Shown here: piece by piece, positions 1 through 64,000 of the stretch
How positions within the stretch are numbered: the first letter of the stretch is position 1
Layout of the letters: every line of letters begins with the position of its first letter
Assembly: GCA_027013225.1 (NCBI GenBank)
Contig: JALUXU010000057.1
Coordinates: forward strand, 62,001-126,000
Source of the DNA: Acidihalobacter sp.
Lineage (GTDB): Bacteria; Pseudomonadota; Gammaproteobacteria; DSM-5130; Acidihalobacteraceae
Direction: 5' to 3'
DNA: 64,000 nt
The notes under the pieces: model-generated
What the model was told of the DNA's origin: nothing
Database searches by the model: none
What the model saw: the letters and a program-made list of their open reading frames with translations, nothing else
Made by a program: the position numbers and the translations under genes

Positions 1-1080
1 GCCGAGTACATTCCCCTCAGCCAGCGCCAGGTGCGCAAGACCGTCTCCGTCATGGAGATGGTCAACGAGATCGATTGCGAGCTGGCCGGCGACGACGCCC
101 AGGAGATCTGGCGCCTGGAGACCCCCTTCTGGCTCGACCAGGAGGGTTGCACCATCAACGAGCTGGAGGGCACTGAGCCCGTCTCCGAGCCCTTCTACTA
201 CCACGAGTGGGACTACCAGGTGCAGCTGCACCGCCCCGACTGGGTCACCGTCTACGAGCGGCGCCAGCCCAAGGGCGACCCCGAGGCCATCGACCGCATC
301 CTGCTGGAATACCGCCCGGTGGCGCAGCGCATTCGCCGCATCATCGACCTGCTGCAGCCCGAGGGCGTGATGCGCGAGCGGCGCATGGAAGACGGCGACG
401 AGATCGACATCAATGCCGCGGTGGATGCCATGGTGGCCATCCGCATGGGGCAGCAGCCGGACACCCGCATCACCATGCGCAACGTCATCAAGAACCGCGA
501 CCTGGCGGTGGTGGTGTTGCTCGATCTGTCCGAATCCACCAACGAGAAGGTGCAGGGCAGCGACAAGACCATCCTCGAGCTGACCCGCGAGGCCTCGGCC
601 CTGGTGGCCACCGCCATCGACGGCATCGGCGACCCCTTTGCCTTGCATGGCTTCGCCTCCGATGGCCGCCACGACGTGCACTACTACCGTTTCAAGGACT
701 TCCAGCAGAAGTTCGACGACGAGGCCAAGGCCCGCCTGGCCGGCATGCGGGGCGGGCTGTCCACACGCATGGGGGCGGCCATGCGTCACGCCGCCGATCA
801 TCTGCAGCGTCAGCCCGAGCGCCGCAAGCTGCTGCTGCTGATCACCGACGGCGAACCGGCGGACATCGACGAGCGCGACCCCCAGCACCTGCGGCACGAC
901 ACGCGCAAGGCGGTGGAGGAACTGTACACCCGGGGCATCATGAGCTATTGTCTGACCCTGGACCCCAACGCCGACAGCTATGTCAAGCGTATCTTTGGCG
1001 AGAACCACTACACCATCATCGATCACGTCGAACGCCTGCCGGAGAAACTGCCGCTGCTGTTCGCCAGCCTGACCTCATAG
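1..1080 (+). CDS. cbbO: CbbO-type RuBisCO activase subunit, C-terminal part (5' end outside window)
   Basis: The reading frame is open from base 1, so this is the C-terminal 359 residues of a longer protein; CbbO is usually about 750-800 residues. A von Willebrand factor A domain is clear: a MIDAS motif DLSES (Asp at codon 175 of the visible part), then a GGLSTRMG segment and LITDGEPADID. CbbO works with the MoxR-type AAA+ protein CbbQ to remove inhibitory sugar phosphates from RuBisCO, and its VWA domain contacts the enzyme. NorD of denitrifiers has the same architecture. CbbO is preferred because Calvin-cycle-type genes follow directly. The cbbQ and RuBisCO genes should lie to the left of the window. 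The remote NorD possibility cannot be excluded from this fragment alone. Confidence 0.8.
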   Translation, partial: AEYIPLSQRQVRKTVSVMEMVNEIDCELAGDDAQEIWRLETPFWLDQEGCTINELEGTEPVSEPFYYHEWDYQVQLHRPDWVTVYERRQPKGDPEAIDRILLEYRPVAQRIRRIIDLLQPEGVMRERRMEDGDEIDINAAVDAMVAIRMGQQPDTRITMRNVIKNRDLAVVVLLDLSESTNEKVQGSDKTILELTREASALVATAIDGIGDPFALHGFASDGRHDVHYYRFKDFQQKFDDEAKARLAGMRGGLSTRMGAAMRHAADHLQRQPERRKLLLLITDGEPADIDERDPQHLRHDTRKAVEELYTRGIMSYCLTLDPNADSYVKRIFGENHYTIIDHVERLPEKLPLLFASLTS

Positions 1081-1105
1081 CCCTAACGGCGAATAGGAAC
1101 TGCCT

Positions 1106-1414
1106 ATGAAAAAGCCCGACCAACGTTACGTGGGCATCCACAAGGACCAGCTCGGTGGCATGACCGACACCGGCAAGATCATCCGCGATGCCTGGGTGTT
1201 CGGCCTGATCCCGGAATCCGAGACCTGCGAGGGCTGGCTGGCCGCCGGCATCGAAGAGCTGTGGCGGAAGGTGGATGCCGAATGGGAGAAGTACGGCTTC
1301 CGCGTCGGCGCCCTGCCGGAAGACCTGCGCCAGCGCTATCTGCGCATTCAGGAAGCGGCCGTGCAACGCGCGCGTGCGGCGGGCTGGGACCCGGAGCTGG
1401 GTGACGACGACTGA
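1106..1414 (+). CDS. Conserved small protein of the cbb cluster, function unknown
   Basis: This 102-residue soluble protein starts 25 bases after cbbO with ATG. It has no signal peptide, no membrane segment and no cysteine pair. It is rich in Trp and charged residues (AWVFGLIPESETCEGW, ELWRKVDAEWEKYG), which suggests a compact helical fold. I do not recognise a named family. Its place directly behind cbbO and ahead of another small gene suggests a role near RuBisCO activation, but this rests on position only. Confidence 0.6.
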   Translation: MKKPDQRYVGIHKDQLGGMTDTGKIIRDAWVFGLIPESETCEGWLAAGIEELWRKVDAEWEKYGFRVGALPEDLRQRYLRIQEAAVQRARAAGWDPELGDDD

Positions 1415-1427
1415 GGCCGCCGCCGTC

Positions 1428-1850
1428 ATGGAGCTTCGATTCGAACGCGGTCCCGAGGTCCGCAGCGAGCAGCGTCACCTGCCGGCGGAGACCTACAACC
1501 GGCTGCACGTGCTGTTCGCGCGCAGCGGCCGGCAGGCCCTGTTCGTGCCCATTCGCCCGCTGCAGTTTCTCGCCGCCATCGACCGCGAGGAAGTGGTGTT
1601 CGTCGACGGCATGAACCGCCACCTCATCGAGCTGGCCTGGCAGCGTTTCCGGCCCCAGGCGCGCACGGATCTGCACGGCCCCGTGGCCTATCGCTGGGTG
1701 TGTTACAGCGAACGCCTGCTGTCCCTGGAGCAACAGTTGCAGGGTGAGTTTCACAAGGCCCTGTTGCAGCTCGACGACCGGCAGTCCGCGCCCGCCGCCG
1801 CGGTGACCCCGCTGCCGACGGGCGGCCGGGGGCGGGAAAAACCCGAATGA
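1428..1850 (+). CDS. Conserved protein of the cbb cluster, function unknown
   Basis: The open frame extends further upstream, but the ATG at 1428 is chosen because it lies 13 bases after the previous stop and the protein then begins MELRFERGPEV. The product is 140 residues with no signal peptide or transmembrane helix. The middle (FVPIRPLQFLAAIDREEVVFVDG) is beta-rich, and the last 25 residues are Pro/Gly/Ala-rich and probably disordered. No family is recognised. It sits in line with cbbO and the small gene before it, so it is probably co-transcribed with them. Confidence 0.55.
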   Translation: MELRFERGPEVRSEQRHLPAETYNRLHVLFARSGRQALFVPIRPLQFLAAIDREEVVFVDGMNRHLIELAWQRFRPQARTDLHGPVAYRWVCYSERLLSLEQQLQGEFHKALLQLDDRQSAPAAAVTPLPTGGRGREKPE

Positions 1851-1915
1851 CCCATTCCATTGCGCGGCGCGGGGCCGCCTCTGTCATTGCGAAAAGACGT
1901 TGAGGAAAGACATCC

Positions 1916-2988
1916 ATGGCACTCGTTGACATCCGCGACCTGCTGCAGCACGCCAATGCCCACGGCTACGCCGTCGGTGCCTTCGACCTGGTCGGTCTCG
2001 AGTTTCTCGACGGCGTGCTGTGCGCCGCCGAACGCGCCCGCGCGCCGGTGCCCGTGGCCATCCTGCTGGATGACGCCACCTCCCTGGACACGGCTGTGCG
2101 CGCCATACGCCACGGCTGCAACGGGGTGATGATGGACGTCTCCCATTTGCCCCTGGGGGAGAGAATATCCGCCTCACCCGCTCGGTGGTCGAGATGGCCC
2201 ATGCCTGCGGCGTGCCGGTGGAGGGCGAGCTGGGGCACGTACCCGGCGTGGAAGGCGAGGACGCCGAACACCATCCCGGCGAGATGAGCTACACCACGGT
2301 GGCCGAGGCGCGCGGTTTCGTGGACAAAACCGGGGTGGATTTTCTCGCCATCTCCATCGGCACCGTGCACGGTCGCCTGCAAGACAGGGCGCGACTGGAT
2401 ATGCAACGCCTGAGGCAGATCAACGAGGCCCTCGGCATTCCCTTGGCCATTCATGGCGGCAGCGGTCTGAAGGACGATCAATACCGTCGTCTGATCACCC
2501 ATGGCGTGGCCAAGATCAATTACTACACGGCACTGACGGATATCGCCGGGCGCCAGATATCTGAGAATGCCGAGAGGGATCGAGACAGTGGCTACAGCGG
2601 GCTGGCCAAGGGCGTGGCAGAGGCCATCAGCGGCGAGGTGGAACGTTGTCTACGGGTCTGGGGGAGCGTAGGTCGCGCCGCAGAAGTTATGGCACAATGC
2701 CGACCCTGGCAACCGGTGGAGCATGTAATCGTCTATAACGTGTTAGAGAGCGCCATGGCAGACATGCCCATGGTGATGGCCGAAGGCCGGCGACGGTTGG
2801 GCATCATTCCTGGCGTGTGAGAGGTGGTGATCGGTGAGGCCGTGCGCGAGGATGCGCACTATCGCTTCACTTGATTGGTGAAGTTCTGCCACTCGGCCGT
2901 GATCGACAGTTACCGCGATCATCCGGAGCACGTGGCCTTCGCCAACAGCCTGTTCCGCCCCATTGCCGGAGACCGCATCACCATCGCC
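1916..2988 (+). pseudogene. Decayed class II fructose-bisphosphate aldolase with C-terminal Dabb-like domain
   Basis: Two frames together give one aldolase. Bases 1916 to about 2160 encode MALVDIRDLLQHANAHGYAVGAFD onward. The frame then changes near the GAGAGA run at 2159-2164, and the rest (ENIRLTRSVVEMAHACG, EGELGHVPGVEGEDAEHHPG, SIGTVHGRL, IHGGSGL, GVAKINYYT) reads in the next frame. Compared with E. coli KbaY, about 30 residues are missing between RAPV and PVAI, and the HLDHH segment has become LLDDA, which removes a zinc-ligand His but keeps the catalytic Asp. The frame then crosses TGA at 2818 and TGA at 2872 and continues as a dimeric A/B-barrel-like segment (SYRDHPEHVAFAN, FRPIAGDRITI). 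It stops at about 2988, where transposon sequence begins. It was probably once part of the cbb operon. Confidence 0.82.
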
Positions 2989-3807
2989 CACCGGGTGGGT
3001 CGCTATCTGGAACGGCAAGGCCTACTGGAGCGGGATGCTGAAAACAGTTACCTGGCCCCGGATGCGGTGGACGACGATCCGATGACGCCACTGCTGGGGC
3101 ACTCGATCACTTACCGCATTGCGGTCGGTCCGCAGGCGGGGCGCAAGGTGTTCACTTTGCAAACCCTGCCGGGCAGTGGTGAACCGTTCGATGACAGGGT
3201 AGGCAAGGTGGCCGGTTTCAGCCTGCATGCAGGTGTGGCGGCCAGGGCCGATGAACGCAAGAAGCTGGAACGCCTGTGCCGGTATATCAGCCGCCCGGCG
3301 GTATCGGAAAAGCGCCTGTCACTCACGCCCAACGGCACCCTCCGCTACCAGCTCAAGACGCCGTACCGGGACGGCACCACGCATGTAATCTTTGAGCCGC
3401 TGGATTTCATTGCCCGGCTGGCGGCGCTGGTGCCGAAGCCGCGTGTAAACCTGACGAGATTTCACGGCGTGTTCGCGCCGAACAGCAAGCACCGCGCCCT
3501 GGTCACACCGGCGAAGCGGGGCAAAGGCAATAAGCGCCTGACGCACGCTGAGGCAGAAGCGAGCACACCGGTCGAGCGGCACGCCGCAATGACCTGGGCG
3601 CAACGCCTGAAACGCGTGTTCAACATCGATATCGAGACCTGCGTTGAATGCGGTGGTGCCGTCAAGGTCATCGCCTGTATTGAAGACCCGGTGGTCATCA
3701 AGAAGATACTCAGTCATCTGAAGCAAAAAGCCGAGACTCACGAGTCCAGTCCGTTGCCCGAGAGCCGGGCACCACCGGCTGGGCTGGCACGGGGTCTGTC
3801 TACCTGA
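2989..3807 (+). pseudogene. IS91-family (Y2) transposase, C-terminal fragment
   Basis: From AHRVGRYLERQGLL onward the protein matches the C-terminal half of IS91/ISCR-type rolling-circle transposases: SITYRIAVGPQAGRKV, KVAGFSLHAGVAARADE, LCRYISRPA, YQLKTPYRDGTTHV, LVPKPRVNLTRFHGVFAPN, and near the end a CVECGG segment followed by IEDPVVIKKIL. The N-terminal half is absent, and with it the usual zinc finger and the early part of the catalytic domain. The open frame that contains it appears to begin at 2875, but those first codons are the tail of the aldolase, not transposase. The fragment cannot make a working transposase. Confidence 0.85.
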
Positions 3808-3950
3808 CCCGCCCCAAACAATTCCGAGCGCAATGCTGCGGTCGTTCAGCCGCGGCAGGGATGCGTTTTGCCAGCGGGTCGGGTTGGCCCCGGCTGCCGT
3901 GAAAAACGGGCGATTTTTCGGCGGGATTGGTGGTAACTTGGTTCGGATTC
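2989..3950 (+). mobile_element. IS91-family element remnant
   Basis: The left boundary is the abrupt change from aldolase/Dabb coding sequence to transposase at about 2988. After the transposase stop at 3807 there are about 140 bases of non-coding sequence. They contain a perfect 6-bp inverted repeat, GAAAAA at 3901-3906 and TTTTTC at 3914-3919, in the position expected for the hairpin near an IS91 oriIS end. Downstream, TTGGTTC occurs near 3940; IS91 elements insert next to GAAC or CAAG type tetramers, so the right end is probably close to there. The exact right end is not determined. Confidence 0.6.
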
Positions 3951-4061
3951 AGGACCACTCACTGGCAAACAGGCGTGTCATTCGTGGTCTACAGCAGCTG
4001 GACTTGGAGAAAAAGGGTGTTTGTTCTTCCTATACTCCCTATATTCGGCATCCATATAAAC

Positions 4062-4080
4062 GATAATTATTCTCATTGCT
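4062..4080. promoter_or_regulatory. Fur-box-like sequence
   Basis: GATAATTATTCTCATTGCT matches the 19-bp Fur consensus GATAATGATAATCATTATC at 13 of 19 positions, including the first six bases and the TCATT core. No gene follows within 500 bases on either strand, so any iron-regulated gene it once served has been lost, or the match is accidental in an AT-rich stretch. Confidence 0.35.
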
Positions 4081-4310
4081 AATAGGATTACATCACATCG
4101 CTGTGGATCTCCGGCATGCCGCTGACCGGCCCGCATGGCTACGCCTAGCGGACAGGGCGACTTTGTACGCAGGCGATAGACGGCGCGGACGTGGGAAGAG
4201 GACAATCTCAAATGAGCTGAGTATTCTTCTTTAATGTAAGAGACAGGTTCACCGCGGGAGATTTTGTGGCCGGTATGAGAAATGGGACTCGGCCTGCATG
4301 ATTTAAAGGT

Positions 4311-4335
4311 AAAAAAAGGGCGCGAGAACGCGCCC
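4311..4335 (-). terminator. Rho-independent terminator (minus strand)
   Basis: The stem is GGGCGCG (4318-4324) with CGCGCCC (4329-4335) around an AGAA loop. On the minus strand the stem is followed by a run of seven T (complement of the A-run at 4311-4317). It lies about 250 bases beyond the dedA stop and would end that transcript. Confidence 0.6.
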
Positions 4336-4585
4336 AATAACGATTAGAGGGAGATACTGAATACGAATGAAACGCATATCAGTGATTCTTAATATAATAA
4401 AATAAAAAACAAATTGCAATATGCTTTTCGTAAAATTTCAAGACGTACCATGCGCTCGTTTGGCACTAAACGGAACTCAAGCAGGTACTTGGCGAGGGCA
4501 TTTGTCTAAGCCGGGGAGCAATGAATAGGGTCAAAGATCCATAACGACGCTGCACTGGAACATAGACTGAGCTTGCGGATCAGGA

Positions 4586-5209
4586 CTAATTGGATCCATC
4601 GGCTTTCCGTCCCCAACGCTTCCAGCCAAAGTAGATCAAAAGGGCCGCCAGCAGAATACCTGCCACGATCAGGAAGTAATGGCCAAATGCCGCCATGATG
4701 ACGCCAAGGTAGTCACCGAAATAAAAAGCGGCAGTGGCCCAGAAGCCGACCCAGAGGCCGGCGCCGATCACGTTGTAGATAAAAAATTTGAGCGGCGCCA
4801 TACCTGAAGAGCCGGCCACCAAGCCATTGAGTTGTCGGGCTCCTTCGAAGAATCGGGCCACGATGACTACTTCGGCACCATAGCGTTCGTAAAAGTGCTC
4901 CACTTTGCTAAGGCGCTCGTGGGTCAGCCCTAGTCGCCCGCCCAGGCGTAACAAAAGGCGTCGTCCTCCAAAATGCCCGACATAAAAGGCCGTGTTGTCG
5001 CCTGCAACCGCCGCTACCCAGCCGACACAGATGACCTGCCAAAGAGGAAAATCGCCTTTCGAAGCCAGCAGGGAAGCGGCGATCAGCAAGGTTTCTCCCG
5101 GGGCGGGAACGCCGAATGTTTCAAGAAAAAGCGCTAGAAAAAGCGCCCACAAGCCATAGTGCTGCAAAAAGGGGGTGGCTTGTTGCAAAAATTCATGCAG
5201 GTGTGACAT
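4586..5209 (-). CDS. DedA-family inner membrane protein
   Basis: This 207-residue protein has several hydrophobic helices and the DedA/SNARE-associated core: FLETFGVPAPGETLL near residues 28-42, AGDNTAFYVGHFGG, then FYERYGAEVVIVARFFEGARQLNGLVAG, followed by a glycine-rich helix. The acidic Glu and the Arg pair of the family's half-channel motif are present. DedA proteins move undecaprenyl phosphate or other lipids between leaflets and help maintain membrane potential; which subfamily role applies here cannot be read from the sequence. It is transcribed in the same direction as the hem genes but is separated from hemY by 161 bases and probably has its own promoter. Confidence 0.85.
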   Translation of the reverse strand: MSHLHEFLQQATPFLQHYGLWALFLALFLETFGVPAPGETLLIAASLLASKGDFPLWQVICVGWVAAVAGDNTAFYVGHFGGRRLLLRLGGRLGLTHERLSKVEHFYERYGAEVVIVARFFEGARQLNGLVAGSSGMAPLKFFIYNVIGAGLWVGFWATAAFYFGDYLGVIMAAFGHYFLIVAGILLAALLIYFGWKRWGRKADGSN

Positions 5210-5281
5210 TCGGGTGCACTCTGAAATTAGGGATGAAATCCGGACAAGCCCGAGCTGAAATATCTTATGTTCGCAAAGAGG

Positions 5282-5340
5282 TTAACCACTTAACCACTGG
5301 CACTCAAGTAATGGATAGGCGGGCTTGGCCAGTAATGGAT
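5282..5340. repeat. Short direct repeats upstream of dedA
   Basis: TTAACCAC occurs twice in tandem at 5282-5297, and AGTAATGGAT occurs at 5307-5316 and again at 5331-5340. They sit between the hemY stop and the dedA start. They may be paired protein-binding sites or chance. Confidence 0.3.
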
Positions 5341-5370
5341 TCGCATTTCGGTTATTGGCTATCTATTTCA

Positions 5371-6672
5371 TCAAACATGCGCGATCGATTTGCCAGCAGG
5401 CGAAGGTGGGCGCGAGGATTGAGAATCATCCTCTGCAGTTGTAATCACGCCTGGCTCAGGGGCCTCAACGGATCTGGGTGTGGGCGTCTGGCTTTCTATG
5501 GCTAGTTTCAGACCGTGGCGATAATTCTCCGCTGCCGCTTGAGTCTCTCCGAGCTGGGTGAGTAATTCACCTAGTTCGAAATACGCGGTCGTATCCGGGT
5601 GTTCTGATAGGGCGGCTTCATAGTAGCTGCGTGCCTTGCCCCAAAGCTTATTGGCCTTGCTCAAACGCGCCAGGCTCAGGAGCAGTCCCTGGCTGTGTGG
5701 ATGCCGCTGCAGCCAAGCCTCGGCGGTGATCAGCTGACGGGCCGGAACCTCTGTCAATATGCTGCCATATTCGGCAGCTAGAGCCTCGTCCCAATGGGAT
5801 TTCAGGTATTTGGAAAGCAGCCTTTCTGCTTGTTCTCTACATCCTAGTGTGGCCAAATGCATAGCGTAGGCGCCGAGCAATTGAGGGCGTTGACGGCTCT
5901 TGTGAGGCAGGGATTCCCAGGTTTTTTTCAGCGCGTCTAGATCACGTTTTCTCTGCGCTTGTTCGAAGAGGCCAAGAACAATTTCTGTTTCTATCTCGGC
6001 AACTTTTTCCGGGTTCCAGTGTGCATGGCGGCGCAAACGGGGTAGTAGGCGCTCGAGCTCTTTCCATTCCTTGGTTTGCAGGTACAGTTTGCCCAAAAGC
6101 CGCATGACATAGGCGTGATCCGGGGCGATTTCTCGCAAATGTTTCAAGGTGGCCAGCGCTTGTTCGGTCTGTTGACGGTCGAGCTGCATTTGGGCTTGCG
6201 ACAATTCGACCGCAATCTCGGCTTTGGGGTCGCTGACGATGGCTTGGCGGAGATACTTGTCACGACGGTCGTAGGCTTGCAAGCGATGCGCGGCATTGGC
6301 AGCGGCGAGGTAGTTGAGCACCGGCGTTTCGCTGTCCGCCGCGTTTTTGCTCAGCAGTTTTTCCGCCCGCTCCCAGCGCCCTTCGGCATATTCCAGCAAG
6401 CCATTGATGAGATGGCGACGGGCGCGCTCATGGCGCAGGCGGGCGAGGCGCTTGGATACGACCGCTGGGGTTCGCACGGCGCGGAACCAGAGACGCAAAA
6501 GAACGTAGACCAGCCCAAAAGCAAGGAAAAGAAATGCGGCAAACAAACCCAGAGGCATTTCCACCGACCAATTTTTCCATGCCATCAGAACATAGCCGGG
6601 CTCATGTAAACCCCAGTAGACCAGGCTGGCGGTGACGCTCATTGCAAGCAAGGCGGTCAGGAGGAATTTCAT
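5371..6672 (-). CDS. hemY: HemY, TPR-containing inner membrane protein of heme biosynthesis
   Basis: This 433-residue protein has two N-terminal membrane helices (about residues 3-22 and 40-62) followed by a helical repeat domain of TPR type, for example ALATLKHLREIAPDHAYVMRLLGKLY (given here only as a motif region around residue 180), and a later repeat near residue 345 with YYEAALSEHPDTTAYFELGE. This matches gammaproteobacterial HemY, usually about 400 residues, which is not the protoporphyrinogen oxidase of Gram-positives that shares the name. It probably holds heme-pathway enzymes together at the membrane. The last 35 residues are Ser/Pro-rich and probably disordered. The start overlaps the hemX stop by four bases (ATGA), so it is translationally coupled to hemX. 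Confidence 0.88.
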   Translation of the reverse strand: MKFLLTALLAMSVTASLVYWGLHEPGYVLMAWKNWSVEMPLGLFAAFLFLAFGLVYVLLRLWFRAVRTPAVVSKRLARLRHERARRHLINGLLEYAEGRWERAEKLLSKNAADSETPVLNYLAAANAAHRLQAYDRRDKYLRQAIVSDPKAEIAVELSQAQMQLDRQQTEQALATLKHLREIAPDHAYVMRLLGKLYLQTKEWKELERLLPRLRRHAHWNPEKVAEIETEIVLGLFEQAQRKRDLDALKKTWESLPHKSRQRPQLLGAYAMHLATLGCREQAERLLSKYLKSHWDEALAAEYGSILTEVPARQLITAEAWLQRHPHSQGLLLSLARLSKANKLWGKARSYYEAALSEHPDTTAYFELGELLTQLGETQAAAENYRHGLKLAIESQTPTPRSVEAPEPGVITTAEDDSQSSRPPSPAGKSIAHV

Positions 6673-7805
6673 TTCTTCGCTCCTTGGCGGGCGGCCAGTT
6701 TTTGCAAAACAGCCAGGGCCGTACCGATTCGGGGTGGCTGGGCTGTGATGGGGCGATTGAGCAAGGCGGTCAGGCTTGTTTTGATCGGCTGGCTCGCCTT
6801 CTCGGAATAATGAGCATTCAGCCAGGAGATCGCTTGTTCCAATGCTTTCCGATAAGCCGATTCGTCGTTTTTCATGACTGCCATTGCAGCGGCTTCCAGC
6901 TGCAGTTCCAGTACCTGATTGGATATCAACAGTTCACTGGCCGTTTGCGAGTTGCCCACCGCATGATCATAGTGTCGAACGATGATATGACTGGAAATGG
7001 CTGACCAAGCCTGCTCCAGCGCGCCCCTCCAGCCGTTTGGCGTCGCTGGCGAGACGGGTTTTGAATTCGCTGTTTTTGCGGGGGGAGGCAGGCTCGGTGG
7101 CGTCGGGCTCAGAGTGCCTGCCTCGGCCATAAGCTGCGAGAGTTCGAGCAGAACGCCGGTCCGGTCTGGGGCTCTGAATTGGCGCAGGATGCTGATTTCC
7201 TTGGCCAATGCTTGCCTGACAGGCAAAAGTTCGGGGTTGCCCAGGGCGGCGAGTTGCTGATCAGCGGCCTGCAGAGCCGCGAGACTGGCGGGTACATTTC
7301 GCATCAGATCCAGTTGGTAACGGGCGATTCGCAACAAATACGCGATTTCCGCCAGTTTCCAGGCAATGGGGCTATGCCTGACCAAGGTGCTGTTTTGGGC
7401 CAAAGCCTTCTTGAGCGTGGTGACGGTTTGTGCTTGTTGGTGCAATTGCTGTTGCAGTTGGGCGATGCGTTGTTCGAATCGTTGCTGCAATGCCGTGATT
7501 TCAGAGCGGGGTGCAAGCGCCGCGATCTGTCCTTCTAATGAGTGCATGGCGGCGAGGGTGCGGGAGTTATCGGCCTGCTCGCTTTGCAAGGTCTGGCGAA
7601 GTTGCAGCCAGACCCAATAACCCGCTCCTATTCCGCCGCCGGCAATCAGGAGGGCGAACAGACTGAGAAGCACGGCCAGCGTGGCGCCCGAACGGTGAGA
7701 AGATTGGGTTTTTTGGGCATCGGTTGAAGAAGGCGAGGCCGCTCTTTTGTCGCTTGCTGTGGATCTGGATGGGGTGTTTGCCGTTGTTTTGTCCGATTCG
7801 CTCAT
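6669..7805 (-). CDS. hemX: HemX, membrane-anchored heme biosynthesis protein
   Basis: This 378-residue protein has about 38 polar N-terminal residues, one membrane helix (about residues 43-66, LAVLLSLFALLIAGGGIG) and a Gln-rich coiled coil (EITALQQRFEQRIAQLQQQL). An all-helical domain follows (WKLAEIAYLLRIARYQLDL, ISWLNAHYSEKASQP). This is the HemX layout. Some databases call it uroporphyrinogen-III methyltransferase, but no SAM-methyltransferase motif is present. It overlaps hemD at its start and hemY at its end, by four bases each. A Pro/Ser linker near residues 229-252 separates two helical parts. Confidence 0.85.
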   Translation of the reverse strand: MSESDKTTANTPSRSTASDKRAASPSSTDAQKTQSSHRSGATLAVLLSLFALLIAGGGIGAGYWVWLQLRQTLQSEQADNSRTLAAMHSLEGQIAALAPRSEITALQQRFEQRIAQLQQQLHQQAQTVTTLKKALAQNSTLVRHSPIAWKLAEIAYLLRIARYQLDLMRNVPASLAALQAADQQLAALGNPELLPVRQALAKEISILRQFRAPDRTGVLLELSQLMAEAGTLSPTPPSLPPPAKTANSKPVSPATPNGWRGALEQAWSAISSHIIVRHYDHAVGNSQTASELLISNQVLELQLEAAAMAVMKNDESAYRKALEQAISWLNAHYSEKASQPIKTSLTALLNRPITAQPPRIGTALAVLQKLAARQGAKK

Positions 7806-8617
7806 GAGTGCGTTTGATTCCGTTGCGGCGCCCAGTCGATCAGCGCTTTGAACATGGTTTCGTCGCTGGGGTCCGGTGCGATGACGGGATGGGCATGGCC
7901 GAGTTCGCGCGCCGCCTTTGCAATGCGTTCGCCACCCACGATGAGTGGCGTTTTACGCAGCCACATTTGCCCGAGTTTGCCGATCATGTCGTATAGATTG
8001 CGCAGGCCTTCGACGCTGGTGATAAGGACGGCGCCCACTTCGCCGCGAGACCAATGATAGAACAATTCGCCGGTGTCCGTGTCAGGCCGCCCGCGTCGAT
8101 AGGCATTGGCATACACTACCCGCGCACCTCGTTCGCGCAGTGTGTCGCCCAATACTTCGCGGCCGCCATCGCCTCTGAAAATCACGACGTTTTGCTCGTG
8201 CATGTCCGCCAGTTGGGTTTCGGCCAATAAGGCTTCGCTGTCGAAACGCCGCTCGGGACGCAGATCCACATGCACGCCATGACGTTCGAGTTCACGCGCA
8301 GATCGGGCGCCGATGGCGGTCGTGCGCAGGGTCGATGGCCATCTGCGGCGGGCGTTGACAAGGTTCATCGTCTTATTGACGGCGTTGGGGCTGATGAATA
8401 TCGCCAGATCGAATTCGTCGAGCCGGTCGATGATGTCCAACAAGGGTCTGCGATCGGGCGGATCGATGATTTCAAGCACCGGAAACAGAATAGGCACGCC
8501 TCCGGCCGCGCTTATCTGCTCGGCCAGGGTGCCGGCCTGGTGTGCAGGCCGCGTCACCACCACCCCGATGCCGGCCAGGGGCGCGCCGCTTTCGTATGAT
8601 GTGTTGAGCTCAGTCAT
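7802..8617 (-). CDS. hemD: Uroporphyrinogen-III synthase
   Basis: HemD closes and inverts ring D of hydroxymethylbilane to give uroporphyrinogen III, the branch point to heme, siroheme and cobalamin. The 271-residue protein shows the weakly conserved HemD fold: [20 protein letters not shown] at the start, [60 protein letters not shown] and [18 protein letters not shown]. The open frame runs upstream to 8776, but the ATG at 8617 is chosen because the protein then begins with the family's N-terminus and overlaps the hemC stop by only eight bases. It sits between hemC and hemX in the usual order. Confidence 0.9.
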
Positions 8618-9572
8618 GATGGGCTGTCTTGGGGTTCTCGGTTGGGGGGAGGATTCCCAGATGATGGAGCACTCTGTCGGCCCCTTGTGCAAGCAAGTGT
8701 TCGGCCAGCATCGTGCCCAAGTCCTCAGCCTCGGCGGGTTCGCTGCTGGCTTCGGCGCGATAGGTTTCACTGCCATCGGGCATGCCGATCAGAGCGCGCA
8801 TGTGAACTTTCCCATCACGCATTTGGGCATACGCAGCGATGGGTACTTGGCAACCGCCGTTGAGACGGGTATTGAGCGCCCGTTCGGCGCTGACGCACAG
8901 CCGTGTATCACGGTGCTCCAGTGGCGCGAGCAAGTCCAGAATGTGCGCATCCTCAAGCCGGGTTTCTATGCCAAGGGCTCCCTGGCCGATGGCTGGAAGT
9001 GATTCTTCGGGGGTCAGGAATGATCGAATGCGCTCGCCGAGGTCCAGGCGCTTGAGTCCTGCTGCGGCAAGGAGAATGGCGTCGTACTCGCCGGCATCGA
9101 GCTTGGCCAGGCGCGTATTGAGGTTGCCGCGCAAGCTCTGCACGCGCAGGCGCGGATGGTGGGAGAGGATCTGCATTTGACGCCGCAAGCTGGAGCTGCC
9201 GACGACGGCTTTCGCTGGGAGTTCGGAGGGATGAGCATAGGTATTGGAAACGAAAGCATCGCGTGGATCTTCGCGTTCGAGAATCACCGCCAGGCCAAGA
9301 TCCTCGGGAAAGTCTACCGGCACATCTTTCATGGAATGGACGGCGATGTCGGCCTCGCCCTGTAACAAAGCGTACTCGAGTTCCTTGACGAACAATCCCT
9401 TGCCGCCTATTTTCGCCAAGGGGCTGGCCAGTAGCTGGTCGCCGCGCGTGCTCAATGGCATCAGTTCGATCGTTAGCGCTGGATGCAAACTTTTCAAGCG
9501 GCGTGCGACCTCCTTGGCCTGCCAGAGGGCGAGGGGGCTTTTTCGGGTGGCGATGCGAAGGCGGTCAGACAT
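8610..9572 (-). CDS. hemC: Porphobilinogen deaminase (hydroxymethylbilane synthase)
   Basis: HemC joins four porphobilinogen molecules into hydroxymethylbilane. The 320-residue protein is of normal length. It carries [17 protein letters not shown] at the N-terminus, [59 protein letters not shown] and the loop [11 protein letters not shown], which contains the cysteine that binds the dipyrromethane cofactor. It is the first gene of the hemC-hemD-hemX-hemY run. trmL lies 59 bases upstream on the same strand, and TTTATACTT in that gap could be a promoter -10 box, so heme genes may have their own promoter. Confidence 0.95.
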
Positions 9573-9631
9573 GATTCGGTTTCCGTCCGATGAAACGGTT
9601 GAAGTATAAAGGAATCACGGCCTCGGCGGTG

Positions 9632-10114
9632 TCAGTATCGGCAGGCGAGATCGCTCGCACCATCAAAATCGATCTGCCGCCAGGCCTCGTATACCATGAT
9701 CGAGGCGGCATTGGAAAGATTGAGGCTGCGATTGTTGGGGCGCATGGGCAATTTGAGCCACTGGTCGGGCGGCCAACGATCCAGTACGCTTGAAGGCAAG
9801 CCTCGGGTTTCAGGGCCGAACAAAAAAGCATCGCCCGCCCGATAGCTTGGGGCCGTATATAAGGTGCCTCCACGGGTGGTCAATGGGAACAGGCGGGCAA
9901 AGGCTGTAGTCTCAAGAAAAGCCTCCAGCGACGGATGTACCCGCAGATCGGCCCACTCATGGTAATCGAGTCCGGCACGGCGCAAACGCCGGTCATCGAG
10001 GCGAAAGCTCAGCGGCTCGATGAGATGCAACTGGCAGCCCGTGTTCGCGCACAGGCGGATGATGTTGCCGGTATTTGGAGGAATTTCTGGTTGATAAAGG
10101 ACAACGTGAAACAT
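9632..10114 (-). CDS. trmL: tRNA (cytidine/uridine-34 2'-O)-methyltransferase TrmL
   Basis: This is a SPOUT-fold methyltransferase for the wobble position of tRNA-Leu. The 160-residue protein begins MFHVVLYQPEIPPNTGNIIR and has the knot motifs FLFGPETRGLP and NRSLNLSNAASIMVYEA, with a length close to E. coli TrmL (157). The ATG at 10114 is chosen because the protein then begins exactly with the family N-terminus, although the frame stays open further upstream. This start codon shares bases with the start codon of the divergent pyrD gene: both lie in one CATG at 10112-10115. Confidence 0.92.
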   Translation of the reverse strand: MFHVVLYQPEIPPNTGNIIRLCANTGCQLHLIEPLSFRLDDRRLRRAGLDYHEWADLRVHPSLEAFLETTAFARLFPLTTRGGTLYTAPSYRAGDAFLFGPETRGLPSSVLDRWPPDQWLKLPMRPNNRSLNLSNAASIMVYEAWRQIDFDGASDLACRY

Positions 10115-11078
10115 GAATCTCAGTGTAGTTGACAAGCGTCTGGCCGTCGATTTTTGTGGCCTCGAGTTGGCCTCGCCGCTGGTTTTGTTGTCGGGATGTG
10201 TGGGCTTTGGCGAAGAATACACGCGGATCGAGGCTTTCTCCAACCGCGAGGTCGGTGCGATCTGTCTTAAGGGCACCACGCTGGCACCGCGGCTGGGCAA
10301 TCCGCCTCACCGCGTGTATGAGACGCCCTGCGGCATGCTGAACGCCATCGGCTTGCAAAACCCGGGAGCCCACCAGGTGGTGAATGAAATCCTGCCGCAG
10401 CTGGATTTTTCCGAGACGCGTTTCATCGCTAACGTGTCCGGTTCCACCGTGGAGGAATACGTGGAGGTGGCTCGCCTGTTCGACGATTCGCCCATCGATG
10501 CCATAGAGATCAATATTTCCTGCCCCAACGTCAAGGAAGGTGGTGTGGCATTCGGTAACGATCCGGATATGTCGGCCAGAGTGGTCGAGGCCTGCCGTGC
10601 GGCGACGAACAAGCCATTGATCACCAAGCTTTCCCCCAATCAGACAGACATCGCCGAAAATGCGCGCCGTTGCATCGAAGCCGGCACGGATGGATTCGCC
10701 GTAATCAACACTCTGATGGGTATGGCCATAGACGTGGAGCAGCGCGAGCCGATCATCGGCAATAACCAGGGTGGATTGTCCGGTCCGGCGATCAAGCCGC
10801 TTGCCGTGCTGAAGACCCACCAGGTCTACCAGGTCGCAAGGCCCCACGGCATTCCGATCATAGGACAAGGCGGCGTGGCCTCGGCCCAAGACGCACTGGA
10901 GTTTTTGATTGCCGGCGCCACGGCGGTCGGCGTGGGTACGGCGCTGTTCTACGACCCCTTGATCGTTGGCAAAATCAATGCGGGCCTGGCCGCCTATCTT
11001 GACCGCCATGGGCTCGATCATATTTCTCATCTGACCGGTAGCCTGATGCTGCATGGAGCGACCAGCGCATGCGGCTGA
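10113..11078 (+). CDS. pyrD: Dihydroorotate dehydrogenase, class 1B catalytic subunit type
   Basis: It oxidises dihydroorotate to orotate in pyrimidine synthesis. The 321-residue TIM barrel has NISCPNVKEGG with the catalytic cysteine of class 1 enzymes (class 2 membrane enzymes use Ser). Other motifs are GLQNPGA, IANVSGST, KLSPNQTDI, NTLMGMAID, GGLSGPAIKPLAV, IPIIGQGGV and GATAVGVGTALF. Class 1B enzymes normally pair with the iron-sulfur flavoprotein PyrK to pass electrons to NAD; no pyrK is in the window, so the partner is elsewhere or replaced. The ATG at 10113 is the only good start; AAGG lies 12 bases upstream, inside trmL codons. Confidence 0.9.
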   Translation: MNLSVVDKRLAVDFCGLELASPLVLLSGCVGFGEEYTRIEAFSNREVGAICLKGTTLAPRLGNPPHRVYETPCGMLNAIGLQNPGAHQVVNEILPQLDFSETRFIANVSGSTVEEYVEVARLFDDSPIDAIEINISCPNVKEGGVAFGNDPDMSARVVEACRAATNKPLITKLSPNQTDIAENARRCIEAGTDGFAVINTLMGMAIDVEQREPIIGNNQGGLSGPAIKPLAVLKTHQVYQVARPHGIPIIGQGGVASAQDALEFLIAGATAVGVGTALFYDPLIVGKINAGLAAYLDRHGLDHISHLTGSLMLHGATSACG

Positions 11079-11239
11079 GATTGTCCGCCGGGAATAAATC
11101 CCCGGTACGTTTCGTCATACACGAGTCGGCTGCCGGATTTAAGGGGGGGTGACGGAACCGCGCCGTGCTTGTAGTTCCTGCGTCCGTGAGGAATGTCGCC
11201 GACAGCGTTTGAATCTAGGCATGAACAGACCTTAAAGAC
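11079..11239. promoter_or_regulatory. Leader region of the long resB-to-dgc gene run
   Basis: The 161 bases between pyrD and resB carry a small stem CCGGG/CCCGG at about 11089-11107 and a G-run at 11142-11150. This is the only gap longer than about 25 bases before 25472, so the promoter of the following genes is most likely here or within pyrD. No confident -35/-10 pair was found. Confidence 0.35.
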
Positions 11240-13216
11240 ATGAACCAAGCTGTTTCCAACATGCACATGATCCGTCGCCGCTCGCTGGCCGGCGTGTGGC
11301 TGCGGTTTTTGGGGTCCATGAACCTGGCCATCACCTTGCTGGTGGCCGTGGCGGTGGCTTCTGTCATCGGCATGGTGATTCCCCAGAATCAGCCTTTTCC
11401 CGATTATGTGTTGCAGTTCGGGCCGTTCTGGTTCCAGGTATTTCACGCGCTTGGGTTGTACAACGTCTATTCCTCGGCCTGGTTTGTGGCGATTCTGGCT
11501 TTTCTGGTGATTTCCACCAGCGTGTGCGTGGTGCGCAATGTGCCTGGCATGCTGCGCGAGATGATTCGTTTCCGGACGAACGTGCAAGCAAAGTCTTTGC
11601 GCCAGATGCGTGATCTTGCTGAGCGGGATACGGCGGTGGAAATGCAGATTGTGCTGGCGCGGGCCGAACGACTGCTGCGTAATCGGGGCTGGCGTTTGCG
11701 TGTCTTACGGCAAGGCGGCACAGTGATGCTGGCGGCGGTGAAGGGAGCGAGCAATCGCCTCGGTTATCTGCTGACGCATATCGGTCTGGTTGTGATTCTT
11801 CTGAGCGGTGTCATAGACGGCAACCTGCCGGTGCAGATAGCGATGGCGATGCAGGGCCTTCATGTCGATACGCAGATGGATGTGCCCGCCTCACAGGTGC
11901 CTGCCGACAGCCGTTTGGGGCCGGGCACGGTGGCGTTTCGAGGCGATGTGACCGTGCCCGTGGGGGACAGCACCGATGTGGTGTTTCTGAAATTCGGCAA
12001 GGGTTACCTGGTGCAGGATCTGCCATTCACCCTGACGCTCAAGGATTTCACTGTAGAACGCTATCGCAGCGGACCTCCCAAGGATTTCGTCAGCCGCGTG
12101 CTCGTGCATGACGCTGCGACAGGTCAGACCGTACATGCGACGATAAGCGACAACCATCCTCTCATGTTCCATGGCTATGATATCTATCAGACCAGCTTTG
12201 GCGACGGGGGTTCCCGCTTGCAATTCAAGGTATGGCGATTTACCAACGGTGGCGAGCGCACCATGCAAGGCGACGTGTTCCAGAACTATCCCCTGAAAGG
12301 CGGTGCGCAGCCCTTGATGCTCGATCTGGTCAATTTTCGCCGTTTCAACATTATCGGTACGCAGGCGGATGACAGGGGGCCGAGTTTCACCTATAAGATT
12401 CGTCGTCCCGATGGCGTAGCGATGGAATACCTTAATTACATGCGGCCGCAGAAAATCGACGGCCGTTTGTACTATTTGAGCGGCGTTCGTTCCAGTCCTG
12501 CCCAGGATTACCGGTTTCTGCGTATCCCGGTGGGTCCTGAAGGCGGCGTGCGCCATTTCATGCAACTGGCTGCCGCCCTGCATAATCCGGAGGCCAGGCA
12601 CAAGGCGGCTGACGCTACGGCGGTTCAAGCGGCGCAAGCGATGGGCAAAGAAAGTCCAGCGGTGGAGCAACGCACCACTGCGGCAGTGAATCGCCTGCTC
12701 AATCTGTTTGCCGCGGGTGGCCTGAATGCAATCTATGCTGATATCCGCACGCGTGTTCCCAAAGCTAAACAGGCGGGCGTAGCCGCCGCTTCCATGCAGA
12801 TTGTCGATCAGTCTCTATTGAATCTCTACCGGCAAGTGCTGTGGAAGGATGGCGGAAAGGGAATGACGCCAAAAGACGTAGCTTGGCTGCAGGCCGCCAT
12901 ACCCGCTTTAGGGGTGCTGCCGCAATACAGCGCGCCTTTCTATCTGCAGTTGACCGGTTTCCATCAGGTGTTGGCCTCGGGACTGCAGGTGACTCATTAT
13001 CCAGCGACGACGGCAGCCTTCCTTGGCGCCGCAATGCTTATGCTTGGCATCGTATTGATGTTTTTCGTTCCTTATCGCCGCCTCTGGTTGCGGCTCGAAC
13101 CGCGTGCGGATGGCGGTACATATTTGCTCATGGCGGGTACCAGCAATCGTCATGCCATGGATTTTTCCCGCCAGTTCCGCCAGTTGCATGAGAAACTGTT
13201 TGCCAGGCTGGATTGA
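11240..13216 (+). CDS. resB: ResB-like cytochrome c biogenesis protein, copy 1
   Basis: ResB (Ccs1) with CcsA forms the System II heme lyase that exports heme and attaches it to apocytochromes c outside the inner membrane. The 658-residue protein shows the ResB layout. A first helix, FLGSMNLAITLLVAVAVAS, begins near residue 24, and GPFWFQVFHALGLYNVYSSAW leads to a second. A third, GYLLTHIGLVVILLSG, is near residue 175, and a long periplasmic domain follows. The last helix is near residue 600 (FLGAAMLMLGIVLMFF) and ends in YRRLWLRLE. The motif FHGYDIYQTSFGDGGS is in the periplasmic part. It is about two thirds identical to copy 2 at the N-terminus by eye. It lies 24 bases ahead of ccsA copy 1. 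Confidence 0.9.
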   Translation: MNQAVSNMHMIRRRSLAGVWLRFLGSMNLAITLLVAVAVASVIGMVIPQNQPFPDYVLQFGPFWFQVFHALGLYNVYSSAWFVAILAFLVISTSVCVVRNVPGMLREMIRFRTNVQAKSLRQMRDLAERDTAVEMQIVLARAERLLRNRGWRLRVLRQGGTVMLAAVKGASNRLGYLLTHIGLVVILLSGVIDGNLPVQIAMAMQGLHVDTQMDVPASQVPADSRLGPGTVAFRGDVTVPVGDSTDVVFLKFGKGYLVQDLPFTLTLKDFTVERYRSGPPKDFVSRVLVHDAATGQTVHATISDNHPLMFHGYDIYQTSFGDGGSRLQFKVWRFTNGGERTMQGDVFQNYPLKGGAQPLMLDLVNFRRFNIIGTQADDRGPSFTYKIRRPDGVAMEYLNYMRPQKIDGRLYYLSGVRSSPAQDYRFLRIPVGPEGGVRHFMQLAAALHNPEARHKAADATAVQAAQAMGKESPAVEQRTTAAVNRLLNLFAAGGLNAIYADIRTRVPKAKQAGVAAASMQIVDQSLLNLYRQVLWKDGGKGMTPKDVAWLQAAIPALGVLPQYSAPFYLQLTGFHQVLASGLQVTHYPATTAAFLGAAMLMLGIVLMFFVPYRRLWLRLEPRADGGTYLLMAGTSNRHAMDFSRQFRQLHEKLFARLD

Positions 13217-13240
13217 TGCTTGATTTGTTCGGAGATTGAC

Positions 13241-14428
13241 ATGCCCATATCGCGCGATATTCTGGAAGACTTGGACGAGCCTTCGCTGCTGCGCCGCCTA
13301 ACGGGACGAGACTGGCTGTGGGCGCTCCTGGTGCTGATCGGCACGGCCATCGCATTCGATCGTTTTCATGCGGATTTTGGAACGATTCAGGACGTTCTAT
13401 TGGCCTCGACCGCTGCCGGAATGATCGCCCTGGGCTGGTTCTGGCGTCAATTCGAGGGGTTCAGCCTGGCGGTGACGGTCTTGAGTCTGTCCGCCATCGC
13501 GCTCTATGGAAACAGCTTGGCCGCTGCCCATCGAGATCCCTTGTTGTTATTCCTGCTTTCCAGTCCGGTGGCCATCACTTGGTCGTGCGCATTATTTCTT
13601 CTCGCCAATGCTATTTATCTGCTGGGGCTTGCCGTGCGTTCCGATAGCGCCTCTCAGGGTTTGCTGTCATGGGGCAGCCGTCTGACCTGGGCGGCGGTGA
13701 CGATGGGCTTCGTCGCCCTGATGGTGCGCTGGCGCGAATCCTATCTGCTGGGGCCAGCAGAGGCGCAGATACCGATCAGCGATCTGTTCGATGTGTTCGT
13801 GTTGTTTAACGTGGTGACCGGCCTTTTGTACCTGTATTTCGAAACCCGCTACCGGCAGAAGTCGCTGGGTGGATTGGCGCTGCTTATCGTCAGTGCCGCC
13901 TCGCTTTTCACATTCTATTTGATGTTTCAATTCCACGGTGCGCATATCGGTCCGGTTAATCCTGAATTGCGCAGTTATTGGATCAAGATTCATGTGCCTG
14001 CGCTGTTTATCGGTTATGGCGCTTTCGCTATTGGAGCGATGGTGGGCGGCGCTTGGCTGCTACGTGCCCGTGCCGAACGTTTGTATCCTGATGGCCGAGT
14101 GACGCGGCGGCTGCCTGACCTGCAGACGCTGGATGATGTGATGTACCGTTACAACGCGCTGGGTTTTGTTTTTCTCACCCTGGGAACGATCCTCGGTGCC
14201 TTGTGGGCCGAACAAGCTTGGGGAGCGTATTGGTCTTGGGATCCGAAGGAAACCGAAGCGCTGGTGGTGTGGTTGAACTATGCCGCCTGGCTGCACATGC
14301 GCTATACCAATGGCTGGCGGGGTAAGACGATGGCAATCTGGACTATCGTCGGCCTGTTGCTGACCACGGCTGGATTCATCGGCGTGGATGTGTTCCTGCC
14401 CGGTCTACACTCGTTCGGTCGCCTATGA
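13241..14428 (+). CDS. ccsA: CcsA/ResC-like cytochrome c biogenesis protein, copy 1
   Basis: CcsA is the heme-handling multi-helix partner of ResB. The 395-residue protein has about eight membrane helices and the WWD segment WGAYWSWDPKE near residue 328. In this copy the usual Trp after PKET is Glu (KETEALVVW), whereas copy 2 has KETWALIVW. Histidines likely to bind heme lie in IKIHVPALFIGYG and near the C-terminal LHSFGRL. Start: the frame opens at a TTG at 13220, but the ATG at 13241 has GGAG six bases upstream and is preferred. It is followed 16 bases later by resB copy 2. Confidence 0.9.
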   Translation: MPISRDILEDLDEPSLLRRLTGRDWLWALLVLIGTAIAFDRFHADFGTIQDVLLASTAAGMIALGWFWRQFEGFSLAVTVLSLSAIALYGNSLAAAHRDPLLLFLLSSPVAITWSCALFLLANAIYLLGLAVRSDSASQGLLSWGSRLTWAAVTMGFVALMVRWRESYLLGPAEAQIPISDLFDVFVLFNVVTGLLYLYFETRYRQKSLGGLALLIVSAASLFTFYLMFQFHGAHIGPVNPELRSYWIKIHVPALFIGYGAFAIGAMVGGAWLLRARAERLYPDGRVTRRLPDLQTLDDVMYRYNALGFVFLTLGTILGALWAEQAWGAYWSWDPKETEALVVWLNYAAWLHMRYTNGWRGKTMAIWTIVGLLLTTAGFIGVDVFLPGLHSFGRL

Positions 14429-14444
14429 GCGGCTGGGAGATTAG

Positions 14445-16466
14445 ATGAAATTGGAAGAAACAGCGGGTCGCTTGCCGGCCCGAAGGCGCCGTTCCACGGC
14501 GGCGGTGGTCCTTGAATTCCTGGGATCGATGAATCTGGCCATTACTCTGCTGGTGGCGGTTGCGGTGGCCGCTGTGATCGGTACCGTTTTGCAGCAGGAT
14601 CAGGCCTATAGTGATTATCAGCTCAAGTTCGGGCCATTTTGGTTCCAGGTGTTCAAGGCACTGGGTTTATACGACGTTTATTCCGCCGGCTGGTTCCTGT
14701 TCATTCTCGCTTTTCTGGTGACTTCGACGAGTGTGTGCGTGTGGCGCAATGGACCGGCCATGTTGCGTGAAATCCGCCGCTTTCGCCTCGATGTGCAAAG
14801 CAAATCGCTGGAGCGGATGCGTCTGCACGCAAAAATCGAAACCTCTTCCGAGCTCGCCGGGGTAAGCGCCCGCGCCGAACGGCTGTTACGCAACAACGGC
14901 TGGCGTTTGCGTCGCGCGGAGCACGCAGGGGTCATCACTCTGGCCGGCATGAAAGGTGGCGCCAATCGGCTCGGCTACCTGCTCACCCATGTGGGAATCG
15001 TGGTCATTCTCGCCGGCGGTCTGATGGATAGTAAACTGCCGTTGCAGTACAAGCTCGTCAGCGGTCAACTGAAGGTGGAAACCCGTGACCTGCCAGCCTC
15101 GAAAGTGCCGGCCGACAGCCGCTTGGGGCTTGGCACCTTTTCTTTTCGGGGCAATATCAGCATTCCAGAGGGATCGACCGCCAATTTCGTTTATCTGCCC
15201 ATGGGAGATGGTTTTGTCATCCAGAAATTGCCATTTGATCTGACGGTGAAGAAGTTCACTGTCAAGCATTACATCACTGGCCAGCCATCGGACTTTTTGA
15301 GCCAGGTGGTGCTGCACGATCCCCGCAACGGCAAGACAATCGAGAAGACCATCCGCGTCAATCATCCGCTCGTCTATGATGGCTATGAAATCTATCAGGC
15401 CAGTTTTGGCGACGGCGGCACGAAACTCGATTTCACTGCCTGGTCCCTCGATGGCGGAAAACAGACTAAGGGCAAGGGTGCGGTGTTCGGCCGCTATGCG
15501 CTGGGAACCGGCAGCGATGCACGCTCTCTTGAGCTAGAAGATTTCCGCCTTTTCAACATCGATCAACTTCCGGGCGCGCGCGGCCAGACCACACCGCGTA
15601 ATCTCGGCCCCAGCGTGACATTCAAGCTGCGCGATGCCCAGGGCGTGGCGCGCGAGTACGTCAATTACTTTGCTCCCCAGCTTATCGATGGACAGATGTA
15701 TTACCTTAGCGGGGTACGCGCCTCTCCTGCCGAGCCTTTTCGTTATCTGCACATTCCTGCGGGTCCGCATGGAGGCGTAGAGCGTTTCATGGCTATGGCG
15801 GCGGCCCTGCACGATCCTGGCGTACTGAAACGTGTCGCTGGGCGAATGGCTGAGGCGGCTTTACAAGCCGCCCGTGTGAAGAATGAGAAGATGCGCGCGC
15901 GTGTCACCGACTCCACGGTTCATCTCCTCAATCTGTTTGCTCGTGGTGGTTATGACATGGTATTGGCGGATATTGAAAAGCGCGTGCCCAAGGATCGCCG
16001 CCAAAGCGCCGCCGACGTATTTTTGAAGGTGCTCAATTCAGGTCTGGAAGGCGTCTATGCGCACGTACTCGCCCAGCAGGGGATCACCCAGCCAACGCAA
16101 AAGGACTGGAATTGGTTCCAGCGCGCGGTGCCCACCCTCAGTGTTCTTTCAGAGTATGGCGCGCCTTACTATTTACAGTTCACCGGATTCAAGCATATCC
16201 AGGCCGCCGGCCTGCAGATTACGCATCATCCCGGGACCGTGGTTGTTTATACCGGTGCAGCCATGCTGGTGCTCGGCGTATTTCTGTTGTTTTTCCTTTC
16301 ACACCGGCGGATATGGGTGCGTATGGAATCGCGCGGGGAAGGCGGTACGAATGTCCTCTTTGCTGGCACCACCAACCGCAATCCTGCAGATTTCGAACGC
16401 GAATTCAATCGCTTGAAAGAGATTATGTTTGCACCATTGAAGCCGGATCGAATACCGGAACGATAA
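14445..16466 (+). CDS. resB: ResB-like cytochrome c biogenesis protein, copy 2
   Basis: This is a 673-residue paralogue of the first ResB with the same layout: FLGSMNLAITLLVAVAVAAV at the first helix, GYLLTHVGIVVILAGG at the third, a periplasmic domain with YDGYEIYQASFGDGGT, and a last helix at about residue 605 ending HRRIWVRME. A GGGAG Shine-Dalgarno lies just ahead of the ATG. The two copies have diverged most in the periplasmic domain. This suggests that they serve different cytochromes, or form two dedicated heme lyases, and are not a recent duplication. Confidence 0.9.
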   Translation: MKLEETAGRLPARRRRSTAAVVLEFLGSMNLAITLLVAVAVAAVIGTVLQQDQAYSDYQLKFGPFWFQVFKALGLYDVYSAGWFLFILAFLVTSTSVCVWRNGPAMLREIRRFRLDVQSKSLERMRLHAKIETSSELAGVSARAERLLRNNGWRLRRAEHAGVITLAGMKGGANRLGYLLTHVGIVVILAGGLMDSKLPLQYKLVSGQLKVETRDLPASKVPADSRLGLGTFSFRGNISIPEGSTANFVYLPMGDGFVIQKLPFDLTVKKFTVKHYITGQPSDFLSQVVLHDPRNGKTIEKTIRVNHPLVYDGYEIYQASFGDGGTKLDFTAWSLDGGKQTKGKGAVFGRYALGTGSDARSLELEDFRLFNIDQLPGARGQTTPRNLGPSVTFKLRDAQGVAREYVNYFAPQLIDGQMYYLSGVRASPAEPFRYLHIPAGPHGGVERFMAMAAALHDPGVLKRVAGRMAEAALQAARVKNEKMRARVTDSTVHLLNLFARGGYDMVLADIEKRVPKDRRQSAADVFLKVLNSGLEGVYAHVLAQQGITQPTQKDWNWFQRAVPTLSVLSEYGAPYYLQFTGFKHIQAAGLQITHHPGTVVVYTGAAMLVLGVFLLFFLSHRRIWVRMESRGEGGTNVLFAGTTNRNPADFEREFNRLKEIMFAPLKPDRIPER

Positions 16467-16478
16467 AGGGAGAAGACG

Positions 16479-17669
16479 ATGTCAGTACCACAGGATCATT
16501 TGCTAGAAGACCTCAGCCGCCCCGCTTTGTGGCGCCGACTCGAAGTGGCCGATTGGCTTTGGGCCATCCTGGTGGCCAGTGTGACGGGCTGGGTATTTGT
16601 GGATTTCAACGGCATGCTCGGCATTTACCAGCAGATCATTCTGTTGGGCGCAGGCGCGGGTCTGATCGGCCTGGGATGGTACTGGAAGCCGATGCGCGTC
16701 TTCTCTCTGACGGTGGCTGGGCTGAGCTTGCTCGCCATCTGGCTGTATGGAGGCCAATACGCCGCTGGCGAGAGTAACCCGATTCTCAACTGGGCCTTGT
16801 CCAGCCCATCAGCAATCGCCTGGATGGAGGGCTTCTTTCTTGCGGCCACCCTCGCTTACGGCTTCGGTCTGATCGTGGCAAGCGACCGGCTCTCGCAGCG
16901 CAGTCTGACGCTAGGCAGTGCTTTGACATGGGGCGCGGTGACCATGGGGTTCGTCGGCTTGATGGTGCGCTGGCGTGAATCTTATTTGATTGCGCCTGAG
17001 TTCGGACATTTTCCGGTGAGCAATCTGTTCGATGTGTTCGTACTGTTCTGCGTTATCACCGGCTTGTTGTATCTGTATTATGAAACGCGCTACCGCCAGC
17101 GCGCACTGGGCGCTCTGGCGCTTCTTGTCATCAGCGCCGCGGTAGCTTTCCTGATTTATTATACCGCCGCGCATCATGCCGATAAAATCATGCCGCTTGT
17201 GCCGGCGCTGAAAAGCTACTGGATGAAAATCCATGTGCCGGCCAATTTCATCGGTTATGGTTCTTTCGCCTTTTCCGCCATGGTGGGTCTGGCCTATTTG
17301 TTGCGCGCGCGCGCCGAACGCTTGCATCCAGAAGGTCGCGTGGCGCGGCGTCTACCCAGCCTGGAGATGATGGACGACATCATGTACCGCTACATTGCCG
17401 TGGGTTTTGCCTTTTTCACGCTGGCTACCGTACTGGGCGCCTTGTGGGCGGCCGAGGCATGGGGCGGTTACTGGTCATGGGATCCCAAGGAAACCTGGGC
17501 GCTGATCGTCTGGCTGAACTATGCTGCTTGGCTGCATATGCGCTTTAGCAAGGGTTGGCGTGGGCGTCCGCTGGCCATCTGGTCGTTCGTTGGCCTGCTG
17601 GTGACTACTTTCTGTTTCATGGGCGTGAACATGTTCCTCTCAGGGTTACATTCTTACGGCAAGCTCTGA
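16479..17669 (+). CDS. ccsA: CcsA/ResC-like cytochrome c biogenesis protein, copy 2
   Basis: This 396-residue multi-helix protein begins MSVPQDHLLEDLSRPALWRR, closely resembling the start of copy 1 after its own ATG. The WWD motif is complete: WGGYWSWDPKETWALIVWLNYAAWLH. Heme-ligand candidate histidines are in KIHVPANFIGYG and GLHSYGKL at the end. It lies 12 bases after resB copy 2, so the two are surely co-transcribed. The next gene begins 13 bases after its stop, so the transcript probably continues into the sucrose genes. Confidence 0.92.
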   Translation: MSVPQDHLLEDLSRPALWRRLEVADWLWAILVASVTGWVFVDFNGMLGIYQQIILLGAGAGLIGLGWYWKPMRVFSLTVAGLSLLAIWLYGGQYAAGESNPILNWALSSPSAIAWMEGFFLAATLAYGFGLIVASDRLSQRSLTLGSALTWGAVTMGFVGLMVRWRESYLIAPEFGHFPVSNLFDVFVLFCVITGLLYLYYETRYRQRALGALALLVISAAVAFLIYYTAAHHADKIMPLVPALKSYWMKIHVPANFIGYGSFAFSAMVGLAYLLRARAERLHPEGRVARRLPSLEMMDDIMYRYIAVGFAFFTLATVLGALWAAEAWGGYWSWDPKETWALIVWLNYAAWLHMRFSKGWRGRPLAIWSFVGLLVTTFCFMGVNMFLSGLHSYGKL

Positions 17670-17682
17670 GCAAGACAGTCTT

Positions 17683-18570
17683 GTGTCTCGCTCGACCATG
17701 TATCACACTGGGCGGGTGAGCGTATCCTCCAAGTCAGCCAAGCCGGCAGTCGCAAAGACCCAACAGCGGGTCTTGCGTCTGCTCAGTTACAATATTCAGG
17801 TGGGTATTACCATCCGCCGTTATCGTCACTATCTGACCCATAGTTGGAAGCATGTCCTCCCCTATCCGGAGCGCATGGAAACCCTGCGCGCCATCGGCCA
17901 GTTCATTTCCGGCTTCGATATCGTCGGCCTGCAGGAACTCGATGCCGGAAGTCTGCGCAGTGGTTTCGTCGATCAGGCCGAATACTTGGCGAGAATAGGG
18001 AGTTTCCCTTTCTGGTATACGCGCACCAATCGCCGCCTCGGGCATTTCGCCCAGCATGCTCTCGGTTTACTGAGCCGTTATCCTGCCCATTGCGTGATAG
18101 AGCATCGTCTGCCGGGCAGAATACCCGGCAGGGGCGCACTGGAAGCGCATTTCGGTTCCAAGGAAAAACCTTTGGTGGTCGTTTTGCTGCATCTCTCGCT
18201 CGGTCGGCGGGCGCGCCGCCAGCAGTTCGATTACGTAGCCGAAGTGATTGCTCGGCATGACTATGTGGCGGTCATGGGCGACCTCAATTGTCAGCCCGAA
18301 TCACGGGAGGTGGGCGAGTTGCTGGATAAGACCACCCTATGCCTTGCCCCGCACGGTGCTCGCACCTACCCCAGTTGGTCGCCGACGCAGGCCTTCGATC
18401 ACATCCTGCTGAGCCCTTCCCTGCAAGTGCGCGAAGTGAAAGTCTATCCAGTGACATATTCCGACCATTTGCCGGTAGGTGTTGAGATCCTGCTTCCAGA
18501 TGATCTACAACTGAGTGTTTCTGCCGATCAGAAGGAGAAGTTCTTGCATGAGCGACAAAATGAGCGATGA
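17683..18570 (+). CDS. Endonuclease/exonuclease/phosphatase-family protein
   Basis: The protein has the metal-dependent EEP fold. Motifs in order are LRLLSYNIQVGI near residue 27, GLQELDAGS (catalytic Glu), AQHALGLLSRYP, VAVMGDLNCQPES (Asp and Asn) and YSDHLPVGVE (catalytic Asp-His). The family includes DNA repair nucleases, sphingomyelinase-like enzymes and inositol polyphosphate phosphatases; the substrate cannot be told here. It has no signal peptide. The start may be the GTG at 17683 or the ATG at 17698; neither has a strong Shine-Dalgarno. Its end overlaps fructokinase by 23 bases. The phosphatase members of the family make a link with sugar phosphates possible, but that is only inference from position. 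Confidence 0.85.
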   Translation: MSRSTMYHTGRVSVSSKSAKPAVAKTQQRVLRLLSYNIQVGITIRRYRHYLTHSWKHVLPYPERMETLRAIGQFISGFDIVGLQELDAGSLRSGFVDQAEYLARIGSFPFWYTRTNRRLGHFAQHALGLLSRYPAHCVIEHRLPGRIPGRGALEAHFGSKEKPLVVVLLHLSLGRRARRQQFDYVAEVIARHDYVAVMGDLNCQPESREVGELLDKTTLCLAPHGARTYPSWSPTQAFDHILLSPSLQVREVKVYPVTYSDHLPVGVEILLPDDLQLSVSADQKEKFLHERQNER

Positions 18571-19426
18571 AGGCGTGATTATTTTCGGAGAAGTCCTGTT
18601 CGATTGCTTCGGTGATGACTGCCGGCTTGGAGGCGCGCCATTTAACGTCGCCTGGCATTTGCAGGGCTTTGGGCTCGCGCCGCGCTTTGTCAGCCGTATA
18701 GGCAATGATGGGCTGGGCGCCAAGGTTCGTGAGCGCATGCAAGCCTGGGGTATGGACACCCGCTGGTTGCAGACGGACAAGCAAAGGCCTACCGGTCGGG
18801 TCATAGTTAAACTGCAGAATGGCCAGCCAAGTTACGAGATTCTAGACGCACAGGCCTATGATACGATCGATGTTCCCTCTGGACTCGAGTCCGAGGAGGC
18901 TGTGCTGTATCACGGCACCCTGGCCTTGCGGCATGAGCACAACTGCCACGTGTTGGAACGTCTGCGAAAGCGGAAACAGGTCTTTCTCGACCTCAATCTG
19001 CGCGCTCCCTGGTGGCGACCGGATGAAGTGGAGCTTCTGCTTCCGGGTACGCATTGGCTCAAGCTCAATGACGAGGAATTTGAGCTCCTGGCGAGGCCTG
19101 GGGAGTCACCTGCGGCATTTGCCAAGCGTTACCATCTGCCTGCCCTGATTATCACTCTCGGTGCCCAGGGCGTGAAGCTGTGGTGGAATGATGTGTTGAT
19201 TTTTAGCCCGGCGCCATCCATTTCCGACCTGGTCGATACGGTGGGTGCGGGCGATGCCTTCAGCGCAGTCGTACTTTATGGGGTTCTTCATGACTGGGAG
19301 TGGCCCCTGATCCTTAGGCGTGCAGGAGACTTCGCTGCGCGGGTGTGTCGTCAGCGAGGTGCCTTGATCGAAGAAAAACGCATTTACGAAGAAGTGTTGC
19401 ATGACTGGAAGCAAGCGGATGACTGA
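18548..19426 (+). CDS. PfkB-family fructokinase
   Basis: This is a ribokinase-fold sugar kinase of 292 residues. Motifs are IIFGEVLFDCF, LGGAPFNVAWHLQGFG (first PfkB signature), FVSRIGNDGLG, FLDLNLRAPWW, WLKLNDEEFELL, LIITLGAQGVKLW and the C-terminal signature DTVGAGDAFSA, with the catalytic Asp in GAGD. The ATG at 18548 is chosen because AAGGAG lies ten bases upstream, inside the end of the preceding gene. It sits directly ahead of the sucrose synthesis genes. A fructokinase would return fructose released by sucrose synthase to fructose 6-phosphate, the acceptor for sucrose-phosphate synthase. Confidence 0.88.
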   Translation: MSDKMSDEGVIIFGEVLFDCFGDDCRLGGAPFNVAWHLQGFGLAPRFVSRIGNDGLGAKVRERMQAWGMDTRWLQTDKQRPTGRVIVKLQNGQPSYEILDAQAYDTIDVPSGLESEEAVLYHGTLALRHEHNCHVLERLRKRKQVFLDLNLRAPWWRPDEVELLLPGTHWLKLNDEEFELLARPGESPAAFAKRYHLPALIITLGAQGVKLWWNDVLIFSPAPSISDLVDTVGAGDAFSAVVLYGVLHDWEWPLILRRAGDFAARVCRQRGALIEEKRIYEEVLHDWKQADD

Positions 19427-21569
19427 TTCCGAAGGCTTGTATCTGCTGCATATCAGCCTGCATGGATTGGTGCGCGGACACGACCTTGAGTTGGGCCGAG
19501 ACGCCGACACGGGTGGGCAGATCCTCTATGTCCTCGAATTGACGCGCGCACTCGCGGCGCGGAAAGATGTCGCCCGCGTTGATCTGCTCACCCGCCGTAT
19601 TCACGATCAGCGCCTTGCCCTGGATTATGCACAACCGGAAGAACTGTTGACCGAGGATGGTAAGGCAAGGATAGTGCGCATCCCCTTCGGTCCGCGCCGC
19701 TATCTACTCAAAGAGCGGCTATGGCCCTATCTGGATTCTTTCATAGACAATGCCTTGCGGCATATTCGTGCCGTGGGGCGCGTCCCTGACGTCATCCACG
19801 CACATTATGCAGATGCAGGATGGGCCGGAGCACGGCTCGCCGCCCTGCTGGGAGTGCCTTTCATCTTTACCGGACATTCGCTCGGACGAGAAAAGCGCCG
19901 CCGCCTGATCGAAAGCGGACAAGACCCGGCCCGGGTCGACGCGCGCTACTGCCTTCCGGAACGTATTGAAGCCGAGGAGTATGCGCTGGACATGGCCTCT
20001 CTGGTGATTGCCAGCACTCGCCAGGAGGTCGAGCAACAATACGCGCAATACGCCAACAGCGACAGCGCGCGTATCCGGGTGATTCCTCCTGGCGTCGATT
20101 TGGGGCGCTTCAAGCCGCCGGGACGTCTTCGCATGCATGGTTTCTATCGGCAACAGATCGAGCGTTTTCTCAGACATCCACGCCGCCCATGGATTCTGGC
20201 GCTGGCGCGGCCGGACGAGCGCAAGAATCTGGCAGCGCTGGTTCACGCCTATGGCGAACGCCCGGCATTGCGTGAACGCGCCAATCTGGTGTTGGTGGCT
20301 GGCAGCCGGGAGCGCATCGCCACGCTCGACGCAGGATCTCGCCATGTGTGGCGGGAGCTTCTGGAACTGATTGATGATTATGATCTCTACGGGCAGGCGG
20401 CCTACCCCAAGAAACACACCGCCGCTGACGTGCCCGAACTCTATCGACTGGCGGCGGCCAGTCGGGGCGTGTTCGTCAATCCGGCATTGACCGAACCTTT
20501 CGGGCTCACCTTGCTGGAGGCGGCGGCCAGTGGTTTGCCGGTGGTTGCCACCGACGACGGCGGACCGCAGGAGATTCTCAGGCATTGCCGCAATGGTGTG
20601 CTGATCGACCCCTTGGATGTGGAGGGGTTGGGGGGGGCTCTGGAAAGCGCGCTTTCCGATCCTGCGCGCTGGCGTCGCTGGGCGCAAAATGGCTTACGCG
20701 GGGTGCGCCGCCATTATAGCTGGAGCGGGCACGCTGAACACTATATGCGCGCACTGAAACGCCTGGTTGCTCACCGCCGGCGTCTGGTTCGTAGTCCCCG
20801 CAAGAGCCGCCTGCCCACGGTGGATCGCCTGCTCATCTCCGATATAGACAATACCTTGCTGGGTGACCGCGAGGCGCTCGAGTCTTTGCTCAAGGTGCTT
20901 GAAAAAATCCATGACCGCATTGCTTTTGGCATCGCTACCGGCCGATGTATCGACAGTGCGGTCAAGGTGCTCAGGAAATGGGGCGCGCCAATCCCGGATG
21001 TATTGATCACCGCCGTGGGCAGCGAAATCCATTATGGTCCAGACGTGCGAGAAGACGCGGATTGGCGGCGCCTATTGGATTTCCGCTGGGAACCCGAGGC
21101 GGTGCGCGCAGCGCTTAGCGGCGTCCCGGGGCTGCGTTTGCAGCCTGCATCCGAGCAACGCCGTCACAAGATAAGCTATTTCGCCGACCCGGATAAAATG
21201 CCTCCAGTGGAAGAAATACGCAGAGCATTGCGTGAAAAAGGCCTGCATGTAAACGTGATTTTTTCCCACGATGCTTATCTTGATATCCTGCCTATACGCG
21301 CCTCTAAGGGTTTGGCGGTTCGTTTCGTGGCCGCTCGCTGGGGCATGGAGATGGATCATGTGTTAGTGGCGGGGGACTCAGGTAACGATGATGAAATGTT
21401 AAGTGGCAACAGTCTCGGCGTCGTCGTGGGCAATTACAGCCATGAGCTGGAGTACTTGCGTGGGCGCCGAGGTGTCTATTTCGCTTCCGCTCCCTATGCC
21501 GGCGGGATTCTGGAGGGGATGGCGCATTACCATTTCCTCGACACGATCCGCCAGCCGAAATACGAGTGA
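19419..21569 (+). CDS. Sucrose-phosphate synthase with C-terminal sucrose-phosphatase domain
   Basis: The N-terminal about 460 residues are a GT4 glycosyltransferase: YLLHISLHGLVRGHDLELG, DADTGGQILYVLELTRAL, HAHYADAGWAGA, FTGHSLGREKRRRL, VIPPGVDLGRF, LARPDERKN and NPALTEPFGLTLLEAAASGLP, which contains the E-x7-E motif. The last about 240 residues are a HAD phosphatase: LLISDIDNTLLGD (catalytic DxD), FGIATGR and VAGDSGNDDEML. The protein can therefore make sucrose 6-phosphate and dephosphorylate it. The ATG at 19419 overlaps the fructokinase stop; an earlier ATG at 19401 in the same frame would add six residues. Confidence 0.92.
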   Translation: MTDSEGLYLLHISLHGLVRGHDLELGRDADTGGQILYVLELTRALAARKDVARVDLLTRRIHDQRLALDYAQPEELLTEDGKARIVRIPFGPRRYLLKERLWPYLDSFIDNALRHIRAVGRVPDVIHAHYADAGWAGARLAALLGVPFIFTGHSLGREKRRRLIESGQDPARVDARYCLPERIEAEEYALDMASLVIASTRQEVEQQYAQYANSDSARIRVIPPGVDLGRFKPPGRLRMHGFYRQQIERFLRHPRRPWILALARPDERKNLAALVHAYGERPALRERANLVLVAGSRERIATLDAGSRHVWRELLELIDDYDLYGQAAYPKKHTAADVPELYRLAAASRGVFVNPALTEPFGLTLLEAAASGLPVVATDDGGPQEILRHCRNGVLIDPLDVEGLGGALESALSDPARWRRWAQNGLRGVRRHYSWSGHAEHYMRALKRLVAHRRRLVRSPRKSRLPTVDRLLISDIDNTLLGDREALESLLKVLEKIHDRIAFGIATGRCIDSAVKVLRKWGAPIPDVLITAVGSEIHYGPDVREDADWRRLLDFRWEPEAVRAALSGVPGLRLQPASEQRRHKISYFADPDKMPPVEEIRRALREKGLHVNVIFSHDAYLDILPIRASKGLAVRFVAARWGMEMDHVLVAGDSGNDDEMLSGNSLGVVVGNYSHELEYLRGRRGVYFASAPYAGGILEGMAHYHFLDTIRQPKYE

Positions 21570-21572
21570 GAT

Positions 21573-23981
21573 ATGGTTATGGATTTTCAGGAAGGATCGT
21601 TGGAAGAATTCGAGGCATACGTCTCTCAACACCGGGAGCCAGTCTATCTCTGGCTGCGGGCGCTGCTTGCTGATGGACGTCGGCACCTTTTGCGCAGCGA
21701 TCTATGGGATTTGTATGCGGCCATTGGCAAGGCGCATGCAAGTAAAACGAACGCGGTGATCTTCGAGCGTTTCGTCGCCGCAGCCGAAGAGGCCATCATC
21801 GATGCACCCTGGGTGGGGTTCTCGGTGCGTCCGCGTATTGGCTATCGGTATCATCTACGTATCAATTCTCAAACCCTGCACATCGAGGCGCTGGATATAT
21901 CCGCCTATCTGGCAGAGCAGGAACGCATGGTGCTGGGCGCCATGCCGGACTGGGTGCTTGAATTCGACATCTCGCCTTTCAATCGCGAGTTCCCGCGCTT
22001 GACCGAAACCCGTTCCATCGGCCAGGGCGTGGAATTTCTCAATCGCCGCCTGTCCAGCCAGATGTTCGGCAAAACCGACGACCATCGCGCCGATTTGTTG
22101 CTGAATTTTTTGCATGAGCATTACTGGCAGGGACAGAAACTGATGCTCGCGAAGACGCTCGGCGACGTTCCTGCCCTGCGGCGGGCCATTGCCCGCGCTC
22201 AACGCTTGCTCTCGAGCCTGGAAGATGAAACTCCTTGGCAGGAATTTTCTGAACCGCTCAAGGCGCTGGGCTTCGAGCCTGGCTGGGGGCGTGATGCCGG
22301 CCGCGCACTCGAAACTCTGGGGCTACTGGGTGATCTGCTGGAGGCGCCCGATCCCGGGACCCTGGAGCACTTTCTGGCTCGCGTGCCCATGATCTTCAGA
22401 CTGCTGGTCGTTTCGCCCCATGGATGGTTCGGCCAGGACAATGTGCTCGGGCGGCCCGACACCGGCGGACAGGTGGTCTACATTCTCGATCAGGTGCGCG
22501 CGCTTGAGCATGAAATGCGCGAGCGCATCGCCTTGAGCGGTCTTGATATCGAGCCGGACATCGTGGTGCTCACCCGCTTGATTCCCGAAGCGGAGGGCAC
22601 AAGCTGCGACCAGCCCCTCGAGCACATCGCTGGAACACGTTCGGCCCGCATCCTGCGAGTACCGTTTCGCAAGGTCGATGGTTCGGTTTTGCCGCAGTGG
22701 ATTTCCCGCTTCACCGTCTGGCCCTTTTTGGAACGCTTTGCCCTCGAATCCCAGCAGGCGGTCCTCGCCGAGCTGGGTGGGCGGCCGGATCTGATCATAG
22801 GCAATTATTCGGACGGCAATCTGGTGGCCAGCCTGCTCGCCAACCGGCTCGGCGTCACGCAGTGCAACATTGCTCACGCGTTGGAGAAAACCAAGTACCT
22901 GTTCTCCGATCTTTACTGGCGCGATAACGATGCCCGCTACCATTTCTCTGCCCAGTACACGGCCGATCTTTTCGCCATGAACGCGGCGGATTTCATCATC
23001 ACCAGCACTTATCAGGAAATCGCCGGTACGGATGATTCCATCGGTCAGTACGAAAGTTACGAATCCTTCACTCTTCCCGGCCTCTACCGTGTGGTGCGAG
23101 GCGTAGATATTTTCGATCCCAAGTTCAATATCGTCTCACCCGGCGCCGATCCAGAAGTATATTTTCCTTACACTGAAACCCGCCGACGCCTTTTCAGGCT
23201 GCATGCGGAGATCGAATCGTTGATTTTCGGCCCCGTAGACGAGCGATCACGCGGGACTCTGGCGGCGACGGACAAGCCTTTGTTGTTTACCATGGCGCGG
23301 CTCGACAGAATCAAGAACATCACCGGCCTGGTCGAATGGTACGGGCGCAGCAATGCCCTGCGCGAACAGGCCAATCTGGTGGTCATCGCCGGCCATGTCG
23401 ATGCCGCGAAAACCAGTGATGCCGAGGAACGAGAACAGATCCAACGCATGCACGCCCTGTTCGATCAATACGGTCTGGAGACCCAGGTGCGCTGGGTTGG
23501 CGCGCTGCTGGACAAGACCTTTGCCGGCGAACTCTACCGATACATTGCTGATCGCCGCGGCGCATTCGTCCAGCCGGCGCTTTTCGAAGCCTTCGGCCTG
23601 ACCGTGATCGAAGCCATGAGTTCTGGACTACCGACATTCGCCACCCGTTACGGCGGTCCCTTGGAGATCATCGAAGATGGCCGATCCGGTTTTCATATCG
23701 ACCCTAACCATGGGGAACAGGCGGCGGCGCGAATGGCCGAGTTTTTCTCCCGCTGCGCAGCCGAACCCGCCCATTGGGAGCAAATTTCTCGTGGAGCCCT
23801 CGAACGTGTGGCCAGCCGCTACACCTGGGCGCATTATGCCGAACGCATGATGACCCTTTCCCGAGTCTATGGCTTCTGGAAGTACGCCACGAATCTCGAG
23901 CGTGAAGAAACCCGCCGCTATCTGGAAATGTTTTACGGTTTACAATTCAGACCGTTGGCGATGAGCGTCGGCGAACAATGA
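21573..23981 (+). CDS. Sucrose synthase
   Basis: This 802-residue GT4 enzyme, about the length of bacterial sucrose synthases (~795), reversibly converts sucrose and NDP to NDP-glucose and fructose. An N-terminal regulatory region of about 260 residues is followed by [66 protein letters not shown] and [21 protein letters not shown]. The nucleotide-preference site, a Gln and Asn pair in plants, reads L645 and D647 here (VGALLDK). Bacterial enzymes without the pair are reported to prefer ADP over UDP. It starts three bases after the synthase stop. It probably links sucrose to ADP-glucose and glycogen, or breaks down stored sucrose. Confidence 0.93.
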
Positions 23982-25471
23982 CCGATATTGAAAGAATGAA
24001 AGAAGAAAAGCGCCTTCAACAGGCCGAAGAGATTTTGCGCTTAATGGGTTCACGCTTGTCCTTGGCCGCGGAAGGCCAGGATCCTGAGATCGACGCGGCA
24101 CTAGGCGCCTTGCGCGAGCAAATACGGGGCGATATGGAGTATGAAGCGGTGAAGGGAATCATCGATACCATTTCCCGCCGCCTCATGCAAATCGATGAAT
24201 TATCCGCCGCGCCGGCGGCCTCTGAGCCCAATAAGGATCATGCGTTCTTGCTGCAGTTGCTGGAGGTTGCGCCGTGGCCAGAAGCTGTCATGCAAAAAGT
24301 GGATGTTTTGCAATCGCAGTGGAAACAGGATCCGCCCCAGCCGCAAGTCATGCTATCGGAACTTGTGGAATTGATCCGCCAAGCGGCCTCTTCTGCCGGT
24401 AATTCGGCCGAAGACGGGAGCATCGTCGGGCCCCTGCTGGGACAGATGATCGATACATTCAGCCGGCGAGTCGATTTAGGAGGGGATCTGCAGACCAAGG
24501 CGATTCACTTGCGCCAGCAGCTTGAAAACGGCCTGAATCGCGATTCTCTGGAGACTGCAATCACATCTTTTGCAGATCTTTTGGCGCAACGCGTCATCGG
24601 CCTGCAAAAGCAGAGCCGAGATCTGGAGAAATTCCTGGGACAGTTGGGCAAAAGGCTTGAAGTTCTCGAGGCGGTGCTTTCCGGTCTGGCCGACAATCGT
24701 TCGGCGGCGTTGGCGGACACGCGGGCGCTGGACGCCAACGTCCGCGCCGAGATGCAGGATCTATCCGCCGATGTGAGTAGGGCCACCGATTTGCAACAGT
24801 TGAAACAATCCATCCAGGGCAAATTCGATCATTTGCTCGCCCAGGTCAGCAATTATTGCGCCCGCGAGGAAAATCGCAATCAGGATCTCGAGAGACGGAT
24901 CGAGCAACTGCAGTCACGCGTGCATGCAATGGAAAAGGAGAGTGAGGCCCTTCGTTCTTTGCTGGCCAGCGAACATGCCGCCGCTACTACGGATGCGCTC
25001 ACCGGCTTGCCCAATCGCGCCGCTTATGAGGATCGTCTGGACAATGAGTACCGGCGCTGGGAACTGGTTGGTGGCAATCTGGCGATGATCGTTTTAGATA
25101 TCGATCATTTCAAGCGCATCAATGATACCTATGGCCATCGCGCTGGAGACAAGGCATTGAGTCTGTTGGCCAAGATCATGCGGGCACAGGTTCGTGGAAA
25201 GGATTTTCTAGCCCGCTATGGAGGCGAGGAGTTCGTGATGGTTCTTCCCGACGCCGATGTCTCGGCGGCGTTGTCTGTGGCGCAAAAGCTGATTGCAGCC
25301 GCCCGCGAAGCCCCTTTTAATCATCATGGCGAACGTGTTCCCCTAACGCTGTCTGCAGGAGTAGCAGGATTACGCCCGCAAGAATCGCCGCAGACGCTTT
25401 TCGAGCGGGCAGACGCGGCGCTTTATCGGGCCAAGCAACAAGGGCGGGATCGCGTAGTAGTGGCGGATTGA
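23978..25471 (+). CDS. GGDEF diguanylate cyclase with long coiled-coil N-terminus
   Basis: This 497-residue soluble protein begins with about 330 mostly helical residues, including heptad-like stretches around 215-245 and 285-335 ([19 protein letters not shown]). The GGDEF domain starts near 345 with [16 protein letters not shown], then [20 protein letters not shown] and the active-site signature GGEEF at residues 415-419. The product-inhibition I-site RGKD is at 406-409, five residues ahead. It should make cyclic di-GMP and be feedback-inhibited. Its ATG overlaps the sucrose synthase stop (ATGA), so the two are translationally coupled. The N-terminal sensor or dimerisation domain is not assigned to a known family. 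Confidence 0.93.
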
Positions 25472-25481
25472 GTTCCACTGT

Positions 25482-26183
25482 TCACAACCGACGGAACACC
25501 AGGTCACATACCGTATGCCCCAGCCGTTGGCCTCGTTGCTCGAATTTGGTTAAGGGGCGGTTCAAAGGCCGCGGTGCCCATGCGCGTGGGCCATACTGAT
25601 TACTCAATGCGGGCTCCATTTCGAGGACGTCCAGCATGTGCTCGGCGTAATCGAGCCAGTCGGTGGCCAGATGGAGGCGCCCGCCAGGAGCGAGCCGGCT
25701 GGCGAGCAAGGCGATGAAAGCAGGCTGTATTAGTCGCCGCTTGTGATGGCGTTTTTTAGGCCAGGGATCTGGAAAGAATACCTGAATCGCTGCCAGAGAA
25801 GCGGGGGCGATGCGTTTTTCGAGAATTTCCGCCGCGTCGGCGTTGAACAGGCGAAGGTTGTCGAGGCGCAGGCGATCTATGAGTTGCAGCAGATGGCCGA
25901 CGCCGGGGCGATGGATTTCGACACCGATGAAATCCCTTTCCGGACATTGCCTGGCCTGAGTCGCGAGGGACTCACCATTGCCGAAGCCAATCTCCAGGGT
26001 CACTGGTGCGGTGCGGCCGAAAACGCGGGCGAAATCGAGCGTCTCGCCTTCATTATCGAGCAGCCACCGCGGCCCGAGCATTTCCAATGCGCGCTGTTGT
26101 CCTGGCGTCATTCGCCCTTCGCGACGGACATAACTTCGGATCGGACGCTGAATGTGAGACGTATCCCGCGATTGGCGCGTCAA
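25482..26183 (-). CDS. trmB: tRNA (guanine-46-N7)-methyltransferase
   Basis: This 233-residue SAM-dependent methyltransferase makes m7G46 in the tRNA variable loop. Motifs are [28 protein letters not shown] (SAM-binding motif I), [34 protein letters not shown] (the family signature), [14 protein letters not shown] and the C-terminal [12 protein letters not shown]. Its ATG overlaps the thiG stop by four bases. This thiS-thiG-trmB order is common in gammaproteobacteria. It converges with the diguanylate cyclase gene, with only ten bases between the stops and no clear terminator. Confidence 0.94.
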
Positions 26184-27010
26184 TCGAGCAGACCTTCCGT
26201 GGGAGAGGAAGCCGAAGCGTGCCGACGACGAGGCATGCGTCCAGCCAGAAACGCCTCGCGGCCCGCTTCTATGCCCTTGCGCATGGCCGAGGCCATCAGA
26301 ACGGGATTGCGCGCTGCCGCAATGGCGGTATTCATCAGAACGCCATCACACCCCAACTCCATGGCGATGGCGGCATCCGAGGCCGTGCCGACGCCTGCAT
26401 CGACAATCACTGGCACTTTGGCGTTGTCAATGATTTCCAGAATATTGTAAGGATCGCGAATCCCCAATCCAGAGCCGATGGGCGCGGCCAGGGGCATGAT
26501 GGCGACACAACCGGTTTCTTCCAGGCGACGGGCGATGATGGGATCGTCATTGGTGTAAACCATCACTTCGAATCCCTCCGCGACCAGGGTTTCAGCAGCC
26601 TTGAGCGTTTCGACGATATCCGGAAACAGGGTTTTTTGATCGCCAAGCACTTCGAGCTTCACCAGCGTATGATCGTCAAGGAGCTCACGCGCGAGCCGGC
26701 ATGTGCGCACGGCTTCGGCGGCGGTATAGCATCCTGCGGTATTGGGCAGGAGCGTGTAACGTTCGGGTGGAATCGCATCAAGCAGATTGGGAGCGTCGGC
26801 ATTCTGGCCGATGTTGCTTCGGCGCACCGCGAAAGTGACTATTTCTGCGCCGCTGGCCTCGATGGCGGCGGCGGTTTCGTCCAGGTCCTTGTATTTGCCG
26901 GTGCCCACCAGCAAGCGGGAATGGTATTGGCGTGAACCGATGGCCAGAAAATCCTCCGCGCCTTTGCGAGGGGTTTGGATTTTTTCCATGAATGCAGGAT
27001 GGCTTGCCAT
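26180..27010 (-). CDS. thiG: Thiazole synthase
   Basis: ThiG condenses deoxyxylulose phosphate, dehydroglycine and sulfur from ThiS-thiocarboxylate into the thiazole of thiamine. Motifs are [37 protein letters not shown] (KLEVLGD with the Schiff-base Lys follows), [12 protein letters not shown] and [22 protein letters not shown]. The frame has an ATG at 27025, but the second ATG at 27010 has GGAGGA seven bases upstream and is the better start, giving 276 residues. The last 18 residues are Arg/Ser-rich and longer than usual. It follows thiS by 28 bases. Confidence 0.94.
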
Positions 27011-27038
27011 GAGTGTTTCCTCCATTGATCTCTAAGAC

Positions 27039-27239
27039 TCAACCGCCGCCAATGGCATGCACGATTTCCACCCGGTCGCCTTCGTGCAGTATGAACTCGC
27101 CGAAACGGCTGCGCGGCACGACTTCGTGATTGACTTCCATAGCCAGCCGGCGGCCTTCGAGTTTTAGGAGCGCGATAAGCTGGATCGCAGTGGTTGAATC
27201 AGGAATGTCCCGGGGTTCGCCATTGAGGATGATGCGCAT
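27039..27239 (-). CDS. thiS: ThiS sulfur carrier protein
   Basis: This 66-residue ubiquitin-fold protein ends in the required Gly-Gly (HAIGGG). Its C-terminus is adenylated and turned into the thiocarboxylate that gives sulfur to ThiG. It begins MRIILNGEPRDI and contains GRRLAMEVNHEVVPRS, a typical ThiS core. It is the first gene of the thiS-thiG-trmB operon. No TPP riboswitch pattern was found in the bases ahead of it. Confidence 0.93.
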   Translation of the reverse strand: MRIILNGEPRDIPDSTTAIQLIALLKLEGRRLAMEVNHEVVPRSRFGEFILHEGDRVEIVHAIGGG

Positions 27240-27607
27240 GAGTCGAAAACTTGGAATCTGATCAAAAAAGTTACTAATGCGTCGCCAGAGGGGAAATGGC
27301 TTCGCCGCGAAAGCATGATATTAACGCATTTTCATAAGCCGCGTTGCTGTGTTTCATACTGTTTCCGGCCACTCCATGATCCGGGCCGCGCGCGGCTGAT
27401 GGCCACGGATTCGTTGAGTGGATATATCCGCCGGTGTCTATCTTGGTTTTGATCGGCGCAAGGCCAATGTCCGGCAGTTCCACCCACTCGCGCCAACCCG
27501 GGGTCTTGGTAATGTTGCGCATAAATTCAGCATGGCGCCAGTTCGAAGTCTAGCGGCTGTTGAAATTGCTACAATGCAAAGCATCTATTTCCTTGATGAG
27601 TTACCTA
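27240..27607. other. Intergenic region between thiS and the PP-loop gene
   Basis: The region is 368 bases between divergent genes. It holds the zinc-protease-like stub described separately and otherwise no recognisable coding sequence. TACAAT near 27570 is a possible -10 box for the rightward gene, without a convincing -35. Confidence 0.4.
27430..27522 (-). pseudogene. N-terminal stub of a COG4067-type (ATP-dependent zinc / retropepsin-like) protease
   Basis: Starting at the ATG at 27522 the minus strand encodes MRNITKTPGWREWVELPDIG and then LAPIKTKIDTG. This matches the well-conserved beginning of the family once called ATP-dependent zinc proteases (GWREWV.LPDLG...IKAKIDTGARTSAL), where DTGA is the aspartic-protease-like motif. 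Here the sequence leaves the family at DTGG after about 31 codons. The frame runs on to 27274 with unrelated residues. The rest of the gene is gone, so this is a gene remnant. Confidence 0.6.
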
Positions 27608-28651
27608 ATGCAACAAAGAAAAGCCGTGGCCCTGATTTCCGGTGGACTGGATTCCATGCTCGCAGCCAAGGTGGTAATGGAGCAGGGCGTACATGTTGAA
27701 GGCATCAACTTTTTCACCGGATTCTGCGTCGAGGGCCATACCCACGCGATCCGCAAGCGCGATCGTCAACGACCCAAGCGCAACAACGCTCTTTGGACGG
27801 CCGAGCAGCTCGGCATCCGCCTGCATATCATCGATATCGTGGAAGAATACAAGAATGTGGTATTGAATCCGCGCCATGGCTACGGCGCGCATTTGAATCC
27901 TTGCCTCGATTGCAAGGTGTTCATGGTGGCCAAGGCGAAGGAATGGATGCAGGCCAATGGCTTTGATTTCATCATTACCGGCGAAGTCATAGGGCAGCGG
28001 CCCAAGTCACAACTAAAGCACTTCATGCCGGTGGTCGCTCGCGAATCGGGAGCGGATGACCGGCTTCTTCGCCCTTTGTGCGCGCGCAACCTGCCTGCCA
28101 CTTTGCCCGAGCGCGAGGGGTGGGTCGATCGCGAGCGCTTGTACGATTTCAGCGGCAGATCGCGCAAACCGCAGATGGCGCTGGCGAAACAGTTTGGTCT
28201 CGTGGACTATGCTCAACCGGCGGGCGGCTGCTGTTTTCTCACCGATGAGAGTTATTCGCGCAAGCTGTCTGACTTGTGGGCTCACCGCGGCGAAAAACGC
28301 TACGAGCTGGATGACATCATGTTGCTCAAAGTGGGACGTCATCTGCGCCCGCGTGCTCATTTCAAGCTGATCATCGCCCGCGAAGAGGGTGAAACGCGGT
28401 TTCTGGAAGGATATCGTCACCAATTTGCTCATCTGCGGACCCTCAGTCATGCCGGCCCTCTCGCGCTGATCGAAGGCGAGTTTCAAGGAGAGGAAGACCG
28501 CGAACTCGCCGCCCGCATCGTGGCGCGTTTCAGTCAGGGTCGCGATGCCGAGCGGGTCGAACTCGAACTTGCATCGCCGGAAAAAAAACCGATACGTCTG
28601 CGGGTTGCCCCTTTGCCGGCCGATCAGGTCGCTTCCGGCTGGTATGTCTGA
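27608..28651 (+). CDS. PP-loop ATPase related to tRNA thiolation enzymes (MnmA/ThiI-like)
   Basis: This 347-residue protein opens with the ATP pyrophosphatase loop ALISGGLDSMLAAK (PP-loop SGGxDS). It then has NPCLDCKVFMVAKAKEW, with a Cys pair typical of sulfur-transferring PP-loop enzymes, ITGEVIGQRPKSQ, and a second Cys pair in AQPAGGCCFLTDE. A C-terminal domain (DDIMLLKVGRHLRP onward) resembles a small RNA-binding type domain found with such enzymes. It probably activates a tRNA uridine with ATP and inserts sulfur, but the target base is unknown. It is neither canonical MnmA nor ThiI: no THUMP or rhodanese domain is visible. Its last codons overlap tusA by eight bases, which supports a sulfur-relay role. 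The ATG at 27608 is preferred; others lie at 27596 and 27560. Confidence 0.8.
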   Translation: MQQRKAVALISGGLDSMLAAKVVMEQGVHVEGINFFTGFCVEGHTHAIRKRDRQRPKRNNALWTAEQLGIRLHIIDIVEEYKNVVLNPRHGYGAHLNPCLDCKVFMVAKAKEWMQANGFDFIITGEVIGQRPKSQLKHFMPVVARESGADDRLLRPLCARNLPATLPEREGWVDRERLYDFSGRSRKPQMALAKQFGLVDYAQPAGGCCFLTDESYSRKLSDLWAHRGEKRYELDDIMLLKVGRHLRPRAHFKLIIAREEGETRFLEGYRHQFAHLRTLSHAGPLALIEGEFQGEEDRELAARIVARFSQGRDAERVELELASPEKKPIRLRVAPLPADQVASGWYV

Positions 28652-28877
28652 AGCGCCGGTGCATGAGCTGGATGTCAGACGGCTGCTCTGCCCCTTGCCG
28701 GTGATCCATGTTCAGGACAAGGTGCGGGAGCTGCGTCGCGGCGAGCGTCTGCGCGTGGTTTGCACCGATCCCGGCGCCCTGGCGGATGTGCCCGCCTGGT
28801 GTCGTCTCAATGGCCATCGGGTAATCGATGCGCGCGAAGGCCAGGGCGAGGTCATACTCCTGATCGAGGTGGGCTGA
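28644..28877 (+). CDS. tusA: TusA-family sulfur carrier
   Basis: This 77-residue protein has the TusA motif with the sulfur-binding cysteine in LCPLPVIHVQDKVRE, then LRVVCTDPGALADVPAWC and a C-terminal beta strand. TusA carries persulfide sulfur to tRNA 2-thiouridine synthesis in E. coli, and in sulfur oxidisers it also feeds the heterodisulfide-reductase-like sulfur oxidation system. Here it overlaps a PP-loop thiolation-like gene by eight bases, so delivery of sulfur to that enzyme is the simplest reading. No dsr, hdr or rhodanese genes are adjacent. Confidence 0.88.
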   Translation: MSEAPVHELDVRRLLCPLPVIHVQDKVRELRRGERLRVVCTDPGALADVPAWCRLNGHRVIDAREGQGEVILLIEVG

Positions 28878-28925
28878 TGCGCTGTGTGGCATAATCAGCG
28901 GCGCAAATTTTCTCCGGATTCGCCC

Positions 28926-30089
28926 ATGTCAGCAGTACCCAATGCCGCAGATGATCGCTACGCCTGCATGCGCCGAGTAACCCTCGTCGGGGCGGCGGTC
29001 AACGTCTTGGTGTCTACGGCGCAGATCGTAGGCGGCCTGTTCGCCCATTCTCAGGCATTGGTAGCCGATGGTGTGCATACGCTCTCCGATCTCATCAGCG
29101 ATGCCGTGGTGCTGTTCGCCGCCAAGCATGGCAGCCAGGAGGCGGATGAAGACCATCCTTACGGCCATAGACGCATCGAGACGCTCGGTTCGGTGCTCAT
29201 CGGTCTGGCGCTGGTGGGTGTGTCCGCCGGCATCGGTCTCAATGCGGCCGAGCAGTTACTGCATCCCGCTTTGCAACTCGCGCCCGAGCCGCTGGCGCTG
29301 GCGTTCGCCGCGCTAGCTATTTTCGCCAAGGAATCGCTCTATCACTACACCATGCATGTGGCCAAGCGGGTGCGATCGAATTTGCTGCGCGCCAACGCAT
29401 GGCATCACCGCTCGGACGTATTTTCTTCTTTGATCGTGTTCATCGGCATCGGCGGCGCGATGCTCGGCTACCATGCGCTCGATGCCATCGCGGCGCTGAT
29501 CGTTGCGCTCATGATCGCGCGCATCGGCGGGCAACTGGCAAGCAATGGCGTTCGTGAGCTTATCGACACTGCGCTCGATCCCGAGGAGGTGGCCGAGATC
29601 CGCAAAAACATCCTGGAAACAGACGGCGTGGAGGGATTGCATCGGCTGCGTACCCGCCGCATGGGAGGCGAAGCCTTGGCCGATGTGCATATTCTAGTGA
29701 ACCCGCGCATCAGCGTGTCCGAGGGTCATCGGATCAGCGAAGCCGTGGAACACCGTCTTCTGGAGCGTTTCGAGGACATGAAGGATGTGGTCGTACATAT
29801 CGATCCCGAAGACGATGAGCGGGAAGCGGCCAGCGCTGGACTGCCTTCGCGATCAGCATTGATGGCGCGCTTGCGCGCGCAATGGAAAGATGAGCCCATG
29901 GCGCAGCGAGTAGAAAACGTCGGCATTCATTACCTGAACGGGCGAATTCACCTCGAGCTGTTTCTGCCACTGAGAAACGTGCAAGAAATTGGGCAGGCCA
30001 AAGAGATCGCCAGGCGTTTGAGTGATGTCGGCAAAAAGCTTCCTGAAGTCGCCGAGGTAATCGTATATTTTCGTTGTGAAAGCACATAA
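28926..30089 (+). CDS. Cation diffusion facilitator family metal exporter
   Basis: This 387-residue protein belongs to the CDF family of proton-coupled exporters of Zn, Fe, Mn, Co or Ni. Metal-site residues are visible in helix 2 (LVADGVHTLSDLISDAVVLF) and helix 5 (ANAWHHRSDVFSSL), with the family signature after helix 2 (DEDHPYGHRRIETLG). The cytoplasmic domain begins near residue 200. It is longer than that of FieF (300 residues): a second, similar alpha-beta segment with GIHYLNGRIHLELFLPL follows from about residue 325. The HxxxD/DxxxD pattern does not decide the metal. The ATG at 28926 is preferred over an upstream GTG-type start. Confidence 0.88.
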   Translation: MSAVPNAADDRYACMRRVTLVGAAVNVLVSTAQIVGGLFAHSQALVADGVHTLSDLISDAVVLFAAKHGSQEADEDHPYGHRRIETLGSVLIGLALVGVSAGIGLNAAEQLLHPALQLAPEPLALAFAALAIFAKESLYHYTMHVAKRVRSNLLRANAWHHRSDVFSSLIVFIGIGGAMLGYHALDAIAALIVALMIARIGGQLASNGVRELIDTALDPEEVAEIRKNILETDGVEGLHRLRTRRMGGEALADVHILVNPRISVSEGHRISEAVEHRLLERFEDMKDVVVHIDPEDDEREAASAGLPSRSALMARLRAQWKDEPMAQRVENVGIHYLNGRIHLELFLPLRNVQEIGQAKEIARRLSDVGKKLPEVAEVIVYFRCEST

Positions 30090-30110
30090 TGTGTGCATGG
30101 CCGATCAAAT

Positions 30111-30127
30111 TGCACTAAAAGGGTGCG
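30111..30127. promoter_or_regulatory. NtrC-binding site (glnA enhancer)
   Basis: TGCACTAAAAGGGTGCG matches the NtrC consensus TGCACCAAAATGGTGCA at 14 of 17 positions, with both TGCAC and GGTGC half-sites. It lies about 120 bases upstream of the sigma-54 promoter of glnA, a normal enhancer distance, and the ntrBC genes are only 3 kb downstream. Confidence 0.75.
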
Positions 30128-30232
30128 TTAATTTGGAGGCTAAGGCGCTTGTCTGCATCGTCATGTGTCCTTAAACGAGGTTTTGTCGGCATTGGCAGGG
30201 GTTTTCGGTGAATTGTGAACAAATAAGCACTC

Positions 30233-30249
30233 TGGCATCATTCCTGCTT
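30233..30249 (+). promoter_or_regulatory. Sigma-54 promoter of glnA
   Basis: TGGCATCATTCCTGCTT carries the GG (30234-30235) and GC (30246-30247) dinucleotides with exactly the -24/-12 spacing. Transcription would start near 30259, about 70 bases before the glnA ATG. Confidence 0.78.
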
Positions 30250-30330
30250 CCCCCTGCGGAACGGAAGAGTTCGCCCGTCAGCCGAGCTCGCCAACTTTGA
30301 AAGTCATTTCATACTGAGGAGTCCAAAATC

Positions 30331-31740
30331 ATGTCCCCGAAAGACGTAATGAATTTGATGAAGGAACACGACGTGAAATATGTCGATTTCCGTTTCACCG
30401 ATACGCGCGGCAAGGAGCAGCATGTCAGCGTGCCGGCCTCCACTGTCGAGGAGGATTTGTTTGAAGAAGGCAAGATGTTTGATGGATCTTCCATTGCTGG
30501 ATGGAAGGGCATAGAAGCGTCCGACATGATCCTGATGCCGGATGCCGACAGTGCCGTCATCGATCCCTTCTTCAATGAAACCACTCTGAATCTGCGTTGC
30601 GATGTCATCGAGCCTTCCACCATGCAGGGGTATGAGCGTGACCCGCGTTCCATCGCCAAGCGCGCCGAGGCCTATTTGAAATCCACCGGCATTGCCGATG
30701 CCGCCTTCTTCGGCCCCGAACCCGAATTCTTCGTCTTAGACGACGTTCGCTGGGGCAGCGACATGTCCGGCGCGTTCTACAAGATCGATTCCGATGAAGC
30801 GAGCTGGAATTCCGAAAAGGTGTACGAAGACGGCAATATCGGTCATCGCCCCAGCGTCAAAGGCGGCTATTTTCCGGTGCCACCAGTCGATTCGCTGCAA
30901 GATCTGCGCAGCGCCATGTGCGATGTCCTCGCGGAAATGGGTGTTCCCGCCGAGGTGCATCACCATGAGGTTGCCACCGCCGGCCAGTGCGAAATCGGCA
31001 CCGAGTTCAGCACGCTGGTGAAGCGCGCCGACTGGAATCAGATCCTCAAGTACGTGGTGATGAATGTCGCCCACAACTACGGAAAAACGGCTACCTTCAT
31101 GCCCAAGCCAGTGGTGGGAGACAATGGCAATGGCATGCATGTGCATCAGTCCTTGGCCAAGGACGGCAATAACTTGTTCGCCGGCGATCTCTATGGCGGT
31201 CTGTCCGAGACCGCGCTTTTCTACATCGGCGGCATTATCAAGCACGCCAAGGCGCTCAACGCATTGACCAATGCCTCGACCAATAGCTACAAGCGTCTTG
31301 TGCCCGGTTTCGAGGCGCCGGTCATGCTGGCCTACTCTGCCCGTAACCGTTCCGCGTCCATCCGCGTGCCGTGGGTATCCAGCCCCAAGGCTCGCCGCAT
31401 CGAGGTGCGTTTCCCTGATTCCACCGGTAACCCTTATCTTTCCTTCAGCGCCATGCTGATGGCTGGACTGGACGGCATCCAGAACAAGATCCATCCCGGC
31501 GAAGCCATGGATAAGAATCTCTATGATCTTCCGCCCGAGGAAGAAAAGAAGATCCCGCAGGTATGCAGTTCTTTCGACGAAGCGCTCGCGGCATTGGATT
31601 CTGACCGTGAATTCCTCAAGGCGGGAGGGGTGTTCACCGATGATGTCATCGATGCCTATATCGCCCTTAAGATGGAAGAAGTTACCCGCTTGCGCATGAC
31701 CACTCATCCTGTCGAGTTCGATATGTATTACAGCTTGTAA
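30331..31740 (+). CDS. glnA: Glutamine synthetase type I
   Basis: GlnA condenses ammonia with glutamate using ATP; it is the main entry of ammonium into the cell and forms a dodecamer. The 469-residue protein matches the E. coli length. Motifs are [65 protein letters not shown] and [21 protein letters not shown]. The adenylylation site is in NLYDLPPEE with Tyr398 counting Met, so activity is probably controlled by GlnE. Transcription is controlled by NtrC and sigma-54 according to the sites upstream, and a strong terminator follows. Confidence 0.97.
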
Positions 31741-31770
31741 TGACTTGGAAGCGATAGCAGAGCGTTTCGA

Positions 31771-31797
31771 AACGCCCCGCAAGGGGCGTTTCTTTTT
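31771..31797 (+). terminator. Rho-independent terminator of glnA
   Basis: AACGCCCC (31771-31778) pairs with GGGGCGTT (31783-31790) around a GCAA tetraloop, followed by TCTTTTT. It lies 30 bases after the glnA stop. Confidence 0.9.
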
Positions 31798-31829
31798 ATG
31801 GCCAAACAGCCGGGGAGGCGGCAGCAGAA

Positions 31830-31969
31830 CCACGTCATCTAACCGTGGCGGAGCGGGTGTCTGCCCGGAAAACGTTGGCGGCAAGGAGGCCGCCGTCGAG
31901 CCTACAGTGATGTATTCACTGCGTTTTTCAGGGCAGACGCCCGCTCCGCTTTTCAACGGCTTACGAATT
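31830..31969. repeat. Palindromic repeat element, full copy
   Basis: The outer 26-base left and 34-base right ends recur at 58511-58570. Inside, two long arms are inverted: GCGGAGCGGGTGTCTGCCCG from 31849 and its near-complement ending GCCCGCTCCGC at 31950, pairing about 26 of 28 positions. Between the arms are two small hairpins: GGCGGC/GCCGCC (31878-31895) and CAGTGA/TCACTG (31906-31922). A further CCACG/CGTGG stem lies at 31831-31849. The whole could fold into one branched RNA or cruciform. No protein is encoded. Confidence 0.8.
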
Positions 31970-32041
31970 TAGATGACAGGACCCTGGAGGCGGCAGGAAA
32001 TGCTCTTGCGGTTAAAGCCGGCACCGGTTTATGCTCAAAAT

Positions 32042-32596
32042 ATGAGACTGAGATTAATCGCTTTGCTGGTGTTTTTCTTCATTCCCTTTGGCGCCAGTGC
32101 CGCGGTATATACCTGGCTGGATGCTGAGGGGAATGTGGTGTATTCCGACCAGAAGCCTCCTTCGGGTACCCATTATCGGCTCGTGCGCCCCAAGCCATTG
32201 CCCACTGTGCCAGCCTCTTCGCTGGAGTCTCCTTCCGTACTGGCTCCGTCTTCCAGTATCACGCCTCACAAAAAGATTTCTCGGCCTAAAGTGCTTATCC
32301 TCAGTCCCACGAATGAAGCCGCGATACGCGCCAACGGTGGCATGCTCGAGGTAAAACTGAAGATTTCCCCGCCACTGGTGCCAGGTCAGATGATACGCCT
32401 TTATCTTGATGGTCATCAGGTCCACACCGGACGCGAGGCCTCGATTGCTCTGAAAAATCTAGATAGAGGAGAGCATAAGCTCTATGCAGTGGTGATAGCT
32501 TCAAGCGGTGACGAGATTTCACGCAGCCAGACGATCACTTTTTTTCTTCTGAGGCATTCGTTTCTGTTCAAGAAGCCGCAAACGCCTCTTATGTAA
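32042..32596 (+). CDS. DUF4124-domain periplasmic protein
   Basis: This 184-residue protein begins MRLRLIALLVFFFIPFGASA, a clear signal peptide with AxA-type cleavage. The DUF4124 core follows directly (VYTWLDAEGNVVYSDQKPP). A Ser/Pro linker leads to a C-terminal immunoglobulin-like part (LILSPTNEAAIRANGG, LYLDGHQVHTGREA, RGEHKLYAVV). The function of DUF4124 is unknown. The gene is found between glnA and ntrB in many gammaproteobacteria, as here. An earlier in-frame ATG at 31973 or 32000 would put 14-23 extra residues before the signal peptide, so the ATG at 32042 is preferred. Confidence 0.82.
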   Translation: MRLRLIALLVFFFIPFGASAAVYTWLDAEGNVVYSDQKPPSGTHYRLVRPKPLPTVPASSLESPSVLAPSSSITPHKKISRPKVLILSPTNEAAIRANGGMLEVKLKISPPLVPGQMIRLYLDGHQVHTGREASIALKNLDRGEHKLYAVVIASSGDEISRSQTITFFLLRHSFLFKKPQTPLM

Positions 32597-32674
32597 AAAG
32601 CAGATTCCTTAGACCGATCCGAATGTTTTATCTGCTGTTGAGCTGATTACATTTCATTATCCGATGCCATCCGC

Positions 32675-32758
32675 GAACGAATGAAATTTTCGTTCTAAGA
32701 ATCTCCAAAAATCATTGTTCCATAATGGTGCGTGATGTCTATATAGGGCACATGCCCT
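32675..32758. promoter_or_regulatory. Two palindromes upstream of ntrB
   Basis: A perfect 7-bp inverted repeat GAACGAA/TTCGTTC (32675-32681 and 32689-32695, 7-base spacer) is followed by AGGGCA-CA-TGCCCT at 32745-32758. TATATA lies at 32740-32745. The 281-base gap ahead of ntrB has no gene, so this is where an ntrBC promoter and operators would be expected. It could equally be RNA hairpins on the DUF4124 transcript. Confidence 0.4.
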
Positions 32759-32877
32759 AACCTCAAATACTCTGGGTACACTCAACGAGCAAGCTGAGAC
32801 CATGATTGATCGCTATGGGCGCGATTCTTGCTTGGATGTGTGAATATGCCAGTTAATCGATTACCACGCCACCGGCC

Positions 32878-33957
32878 ATGAGTGATTTTCTTCTCGACGG
32901 GGATATGAATGACGCCTGTTCGCTGCTGGACGGATTGACGACGGCGGTGTTTCTGTTCGATTCGACGCTTAGGCTGCACTATCTCAACTCAGCCGCCAAA
33001 ACCCTTCTTGGACAAGGACTGAACAACTCGAAGAACGTGCCGGCCGAGCGCATTTTTGGTGGGGATGACAGCTGCATTGCCGCGATGCGTATGGTGATGG
33101 AAACTCTGATTACCCATGTTGAACACGAGAAAACGGTCAATCTGCTTTCTCATCGTGAGATCATCGTCGATTGTGCCGTGTCGCCCTGGTTGAAAGGGGA
33201 AAAGGCCGAAGGTGTGTTGCTAGAGATGGTGGCAGTGGAAAACCAGATTCGTATCAGTCGGGAAAAACGCCTGCTTGGTCAGCAGCTGACGGCCCGACGC
33301 GTGCTGCGCGGGCTTGCGCACGAGATCAAGAACCCCTTGAGCGGTTTGCGTGGTGCGGCCCAGTTGTTGGAGCGCGAACTCGATTCTGATGACTTGCGCG
33401 AGTTTACCGCCATCATCATAGCTGAAGCCGATCGCTTGCGCGCTTTGGTCGATCGCATGCTCGGGCCGAACACGCGCCCTAATCCCGTGTCGGTCAACAT
33501 TCATGAGATGACCGAACGGGTCAGACAGTTGGTGAGCGTGGAATCGCCCGATGGCATCGTTCTGAGCACGGATTACGACCCCAGCATTCCCGAGGCGACG
33601 CTGGATCGCGACATGATCATCCAGGCGCTTTTGAATATCGTAAAAAATGCCGTGCATGCTCTGGCTGGGCAGGGCGAAATCCTGATTCGCACGCGCGTGC
33701 TCAGCAATTACAACATCGGTGAAAATCGCCACCGGCTGGTTGCGGCGATCGAGATTCATGACAACGGCCCCGGCATTCCCGAAACCATGATCGATCGTGT
33801 GTTCTATCCCATGGTGTCCGGCGAGGATGGCGGTACCGGCCTGGGGCTGGCCATCGCCCAATCCCTGATTACTCAGCACGGTGGTCTGATCGAATGCGTG
33901 TCGCGGCCGGGCCATACGCTTTTCACTGTACTTTTGCCCCTGGAGAACAAGACATGA
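32878..33957 (+). CDS. ntrB: Nitrogen regulation sensor histidine kinase NtrB
   Basis: NtrB phosphorylates or dephosphorylates NtrC according to nitrogen status signalled by PII. The 359-residue protein is cytosolic: a PAS domain at about residues 12-115 (LLDGLTTAVFLFDSTLRLHYLN), then the phosphoacceptor region RGLAHEIKNPLSGLRGAAQLL with His148. The ATPase domain follows with N-box LNIVKNAVHAL, DNGPGIPETM and the G-box GGTGLGLAIAQSLI. The length and order fit E. coli GlnL. The stop overlaps the ntrC start by four bases (ATGA). The start has no clear Shine-Dalgarno; an ATG at 32905 is an alternative. Confidence 0.95.
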   Translation: MSDFLLDGDMNDACSLLDGLTTAVFLFDSTLRLHYLNSAAKTLLGQGLNNSKNVPAERIFGGDDSCIAAMRMVMETLITHVEHEKTVNLLSHREIIVDCAVSPWLKGEKAEGVLLEMVAVENQIRISREKRLLGQQLTARRVLRGLAHEIKNPLSGLRGAAQLLERELDSDDLREFTAIIIAEADRLRALVDRMLGPNTRPNPVSVNIHEMTERVRQLVSVESPDGIVLSTDYDPSIPEATLDRDMIIQALLNIVKNAVHALAGQGEILIRTRVLSNYNIGENRHRLVAAIEIHDNGPGIPETMIDRVFYPMVSGEDGGTGLGLAIAQSLITQHGGLIECVSRPGHTLFTVLLPLENKT

Positions 33958-35378
33958 CCGCCCATGAGCGTGATGCGCTATGGATAGTCGACGATGACCG
34001 CTCCATACGCTGGGTGCTGGAACGCGCCTTGAGCGGCGCGAACTTCAAGGTGACGAGCTTCAGTGATGCCGAGTCGGCTCTCGATCAACTTGGACGATCC
34101 AATCCCGATGCGATCATCAGTGATATCCGCATGCCCGGCATGGACGGGTTGAAGTTTCTTGAGCGCGTCCACGCGATTTATCCTGAGCTGCCCGTCATCA
34201 TCATTACCGCGCATTCGGATCTGGACGCCGCCGTTTCCGCCTACCAGGGCGGCGCATTCGAATATCTTCCCAAACCTTTCGACATAGACGAGGCGGTGGA
34301 ATTGGCACGCCGCGCGGTGCAACGCGCCCGCGAACAGCCGGTAAAATCCGTGCACGCCGCGGAAGACCGAGTGAGTGGCATCATCGGTGAAGCGCCGGCC
34401 ATGCAGGAAGTCTTTCGCGCCATCGGCCGCTTGGCGCGATCGAATATCACCGTGCTGATCACGGGCGAATCAGGCACCGGCAAGGAATTGATCGCCCGCG
34501 CCCTGCATCAACACAGTCCGCGCTCGGCAGGCCCCTACATCGCGCTCAATACCGCGGCGATACCACGTGATTTGCTCGAATCCGAGCTTTTCGGGCATGA
34601 AAAAGGCGCGTTCACCGGAGCCCAGACCCAGCGGCGGGGACGCTTCGAGCAGGCCGATGGGGGCACCTTGTTCCTGGACGAAATCGGCGACATGCCAGCT
34701 GAGCTGCAAACGCGCCTGTTGCGCGTGTTGGCCGACGGCGAATTTTACCGTGTCGGCGGCCATACGCCGATCAAGGTGGACGTGCGCATCATTGCCGCCA
34801 CACATCAGAATCTGGAGCGACGAGTGGAAGAGGGGCTGTTCCGCGAGGATTTGTTGCATCGCCTGAACGTGATCCGCCTGCGCCTACCGCCGCTGCGCGA
34901 ACGGCCGGAGGATATTCCTCTGTTGCTGCAGCATTTTCTCAAGCAGGCGGCCCGCCAACTGGGGACTGCGCCCAAGAGGCCTCTTCCGGAAGTGATCGAG
35001 CGTCTGGTCACTTATCCCTGGCCTGGCAACGTGCGCGAACTGGAAAACACCTGTCTTTGGCTGACCGTAATGGCGACAGGCCACGAACTTCATCTCGAAG
35101 ACTTGCCGCCGGAATTCCGTTTCGAAAGACCTGCCAGCGAGGCGGCTGACTGGGAATCGGCTTTGTCCCGTTGGGCCAGGAGCCATATCGCGATCTCCAA
35201 CGAACCGTTGCTCGAAGTGGTTACGCCGCGAATGGAACGTATTCTGATCGAAGCGAGTTTGCACAAGACGGGAGGAAGGCGGCAAGAGGCGGCCAGGCTC
35301 CTTGGCTGGGGTCGCAACACGCTGACGCGCAAGATCAAGGAGCTTGGCATGGATGACGACGGGGAAAACGAAGAGTAA
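33954..35378 (+). CDS. ntrC: Nitrogen regulation response regulator NtrC
   Basis: NtrC is a sigma-54 activator of 474 residues. The receiver domain has the DDD acidic pocket ([16 protein letters not shown]) and phospho-acceptor Asp57 in [13 protein letters not shown]. The AAA+ domain has Walker A GESGTGKE, the sigma-54 loop GAFTGA and Walker [15 protein letters not shown] Fis-type helix-turn-helix at the C-terminus ([20 protein letters not shown]) binds DNA. It is translationally coupled to ntrB. The NtrC-type site ahead of glnA, 3.8 kb upstream, is its most evident target in the window. Confidence 0.96.
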
Positions 35379-35469
35379 GCGTTCTGGGCGCAAGGCCGGC
35401 TCCAACAGGCTGCATCTGCAGGCAAGAACGGCTACCATGTCACCGTTTGCCTAGCCGGAGCGACGCGAC

Positions 35470-37356
35470 ATGAAGTGGTTCAAGCGGATTTTTCTGTCAT
35501 TGCTGGTACTGATCGTTTTACTGATCGGGGGCGTGGCCGCCTTCGTCGCCACCTTCAATCCCAACGCCTACAAGGGCCAGATCGAGGCGCTGGTCAAGGA
35601 AAAGACCGGACGGACATTGACGCTGGGCGGGAATATCAAGCTGGCTTTCTATCCTTGGCTCGGGCTGCGTATGAACGACGTTGGCCTAGGCAACCCACCC
35701 GGTTTTGGCAAGCAGCCCTTCGTCAAGGTGAAGCAACTCAGCTTGTATGTCGAGCTGCTGCCCTTGCTCAAGCGCCATGTGATCGTCAAACAAATAGATA
35801 TCCAAGGCTTGAATCTCGACCTCAAGACCAATGCGAATGGACAGAACAATTGGCAGGATCTTCTGGCGCATTCGGCGCGGGGATCAGCTATCAGGCATTC
35901 TCCAACCATAAAGAACGCTCAATCCAATCCGGCGGTCGCCGCGGCAGGCGCGCCGTTCGTCTTGTCGGTGGCGGGCATTGCAGTCAATGATGCCAGGATC
36001 AAATGGACCGACCTGCAAACCGGGTCGCAGTTCGTACTGGCGCCCGTGAATCTCAGTGTGGGTCGCATCGGCCAAGGTGAAGAATCACCATTGGCCTTGA
36101 GTTTCCAGGTGCAAAAGAGCCCTTCGTCCCTGACGGGCGACGGCAAGCTTACCGCCTTGCTGAGCGTCGATCTGGCCAAGAGACGCTATAGCATGCGCAA
36201 CCTGGTGTTCGATCTGAAAATCAAGGGAAGGCATTTGCCGCCTGGCGGTCTCAAGGCCGGCATCGCCGGAGATTTGTCGGTGGATGCGGCTGGCGCCGGG
36301 CAGGTCCGGTTCGCCCCGTTCAGTCTTGCCTTGGGTCACACTCAGATCGCTGGCTCGGCGACTCTCAGTAACCTTGCCAGTCCGCTTGTTCAGTTCAAGA
36401 TGCATTCGTCCGAGATCAATGTGGATCATGTTTTGACCTTGATGACTGCGGTGAATTCGAAGCCGGCGGGCACTCGGCCGGCGCCTGTTCCTGCTAGCGC
36501 CCCGCCTGCCGCGGGAAATACCCTGATTCGTTTGCCGGTGGCGCTGTTGCGAAAAATACGCATGAATGGAGACATAAGCATTGACCGGCTACTCATGCAG
36601 AAGCTCGAACTGAAGAGCGTTCAGGCGGTACTGACCTCGAGGCAAGGGCTCATGCAAATAAAGCCGGTGACAGCGAGCGTTTATGGTGGAAGCCTCAAGG
36701 GGAACGCCAGTCTCGATGTGCGGGGCGCCATTCCCCGGTATGCGCTGGACACGGCAGTGCAAGGAGTGCAATTTGGCGATCTGCTGAAGGATTACCTGGG
36801 CCACAGGTACATGACCGGATTGGCGGGCTTCGATGTCACATTGACGACTGCAGGCGATACCGTGGATGGATTGACGCATGGTTTGAACGGGCGTTTGGCT
36901 TGGGCGGTCAAACGCGGTTCTTTCCAGAATTCGCGCCTGGCTCAGCAGATTCAGGCGCTATTGGCGATTCTGCACAAGAATGCCGGTGCCTCCGCCCGCA
37001 AAGGAGTGGACTTCGCTTCACTGACGGGTACGGCCCGGGTAAATTCTGGAATCATCGATAATCGTGATTTGTTGCTTCAGGCGATACTTTTCAAGGCGAC
37101 CGGTGCCGGCACCATCGATTTGCCTGCGCGGAAAGTCGATTACGTCCTGCGTTTCGAGAAAATTCAGGGACGAGGGGCCATCATTCCACTCAAGATATAT
37201 GGACCTTTGGAGGCACCGAAATACAAGATCGAGCTGGCCGCCATGCTGCAAAACGAAGCCAAACAAAAGCTTCGCCAGGAATTGAACCAGCAGCGCCAAA
37301 AGCTGGAAAACAAGGTAAAAAACGAATTGATGAAAAAACTGAACAAGTGGTTTTGA
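35470..37356 (+). CDS. asmA: AsmA-family protein
   Basis: This 628-residue protein is anchored by one N-terminal helix (FLSLLVLIVLLIGGVAAFVA). The AsmA N-terminal domain follows (FNPNAYKGQIEALVKEKTGR, LTLGGNIKLAFYPWLGLRMN, IQGLNLDLKTNANGQNNWQDL), and the C-terminal AsmA domain carries beta-rich repeats. AsmA-like proteins form periplasmic grooves that are thought to carry phospholipids to the outer membrane. The last 50 residues are a Lys/Gln-rich helix (EAKQKLRQELNQQRQKLENK), longer than in E. coli. The gene order asmA-mutY-yggX is normal for gammaproteobacteria. Confidence 0.9.
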   Translation: MKWFKRIFLSLLVLIVLLIGGVAAFVATFNPNAYKGQIEALVKEKTGRTLTLGGNIKLAFYPWLGLRMNDVGLGNPPGFGKQPFVKVKQLSLYVELLPLLKRHVIVKQIDIQGLNLDLKTNANGQNNWQDLLAHSARGSAIRHSPTIKNAQSNPAVAAAGAPFVLSVAGIAVNDARIKWTDLQTGSQFVLAPVNLSVGRIGQGEESPLALSFQVQKSPSSLTGDGKLTALLSVDLAKRRYSMRNLVFDLKIKGRHLPPGGLKAGIAGDLSVDAAGAGQVRFAPFSLALGHTQIAGSATLSNLASPLVQFKMHSSEINVDHVLTLMTAVNSKPAGTRPAPVPASAPPAAGNTLIRLPVALLRKIRMNGDISIDRLLMQKLELKSVQAVLTSRQGLMQIKPVTASVYGGSLKGNASLDVRGAIPRYALDTAVQGVQFGDLLKDYLGHRYMTGLAGFDVTLTTAGDTVDGLTHGLNGRLAWAVKRGSFQNSRLAQQIQALLAILHKNAGASARKGVDFASLTGTARVNSGIIDNRDLLLQAILFKATGAGTIDLPARKVDYVLRFEKIQGRGAIIPLKIYGPLEAPKYKIELAAMLQNEAKQKLRQELNQQRQKLENKVKNELMKKLNKWF

Positions 37357-38456
37357 CTGCAGATCTGATAAAGCCTAAAGAAGAAGCGGCTGGCAGCGGG
37401 GCCAATGTTTCTTGTGCCTTGACTGAGCATGTCCTCCGCTGGTGGCGCAAGCATGGGCGCAAGGACCTTCCCTGGCAAAAGGATGTGACGCCCTATCGGG
37501 TGTGGGTTTCCGAAATCATGCTGCAGCAGACGCAGGTCGGCACGGTCATTCCCTATTTCGAGCGTTTCATGCAGCGCTTCCCGGACGTTGGGCATCTGGC
37601 CGCTGCGTCACTCGATGATGTTCTGCGCCTGTGGACTGGATTGGGCTATTACGCGCGCGCCCGGCACTTGCATCAAGCAGCGCAGAAAATCCTCGCAGAA
37701 TATGGCGGACAGATGCCTTCTTCCGTCCAGGAGCTGTGTGCTCTGCCGGGAATCGGGCGTTCCACCGCAGGGGCGATCCTGTCCCTTGCCTATAAACAGT
37801 CGCACGCCATTCTCGACGGCAATGTGAAGCGCGTCTTATGCCGTTATCACGGGATACGGGAATGGCCGGGGGCGGCCGCGACGGAACGCCACTTGTGGGC
37901 GCTGGCCGAAACCCATTTACCGGCCTCCGAAGAGGCCGCCGCCTATACGCAAGCGATGATGGATCTGGGCTCGCTGGTTTGCAGACGGACGAAACCTCTC
38001 TGCCAAAACTGCCCCTTGCGCTCCGCTTGCGCGGCCTACAGGGAAGGGCGGACGGACGAATGGCCCATGCCAAGGCCCCGTCGCTCCTTGCCGGAAAAAG
38101 AAATCTGGTTCATCGTGCTCAGGGATCACGCCGGGCGCGTACTGCTCGAACAGAGAGATCCGACGGGGGTTTGGGGAGGGTTGTGGAGTTTTCCAATGAT
38201 GGAATCGGCGCAGACGGCGGCCGCCTGGGTGGATCATGAGCTTGGGAAAACTGAAAACTACCGGCCGCTAGCTGAGATTCAGCACGTATTCAGCCATTTT
38301 CTCCTGCATATCCATCCATTGCTGATCGAATTGCAAACCCCATTGGTGACCGGGGTGAAAGATCAACCCCGGGTCTGGTATAAACCGGGGCAGCCATCGC
38401 CAGGTGGCTTGGCGGCACCCGTGGTCAGGTTGATCAGGGATCTCTCGAACGTTTAA
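37347..38456 (+). CDS. mutY: A/G-specific adenine glycosylase
   Basis: MutY removes adenine mispaired with 8-oxoguanine; mutM of the same repair pathway is 1.5 kb away. Motifs are SEIMLQQTQVGTVIPYFERF (catalytic Glu), the helix-hairpin-helix CALPGIGRSTAGAILS and ILDGNVKRVLCR (catalytic Asp). The iron-sulfur loop is CRRTKPLCQNCPLRSAC with C-x6-C-x2-C-x5-C spacing. A C-terminal NUDIX-like domain (LLEQRDPTGVWGGLWSFP) checks for 8-oxoguanine. The start is uncertain: GTG at 37347 or TTG at 37353, both overlapping the end of asmA, with no clear Shine-Dalgarno. 369 residues from 37347. Confidence 0.94.
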   Translation: MVLTADLIKPKEEAAGSGANVSCALTEHVLRWWRKHGRKDLPWQKDVTPYRVWVSEIMLQQTQVGTVIPYFERFMQRFPDVGHLAAASLDDVLRLWTGLGYYARARHLHQAAQKILAEYGGQMPSSVQELCALPGIGRSTAGAILSLAYKQSHAILDGNVKRVLCRYHGIREWPGAAATERHLWALAETHLPASEEAAAYTQAMMDLGSLVCRRTKPLCQNCPLRSACAAYREGRTDEWPMPRPRRSLPEKEIWFIVLRDHAGRVLLEQRDPTGVWGGLWSFPMMESAQTAAAWVDHELGKTENYRPLAEIQHVFSHFLLHIHPLLIELQTPLVTGVKDQPRVWYKPGQPSPGGLAAPVVRLIRDLSNV

Positions 38457-38480
38457 AAACAATCAACAGGAGTCACTCTC

Positions 38481-38759
38481 ATGCCCAGAATGGTGCAATG
38501 TGTTTATTTGAACAAGGAAGCCGAAGGACTGGACCGCCCGCCCTATCCGGGAGAACTCGGGAAACGGATCTGGCAAAATATTTCCAAGGAAGCATGGCAG
38601 CTTTGGCTGCGGCATCAAACCATGTTGATCAATGAATATCGGCTGAGCCCGATTGACCCGAAGGCGCGCAAATTTTTGGAGGAAGAAATGGAAAAATTCC
38701 TTTTCGGTGGAGAAGCCACCCAGCCCGAGGGGTATGTGGCTCCCAAACAGAATTCCTGA
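38481..38759 (+). CDS. yggX: YggX-type Fe(II)-trafficking / oxidative damage protection protein
   Basis: This 92-residue protein of the YggX family begins [20 protein letters not shown] and contains [19 protein letters not shown] and [19 protein letters not shown], with the single conserved Cys7. YggX protects iron-sulfur proteins and DNA from oxidation and is thought to hold labile iron. It follows mutY, an iron-sulfur enzyme, as in many gammaproteobacteria. AGGAG lies about ten bases ahead of the ATG. Confidence 0.95.
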
Positions 38760-38845
38760 TCACGAACAGAGCCGGTATGTGGCCGGTCGCTTCTCGGCGA
38801 ACGGAATTGTGGATGATTCGCGTCTGCCGGCTTATCAAGTTTAGG

Positions 38846-38897
38846 GGGATCTGCTGCGGCTTGAAGCTGGCTAGAAGCGCCGCCGCAGCAGGTGATC
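38846..38897. repeat. Inverted repeat between yggX and tRNA-Phe
   Basis: CTGCTGCGGC at 38851-38860 is repeated inverted as GCCGCAGCAG at 38882-38891, with 21 bases between. GGATC on the left and GATCC on the right extend the stem with a two-base bulge. No T-run follows, so it is not an ordinary terminator. It could be a processing hairpin or an RNA element. Confidence 0.5.
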
Positions 38898-38982
38898 CGA
38901 GAGCCAGTTTGCGTTCAATGCTCACATCAAGCGATCAGAGACTTGACGGAACGCTCGTGTCCCGGTTTAATTGCCGTTCTGA

Positions 38983-39664
<682 letters not shown>

Positions 39665-39690
39665 AATTTAACCTATTGAAAATTGTTTAG

Positions 39691-39948
<258 letters not shown>

Positions 39949-39962
39949 TCCGCGCCTTGAAA

Positions 39963-40778
39963 TCATCGCTGACAGCGGGGGCAGAAGTAGCTGCTGCGTT
40001 GGCCGATGAAGGCATGCTCGATCGGCGTTTTGCAGCGCGGACAATTTTCGCCCCGTCGCCCATACACTTGGAGTTCCATCTGGAAATAACCGGGTGTGCC
40101 GTCTTCTTTGAGAAAATCGCGTAAGCTCGTTCCCCCTTTGGCAATGGCATGGCGCAACACACTTCTGGACGCATCGGCCAGAGCCGCATAGCGCGCCTTG
40201 CTGATGCGCCCCGCCGCGCGCGCGGGATGAATTCCTGCCGCATGGAGCGCCTCGTTCGCATAGATGTTGCCTAGCCCTACCACAACTCGGCTGTTCATGA
40301 TGAAGGCCTTTACCGGCAAGCGCCGTTTGTGTGCGAGTTTATACAGATAGTCGCCAACGAAGCTGTCGCTGAAAGGTTCTGGTCCCAGTTTCGCGAGTAG
40401 GGGATGCCGCGCCGGGTCTTCATCTGTCCATAGCAGAGCGCCGAAGCGTCGGGGATCGCGCAATCGCAGCAGCATTTCGTTGGCCAGAACGATGTCTACA
40501 TGGTCGTGAGGTTTCGCTGGCGTATCATCAGGCAAAATGCGCAGGCTGCCGGACATGCCCAAATGCAAGATCGCAGTGCCGTTTCCGGTCTTCAGGAGCA
40601 GGTATTTCCCGCGGCGATTCACGGCCAGGATATGTTGCCCCGTGAGCGCGTCTTCGATGGCCTCGGGAATGTGCCAACGCAAACGGCGCTCGCGAACGAT
40701 CACTTGCGCGATGCGCTGCTCGAGCAGATGGGGTTCGATGCCCTTGCGAGTGGTCTCAACTTCGGGAAGTTCTGGCAT
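39963..40778 (-). CDS. mutM: Formamidopyrimidine-DNA glycosylase
   Basis: MutM removes 8-oxoguanine and cuts the abasic site. The mature protein must begin with Pro-Glu, and the ATG at 40778 gives MPELPEVETTRKGIEPHLL, so it is chosen over the earlier ATG at 40802. Other motifs are NRRGKYLLL (catalytic Lys), HLGMSGSLR, GLGNIYANEALHAAGIHP, KGGTSLRDFL, QVYGRRGENC and the C-terminal zinc finger CPRC...CPRC. 271 residues, normal length. Confidence 0.96.
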   Translation of the reverse strand: MPELPEVETTRKGIEPHLLEQRIAQVIVRERRLRWHIPEAIEDALTGQHILAVNRRGKYLLLKTGNGTAILHLGMSGSLRILPDDTPAKPHDHVDIVLANEMLLRLRDPRRFGALLWTDEDPARHPLLAKLGPEPFSDSFVGDYLYKLAHKRRLPVKAFIMNSRVVVGLGNIYANEALHAAGIHPARAAGRISKARYAALADASRSVLRHAIAKGGTSLRDFLKEDGTPGYFQMELQVYGRRGENCPRCKTPIEHAFIGQRSSYFCPRCQR

Positions 40779-40798
40779 CGGCTTCGCCCAAAAGGGGA

Positions 40799-41965
40799 TC
40801 AATCGTGGCCGAACAGGTCTCTACTGTAAACCTTGTCGATGACGTCGCGGATTTCGTCCGTGACGCGGTTGGCGACAATGATATCCGATTGCGCCTTGAA
40901 TTCATCGAGATCATTGATTACCGGCGATCGATAGAATTCCTTTTCATTGAGAACCGGCTCATAGACGATCACTGGAATACCTTTTGCCTTAATGCGTTTC
41001 ATGATGCCCTGAATGCTCGAAGCGCGGAAATTATCGGAGCCGGCTTTCATGATCAGGCGATAGATGCCCACCACGTCCGGATCGCGCCGCACGATTTCGT
41101 CGGCGATGAAATCCTTGCGGGTGGTGTTGGCATCGACGATGGCCTTGATCAGGTTCTGGGGCACTTTGTCGTAGTTTGCCAGCAGCTGCTTGGTGTCTTT
41201 GGGCAAGCAATAACCGCCATAACCGAACGAAGGATTGTTGTAATGCGAGCCGACCCGCGGATCGAGAGAGACACCTTCGATAATCTGGCGGCTGTCCAGA
41301 CCATGGCGGGCCGCGTATGTGTCAAGTTCATTGAAATAAGCCACGCGCATGGCGAGAAAGGTGTTGGCGAACAGTTTGATCGCCTCGGCTTCTGTCGAAT
41401 CGGTGAACAATACGGGGATATCTTTTTTCAGTGCTCCCTGCACGAGCAACTCGGCGAATCGTTGCGCGCGGGCGGACCGTTCGCCGACGACGATTCGGGA
41501 GGGATGAAGGTTATCGTGTAAAGCGCGTCCTTCGCGCAAGAATTCGGGCGAAAAGAAAATGTTGTCGTGGCCGAATTTGGAGCGAATCTGCTTGGTGTAT
41601 CCCACCGGCACTGTCGATTTGATGACCATGGTTGCGTGGGGATTGATGTGGATGACATCCCGTATCACGGCCTCCACGGAGGAAGTGTTGAAGCTGTTGG
41701 TTTCAGGATCGTAATCAGTGGGCGTGGCGACAACCACATATTCGGCCTCTGCATAGGCCTGTGCCGGATCGAGAGTTGCTTTGAGCGTTAGAGGTTTGTG
41801 CGCTAGATAGTCTTCGATTTCCGGGTCCGCGATGGGAGAAAGACGCGCATTCAGCATCTCGATTTTCTTCGCATCGATGTCCAGGGCGGTGACGGAATGA
41901 TGTTGAGCCAATAGCACGGCGATGGATAAGCCGACGTAGCCGGTACCTGCGATGGCGATGTTCAT
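40799..41965 (-). CDS. ugd: UDP-glucose 6-dehydrogenase
   Basis: Ugd oxidises UDP-glucose twice to UDP-glucuronate for polysaccharide or lipid A modification. The 388 residues equal the E. coli enzyme. Motifs are [19 protein letters not shown] (NAD site), [48 protein letters not shown] and the catalytic Cys in [14 protein letters not shown]. It is a stand-alone gene; mutM lies 20 bases downstream on the same strand. No glycosyltransferase locus is nearby. Confidence 0.95.
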
Positions 41966-42009
41966 GTCAGGGTGTTAATCCTTTGTGTTTTAGCATCCGC
42001 TGGATGCGC

Positions 42010-42285
42010 TCAGTTCGTCACCGGGGTGGAGGACAAGGGTTGAGGCGGCGGCAGGGGTTGAGAGTAGTTGCCATCAGTGCCGGTTGATGCGCGTGTCTGG
42101 CTGTTTGCTGCTGCCTTGCCCGGATCACTTTTCGATTTGACGATAGGCGAGCGGAACGTGTAGCCGTGCTTGGCCAGTTCATAACCGGTGACGCCACCGA
42201 TGGCCGCACCCGCAACTACGGCGGCGCAGCCGCCCAATTGAGCAAGCAAGAAAAACCCGACAAGAACTCTGAATATGTTTTTCAT
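42010..42285 (-). CDS. Small lipoprotein with glycine-zipper-like segment, copy A
   Basis: This 91-residue protein has a lipoprotein signal peptide ending in the lipobox LGGC (Cys20). A short Gly/Ala repeat AAVVAGAAIGGVTGYELAKHGY follows, then a Ser/Pro/Gln-rich tail. The Gly-rich segment resembles glycine-zipper outer-membrane lipoproteins but is very short. It is a paralogue of the next gene upstream, from which it is 42 bases apart. Function unknown. Confidence 0.72.
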   Translation of the reverse strand: MKNIFRVLVGFFLLAQLGGCAAVVAGAAIGGVTGYELAKHGYTFRSPIVKSKSDPGKAAANSQTRASTGTDGNYSQPLPPPQPLSSTPVTN

Positions 42286-42327
42286 CGAGTGTCCTCCTGT
42301 GAGAGTGACGTTACAAATGAGTTGAGG

Positions 42328-42510
42328 TCATTGGGTCCGCGGGTTTGCAGGATCGGATTTCTTGGCGATCGGGGATTGCACGGTGTAGCCATGCTTGGCG
42401 GCTTCGTAGCCCGCAACGCCGCCTGCGGCGGCGCCAACGACCAGAGCCGCACATCCGCTCAATTGAGACGTCAAAGCGAATCCGAGCGCGATCCAAAGCG
42501 TTTTTTTCAT
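42328..42510 (-). CDS. Small lipoprotein with glycine-zipper-like segment, copy B
   Basis: This 60-residue protein has a signal peptide with lipobox LSGC (Cys20), then AALVVGAAAGGVAGYEAAKHGYTVQSP, nearly the same as copy A. The ATG at 42510 is chosen because it gives MKKTLWIALGFALTSQ, a good signal peptide; the frame is open upstream without one. The two genes look like a tandem duplication in which the tails diverged. Function unknown. Confidence 0.72.
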   Translation of the reverse strand: MKKTLWIALGFALTSQLSGCAALVVGAAAGGVAGYEAAKHGYTVQSPIAKKSDPANPRTQ

Positions 42511-42651
42511 TTGTGTCACCCTAAAGTCCAATGCGATGAAGCAGCGATTAAATCTCTGTGTCCTTGCCAACGCGCATCGAGAGGAATCCACCGCCCATGC
42601 TGATTTATGCGCAGTTTACCACCGCCAGAAGGTCGGCGAGCACAAAGCGGT

Positions 42652-43536
42652 TCAATCGGGCGAGGGCGCGCTTCGTTTCGACTCGGCGAAGACCCAGGCG
42701 ATCCGCAAGCCGGCGGTAAAGTCCTGTCGTGTCCTGACCAGCGGCGAGGCGGTGAAGGCCGCGTTTTGCAGTGAGGTGTAGCTGATATAGGCACCGAGGC
42801 GCAGCCGGCCCATGGCGCGCCCCGCGCCGAGATAGACTGCCGTGCCCGCGTAACCTGCGGGCGCTTGGTAAGCGGGCCGGTTGGCTCCCGCATACGCTTT
42901 GGCCACGCCATAATAATATTGATTGTAGCGATGATCGGCGAAGTTTGGCCCTGCGGCCATTGACAGGTTCCAGCCGCTATCTCGCCAGTTTTTTATCTTC
43001 AGCGTCAGATAAGGCGAAGCGACCCAGCCAATGGATCGGAAATGAATAGTTTGCGCGCTACGCACCGCCAGATGGAGATCGAGCTTTAGCCGCTGATCAG
43101 CGTAAAGATGGATTTTTATCTGCGGGCCGATCTGGAAGACAGGTTCGAGATTGGGCATGCCCGAGCGCGCCGGCGAATCATGGCTGTTGACGGGAGGGGC
43201 GGCGCTGGCGCTGACATCGAACTGAACGCGGGGGGTGCTGACAAATATTCCGCTTATGCCGGTGCGGGTGGTGCGTAGTTTGCGCCCGCGATAGACGATG
43301 TAAGGGTAGGGAAGCAGATAGCTCAGATAGGTTTTCGCGCCGGGATAGGCGGGGAGTGATACCAGGAAAAGGCCGGCTCCGAGTTCCCAAAGCGGCAGTT
43401 TTCCCGTGGCGCGTGCCGGTTGGGAAGGCGGGGCGAGGCTCATGGCGGCTATGATCAAGGCTGTGATGGCCAGGTGCCGACCGGCCGTCCTATGCGATCC
43501 ACTATTGGTCATTGTCGGCGGCCATGATCGGCTCAT
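42652..43536 (-). CDS. MipA/OmpV-family outer membrane protein
   Basis: This beta-barrel protein resembles MipA/OmpV: KLPLWELGAGLFLVSLPAYPG, then YLLPYPYIVYRGRKLRTTRTGISG, a middle LEPVFQIGPQIKIHLYAD, and a C-terminal strand ending GLRIAWVFAESK. The frame is open to 43680, but the ATG at 43536 overlaps the stop of the chorismatase gene (ATGA). It gives a signal peptide (ALIIAAMSLAPPSQPARA) after a slightly long N-terminus; an ATG at 43512 would give a more ordinary one. The family includes scaffolding proteins for peptidoglycan synthesis and outer-membrane pores. It ends a six-gene operon. Confidence 0.78.
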   Translation of the reverse strand: MSRSWPPTMTNSGSHRTAGRHLAITALIIAAMSLAPPSQPARATGKLPLWELGAGLFLVSLPAYPGAKTYLSYLLPYPYIVYRGRKLRTTRTGISGIFVSTPRVQFDVSASAAPPVNSHDSPARSGMPNLEPVFQIGPQIKIHLYADQRLKLDLHLAVRSAQTIHFRSIGWVASPYLTLKIKNWRDSGWNLSMAAGPNFADHRYNQYYYGVAKAYAGANRPAYQAPAGYAGTAVYLGAGRAMGRLRLGAYISYTSLQNAAFTASPLVRTRQDFTAGLRIAWVFAESKRSAPSPD

Positions 43537-44543
43537 CCGCTGTCCTTGGCGCGGCCTAGATACATCCCTTCTATTTCGAGCAGCAGGTCTTCGCGGCAAA
43601 CCGTCCCTTGCAGGAACAGACGCGCTGGTTTGGAGCCGGGAAAGCGGCTTTGCAGCGCGCTTTTTACTTGCGGCAGCCATTGCGGATGGCTGAGGTAAAT
43701 CTTGATGAGGTCGAGTTGGGCGAAGTGGCTGATCGGCAAGGCGTGGCGATGATGAGCAGTTGAGATCAATGCTTCTATGTTGGATAGCGTCTCTTCGAGC
43801 TGGGGAAGCGGTTCTCGATGACGGCTTTCGTGCCCTACGATGCTGGCGGTACCGGAGATATACAGGTGCTCGCTTTCCGGCCAGTGTTTGAACAAGGCGC
43901 GCGAAAAAGCCGGACTGCGGGGGCTGTAACGTGGCGGATAGTTGAATGCGCTGACCTGGCGGGGGTTTTCTATTTGGATTCCGGGCGATTTTGCGGCGAG
44001 AAAATAGAACTGAAAGGGGCCGGGGAATGAACCGAGGGCGCTGGCGGCCGGCAGCGACTGGGGCGGTATGGCGAGCGGCGCCAGCGTTTCATGGCGGCCG
44101 ACGCAAAAAGCCCGATAACGTTGCTCTGCGCCATCTGTTTCAAGAAGCCGGGGGAAGTAGTTCCATACCCTCAGAAGATGCGGATAGCCCGTTTTTTCCA
44201 GCAGGCGATACAGCCGCGCATAGGCGGCACGCGCATCATGGCGCATGTCATCGGCCGGCTGTTCCAGATAGGCGAAAAGCACATCCGGCGTGCGGGCGAC
44301 GTGAATGCCGTCGATCTGTTCATGCGTTACCGGCGAGGCGGCTTTCCAGTATTCGAGCTGTCTGGTTTCTTCCAGCTGGGGTAGCGCGAGCGTGAACTCG
44401 CAGGCATCGCCCGCCGGTCCGCGCGCCGATTCATCGAAGCCGATCAGTGCCAGGGTTTGGTTGTCGGCAAGCAATTCCTGCTTGTGGCGGGCATCGACGT
44501 ATGCGACGGTGAAAGGGCGGCTTGACGGTTTAATCGGGAGCAT
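43533..44543 (-). CDS. Chorismatase-like protein (FkbO/Hyg5/XanB2 type)
   Basis: This 336-residue protein matches the chorismatase family, which splits chorismate to pyruvate and hydroxy- or dihydroxybenzoates. Motifs are RVWNYFPRLLE near residue 126, YRAFCVGRHETL, LPAASALGSFPGPFQFYFLAAK, SAFNYPPRYSPRSPAFSRA, LYISGTASIVGHESRH and LETLSNIEALI-type helices near the C-terminus. The FkbO subfamily makes a dihydro-dihydroxybenzoate, Hyg5 makes 3-hydroxybenzoate, and XanB2 makes 3- and 4-hydroxybenzoate. Which product forms here cannot be read safely. It follows DUF4340 by 34 bases and overlaps the OmpV-like gene. It may supply 4-hydroxybenzoate for ubiquinone or a precursor for an envelope pigment. 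Confidence 0.78.
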   Translation of the reverse strand: MLPIKPSSRPFTVAYVDARHKQELLADNQTLALIGFDESARGPAGDACEFTLALPQLEETRQLEYWKAASPVTHEQIDGIHVARTPDVLFAYLEQPADDMRHDARAAYARLYRLLEKTGYPHLLRVWNYFPRLLETDGAEQRYRAFCVGRHETLAPLAIPPQSLPAASALGSFPGPFQFYFLAAKSPGIQIENPRQVSAFNYPPRYSPRSPAFSRALFKHWPESEHLYISGTASIVGHESRHREPLPQLEETLSNIEALISTAHHRHALPISHFAQLDLIKIYLSHPQWLPQVKSALQSRFPGSKPARLFLQGTVCREDLLLEIEGMYLGRAKDSG

Positions 44544-44577
44544 GAGGGTCGATCATTGCTTGGATCTGATTATTTTC

Positions 44578-45468
44578 TCATGAGCGTTCCGAAAAACCCA
44601 CCTTGCCCGCCGTTTCCGGCGCGGGGCGAAGGATTATCGCCGCGGTGATCCCCGGCGGCAGCCAGTAATCCGCGCTGAGTTGTGTATTTCGCAGAATCAA
44701 AGAAGGTTTGACCGCAACGATCTGGTAAAGCACCGTTCTGCCGTTGGCGAGCGTGATCCGGATCTCAGGCTTTTTCTTGCCCGTTGAGCGGGAGGCCGGG
44801 GTCACTCTCAGCGCCTTGGCCTGGCGCCAAAACGCCAGCCATTTATCGATGGCGGAAGGTGAGACTCGCCCGGAATGGCCCGCTGCTTCCCAGCGCCCCG
44901 AAGCCTTGCGTTGCAAACGGATGCCGGGTGTTTCAATGGCAACGATGCGGGCGCCAGGAGGCAACAAAGCGTGGCTAACCCAGGCCAGAGCGGGGCTGTG
45001 CGGAAGATCTGCGAGGCGATCAGGAATAAGATAGAGCTTGCCGGCGTAGAGAACGTAGCGACGCTGGATCAGGGAATTGATAGCCCCGAGCGTAATGGCC
45101 GTGCGTCCGTAAAGGATGACCGCCCGCGATGGTTGCAATCCGAATCGAGGCAGCGCCGATTTTTCAATGGCATAGGCGCGGTCGCTGCGCGCTTGTGGAA
45201 CGCTGAGCAAGGTTTTTATGAGCAATGGATTGGCTGGCGCGCGAAGCGGTTGGGTCAGCCGCCAATGGCCATGCTGGCGTTTGAATACCAGCGTGGGATG
45301 AGAAGGGCGCTCGATGCGGATGACTCTGACCGTATCCTCATGAATGGCGGGGGCGAGGACGACGCCAGGTGGAGCAGGCGCTTTGGGTTTCGGCATGAAA
45401 ATGAAAACGATCAGGCCGATGAGACAAAAAAGCAGAACCAGATTGAGCAACAGGCGGCGCTTGAGCAT
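44578..45468 (-). CDS. DUF4340-domain protein of Gld-type ABC system
   Basis: This 296-residue protein has one N-terminal membrane helix (LLLNLVLLFCLIGLIVFIFM) and a large outside domain: VRVIRIERPSHPTLVFKRQHGHWRLTQP, LPRFGLQPSRAVI and LADLPHSPALAW. This matches DUF4340, which is almost always next to GldG-like and ABC genes, as here. The ATG at 45468 follows the gldG-like stop by eight bases. Its role is unknown; it probably acts on the periplasmic side with the GldG-like protein. Confidence 0.8.
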   Translation of the reverse strand: MLKRRLLLNLVLLFCLIGLIVFIFMPKPKAPAPPGVVLAPAIHEDTVRVIRIERPSHPTLVFKRQHGHWRLTQPLRAPANPLLIKTLLSVPQARSDRAYAIEKSALPRFGLQPSRAVILYGRTAITLGAINSLIQRRYVLYAGKLYLIPDRLADLPHSPALAWVSHALLPPGARIVAIETPGIRLQRKASGRWEAAGHSGRVSPSAIDKWLAFWRQAKALRVTPASRSTGKKKPEIRITLANGRTVLYQIVAVKPSLILRNTQLSADYWLPPGITAAIILRPAPETAGKVGFSERS

Positions 45469-45476
45469 GGAGAACT

Positions 45477-46847
45477 TCAGCGGGCGGGACGCCGCCGGCG
45501 CCACCAGATCAAGCCGCCGCCAAGCAGCAGGATCGATGGCAAGCCCAGCAAGAAGAAGATGGCCAGGGCATAGGCCTGCAGGCGGGTCAACTGCAAGCGG
45601 GTATCCGGAGCGGACGGCAAGTGAATCTGGATCAGACTGTCATCGTGCGCCAGCCAGTTCAAAGAGGCGATCGCCAGGTCGAGATTGGCGCCCTGGCCAA
45701 TGAAAGCGTTACTGAGAAAAGCACCGCTGCCGATTACCACGGCGCGGGCCTGTTTGCCGGCGTTTACGCCGGTGTGCGCGAGAGCCTCTCCAATAATCAG
45801 AGGGCCGAGTGTGTCGCCGCGTTTCGGATCAAAGCGGATCTCGCCTTTGAGCGGCGCGTTGGCGCTGAAACTTTGGGGCAAGGTACGCAGCAGCGGCGTG
45901 GCTTTCCAGCAGCGATTGCCGGCCGGTTGGGCGATGGCCGCGCTGAACGGGAATAAAGTCTGGATCTTGAGGGTTTGGGTGATCGGCGAGGGGCCATAGT
46001 TCAGCACCGGCACCACCGCCGGCGAATTCATGCCGAGCAAATTTTGCAGGCTGGCGTCGGCATTGACCACCGTGCCCGGCAGAAAGCGGATGCCAAGCAG
46101 GCGCGCCAGCGGCGAGAGGCCATGCAGCGACCCGGGCGCGTGCAGCCACAACAGCGAGCCTCCGGCGTCCAGATAGCGCTGGATGAGGGCGGTCTCGCCC
46201 GCGGTAAACGGCCTTCGCGGTTGCGCGATGACCACAACCGCCGTGTTCTCAGGAATCTGCGGGATGCGCAGCAGGTTGAGGGTTTGTAGATGCAGTCCCG
46301 CCTGTTCGAGCGCAGCGGCAAAACGGCTGAGTCCCGCGCTGCTGGTATCGAACGGAGAGCGTTCGTCCTGGCCTGAGAGAAATACGACCCATTGCTCGGC
46401 GCCCCGCGTCAACCGCATCAGGGCATTGAGGATGACTGCCTGGCCAAGCGAATCGACCACTTGGTGACGGTCGCCGAGGACGATCGCCATTTGCCCGCTG
46501 TGGGTGACGCCATAGCGATTGGCGCTTGCTGGATGCAGGCCGGGGTTGATGAAGCGCAGGCGGATTTTGGGATCGACCGCGCGATAGAGGCCGATCTGGC
46601 GGCGGATGCGGCGGTGCAGGTTTGCGTTGTCGCTGACAAAAGCGATGAACTTGAACGGTTCGGGGTTGGCGCGCAGAAATTGGGCCGTCACCGGGGCGAG
46701 GCTATAGCGGTGGTTCGCGGTCCAGTCCTCGGTGACGGCGTAACGATTGCTCAGCCAGGCCAGAATTCCCACGAGAGAGAGGAACAGGACCAGGGTGAGC
46801 AATGAATTGAGTCGCAGCTGCCAGCGGATGGAGGGTGAGACGTGCAT
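45477..46847 (-). CDS. GldG-like ABC transporter auxiliary protein
   Basis: This 456-residue protein has one N-terminal helix (LLTLVLFLSLVGILAWLSNR), a large periplasmic domain and one C-terminal helix (YALAIFFLLGLPSILLLGGG) followed by Arg-rich residues. Periplasmic motifs are YAVTEDWTANHRYSLAPVT and VVFLSGQDERSPFDTS. AVVVIAQPRRPFTAGETALIQRYLDAGGSLLWL (cited as a region near residue 205) looks like the GATase-like fold of the GldG/ABC-2 auxiliary family. It works with the adjoining permease and ATPase. The substrate is unknown outside the gliding machinery of Bacteroidetes. Confidence 0.85.
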   Translation of the reverse strand: MHVSPSIRWQLRLNSLLTLVLFLSLVGILAWLSNRYAVTEDWTANHRYSLAPVTAQFLRANPEPFKFIAFVSDNANLHRRIRRQIGLYRAVDPKIRLRFINPGLHPASANRYGVTHSGQMAIVLGDRHQVVDSLGQAVILNALMRLTRGAEQWVVFLSGQDERSPFDTSSAGLSRFAAALEQAGLHLQTLNLLRIPQIPENTAVVVIAQPRRPFTAGETALIQRYLDAGGSLLWLHAPGSLHGLSPLARLLGIRFLPGTVVNADASLQNLLGMNSPAVVPVLNYGPSPITQTLKIQTLFPFSAAIAQPAGNRCWKATPLLRTLPQSFSANAPLKGEIRFDPKRGDTLGPLIIGEALAHTGVNAGKQARAVVIGSGAFLSNAFIGQGANLDLAIASLNWLAHDDSLIQIHLPSAPDTRLQLTRLQAYALAIFFLLGLPSILLLGGGLIWWRRRRPAR

Positions 46848-46854
46848 GCGTTGC

Positions 46855-47610
46855 TCAGCGGGGAAGGCGTTGATTGTCGAGTTGACGAATGGTAAGCCCC
46901 AGGAAAGTCAGCGCGAAGAGTAGATAATAGGCCAGCGCGCGAGTGGAAAATTCCCCCCGCAAAAACGGCAGATAATGGCTGAAATGGGAAATGTAGACGA
47001 ACAGCTGGCTCTGTGTTCCCTGGGCGGTGCCGGCGACATAGAAGACGAACAGCAGGAGTAGAAAGCCAAAACCGCCGACGGCCGCCAGGGCGGGCTGGCG
47101 GGTGAGACTGGAGATATACAATCCGGCGGCGGCGAAGGAAGCGGTCAACAGGAAAAGACCCAATATTTGCGCTTGGAGATGGCCCCAGTCGAGCGACGTG
47201 CCGAGGCTGAGGGAGAGCGGCATGAGCGTGATCATGGCGATCATGACGGATAGGAAAGCCACCAGCCCGAAGTACTTGCCCAGCACGATCTCGCTGACGG
47301 AAAGCGGCGCGGCGATCAGCAGGGCCATGCTGCCGGTCTGGTATTCCTCGCTGAAGCCGCGCATGGTCAAAATCGGTGTAATTCCCAGCATGATCACGCC
47401 TGCCCACAGGAAGAACGGCGTCAGCACGAGGCTGACGACGCCGGGCGCATTCGCCATTCCCGCCAGCTTCGGCATGACGTTATCGATGTAGTTTTGCACG
47501 GCGGTAAGAAACAAAAAGGCGAGTATCAGCTGAACGAGGGCGAGAATCGACCAGGCCAACGGCGAATAGAACAAACGCCGCAGCTCATGGCGGGCGATGA
47601 CCAAAATCAT
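46855..47610 (-). CDS. ABC transporter permease, GldF/ABC-2 type
   Basis: This 251-residue protein has six membrane helices. It begins MILVIARHELRRLFYSPLAW, with a typical ABC-2 amphipathic start, then FFLWAGVIMLGITPILTMRG and the conserved EEYQTGSMALLIAAPLSVSEIVLGKYFG. The ATG at 47610 overlaps the ATPase stop (ATGA); the frame extends upstream in the wrong context. With the ATPase, GldG-like and DUF4340 proteins it forms one export machine. Confidence 0.88.
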   Translation of the reverse strand: MILVIARHELRRLFYSPLAWSILALVQLILAFLFLTAVQNYIDNVMPKLAGMANAPGVVSLVLTPFFLWAGVIMLGITPILTMRGFSEEYQTGSMALLIAAPLSVSEIVLGKYFGLVAFLSVMIAMITLMPLSLSLGTSLDWGHLQAQILGLFLLTASFAAAGLYISSLTRQPALAAVGGFGFLLLLFVFYVAGTAQGTQSQLFVYISHFSHYLPFLRGEFSTRALAYYLLFALTFLGLTIRQLDNQRLPR

Positions 47611-48548
47611 GCCGTGGCCTCCTCTTGACCGTCGGCGTGCAGAACGCGAAGAAAAATCTGTTCCAGGGAATCCTGCTGAAGGCATAACTCCCTTAGTTTC
47701 CAGCCGTTCATGCAGGCGGCCTGCACCAGCGCATCGGCGCTGCCGGCATCAGTTTTGGCCTGCAACAAAAATCGGCCCTCCCCAAGCGATCGAACGCCCG
47801 AGATTCCGGCCACGCGGCCCAGGGTGTGGGCGTCGGGCGGATTGGAGAAAGTGACGCGCCAGGTGTTGGCAAAAGCGGCGAGGCGGGCCAGCGAGTCGCT
47901 GTAAACCGGACGGCCGCGATCGAGAATGCATACGCGATCGCAGACGGTTTGCACCTCAGCCAAAATATGAGTGGAAAGAATCACGGCGTGCTCGTTTCGC
48001 AATTCGCTGATCAGCGCGCGTATCTCTTTTATCTGCAAGGGATCGAGTCCCACCGTGGGCTCATCGAGAATGATCAGCGGCGGTTGATGGATAAGCGCCT
48101 GAGCGATGCCCACGCGTTGGCGAAAGCCCTTGGAAAGAGTGCCGATGAGGGCGCGGCCGGCCTTGTCCAGGGCCGTGCGCTGTTTGGCGCGTTTCATGGC
48201 CTCGGGCACTTCGGCGCGGCGCAGGCCATGGAGGCGGGCGCAATAGCGCAAGTACTCGTCGATGCTCAGGTCGTCGTAGAGCGGCGGATTCTCGGGCAGA
48301 TAACCGAGCCGCTGCTTGGCCTGCAGAGGGCGTTCCAGCAGATCAATGCCGTCGATTTCGACGCGCCCGCCGCTGGGCGCGAGGCCGCCGCTGAGCAGAT
48401 TCAGAGTGGTGGTCTTTCCGGCGCCATTGGGGCCGAGCAAGCCAAGCACCTCGCCGACATTCAATCGCAGGGAAAAAGCCTCGATGGCGCGGTGGCGCCC
48501 ATAGTAACGGGACAGGTTCTCGGCAAGCAAAAGGGGCGCTGCGCTCAT
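47607..48548 (-). CDS. ABC transporter ATP-binding protein, GldA type
   Basis: This 313-residue ATPase has Walker A GPNGAGKTTTLN, a Q-loop in LGYLPENPPLY, signature LSKGFRQRVGIAQALIHQPP (FRQR variant), Walker B LIILDEPTVGLDP, and a switch His in VILSTHILAEVQTVC. The C-terminal domain of about 90 residues is typical of ABC-2 exporters. It is the first gene of the minus-strand operon that continues through permease, GldG-like, DUF4340, chorismatase and OmpV-like genes. Confidence 0.92.
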   Translation of the reverse strand: MSAAPLLLAENLSRYYGRHRAIEAFSLRLNVGEVLGLLGPNGAGKTTTLNLLSGGLAPSGGRVEIDGIDLLERPLQAKQRLGYLPENPPLYDDLSIDEYLRYCARLHGLRRAEVPEAMKRAKQRTALDKAGRALIGTLSKGFRQRVGIAQALIHQPPLIILDEPTVGLDPLQIKEIRALISELRNEHAVILSTHILAEVQTVCDRVCILDRGRPVYSDSLARLAAFANTWRVTFSNPPDAHTLGRVAGISGVRSLGEGRFLLQAKTDAGSADALVQAACMNGWKLRELCLQQDSLEQIFLRVLHADGQEEATA

Positions 48549-48781
48549 GTGGACTCGGAATGTTCAAAAGGGGCCGATCGCGCCGCCGCGTGGACAGACG
48601 GGCGCGTCAGGGATTATATTCGCAAATGCGCCTGGAAATGCATCTGCCCCATCAATCCGCCGCATCAGGGAAAATCCGCGGCGGCGAAGGAATGGGCGGC
48701 GGCGTGTTTCCATGCGCATGGATGGCGGTTTTCGCCATGAATCTAGAGTTTGGTTGCAACACTGTAGGTAATAAATTGAGT

Positions 48782-49975
48782 ATGTCCTGGTTTTACGGTT
48801 TTATCACTCTCCCCTGGTGGGGCTATCTTCTGGTCGCGCTGGCCTTGACCCATGTCACCATCGTCAGCGTGACGCTGTTTCTGCATCGTTCGCAGGCGCA
48901 TCGCGCCTTGGACATGCATCCTGCGCTCGCCCATTTCTTCCGCTTCTGGTTGTGGCTCACGACCAGCATGATCACACGGGAATGGGTGGCGGTGCACCGC
49001 AAGCATCACGCCAAATGCGAAACCCCCGACGATCCCCACAGCCCGTACCACAAGGGTATCGGCAAGGTGCTGCTCGAAGGCGCCGAACTCTATGGGGAGG
49101 AAGCATCGAAACAGGAAACCCTGGAAAAGTATGGCCGCGGCACGCCCGACGACTGGCTGGAGCGGCATCTTTATACGCGCCGCCATATGCTCGGAATCGT
49201 GCTCATGGCGGTCATCGATCTGCTCCTGTTCGGCGTTGTCGGCATCGTCATCTGGGCGGTGCAAATGATCTGGATCCCCTTCTGGGCGGCGGGCGTCATC
49301 AACGGCCTGGGGCATTGGTGGGGATACCGCAACTATGAAACCGAGGACGGATCGACCAATCTGTCGCCCGTCGGCATTCTCATCGGTGGCGAGGAGCTGC
49401 ACAACAATCATCACGCCTTTCCGGGTTCGGCCCGCTTTTCGCTCAAGCCGTGGGAATTCGACATCGGCTGGATGTATTTGAGCGTCCTGCGCCGCTTGGG
49501 GCTGGTGAGGATCAAGAAAGTGGCGCCGAAGGTGATCGTCGATCCGGACAAGAAAGGCATCGACCTGGAAACCGCGAGGGCCGTCGTCATCGCCCATCTG
49601 GATCTGAGCGCGCGTTATGCGCGCGAGGTCATGCTGCCCGTGCTGCGGCAGGAATTTGCCCGCGCCGACGCGTCCTGCCGCGCATTGCTCAAACGAGGGC
49701 GGCGGGTGCTGATGCGCGATGAAAGCCGCCTGGATGAGCGCGGTCGCAGCCGTCTCGCCATGACTCTGCAGGCCAGCGAAACGCTCAGGACCGTTTACGA
49801 GTACCGGCGGCGGCTGCGGGCGCTGTGGTCGTCCCGCACCCAGGGCACCGAGGCATTGCTGGCATCGATTCAGCAATGGTGCGCCGAGGCCGAAGCCAGT
49901 GGCATCCAGGCGCTGCAGGAGTTCGCGCGCGTGTTGCGCGGCTATTCGCTCAGGCCGGCAAGCAGCGTATCCTGA
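48782..49975 (+). CDS. Membrane fatty-acid desaturase
   Basis: This 397-residue acyl-CoA/acyl-lipid desaturase uses a di-iron site to put a double bond in fatty acids. The three His boxes are HRSQAHRAL, HRKHHAKCE and HNNHHAF, with membrane helices between them (LLVALALTHVTIVSV, IDLLLFGVVGIVIW). The C-terminal about 115 residues are soluble, helical and Arg-rich. The ATG at 48782 gives MSWFYGFITLPWWGYL, a likely start; an ATG at 48737 in frame is possible. It is divergent from the ABC operon. Unsaturation control would help membrane adaptation to temperature or acid. Confidence 0.92.
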   Translation: MSWFYGFITLPWWGYLLVALALTHVTIVSVTLFLHRSQAHRALDMHPALAHFFRFWLWLTTSMITREWVAVHRKHHAKCETPDDPHSPYHKGIGKVLLEGAELYGEEASKQETLEKYGRGTPDDWLERHLYTRRHMLGIVLMAVIDLLLFGVVGIVIWAVQMIWIPFWAAGVINGLGHWWGYRNYETEDGSTNLSPVGILIGGEELHNNHHAFPGSARFSLKPWEFDIGWMYLSVLRRLGLVRIKKVAPKVIVDPDKKGIDLETARAVVIAHLDLSARYAREVMLPVLRQEFARADASCRALLKRGRRVLMRDESRLDERGRSRLAMTLQASETLRTVYEYRRRLRALWSSRTQGTEALLASIQQWCAEAEASGIQALQEFARVLRGYSLRPASSVS

Positions 49976-50278
49976 GTTTGGCGGATGAACTGCTCCCGCC
50001 AACCTTGCGTTATGGCGGGAGTTTCGTGCTTCACTGCGGTGAAACCTCCACCGCTCCACACCCCGGACGGTTCCCGCCCGGCCCCTTGCGGGGAGCAAAA
50101 GCCGGACTCAGCGGCTAATTACATTTCCAGCCAACGCAACAACACCCGTGCCGCATTCTCGTCCCGGCCACAAGCGGCGCGGCGGCGCTGTCTGGTAGCA
50201 ATACGGCGCCCACAAAAAACCCGGCCTTGCGCGCCGGGCTTTTTGTGGGCCGCGTGCCGCTCGGGCGTAAGGCGGCGC
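49976..50278. other. Intergenic region between desaturase and rpmG
   Basis: The region is 303 bases between convergent genes. It contains the bidirectional terminator at 50208-50250. GTGCTTCACTGCGGTGAAAC near 50027 forms a short stem (TTCAC/GTGAA). No coding potential was recognised. Confidence 0.5.
50208..50250. terminator. Bidirectional Rho-independent terminator
   Basis: GCCCACAAAAAACCCGGC (50208-50225) pairs with GCCGGGCTTTTTGTGGGC (50233-50250). Read on either strand, the GC stem is followed by five or six T. It ends the desaturase transcript rightward and the rpmB-rpmG transcript leftward. Confidence 0.88.
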
Positions 50279-50446
50279 TCACTTGATTTTGGCTTCCTTA
50301 TAGATCACATGCTTGCGTACCACGGGATCGTATTTCTTGATCTCCATTTTTTCAGGCATGTTCCGCTTGTTCTTGGTCGTGGTATAGAAATGCCCCGTGC
50401 CGGCGGAAGAAACCAAACGTATTTTCTCGCGAGGACCTTTAGCCAT
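50279..50446 (-). CDS. rpmG: 50S ribosomal protein L33
   Basis: This 55-residue protein begins [20 protein letters not shown], continues [20 protein letters not shown] and ends [14 protein letters not shown], equal in length to E. coli L33. It has no cysteines, so it is the zinc-free form. GAGGAGGT lies five bases ahead of the ATG on the minus strand. It follows rpmB by 11 bases, the usual rpmB-rpmG order. Confidence 0.97.
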
Positions 50447-50457
50447 GATTCACCTCC

Positions 50458-50694
50458 TCAGATTTTCTCGCCGCGGGCGCGGATGTCGGCCAGTACCGCT
50501 TCGATGCCCTTCTTGTCTATGATGCGCATTCCCTTGGAAGAAACGCGCAGCCTGATCCAGCGGTTTTCGCTGCCCACCCAGAACCGGTGGGTATGCAGAT
50601 TGGGCAGAAAGCGGCGGCGGGTCTTGTTGTGGGCGTGGGAAACGTTGTTTCCGACCATCGGGCGCTTGCCCGTGACTTGGCAGACTCTAGCCAT
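50458..50694 (-). CDS. rpmB: 50S ribosomal protein L28
   Basis: This 78-residue protein begins [20 protein letters not shown] and contains [18 protein letters not shown] and the basic C-terminus [19 protein letters not shown]. The length equals E. coli L28. It has one cysteine pair fewer than the zinc form. It is the first gene of the rpmB-rpmG operon and divergent from the PAP2 gene, 71 bases away. Confidence 0.97.
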
Positions 50695-50765
50695 TGCGTA
50701 TCACTCCAGAAGCCGTAAGCGGAAAGGATGGGAATGGTAGTCGATAAGCGCTTTGAACGCAAGGA

Positions 50766-51566
50766 TTGAACTTGACAGGATTGAAGACGACAAATGTCGG
50801 CCAGCGCGGGGACAGCGCTTGGATCTGGATGCCGCCCTTGCTGGCCCTGCTCGGCGGCGTGGCGCTGTTTCTCTGTGGCGGCAACGCGAGCCTGCTGCGT
50901 TTCATCAACGGCTGGTCGGCGTGGAGCGGCGATGCCCTGTGGGCGGATCTCACCGTGCTCGGCAACGGCGTGGTGGTCCTGGCTCTGTTGCTGCCCTGGC
51001 TTTCCTGGCGGCCTTCGATCGCGCGCGCCGGATTCATTGCCGCCGTGCCGGCCGGCCTGTGGGCCGGAGTGCTCAAGCCATTGTTCAACGTGCCGCGTCC
51101 GCCGGCCGTGCTGTCTCCCGAGGCGCTGCATGTCATCGGGCCGGCGCTGCGCGCGCATGCCTTTCCCTCCGGGCATACGACGGCGATTTTCGCCTTCGCG
51201 GCGGTGCTGGCCCTGAGCCTGCGTGGCCCCCCCTGGCGCTGGGCCTTGCTGACATTGGCCGTTCTGGTGGGATTGTCGCGCTGCGTGGTGGGCGTGCACT
51301 GGCCACTGGACGTGTTCGGCGGCGCTTTCGGCGGTTGGCTGTCGGGCTGGGCCGGCGTGGCGCTGGAAAAACGCTGGAGAACGCCGCTCTCACGGCGACC
51401 TGTGGGCTTCGTAATGGGGCTTGTTTGTCTGGGCGCGTGTTTTTCCTTGTACGCATGGGATGCCGGTTATGCGCTCGCCCGGGCATGGCTCTGGGTGTTG
51501 GCCAGCAGCGCGCTGATCTCGTGGGGATTGGGCGCGTTTCCGATCGACCGCAGGAAAAAAACGTAA
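50766..51566 (+). CDS. PAP2-family membrane phosphatase
   Basis: This acid-phosphatase-like membrane protein of up to 266 residues has the three PAP2 motifs: KPLFNVPRP (K-x6-RP), PSGHTTAIF and SRCVVGVHWPLDVFGG (SR-x5-H-x3-D). About six helices surround them. Members dephosphorylate undecaprenyl pyrophosphate, phosphatidylglycerol phosphate or phosphatidic acid; the substrate is not decided by sequence. The start is uncertain: the frame opens at a TTG at 50766 with no ATG before about codon 22 (WIWMPPLL), and neither has a strong Shine-Dalgarno. Confidence 0.86.
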   Translation: MNLTGLKTTNVGQRGDSAWIWMPPLLALLGGVALFLCGGNASLLRFINGWSAWSGDALWADLTVLGNGVVVLALLLPWLSWRPSIARAGFIAAVPAGLWAGVLKPLFNVPRPPAVLSPEALHVIGPALRAHAFPSGHTTAIFAFAAVLALSLRGPPWRWALLTLAVLVGLSRCVVGVHWPLDVFGGAFGGWLSGWAGVALEKRWRTPLSRRPVGFVMGLVCLGACFSLYAWDAGYALARAWLWVLASSALISWGLGAFPIDRRKKT

Positions 51567-51620
51567 CGGCAAGGAATCGTAAGTGTGTGTTCGGGCGCGT
51601 CTTGGCGCCCCATGGCGCAC

Positions 51621-51652
51621 AAAAAAAAGCGGGCCCGGTTGCCCGGGCCCGC
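51621..51652 (-). terminator. Rho-independent terminator of the porin gene
   Basis: GCGGGCCCGG (51629-51638) pairs with CCGGGCCCGC (51643-51652) around TTGC. On the minus strand eight T follow (complement of 51621-51628). It lies about 30 bases past the porin stop. Confidence 0.9.
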
Positions 51653-51680
51653 CGATAGTCGCGCTACGCCTTCCTGTGGA

Positions 51681-52763
51681 TCAGAAGTAGTAGTTGGCGC
51701 CGAGGGCCACGGTGGTGTTGGCCTTGGCTCCCGTGCCAGTCAATAGGCGGCTGTTCACATATTTGTTGTTGTGCGACACCTCGAAGGTCACCTGCAAGGG
51801 CTTGGCGATGTTGTAGAACACGCCGGCGGTGGTGCGGGCGGCCCACTTGTCGCTGATATGTTTCCACTTCATGGCGCTGTATTGCAGGTAGCCATACAGC
51901 GGCCCCATGCTCACGGAACCCTGGAGGGCATAGGATCGGACGTTCTTGTCGTTGTTGGCTCCGGTCACTGCCTTCGGCCCGGAGGTATTCGGCTTGGCCT
52001 GCTGGTAGTTGGCGTCCACGGCGAACATGCCGAACTTGTAGCCGCCGGCCAGGCCCCAGACGTCTTTGACGGATCCGAAGTTATAGTTGTTCTGCGGAAT
52101 ACCCATGTAGGCGGCCGACACGTACCAGTCGTTGGTGGCGTACTTGACGCCGATCTGCCCCACGCCCTGCTGCTTGCCGTACTGCGGAGCCGATTTATCA
52201 TACGTACCGATGTCAGCATAGGCCACGCCGCCTACGAAGCCGTGGTAGTTCGGCGACACATAGGCGATGGCGTTCACGCGCGACTTATAGCCACCCAAGG
52301 ATCCGGAAGCCAAAGCGATCGGGTTCAAGGGGCCGGACACGACATTCGGGGTGTCAGTGGGTTGCTCGATCAAGCTGTAGAGCAGACCATGCTGACGGCC
52401 GGCGATGACGGTACCGAAATCGCCCTTGACGCCGAAGTAACCCAGGCGTGTCTTAACCTGGCCTTTTTGTTCATTGTAAGGGCTGGTGCCGTCGTTGGCG
52501 GAACCGTTATTGAACGTGTTGACGCCCAGTTCCAGCTTGTAGAAGCCGGTCAGTCCGTTGCCCAGGTCGTTGCTGCCCTTGAGGCCGATGCGCGAGCCGT
52601 TGTCGAAGAACGACGTGCTGGACTTGCCGCTGTCAGTGGTCTTGCTTGCATAAGTCATACCCAGTTCGACCGCGCCATACAGGGTACTGCTGGCGTAGGA
52701 AGCCGCCGGCGCGGCGACCACGGCGGCGACGGCCGCGGCGATGAGTGTCTTTTTCATGTTCAT
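51681..52763 (-). CDS. Gram-negative general porin
   Basis: This 360-residue protein has signal peptide MNMKKTLIAAAVAAVVAAPA ending ASYA. The mature N-terminus SSTLYGAVELGMTYASKT is typical of porins of the OmpC/Omp32 superfamily (16-stranded trimers). Internal markers are GSRIGLKGSNDLGNGLTGFYKLE, and the last residues ALGANYYF end in the Phe required for outer-membrane assembly. The ATG at 52763 is chosen because GGAG lies eight bases upstream; the frame is open further. A promoter and a palindrome lie upstream, and a strong terminator follows, so the gene is a single unit. Confidence 0.92.
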   Translation of the reverse strand: MNMKKTLIAAAVAAVVAAPAASYASSTLYGAVELGMTYASKTTDSGKSSTSFFDNGSRIGLKGSNDLGNGLTGFYKLELGVNTFNNGSANDGTSPYNEQKGQVKTRLGYFGVKGDFGTVIAGRQHGLLYSLIEQPTDTPNVVSGPLNPIALASGSLGGYKSRVNAIAYVSPNYHGFVGGVAYADIGTYDKSAPQYGKQQGVGQIGVKYATNDWYVSAAYMGIPQNNYNFGSVKDVWGLAGGYKFGMFAVDANYQQAKPNTSGPKAVTGANNDKNVRSYALQGSVSMGPLYGYLQYSAMKWKHISDKWAARTTAGVFYNIAKPLQVTFEVSHNNKYVNSRLLTGTGAKANTTVALGANYYF

Positions 52764-52836
52764 CTCAAATTCTCCGTGTGTAGAGGAATGTTTCACTATC
52801 GAAAACCAGAGCCCTTCTTTTTCGAGGACGGTGCGA

Positions 52837-52865
52837 TTTATAAGACCCGCGAAGTTTTTCTTCAA
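52837..52865 (-). promoter_or_regulatory. Sigma-70-type promoter of the porin gene
   Basis: On the minus strand TTGAAG (complement of 52860-52865) is followed 17 bases later by TATAAA (complement of 52837-52842), near-consensus -35 and -10 boxes. Transcription would begin near 52830, about 67 bases before the ATG. Confidence 0.65.
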
Positions 52866-52902
52866 TAGGGTGCAAGGAAAAAATCACACAAAATTTTACC
52901 TC

Positions 52903-52920
52903 TGTTGCATTTTTGCAACA
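52903..52920. promoter_or_regulatory. Palindromic operator-like site upstream of the porin promoter
   Basis: TGTTGCATTTTTGCAACA is a perfect 7-bp inverted repeat (TGTTGCA/TGCAACA) around four T. Its centre is about 80 bases upstream of the predicted porin start point, where an activator such as a dimeric regulator would bind. Confidence 0.5.
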
Positions 52921-53020
52921 GTTTTGGCGCTTGGCCAGGCGCATGCTTTTCCCGGGCGTCAAGGCGCCCGGTCCGCGGTTTCCTGAACACTCGGGGCGCA
53001 TGTAAAGCCGTCACGCACAG

Positions 53021-53043
53021 AAAAGACCCGCCGGGGCGGCGGG
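53021..53043 (-). terminator. Rho-independent terminator after tRNA-Gln
   Basis: CCCGCCG (53027-53033) pairs with CGGCGGG (53037-53043) around GGG. On the minus strand TCTTTTCTG follows. It ends the rplM-rpsI-tRNA-Gln transcript or the tRNA alone. Confidence 0.75.
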
Positions 53044-53052
53044 CCTTTGGTT

Positions 53053-53126
53053 TGGCTGGGGAACCAGGATTCGAACCTGGATTAACGGAGTCAGAGTCCG
53101 CTGTCCTGCCGTTAGACGATTCCCCA
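53053..53126 (-). tRNA. tRNA-Gln (CTG)
   Basis: On the minus strand the 74-base cloverleaf starts TGGGGAATCG, with the D-loop TCTAACGGCAGGA and anticodon stem CGGA/TCCG around CTCTGAC. The anticodon CTG is the complement of 53092-53094. The T-loop is GTTCGAATC and CCA is encoded. It resembles E. coli tRNA-Gln. Confidence 0.95.
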
Positions 53127-53139
53127 AATCACGTCTGCG

Positions 53140-53532
53140 TCAGCGCTTGGAGTATTGCGGCGCGCGGCGGGCCTTGTGAAGTCCGACTTTCTTGCGCTCG
53201 ACTTCGCGCGCGTCGCGGGTCAGGAAGCCGTGCTTGCGCAGCGTCGCGCGCAGGGTTTCATCGTATTGCTGCAGGGCGCGGGCGATGCCGAGGCGGATGG
53301 CGCCGGCCTGACCGCTGGAGCCGCCGCCGGTGACGGTGACGGTGACGTCGAAGCGATCACCCAGTTCGGTGGCGTCAAGCGGTTGACGGGTGATCATGCG
53401 CGCGGTTTCGCGCCCGAAGTATTCGTCTATGGGTTTGGCGTTGACGACGATGCGGCCGCTGCCGGGGCGCAGGAAGACGCGCGCCGAGGCGCTTTTTCGT
53501 CGTCCGGTGCCGTAATACTGAGTGTGTGCCAT
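53140..53532 (-). CDS. rpsI: 30S ribosomal protein S9
   Basis: The protein has the usual 130 residues. It begins [20 protein letters not shown] and contains [18 protein letters not shown] and [20 protein letters not shown]. It ends in the conserved RRAPQYSKR tail, which reaches the P-site tRNA. It follows rplM by 21 bases in the universal rplM-rpsI order, with tRNA-Gln 13 bases after it. Confidence 0.98.
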
Positions 53533-53553
53533 GAGTGTCGGTCCTGATGCGAA

Positions 53554-53982
53554 TTAGATGTCTAGCGGGGTGGGTTGCTGGGCGGCGTGTTTGTGCTCGC
53601 TGCCGGCGTAGATCTTCAGCTTGCGGAACATGGCGCGCCCCAGGGGATTGCGCGGCAGCATGCCCTTGACGGCGAGGCGCAGTACGCGGGTGGGGTCGCG
53701 TTCCATCATTTTCTCGAAGCTGGCGGATTTCATGTTGCCGATGTAGCCGGTATGGCGGTAATACATCTTGTCTTTGGCCTTGTGGCCGGTCACGCGCAAT
53801 TTTTCGGCGTTCACGACGATGATGTAATCGCCGGTATCCACGTGCGGGGTGTATTCGGGCTTGTGTTTGCCGCGCAGGCGGCGGGCGATTTCGCTGGCCA
53901 GACGCCCGAGGGTTTTCCCGCTGGCGTCGATGAGGTACCAGTCGCGGCGGACTTCGGCCGGTTTTGCGCTGTAGGTTTTCAT
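53554..53982 (-). CDS. rplM: 50S ribosomal protein L13
   Basis: The protein has 142 residues, the same as E. coli L13. It begins [20 protein letters not shown] and contains [49 protein letters not shown] and [12 protein letters not shown]. The ATG at 53982 is chosen from the family; a GTG at 53994 would add four residues. It is the first gene of rplM-rpsI. Confidence 0.98.
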
Positions 53983-54123
53983 AGTCGGACTCACTGCTTC
54001 AGGGTACGAACCGTCGAAGGGAAAAGTCCTCCCCCCGATAAAGGAGCGGAATGATAACCGCTGGATTCTTCGCGCGCAAGCTCAACGCCCGTGAACGGCT
54101 GTTGCCGATGAACGGTTTTGCTT

Positions 54124-54633
54124 TCATGGCTTGTTGCGGCGGGAAGGGCGCGGCCCGCGGGGCGAAGCCGGCTTGAACAGGGCGGCGGCGAGCATGACGG
54201 CGCCAAGGGTGATGGCGGAGTCGGCCAGATTGAAGGTCGGCCAGGCCCAGTGGCGGTAATAGAGCTGGATGAAGTCGATCACATGGCCGCGCAGCAGCCG
54301 GTCGAGCGCATTGCCCCAGGCGCCGCCGAGAATCAGCGCCAGCGCGGCGGCGGTCCAGTGGTCGCGGGCGTCGAGGCGCCGCATCCAGCCGATGAGAAAA
54401 GCGCTGACGGCGAGCGCCAATCCAATGAAGAACCAGCGCGGCCAGCCGCCGGCCTGGCTGAGGAAACTGAAAGCCGCACCGCGGTTGTAGACCAGCAGCA
54501 GATTGAAACCGGGGAACACGGGGCGGGGCACGCCATACGCCAGAAAGTGCTGGGCGGCCCATTTGCTGAGCTGGTCGAGGCCCAGCACGAGGATGGACAG
54601 GCCCAGCCAGCGCAGCCTGGAAAGCCTTCGCAT
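54124..54633 (-). CDS. lspA: Lipoprotein signal peptidase
   Basis: This aspartic membrane protease removes prolipoprotein signal peptides. The 169-residue protein has four helices. LVLGLDQLSKWAAQHF, NLLLVYNRGAAFSFL, GGAWGNALDRLLRGHVIDFI (first catalytic Asp) and FNLADSAITLGAVML (second Asp) are all present. The ATG at 54633 is chosen since the protein then starts MRRLSRLRWLGLSIL; the frame is open upstream. It follows ileS by ten bases, the classic ribF-ileS-lspA order. Confidence 0.95.
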   Translation of the reverse strand: MRRLSRLRWLGLSILVLGLDQLSKWAAQHFLAYGVPRPVFPGFNLLLVYNRGAAFSFLSQAGGWPRWFFIGLALAVSAFLIGWMRRLDARDHWTAAALALILGGAWGNALDRLLRGHVIDFIQLYYRHWAWPTFNLADSAITLGAVMLAAALFKPASPRGPRPSRRNKP

Positions 54634-54643
54634 GGCCGCGCTT

Positions 54644-57460
54644 TCAGGCGAAACGGCGGGTTTCGCCCGCGCCGGCGATATTATCGACGCAGCGGCCGCA
54701 CAGGTCGGGATACGACGGGTTCTTGCCGACATCGGCGCGGTGATGCCAGCAGCGGGCGCATTTCGCATGCGGGCTGCGGCGGGCGAGGATATGAATGATT
54801 TCGCCATTGTCGAGGGTGTAGGCGCGGGCTTCGGCCGGCGGTGATCCGGCATGCACCGCGGCCTCGGAGGTGATCAGCACGAAACGCAGTTCATCGCCCA
54901 GGCGGTCGAGCGCCGCGGCCGTTTCCGGGGACGCCCAGAGTTCGACTTCGGCGTCGAGGTTGGCGCCGATGACGCCTTCGCGCCGCAGGGATTCCAGCGC
55001 CTTGTTGACGGCCTCGCGCACATCCATGAGGGTGTGCCAGAATGAGTCGTCGAAACCGCCGGCCTGACCCGCGAGGGCGGGGAAGTCATACCACTCGGCC
55101 ATGAGCACGGAGTCTTCGCGCTCGCCCGGCAGGTATTGCCAGATGTCCTCGGCGGTGAAGCTGAGAATGGGCATCAGCCAGCGCGGCAGCGCTTCGGCGA
55201 GGTGGTAGAGCGCGGTTTGCGCCGAACGGCGGGCGAGACTGTCGGCCTGGGTGGTGTATTGGCGGTCCTTGATGATGTCGAGATAGAAGCCGCCGAGGTC
55301 CACGGCGCAGAAGTTGTGCACTTTCTGGTAGATGATGTGGAATTCATATCGCTGGTAGGCCTCGCGCACGGTTTCTTGCAGGCGCGCGGCATGGCGGACG
55401 ATCCATGCGTCCAGCGGCAGCAGGCCTTGAGGGGCGATCTGGTCGGCGTTGGGGTCGAAGCCGGCCAGGTTGGCGAGCAAAAAACGCGCCGTGTTGCGGA
55501 TGCGGCGGTAGGCATCGGCCGTGCGCTTGAGGATTTCGTCCGAAACGGCCATTTCGCGCCGGTAGTCCGAGGAGGCGACCCACAGGCGGATGATGTCGGC
55601 GCCGAGGCGGTCGATGACTTTTTGCGGGGCGATGACGTTGCCCAGCGACTTGGACATCTTGCGTCCCTTTTCGTCCACCGTGAAGCCGTGGGTGAGCACG
55701 CCGCGGTAGGGCGCGAGGCCGCGCATGGCCACGCTGCTGAGCAGGGAGGACTGGAACCAGCCGCGATGCTGGTCGGACCCCTCGAGGTAGAGGTCGGCAG
55801 GAAAGCCGAGTTCGGGACGGCGGTCGAGGACGCTGAAATGGGTGGTGCCGGAATCGAACCAGACGTCGAGCACGTCGCCGACCTTTTCATATTCTTCGGC
55901 CTGATCGCCCAGCAGTTCGGCCGGATCGAGGTCGAACCAGGCGTCCACGCCGCGCTGTTCCACGCGCTCGGCGACCGCTTCGATCAGGCGCGGGGTGTCG
56001 GGATGCAGCTCTCCGCTCTGGCGATGCACGAACAAGGCCAGAGGCACGCCCCAGTTGCGTTGGCGGGAGATGCACCAGTCGGGACGGTTGGCGACCATGC
56101 CGGCCAGGCGTTCGCGCCCCCACTCGGGGGTGAATTTCACGTCTTGGAGTTCTTTCAGCGCTATGGAGCGCAAGCCCCGCTTGTCCATGCTGATGAACCA
56201 TTGCGGCGTGGCGCGGAAGATCAGCGGCGTCTTGTGACGCCAGCAATGCGGGTAGCTGTGGCGCAACGATTCGGCGTGCAGAAGCGTGCCGTGCTCGCGC
56301 AGGACGTCAAGGACGTGGCCGTTGGCTTCGAAAACGCTCTCTCCGGCGAAATATTCGGTGTCCGCCTGAAAGCGGCCGTCCGGCCCGACGGGATGCTCGA
56401 CGCTCAGGCGGTAGACGAGGGCGGCCATGTAGTCTTCCTGACCGTGACCGGGGGCGGTATGCACCGCGCCGGTGCCGGCGTCAAGAGTGACGTGCTCGCC
56501 CAGAATCAGGGGCACATCGCGCGCCAGGAAAGGATGCTGGAGACGCAGGTGCTCGAGATTTCGGCCGGCGCAGCGGGCGATGACGCGATAGTCGCTGATG
56601 CCCCAGCGCTGCATGGCGGAATCGATCAGCTCGGCGGCCAGCACCAGGCGCTCCTCGGGCGTTTGCACCACGGCGTAGTCATAATCGGGATTCACCGCCA
56701 CCGCCTGGTTGGCGGGCAGGGTCCAGGGGGTGGTGGTCCAGATCACCACCGACATGGGGCCGCGGCCCGGATCGTCCACTTCGCAGCCTTCCAGGAGCGC
56801 ATCGGGCTCGAGCACCGCAAAACGCACGTCAATGGCGGGGGAGGTCTTGTCTTCGTATTCCACTTCGGCTTCGGCCAGCGCCGAGCCGCAATCCACGCAC
56901 CAATGCACCGGCTTGTAGCCCTTGACTACATGGCCGCGATCGATGATCCGTCCCAAGGCGCGGATGATGTCGGCCTCGGTGGGGAAATTCATGGTCAGAT
57001 AGGGTTCGTCCCAGTCACCAATGACGCCGAGGCGCTTGAAACCACTCCTTTGGACTTCGACCTGACTGGCGGCGTATTCACGGCAGGCACGGCGGAAGGC
57101 GCGGGCGTCGATGTCCTGACCGACCTTGCCGAGCGTTTGTTCGACCTTGTGCTCTATCGGCAGTCCGTGACAGTCCCAGCCGGGAACATAGGGGGCATCC
57201 ATGCCGTCCAGACTGCGGCTTTTGACGATGATGTCCTTGATCACCTTGTTTACCACATGGCCGATATGGATGTCGCCGTTGGCATAGGGCGGGCCGTCGT
57301 GGAGAATGAAGCGGGGCCGCCCGGCGCGGCTCTTGCGCAGGCGATGGTAAATGTCCAGCTGCGCCCAGCGGGCGAGCATTTCCGGTTCCCGCTTGGGCAG
57401 GTTTCCGCGCATGGGGAAATCGGTGTGGGGCAGGTTGAGTGTGTGCTTGTAGTCGGTCAC
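54644..57460 (-). CDS. ileS: Isoleucyl-tRNA synthetase
   Basis: This 938-residue class I synthetase equals the E. coli length. The HIGH motif is in [18 protein letters not shown], and [14 protein letters not shown] follows. The editing domain lies in the middle ([27 protein letters not shown]). The second signature KMSKS is in [15 protein letters not shown], and the C-terminal zinc finger [12 protein letters not shown]...CGRC is intact. This is the bacterial mupirocin-sensitive-type layout, not the eukaryote-like IleS2. It lies 27 bases after ribF. Confidence 0.98.
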
Positions 57461-57487
57461 GGTGTCGTTTTCGCTTGAGTCGGGTAT

Positions 57488-58423
57488 TCAGGTTGTTTGG
57501 CGTTCCAGGATGGCCTTCGCCAGCTCGGCGTCGGCGCGGATCTGGCGTTTGAGAGCATCGAAGGATTCGAAGCGGCGTTCCTCGCGGATCTTGTGTCTGA
57601 GTTCGACCTCAAGGTGCCGGCCATAGAGGTCGCCGCCGAAATCAAACAAGTGTACTTCGAGAAGCGGCTCTTGTCCTCCCACGGTAGGGCGTTTGCCCAC
57701 ATTGGCCACCCCGCGGGCGATGAATCCTTCCTGCAATCGAACGCTGACGGCGAATACGCCGCTGATGGCGCTTTGTCCCGGCGGCAGGGCCAGGTTGGCG
57801 GTGGGGAAACCTATGCAGCGCCCGCGCTTGTCTCCATGGCGCACGCGGCCGCTGATGGTGTACGGCCGGCCGAGCAGGGCGGCGACCGTTTCCAGATCGC
57901 CGCGGGAGAGAGCCTGGCGGATACGGGTGCTGCTCACACGCTCGCCGCCGAGCGTGAAAGTGTGCTGGCGAATGACATCGAAGCCATGAGACCGGCCGGC
58001 CTCCGTCAGCAGCGCGAAATCTCCGCCGCGATCCTTGCCGAACCGAAAATCATCGCCGACGATGACAGCTTGCACGCCGAGGCGTTCGACCAGCAGCTCA
58101 CGAATAAAGCCTTGCGCCGTCCGAGCGGCGAGGCGGGCGTCGAAACGCAGCAACAGCGTCCTCTCGACGCCAAACTGCTCGAAGCGGCACAGGCGTCCGC
58201 GCAAGCCGGTCAGGCGCGCCGGTGCCTTTGCTCCCATGAAGTATTCGTGCGGCAAGGGTTCGAAGGTGATCAACACCGGCGGCACGCCTCTTCGCGCGGC
58301 TTCTTCACGCAACTGCGCGATGACCGCCTGATGGCCAAGGTGGACACCGTCGAAATTGCCGATGGTCGCCACGCCGCCGTGATGGCGCGGTCGCAGATTG
58401 TGTTCGCCGCGGATGAGCTCCAT
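57488..58423 (-). CDS. ribF: Bifunctional riboflavin kinase / FAD synthetase
   Basis: RibF makes FMN and FAD. The 311-residue protein has the FAD synthetase half with TIGNFDGVHLGHQAVIAQL, TFEPLPHEYF, GDDFRFGKDRGGDF and RVSSTRIRQALSRGD. The kinase half follows (YTISGRVRHGDKRGRCIGFPTANL, GVFAVSV, GVANVGKRPTVGG, LEVHLFDF). The ATG at 58423 gives MELIRGEHNLRPRHHGGVA, the family start; earlier ATGs exist in frame. It heads the ribF-ileS-lspA operon. Confidence 0.95.
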   Translation of the reverse strand: MELIRGEHNLRPRHHGGVATIGNFDGVHLGHQAVIAQLREEAARRGVPPVLITFEPLPHEYFMGAKAPARLTGLRGRLCRFEQFGVERTLLLRFDARLAARTAQGFIRELLVERLGVQAVIVGDDFRFGKDRGGDFALLTEAGRSHGFDVIRQHTFTLGGERVSSTRIRQALSRGDLETVAALLGRPYTISGRVRHGDKRGRCIGFPTANLALPPGQSAISGVFAVSVRLQEGFIARGVANVGKRPTVGGQEPLLEVHLFDFGGDLYGRHLEVELRHKIREERRFESFDALKRQIRADAELAKAILERQTT

Positions 58424-58510
58424 CGAAGCGTTGTCTCTTTGGGAGAAAGAAAGCCAGGGATTATATCGGCTTGTGGCAGGGCGTACCATCGAGAGCTGCC
58501 TGACCACAGG

Positions 58511-58570
58511 ACCACGTCATCTAACTGTGGCGGAGCAGACGCCCGCTCCACTTTTCAAGGGCTTGCGAAT
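58511..58570. repeat. Palindromic repeat element, internally deleted copy
   Basis: ACCACGTCATCTAACTGTGG (58511-58530) is followed by CGGAGCAGACGCCCGCTCCA and CTTTTCAAGGGCTTGCGAAT. Against the copy at 31830-31969 the ends match with five or six substitutions, but about 80 bases are missing after GCGGAGC, namely the left arm and both internal hairpins. A short GGAGC/GCTCC stem remains. It lies between the divergent ribF and polA genes. Confidence 0.8.
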
Positions 58571-58694
58571 GCCCTGTGCATGTCTAGGGGGCGAGTCATC
58601 TGTTGGTGTACGGCGGGATTGCCGATTTTCCCTTGCAGGCGGTTACAATTTCGCGTGTTATTGTCGCTTGCTTGTTTCCATCGGGATCGCATTC

Positions 58695-61379
58695 ATGGCT
58701 TCGCCTTATCTTGTACTCGTTGACGGTTCTTCCTATCTGTACCGCGCTTTTCACGCCTTGCCGCCCTTGACCAATTCCCGGGGCGAGCCCACCGGCGCTA
58801 TCTATGGTGTACTCAATATGCTGCGTCGGCTGTTGAAGGACTACGCCCCCGAACGGATGGCGGTGGTGTTCGATGCCAAGGGGGAAACTTTCCGCGACGT
58901 CATGTATGCCGACTACAAGGCCAACCGTCCGCCGATGCCGGAAGAGCTGGCTGCACAGGTGGAACCCCTGCATATCCTGATCCGCGCCATGGGCTTGCCT
59001 TTATTGATGATAGAAGGCGTCGAAGCGGACGATGTCATCGGCACGCTGGCCACGCAAGCTGCCGCCGCAGGCCACGATGTGCTGATTTCGTCCGGCGACA
59101 AGGATCTGGCGCAACTGGTGGACGATCACATCACTGTCATCGATACCATGAGCAACATGCGTTTCCACCGCCAGGGGGTGATCGAAAAATTCGGCGTGCC
59201 GCCTGAATTGATCGTCGATTATCTCACTCTGGTCGGAGACAAGATCGATAACGTGCCGGGCGTGCCCGGCTGCGGGCCGAAGACGGCGGTCAAATGGCTG
59301 AAAACCTATGGTTCTCTTGAAGGCGTGATAGCGCATGCCGATGAGATCAAGGGCAAGGTCGGCGAGAATCTGCGCGCCGCGCTCGATTGGTTGCCGCAAG
59401 CCCGGGCGCTGGTGACGGTCAAACGTGATGTGCCGCTCGATATCCGCCCGGAAGATCTAAAACTCCGGCCGCCGGATTTGCATGTCTTGCGTGAATGGTT
59501 CTCTCGCCTGGAATTCAAAACCTGGCTGGAGGAGCTGGAAAAAGAAAACGGGCCCAAGGCGCCTGAGCATGAATCCGACTATGCGTGCATTGTCGACGAG
59601 AAGACCTTCGAGAACTGGCTGCGCCGGCTGGAAGGGGCCGAGCTTTTCGCTTTCGATACGGAAACCACCAGCCTGGATTACATGCAGGCCCAAGTCGTGG
59701 GTTTGTCCTTTTCCCTGCAACCCGGCGAAGCGGCTTATCTGCCGGTGGGACATGACTACCCCGGCGCACCCGTGCAGCTGGAGCGCGAATTTGTGCTCCA
59801 ACGCCTGCGTCCCTTGCTCGAAGACCCGTCGCGGGCAAAAGTCGGTCACAACCTGAAATACGATCTCAACGTGCTTGCCAATCACGGCATTCAGCTCGAA
59901 GGCATTCGGCATGACACCATGCTCGAATCCTATGTGCTGGATGCGGCGGCCACGCGTCACGATCTGGATACCTTGAGTCACGCCCATTTCGGACATCACA
60001 ACATCAAGTATGAAGACGTGGCCGGAAAGGGGGCCAAGCAAATATCTTTCGCCCAGGTCCGTTTGGAAGAGGCCGCGCCCTACGCCGCAGAAGACGCGGA
60101 CATGTGCCTGCGCTTGCACAGGCTTCTGTGGCCGCGGCTGGAAGCGGAGCCGGGGCTGCGCCGCGTTTATGAAGAGATAGAAATCCCACTGGTGCGGGTG
60201 CTTTCCCGGATGGAGCGAAACGGCGTGTGCGTGGATGCCGATCGGCTTCAAAAGCAGGGCAAGGTGCTGTCGCAGCGCATGCAAGCGCTGGAACGCCAGG
60301 CCTGGGAACTCGCCGGGGTCGAATTCAATCTCGCTTCCCCCAAGCAGATCCAGGCCGTGCTCTATGAGCGCCTGCAACTGCCGGTCGTGCGCAAAACCCC
60401 CAAGGGGCAACCCTCCACCGCAGAGGATGTGCTCGAGGAACTTTCCGCGCACCACGAACTGCCGCGCCTGATTCTCGATTACCGCAGTTTGGCGAAGCTC
60501 AAATCCACCTACATCGACCGTTTGCCAGAGCGCATCGATCCCGGCACCGGACGCGTGCATACCTCTTATCATCAGGCAGTGGCTTCCACGGGACGATTGT
60601 CATCTTCCGATCCCAATCTGCAAAACATCCCCGCCCGCACGGAAGAAGGGCGGCGTATCCGTCAAGCCTTCGTCGCCCCGCCCGGTCATGGGCTAGTCTC
60701 CGGGGATTATTCCCAGATCGAATTGAGGATCATGGCGCATCTTTCAGGGGATCAGGGTTTGCTGGATGCGTTCGCAGCCGGCAAGGACATCCATCGCGCT
60801 ACCGCGGCCGAAGTCTTCGGCGTGGCCGAGGATGAAGTCGATGACGTCCAGCGGCGGGCGGCCAAGGCGATCAATTTCGGCCTGATCTACGGCATGTCCG
60901 CTTTCGGGCTGGCGCGGCAGCTGGGTATTGGCCGGGCCGAGGCGCAACAATACATAGACCGTTATTTCGCGCGCTATCCCGGCGTGCTCGCTTACATGAA
61001 CGCGATTCGCGAAAGCGCCCGCGAGAAAGGTTATGTCGAAACTTTGTTCGGGCGGCGCGTGTATCTGCCCGACATCGATGCGCGCAATGGCCAAAGACGG
61101 GCGCAGGCGGAACGCATGGCGATCAATGCGCCCATGCAGGGTAGCGCCGCCGACATCATCAAACGGGCGATGATCGCTGTGGACGCCTGGATCGAACACG
61201 ATGCGCCCCAGGTGCGCATGATTCTTCAGGTTCATGACGAACTCGTCCTGGAGGCGCCGGAGGCGCAAACAGAAGAAACCAAACGCGCCTTGCGCGCGCA
61301 TATGGAAGGCGCGGCGCAGTTGCGCGTGGCGTTGCTCGCGGATATAGGCAGCGGCCCGAATTGGGATGCGGCGCATTGA
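58695..61379 (+). CDS. polA: DNA polymerase I
   Basis: This 894-residue polymerase has all three parts. The 5' nuclease begins MASPYLVLVDGSSYLYRAFH and includes GVEADDVIGTLA and LVGDKIDNVPGVPGCGPKTA. The 3'-5' proofreading domain has FAFDTETTSLDYM (catalytic Asp and Glu). The polymerase domain has GDYSQIELRIMAHLSGD (motif A), RRAAKAINFGLIYGMSAFGLA (motif B) and QVHDELVLE (motif C). Proofreading is intact, unlike in Thermus. The ATG at 58695 is chosen from the family start. A terminator follows 140 bases later. Confidence 0.97.
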   Translation: MASPYLVLVDGSSYLYRAFHALPPLTNSRGEPTGAIYGVLNMLRRLLKDYAPERMAVVFDAKGETFRDVMYADYKANRPPMPEELAAQVEPLHILIRAMGLPLLMIEGVEADDVIGTLATQAAAAGHDVLISSGDKDLAQLVDDHITVIDTMSNMRFHRQGVIEKFGVPPELIVDYLTLVGDKIDNVPGVPGCGPKTAVKWLKTYGSLEGVIAHADEIKGKVGENLRAALDWLPQARALVTVKRDVPLDIRPEDLKLRPPDLHVLREWFSRLEFKTWLEELEKENGPKAPEHESDYACIVDEKTFENWLRRLEGAELFAFDTETTSLDYMQAQVVGLSFSLQPGEAAYLPVGHDYPGAPVQLEREFVLQRLRPLLEDPSRAKVGHNLKYDLNVLANHGIQLEGIRHDTMLESYVLDAAATRHDLDTLSHAHFGHHNIKYEDVAGKGAKQISFAQVRLEEAAPYAAEDADMCLRLHRLLWPRLEAEPGLRRVYEEIEIPLVRVLSRMERNGVCVDADRLQKQGKVLSQRMQALERQAWELAGVEFNLASPKQIQAVLYERLQLPVVRKTPKGQPSTAEDVLEELSAHHELPRLILDYRSLAKLKSTYIDRLPERIDPGTGRVHTSYHQAVASTGRLSSSDPNLQNIPARTEEGRRIRQAFVAPPGHGLVSGDYSQIELRIMAHLSGDQGLLDAFAAGKDIHRATAAEVFGVAEDEVDDVQRRAAKAINFGLIYGMSAFGLARQLGIGRAEAQQYIDRYFARYPGVLAYMNAIRESAREKGYVETLFGRRVYLPDIDARNGQRRAQAERMAINAPMQGSAADIIKRAMIAVDAWIEHDAPQVRMILQVHDELVLEAPEAQTEETKRALRAHMEGAAQLRVALLADIGSGPNWDAAH

Positions 61380-61520
61380 GAGTCGTTTACAAAAAATTAC
61401 ATTATTTATGGAACTTTTTTGGATTCTGCTTGTCTTAGGTGGTAAGCGCTTAGCCCAGCGCTTCCCGCCTCCCCCTTTGGCGGGATCGACTTGTCAAACC
61501 CCCTTCAAGTCGAATGAACT

Positions 61521-61549
61521 TGCCCCGGCTATATGCCGGGGCATTTTTT
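61521..61549 (+). terminator. Rho-independent terminator of polA
   Basis: TGCCCCGGC (61521-61529) pairs with GCCGGGGCA (61535-61543) around TATAT and is followed by six T. The opposite strand has no T-run, so it serves the rightward polA transcript. Confidence 0.88.
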
Positions 61550-61573
61550 GCATGCGCCGAAAGCGAAAAACCC

Positions 61574-63010
61574 TTATAAAACCCCGCTGAACAGTCCCGC
61601 GGTATTGAAATAAAGCCGCTTTGGCCAGGAAATCTGCTGCCATTTCGCAGCATCGACCGCATCCGAGTCGCGCATGTACTCTCCTTGCAAGGCGCGCAAG
61701 CGGCGAGTGAAATCCGCGTCGTAGATGATCAACGAGAGCTCGAAGTTGAGCTCGAAGCTGCGCCGATCCACATTCGCCGATCCCAGCAGGCTCAGTCGCT
61801 TGTCCACCGTCAAGGTCTTGGCGTGAAGAAGGCCTTTGCGATATTCCAGAATATCCACGCCGCTTTGCAAAAAATCTTCGTAATATCCACGGCTTGCGGC
61901 GGCGACCAGACGAGAGTCGTTGCGTTCTGGAACTACCAGTGAAACCTGCGTGCCACAGCGAGCCGCCGCGTAAATGGCCGCTGCGGTGCCTTCGTCCGGC
62001 ACGAGATAGGGTGTCGTGATGACAACTTCTTCACGTCCGAGATGCAGAGCCGCCTGCTGTACTTGGCGCATGGCGAAATTATAGGACAAGGGACCTGAAC
62101 CGATGACCTGGACATCCACGCCGCCTGAAACTGGCTCGGGAAAGTCGCGCATCAATTCCCCCAGCCACTCATTGGCGTCGAGATACCAGTCTTCAATGAA
62201 TAGCCGCTGTAGATCCCAGACGACCGGACCGCGTATCCGCACCGTAGCATCGACCCAGGGCGCGTAGCGGGCCTTGGGAGCAAAGGACGCGTCAGCAATG
62301 TTTTGGCTGCCGGCATAGGCGATGCGGCCATCGATTACGGCCAGTTTGCGGTGATTGCGAATATCCAGGCGAGCAAAAATGGCGCGCAAGGGATTGACGG
62401 GAAGCGCGGCCCGAACCTGAACACCGGCGTCACGCAGGCGGGCGCGGAGCGAGGAACGCAGAAAGCGCTGCGAGCCAACGGCATCCACCAGCAGCCGGCA
62501 GCTGACGCCGCGGCGGCTTGCCCGGATCAACGCTTGGGCCACCTTATGTCCCGTTTCATCCGGAAGATAGATATAGGTCAGCAGATGGCAATGGCTTTCT
62601 GCCTGCTCGATGTCTTCAACCAGCGATTCGATCATTTTTTCCGAATCGCTCAACAAAATGAGCACGTTGCCGCGGCGGGCCGGTGTATCGCCCACCGATT
62701 CCGCCAATGTGGCGATAGGCTGGTGTTCAGGGGAGAGATTCGAAGCTTGTTCACGATGCGGCATCTCGAATAGCTGCGACTGCCAATGACGCACGCGTTT
62801 GTGCCGGCGTATGCGGCTGCGGCCCAGACGGATCTCCCCGAACATGAAATACAGAATCGGGCCGCCGACGGGAATCAGCAGTGAAACGAGTATCCACGCC
62901 ATGCGCGCACTGGGGGAAGCATGCCGCCGCAACAGAATGCGCACGACCACAATCAGGCTGATCGCGATCTCGAAACCGACGGCAATGGAAGAAAACGTGG
63001 CGCCGTTCAA
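61574..63010 (-). CDS. cls: Cardiolipin synthase
   Basis: This phospholipase-D-superfamily enzyme joins two phosphatidylglycerols to cardiolipin. The 478-residue protein has two N-terminal helices (VGFEIAISLIVVVRILL; MAWILVSLLIPVGGPILYFMFG). Both HKD motifs are present: HRKLAVIDGRIAYAGSQN near residue 220 and HAKTLTVDKRLSLLGSANVD near residue 398. The length and helices fit ClsA. It converges with polA and stands alone. It starts at the ATG at 63010; no Shine-Dalgarno is strong. Confidence 0.94.
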   Translation of the reverse strand: MNGATFSSIAVGFEIAISLIVVVRILLRRHASPSARMAWILVSLLIPVGGPILYFMFGEIRLGRSRIRRHKRVRHWQSQLFEMPHREQASNLSPEHQPIATLAESVGDTPARRGNVLILLSDSEKMIESLVEDIEQAESHCHLLTYIYLPDETGHKVAQALIRASRRGVSCRLLVDAVGSQRFLRSSLRARLRDAGVQVRAALPVNPLRAIFARLDIRNHRKLAVIDGRIAYAGSQNIADASFAPKARYAPWVDATVRIRGPVVWDLQRLFIEDWYLDANEWLGELMRDFPEPVSGGVDVQVIGSGPLSYNFAMRQVQQAALHLGREEVVITTPYLVPDEGTAAAIYAAARCGTQVSLVVPERNDSRLVAAASRGYYEDFLQSGVDILEYRKGLLHAKTLTVDKRLSLLGSANVDRRSFELNFELSLIIYDADFTRRLRALQGEYMRDSDAVDAAKWQQISWPKRLYFNTAGLFSGVL

Positions 63011-63271
63011 AGTACCGGGTCACCTGTCATGAAGTAATGCGCCATAAGGTGTTTGCGGATCCAGGATATTGGGTAACAATGTCATTGTGCTTCTATTCTG
63101 CCACAGCCGCTGGCGTAAGCTGGCAGTTCAAGCCAAGCCAGGAAATGACGTGACGCCCTGAACAGCCAGCAATTCAAGGTTGGCGCGATCCTGCGGTGAG
63201 GCGAGAGACTCATCCGCGGCCGTGGAGTTCAAAGAACTCGAAGATATTTGATTTCTTGAGGTATTCAAAAA
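63011..63271. other. Intergenic region between cls and the IMPase gene
   Basis: These 261 bases lie between divergent genes. A small stem GCTGGCGTAAGCTGGC-like repeat is near 63108-63124. No coding potential or clear promoter was recognised. Confidence 0.4.
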
Positions 63272-64000
63272 ATGGATCTCAGTGCTATAACCGACTTGTT
63301 GACACGTGTGGGAGAAGAAGCACTGCTGCCTCGGCTCGAACGTGTTGCGGCGCAAACCAAGGCAGATGGCAGTTTGTTGAGCGAAGCGGACCTCGCTGTA
63401 GATCGGGCTATCCGTTTGGGCCTCGAACGGCTTTATCCGTCCATTGCCTTGCTTAGCGAGGAAATGACGAGCGCAGAGCAAACGGCCCTGCTCGACTCAG
63501 GCCGTCCGGTGTGGTGTCTCGATCCATTGGACGGCACCACGAATTTTCTTGCCAATTTTCCGCTCTTTAGTCTCTCATTGGCCTTGATCGAAGATGGGCA
63601 GGTCACCCTAGGCGTAATCCGCGATCCTGTAAGAGCCGAGACTTTCGCGGCGCAAAAAGGGCAGGGTGCTTTTTTGAATGGCAGGCGTTTGCAACGCAGG
63701 CTAACATCTTTGCCGATGGATCAGTGGGTTGCGCTCGTCGATTTCAAGCGCCTGCCGTCCGGGCTGGCCGCCCGCCTCGCCACCCGGCCGCCTTACGCTT
63801 CACAGCGCAATTTGGGTACCTGTGCCCTGGAATGGGCCTGGCTGGCCGCCGGTCGGGGACACGCTTATCTGCATGGTGGCATGCGTCTGTGGGATTATGC
63901 GGCTGGCAGTCTTTTGCTGGAGGAAGTCGGAGGCGTGTGCGCCACGTTGGAAGAAGAGCCCATATTCCGCTCCGATCCCGGTCCACGTTCGGTCGTGGCC
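63272..64000 (+). CDS. Inositol-monophosphatase-family protein (3' end outside window)
   Basis: The frame is open from the ATG at 63272 to the last base, 243 codons without a stop. The start has GAGGT nine bases upstream. The protein begins MDLSAITDLLTRVGEEALLP and has the lithium-sensitive phosphatase motifs: SEAD and SEEM early (metal Glu), CLDPLDGTTNFLANF (motif A, metal Asp residues) and LWDYAAGSLLLEEVGG (motif B). The family covers inositol phosphatases, 3'(2'),5'-bisphosphate nucleotidase CysQ and fructose-1,6-bisphosphatases of the IMPase type. The DPLDGTTNF form fits SuhB/IMPase or CysQ; the substrate is not decided. Confidence 0.88.
   Translation, partial: MDLSAITDLLTRVGEEALLPRLERVAAQTKADGSLLSEADLAVDRAIRLGLERLYPSIALLSEEMTSAEQTALLDSGRPVWCLDPLDGTTNFLANFPLFSLSLALIEDGQVTLGVIRDPVRAETFAAQKGQGAFLNGRRLQRRLTSLPMDQWVALVDFKRLPSGLAARLATRPPYASQRNLGTCALEWAWLAAGRGHAYLHGGMRLWDYAAGSLLLEEVGGVCATLEEEPIFRSDPGPRSVVA

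Follow-up and report, generated by a model that had tools for sequence, protein, structure and literature searches.

The chorismatase XanB2 supplies 4-hydroxybenzoate (4-HBA) for ubiquinone in Xanthomonas (PMC5069965, PMC3949708) and also provides the diffusible factor 3-hydroxybenzoate (3-HBA), and its homologue ArcB likewise yields both 3- and 4-HBA (PMC3949708). In Azoarcus, this homologue belongs to the arcuflavin cluster, in which arcA encodes a halogenase, arcB the chorismatase/XanB2 and arcC a MltA-interacting outer-membrane protein (PMC3949708). The role of the catalytic Glu of chorismatases (Glu334 in Hyg5) has been described, and the CH-II (Hyg5) subfamily is recognized by a Gly/Gly/Cys signature (Gly164, Gly231 and Cys318 of Nat-hyg5) (PMC7170507), while the product of a chorismatase has been stated not to be predictable from its sequence (PMC3949708). 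Here we analyzed a chorismatase gene in a 64,000-nucleotide stretch of Acidihalobacter sp. DNA (hereafter the window), where it follows a Gld-type ABC transporter operon. We consider it quite probable that the enzyme is of the XanB2 pigment-pathway type, is kept to provide 4-HBA for ubiquinone and is co-transcribed with an unrelated transporter.

The first-pass annotation described six genes tightly coupled on one strand, and the open reading frames, Pfam/NCBIfam matches and junctions confirmed this arrangement, with all six minus-strand ORFs present in the order ATPase, permease, GldG-like protein, DUF4340 protein, chorismatase and MipA (Table 1). The ATPase and permease genes are joined by an ATGA-type overlap, the ATG start of the permease overlapping the ATPase stop, followed by gaps of 7 nt between permease and GldG-like gene, 8 nt between GldG-like gene and the ATG start of DUF4340, and 34 nt between DUF4340 and chorismatase. 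The chorismatase stop and the MipA start form another ATGA overlap if MipA begins at 43536, which is more likely than the start at 43680 in the ORF list, as the latter falls inside the chorismatase gene. This gene order is kept in other families and is therefore more than chance. Terminator and promoter scans of the locus gave results at chance level only, and the chorismatase is probably co-transcribed with the ABC genes. The scores of the GldA-, GldF- and GldG-like proteins all lie below the NCBIfam equivalog cut-offs, and the label Gld-type is best taken as distant similarity only. A literature search on DUF4340 and on Gld-type ABC systems outside gliders found no function.

Table 1 Features of the chorismatase locus and its flanks, with window coordinates.
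Feature	Position	Strand	Evidence
ABC ATPase, GldA-like	47607..48548	-	PF00005 103 bits; top NCBIfam model GldA (TIGR03522), 266 bits, below cut-off 402.6
ABC-2 permease, GldF-like	46855..47610	-	PF12679 52 bits; TIGR03518 GldF 84.6 bits, below cut-off 288.5
GldG-like periplasmic/transmembrane auxiliary protein (ABC_transp_aux)	45477..46847	-	PF09822 76 bits; GldG 36.3 bits, cut-off 389.85
DUF4340 protein, end of the ABC module	44578..45468	-	PF14238 27.5 bits, cut-off 25; alternative GTG start 45504
Chorismatase, FkbO/Hyg5/XanB2 family, arcB/xanB2 homologue	43533..44543	-	PF21168 115 bits; TIGR04444; PDB 4bps/5ag3
MipA/OmpV family outer-membrane protein, arcC homologue	42652..43536	-	PF06629 126 bits; arcB-arcC order in PMC3949708
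Two tandem small glycine-zipper lipoprotein genes	42010..42510 (about 42328-42510 and 42010-42285)	-	No Pfam match
ugd (UDP-glucose 6-dehydrogenase)	40799..41965	-	PRK15057 659 bits
mutM, housekeeping anchor	39963..40778	-	Homologous to the PF01149/PF06831 protein of locus L042
desA-family desaturase, divergent flank of the Gld module	48737..49975	+	NF049918 604 bits, cut-off 400

The chorismatase, present in a single copy in this genome, showed family-level homology to PF21168 (cut-off 27 bits), including the FkbO/Hyg5-like N-terminal domain, and scored 206 bits against TIGR04444, below that model's own cut-off of 325. Its structural homologues in the PDB were FkbO (4bps, E = 8e-43) and Hyg5 (5ag3, E = 2e-42). 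Residues G231, C316 and E323 were conserved in all 106 alignment rows, E323 being the equivalent of the catalytic Glu334 of Hyg5. The complete CH-II signature was not found, since Ala169, Gly231 and Cys316 occupy the aligned positions; residue 169 is Gly in both Hyg5 and FkbO, and the Ala/Gly/Cys pattern is common to 11 of 15 Xanthomonadaceae homologues. The Gly and Cys are shared with the 3-HBA/4-HBA-forming types, and FkbO has neither. In a quick tree with long branches, the enzyme grouped with its own family (support 97-98). This tree required at least two changes and did not show that the Gld-linked chorismatases arose only once. A search for viral relatives of the enzyme found none.

We then examined 144 relatives, for the most part a single genome from each family of the class, and a class sample of 370 genomes, in which chorismatase occurred in 27 and 73 genomes, respectively. 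Counting its conservation beside the Gld genes, as the first-pass annotation had proposed, extended the linkage beyond this strain: contig positions and fetched locus maps place the two side by side in nine of the 73 chorismatase-bearing genomes (G000, G001, G048, G066, G130, G131, G188, G196 and G349), which represent five families (f1, f45, f63, f127 and f128). The linkage is thus neither limited to one strain nor general. Among 20 Gld loci without a linked chorismatase, mutM directly follows DUF4340 in nine (L172, L175, L177-L180, L182, L183 and L185) and comes after a short insert in some others, while a divergent desA is found on the opposite flank in about half of the 20 and at all Gld-linked loci. 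The unlinked loci therefore point to an ancestral block in which desA stands divergent from gldA-gldF-gldG-DUF4340-mutM, often with coaD beyond mutM. Where chorismatase is present in this block, it is an insert next to mutM. Of the nine linked genomes, seven have it immediately before mutM, and it also adjoins mutM in many genomes with no Gld operon nearby, such as those of Ectothiorhodospira and Thioalkalivibrio. The block is broken in the sister genus g2 (G002-G004), in which the chorismatase stays with mutM, MipA and pigment genes (L032-L034), and the Gld operon and desA are located elsewhere (L166-L168). The position of the chorismatase is anchored by mutM, not by the transporter. In families f45 and f63, which have no recognized DUF4340 at this place, the chorismatase directly follows GldG and is packed on it as tightly as expected of a functional partner. 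A hidden 4-HBA enzyme was also sought in the DUF4340-mutM gap of G018 and G065, both of which have neither UbiC nor chorismatase; the only genes found there were MipA and, in one of the two, that of a small protein resembling GlcG/DUF336 by eye.

In most other loci, the chorismatase is flanked by aryl-polyene genes, namely those for an acyltransferase, an MMPL protein, an AMP ligase, a halogenase-like flavoprotein, a glycosyltransferase, a ketosynthase and a reductase. MipA adjoins the chorismatase in about 19 of 105 loci and follows it in aryl-polyene clusters. The locus of a relative from the same genus (L031 of G001) starts with the Gld operon, DUF4340, a halogenase-like gene, chorismatase, MipA and a 101-aa ORF and continues with a LipA-type acyltransferase, LolA_3, MMPL, two ketosynthases and ugd. 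In the window, the chorismatase is followed by MipA, the two small glycine-zipper genes and ugd, so that the glycine-zipper genes occupy the place of the L031 aryl-polyene genes and ugd stands at the opposite end of the lost segment. Ketosynthase, LolA-like and MMPL genes accompany the chorismatase and MipA in L031 and are not found beside them here. The aryl-polyene markers PF13723 and PF19574 are absent from this genome and from the linked genomes G048, G066, G130 and G131, and both are present in G001-G004. No convincing remnants of the L031 pigment proteins were detected in the window by tblastn. The genome measures 2.27 Mb, compared with 3.4 Mb for G001. The chorismatase-MipA pair is hence best read as a remnant of arcB-arcC. 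As the cluster is also present in G002-G004, we infer that pigment genes were lost here rather than gained in G001. The outer-membrane protein does appear to have the envelope connection that the first-pass annotation had considered, running through the aryl-polyene cluster (as arcC) and not through the ABC transporter.

In the genome check for ubiC suggested earlier, UbiC (PF04345) was not found in this 99.97% complete genome, while the E. coli positive control was detected. UbiA was present with a score above its cut-off, which is the combination expected if another enzyme functionally replaces UbiC. No UbiC was detected in any of the nine Gld-linked chorismatase genomes, and UbiA was present in all six of these that were tested. 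Across the class, 52 of the 73 genomes with chorismatase and 85 of the 297 others had no UbiC (Fisher p = 4e-11, uncorrected for kinship, the absence calls depending on HMM sensitivity), indicating that chorismatase and UbiC tend to be mutually exclusive. Other sources of 4-HBA exist, since 21 of the 73 chorismatase genomes carry both proteins and 85 of the 297 others have neither. In G048, G066, G130 and G131, which lack both aryl-polyene markers, ubiquinone is the obvious use of the chorismatase. In the genome studied here, the chorismatase is likely the only source of the ubiquinone precursor. The earlier proposal that the enzyme feeds ubiquinone while the transporter is unrelated gains support from the gene content, as the genome has UbiA but no UbiC, carries one chorismatase and retains none of the aryl-polyene markers.

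Taken together, a XanB2/ArcB-type chorismatase would have entered the mutM neighbourhood within a xanthomonadin/arcuflavin-type aryl-polyene cluster that contained a halogenase-like arcA, the chorismatase arcB, the MipA gene arcC, an acyltransferase, LolA, an MMPL exporter and ketosynthases. The pigment genes would later have been lost in this genome, leaving the chorismatase and its MipA partner. The chorismatase would lie in the Gld operon because it occupies the DUF4340-mutM gap of the ancestral block, with no functional coupling to the transporter, and would have been retained because UbiC is absent. It would convert chorismate to 4-HBA and pyruvate, probably with some 3-HBA, and UbiA would direct the 4-HBA to ubiquinone. 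The retention of MipA without pigment genes counts against this account, as a role in ubiquinone synthesis does not explain MipA. The kept MipA gene would fit an enzyme that makes mainly 3-HBA, either to serve as a diffusible factor or to feed an aryl polyene whose genes were missed, with ubiquinone a secondary use or supplied otherwise. XanB2 and ArcB, which form both isomers, and the assembly in 73 contigs lend this some weight. However, both aryl-polyene markers are missing here and present in G001-G004, tblastn gave no convincing trace of the L031 pigment proteins in the window, and there is no UbiC as another provider of 4-HBA, so we regard a mainly 3-HBA-forming role as unlikely.

The first-pass annotation also suggested that the Gld-type module might export a hydroxybenzoate-derived product or place it in the envelope, with MipA as the outer-membrane component. 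The tight packing of the window genes would fit such a role, as would the adjacency seen in nine genomes from five families; five of these genomes have the chorismatase directly after GldG. Nevertheless, the modules occur freely apart. A GldG-like protein is found in 216 of the 370 class genomes and 79 of the 144 relatives, and it is not enriched with chorismatase (49/73 chorismatase genomes versus 167/297 others, p = 0.11, tallied by hand from result tables and with species that are not independent); 24 of the 73 chorismatase genomes have no GldG at all. Moreover, the block exists without chorismatase, its Gld operon then running straight into mutM, the sister genus keeps the enzyme with mutM and pigment genes away from the Gld operon, and the pigment clusters have MMPL/LolA export genes of their own. 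Export or envelope insertion by the Gld-type module is hence very improbable. We give hardly any credence to the broader version, in which chorismatase and Gld ABC genes are functionally coupled in all five adjacent families, with MipA in this genus, for hydroxybenzoate or an envelope compound derived from it, and the position before mutM is more than inherited synteny. The idea of a linked function was to be given up if the linkage were confined to this strain, which it is not, or if the enzyme served only ubiquinone in a genome lacking UbiC and the ABC set was transcribed separately; the second case broadly applies here, although the ABC genes probably share a transcript with the chorismatase. 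Since the conserved desA and gldAFG-DUF4340-mutM block explains the tight packing, the chorismatase gives no clue to the substrate of the transporter.

The retention of the XanB2-type enzyme for ubiquinone would offer a testable answer to the source of 4-HBA in UbiC-less Gammaproteobacteria, and a clear case in which an enzyme of a pigment pathway apparently stayed on to serve core metabolism once the pigment genes were gone. The closest described enzyme is XanB2 of Xanthomonas, a bifunctional chorismatase that forms 3-HBA and 4-HBA and feeds xanthomonadin and ubiquinone. The window enzyme belongs to the same family, has the catalytic Glu (E323) and Gly231/Cys316, and comes from a UbiC-less genome in which it would likewise link the shikimate pathway to ubiquinone; it differs in its location, with a Gld-type ABC operon on one side and mutM on the other, in a genome where no xanthomonadin genes were found. 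As in arcA-arcB-arcC of Azoarcus sp. BH72, the chorismatase is followed by a MipA-family protein, but arcA and every other pigment gene are missing from the window, whereas the full halogenase-chorismatase-MipA order persists in the relative from the same genus. The transporter resembles GldA-GldF-GldG of gliding Bacteroidota in having an ATPase, an ABC-2 permease and an ABC_transp_aux protein in the same order, but it scores far below the equivalog cut-offs, has an additional DUF4340 gene and is anchored to desA and mutM. The chorismate lyase UbiC, absent from this genome as PF04345, is a member of an unrelated protein family, and what it has in common with the window enzyme is the proposed role, the conversion of chorismate to 4-hydroxybenzoate.

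The gene order desA, gldAFG-DUF4340 (the distantly Gld-like ABC module) and mutM, found at 39963-49975 of the window, was kept across many families of the class (loci L166-L188), often with coaD beyond mutM, and most copies carried no chorismatase. This is a housekeeping block, and its invariant desA and mutM flanks might hint at the role of its ABC module.

Variants were found around the DUF4340 position. In two genomes (G018 and G065), from which UbiC was also absent, MipA lay between DUF4340 and mutM without chorismatase. Chorismatase directly followed GldG in families f45 and f63 (loci L047, L052, L186, L187 and L188), and no DUF4340 gene was recognised at these loci, as if chorismatase had replaced it.

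A search of 370 class genomes showed that UbiC was missing in 85 of the 297 without chorismatase, and UbiA was present in 142/144 relatives tested. Genomes of the class lacking both chorismatase and UbiC may have another source of 4-hydroxybenzoate. One record (L119), titled Bacillus subtilis SK7B5, carried a Stenotrophomonas-like chorismatase locus and is probably contaminated or mislabelled.

Coordinates of small genes, tRNA genes and MipA variants
Feature	Location	Strand	Remark
Small glycine-zipper lipoprotein gene	window 42010-42285		one of tandem pair
Small glycine-zipper lipoprotein gene	window about 42328-42510		one of tandem pair
tRNA-Phe(gaa)	window 38983-39058	+	
tRNA-Gln(ctg)	window 53053-53126	-	
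MipA without chorismatase	L176:10192-11016		DUF4340-mutM gap
MipA without chorismatase	L184:11255-12046		DUF4340-mutM gap

The ORFs called over the two tRNA genes were rejected as genes. The window's two glycine-zipper lipoprotein genes resemble each other, and the pair occupies the site of the aryl-polyene genes in the same-genus relative.
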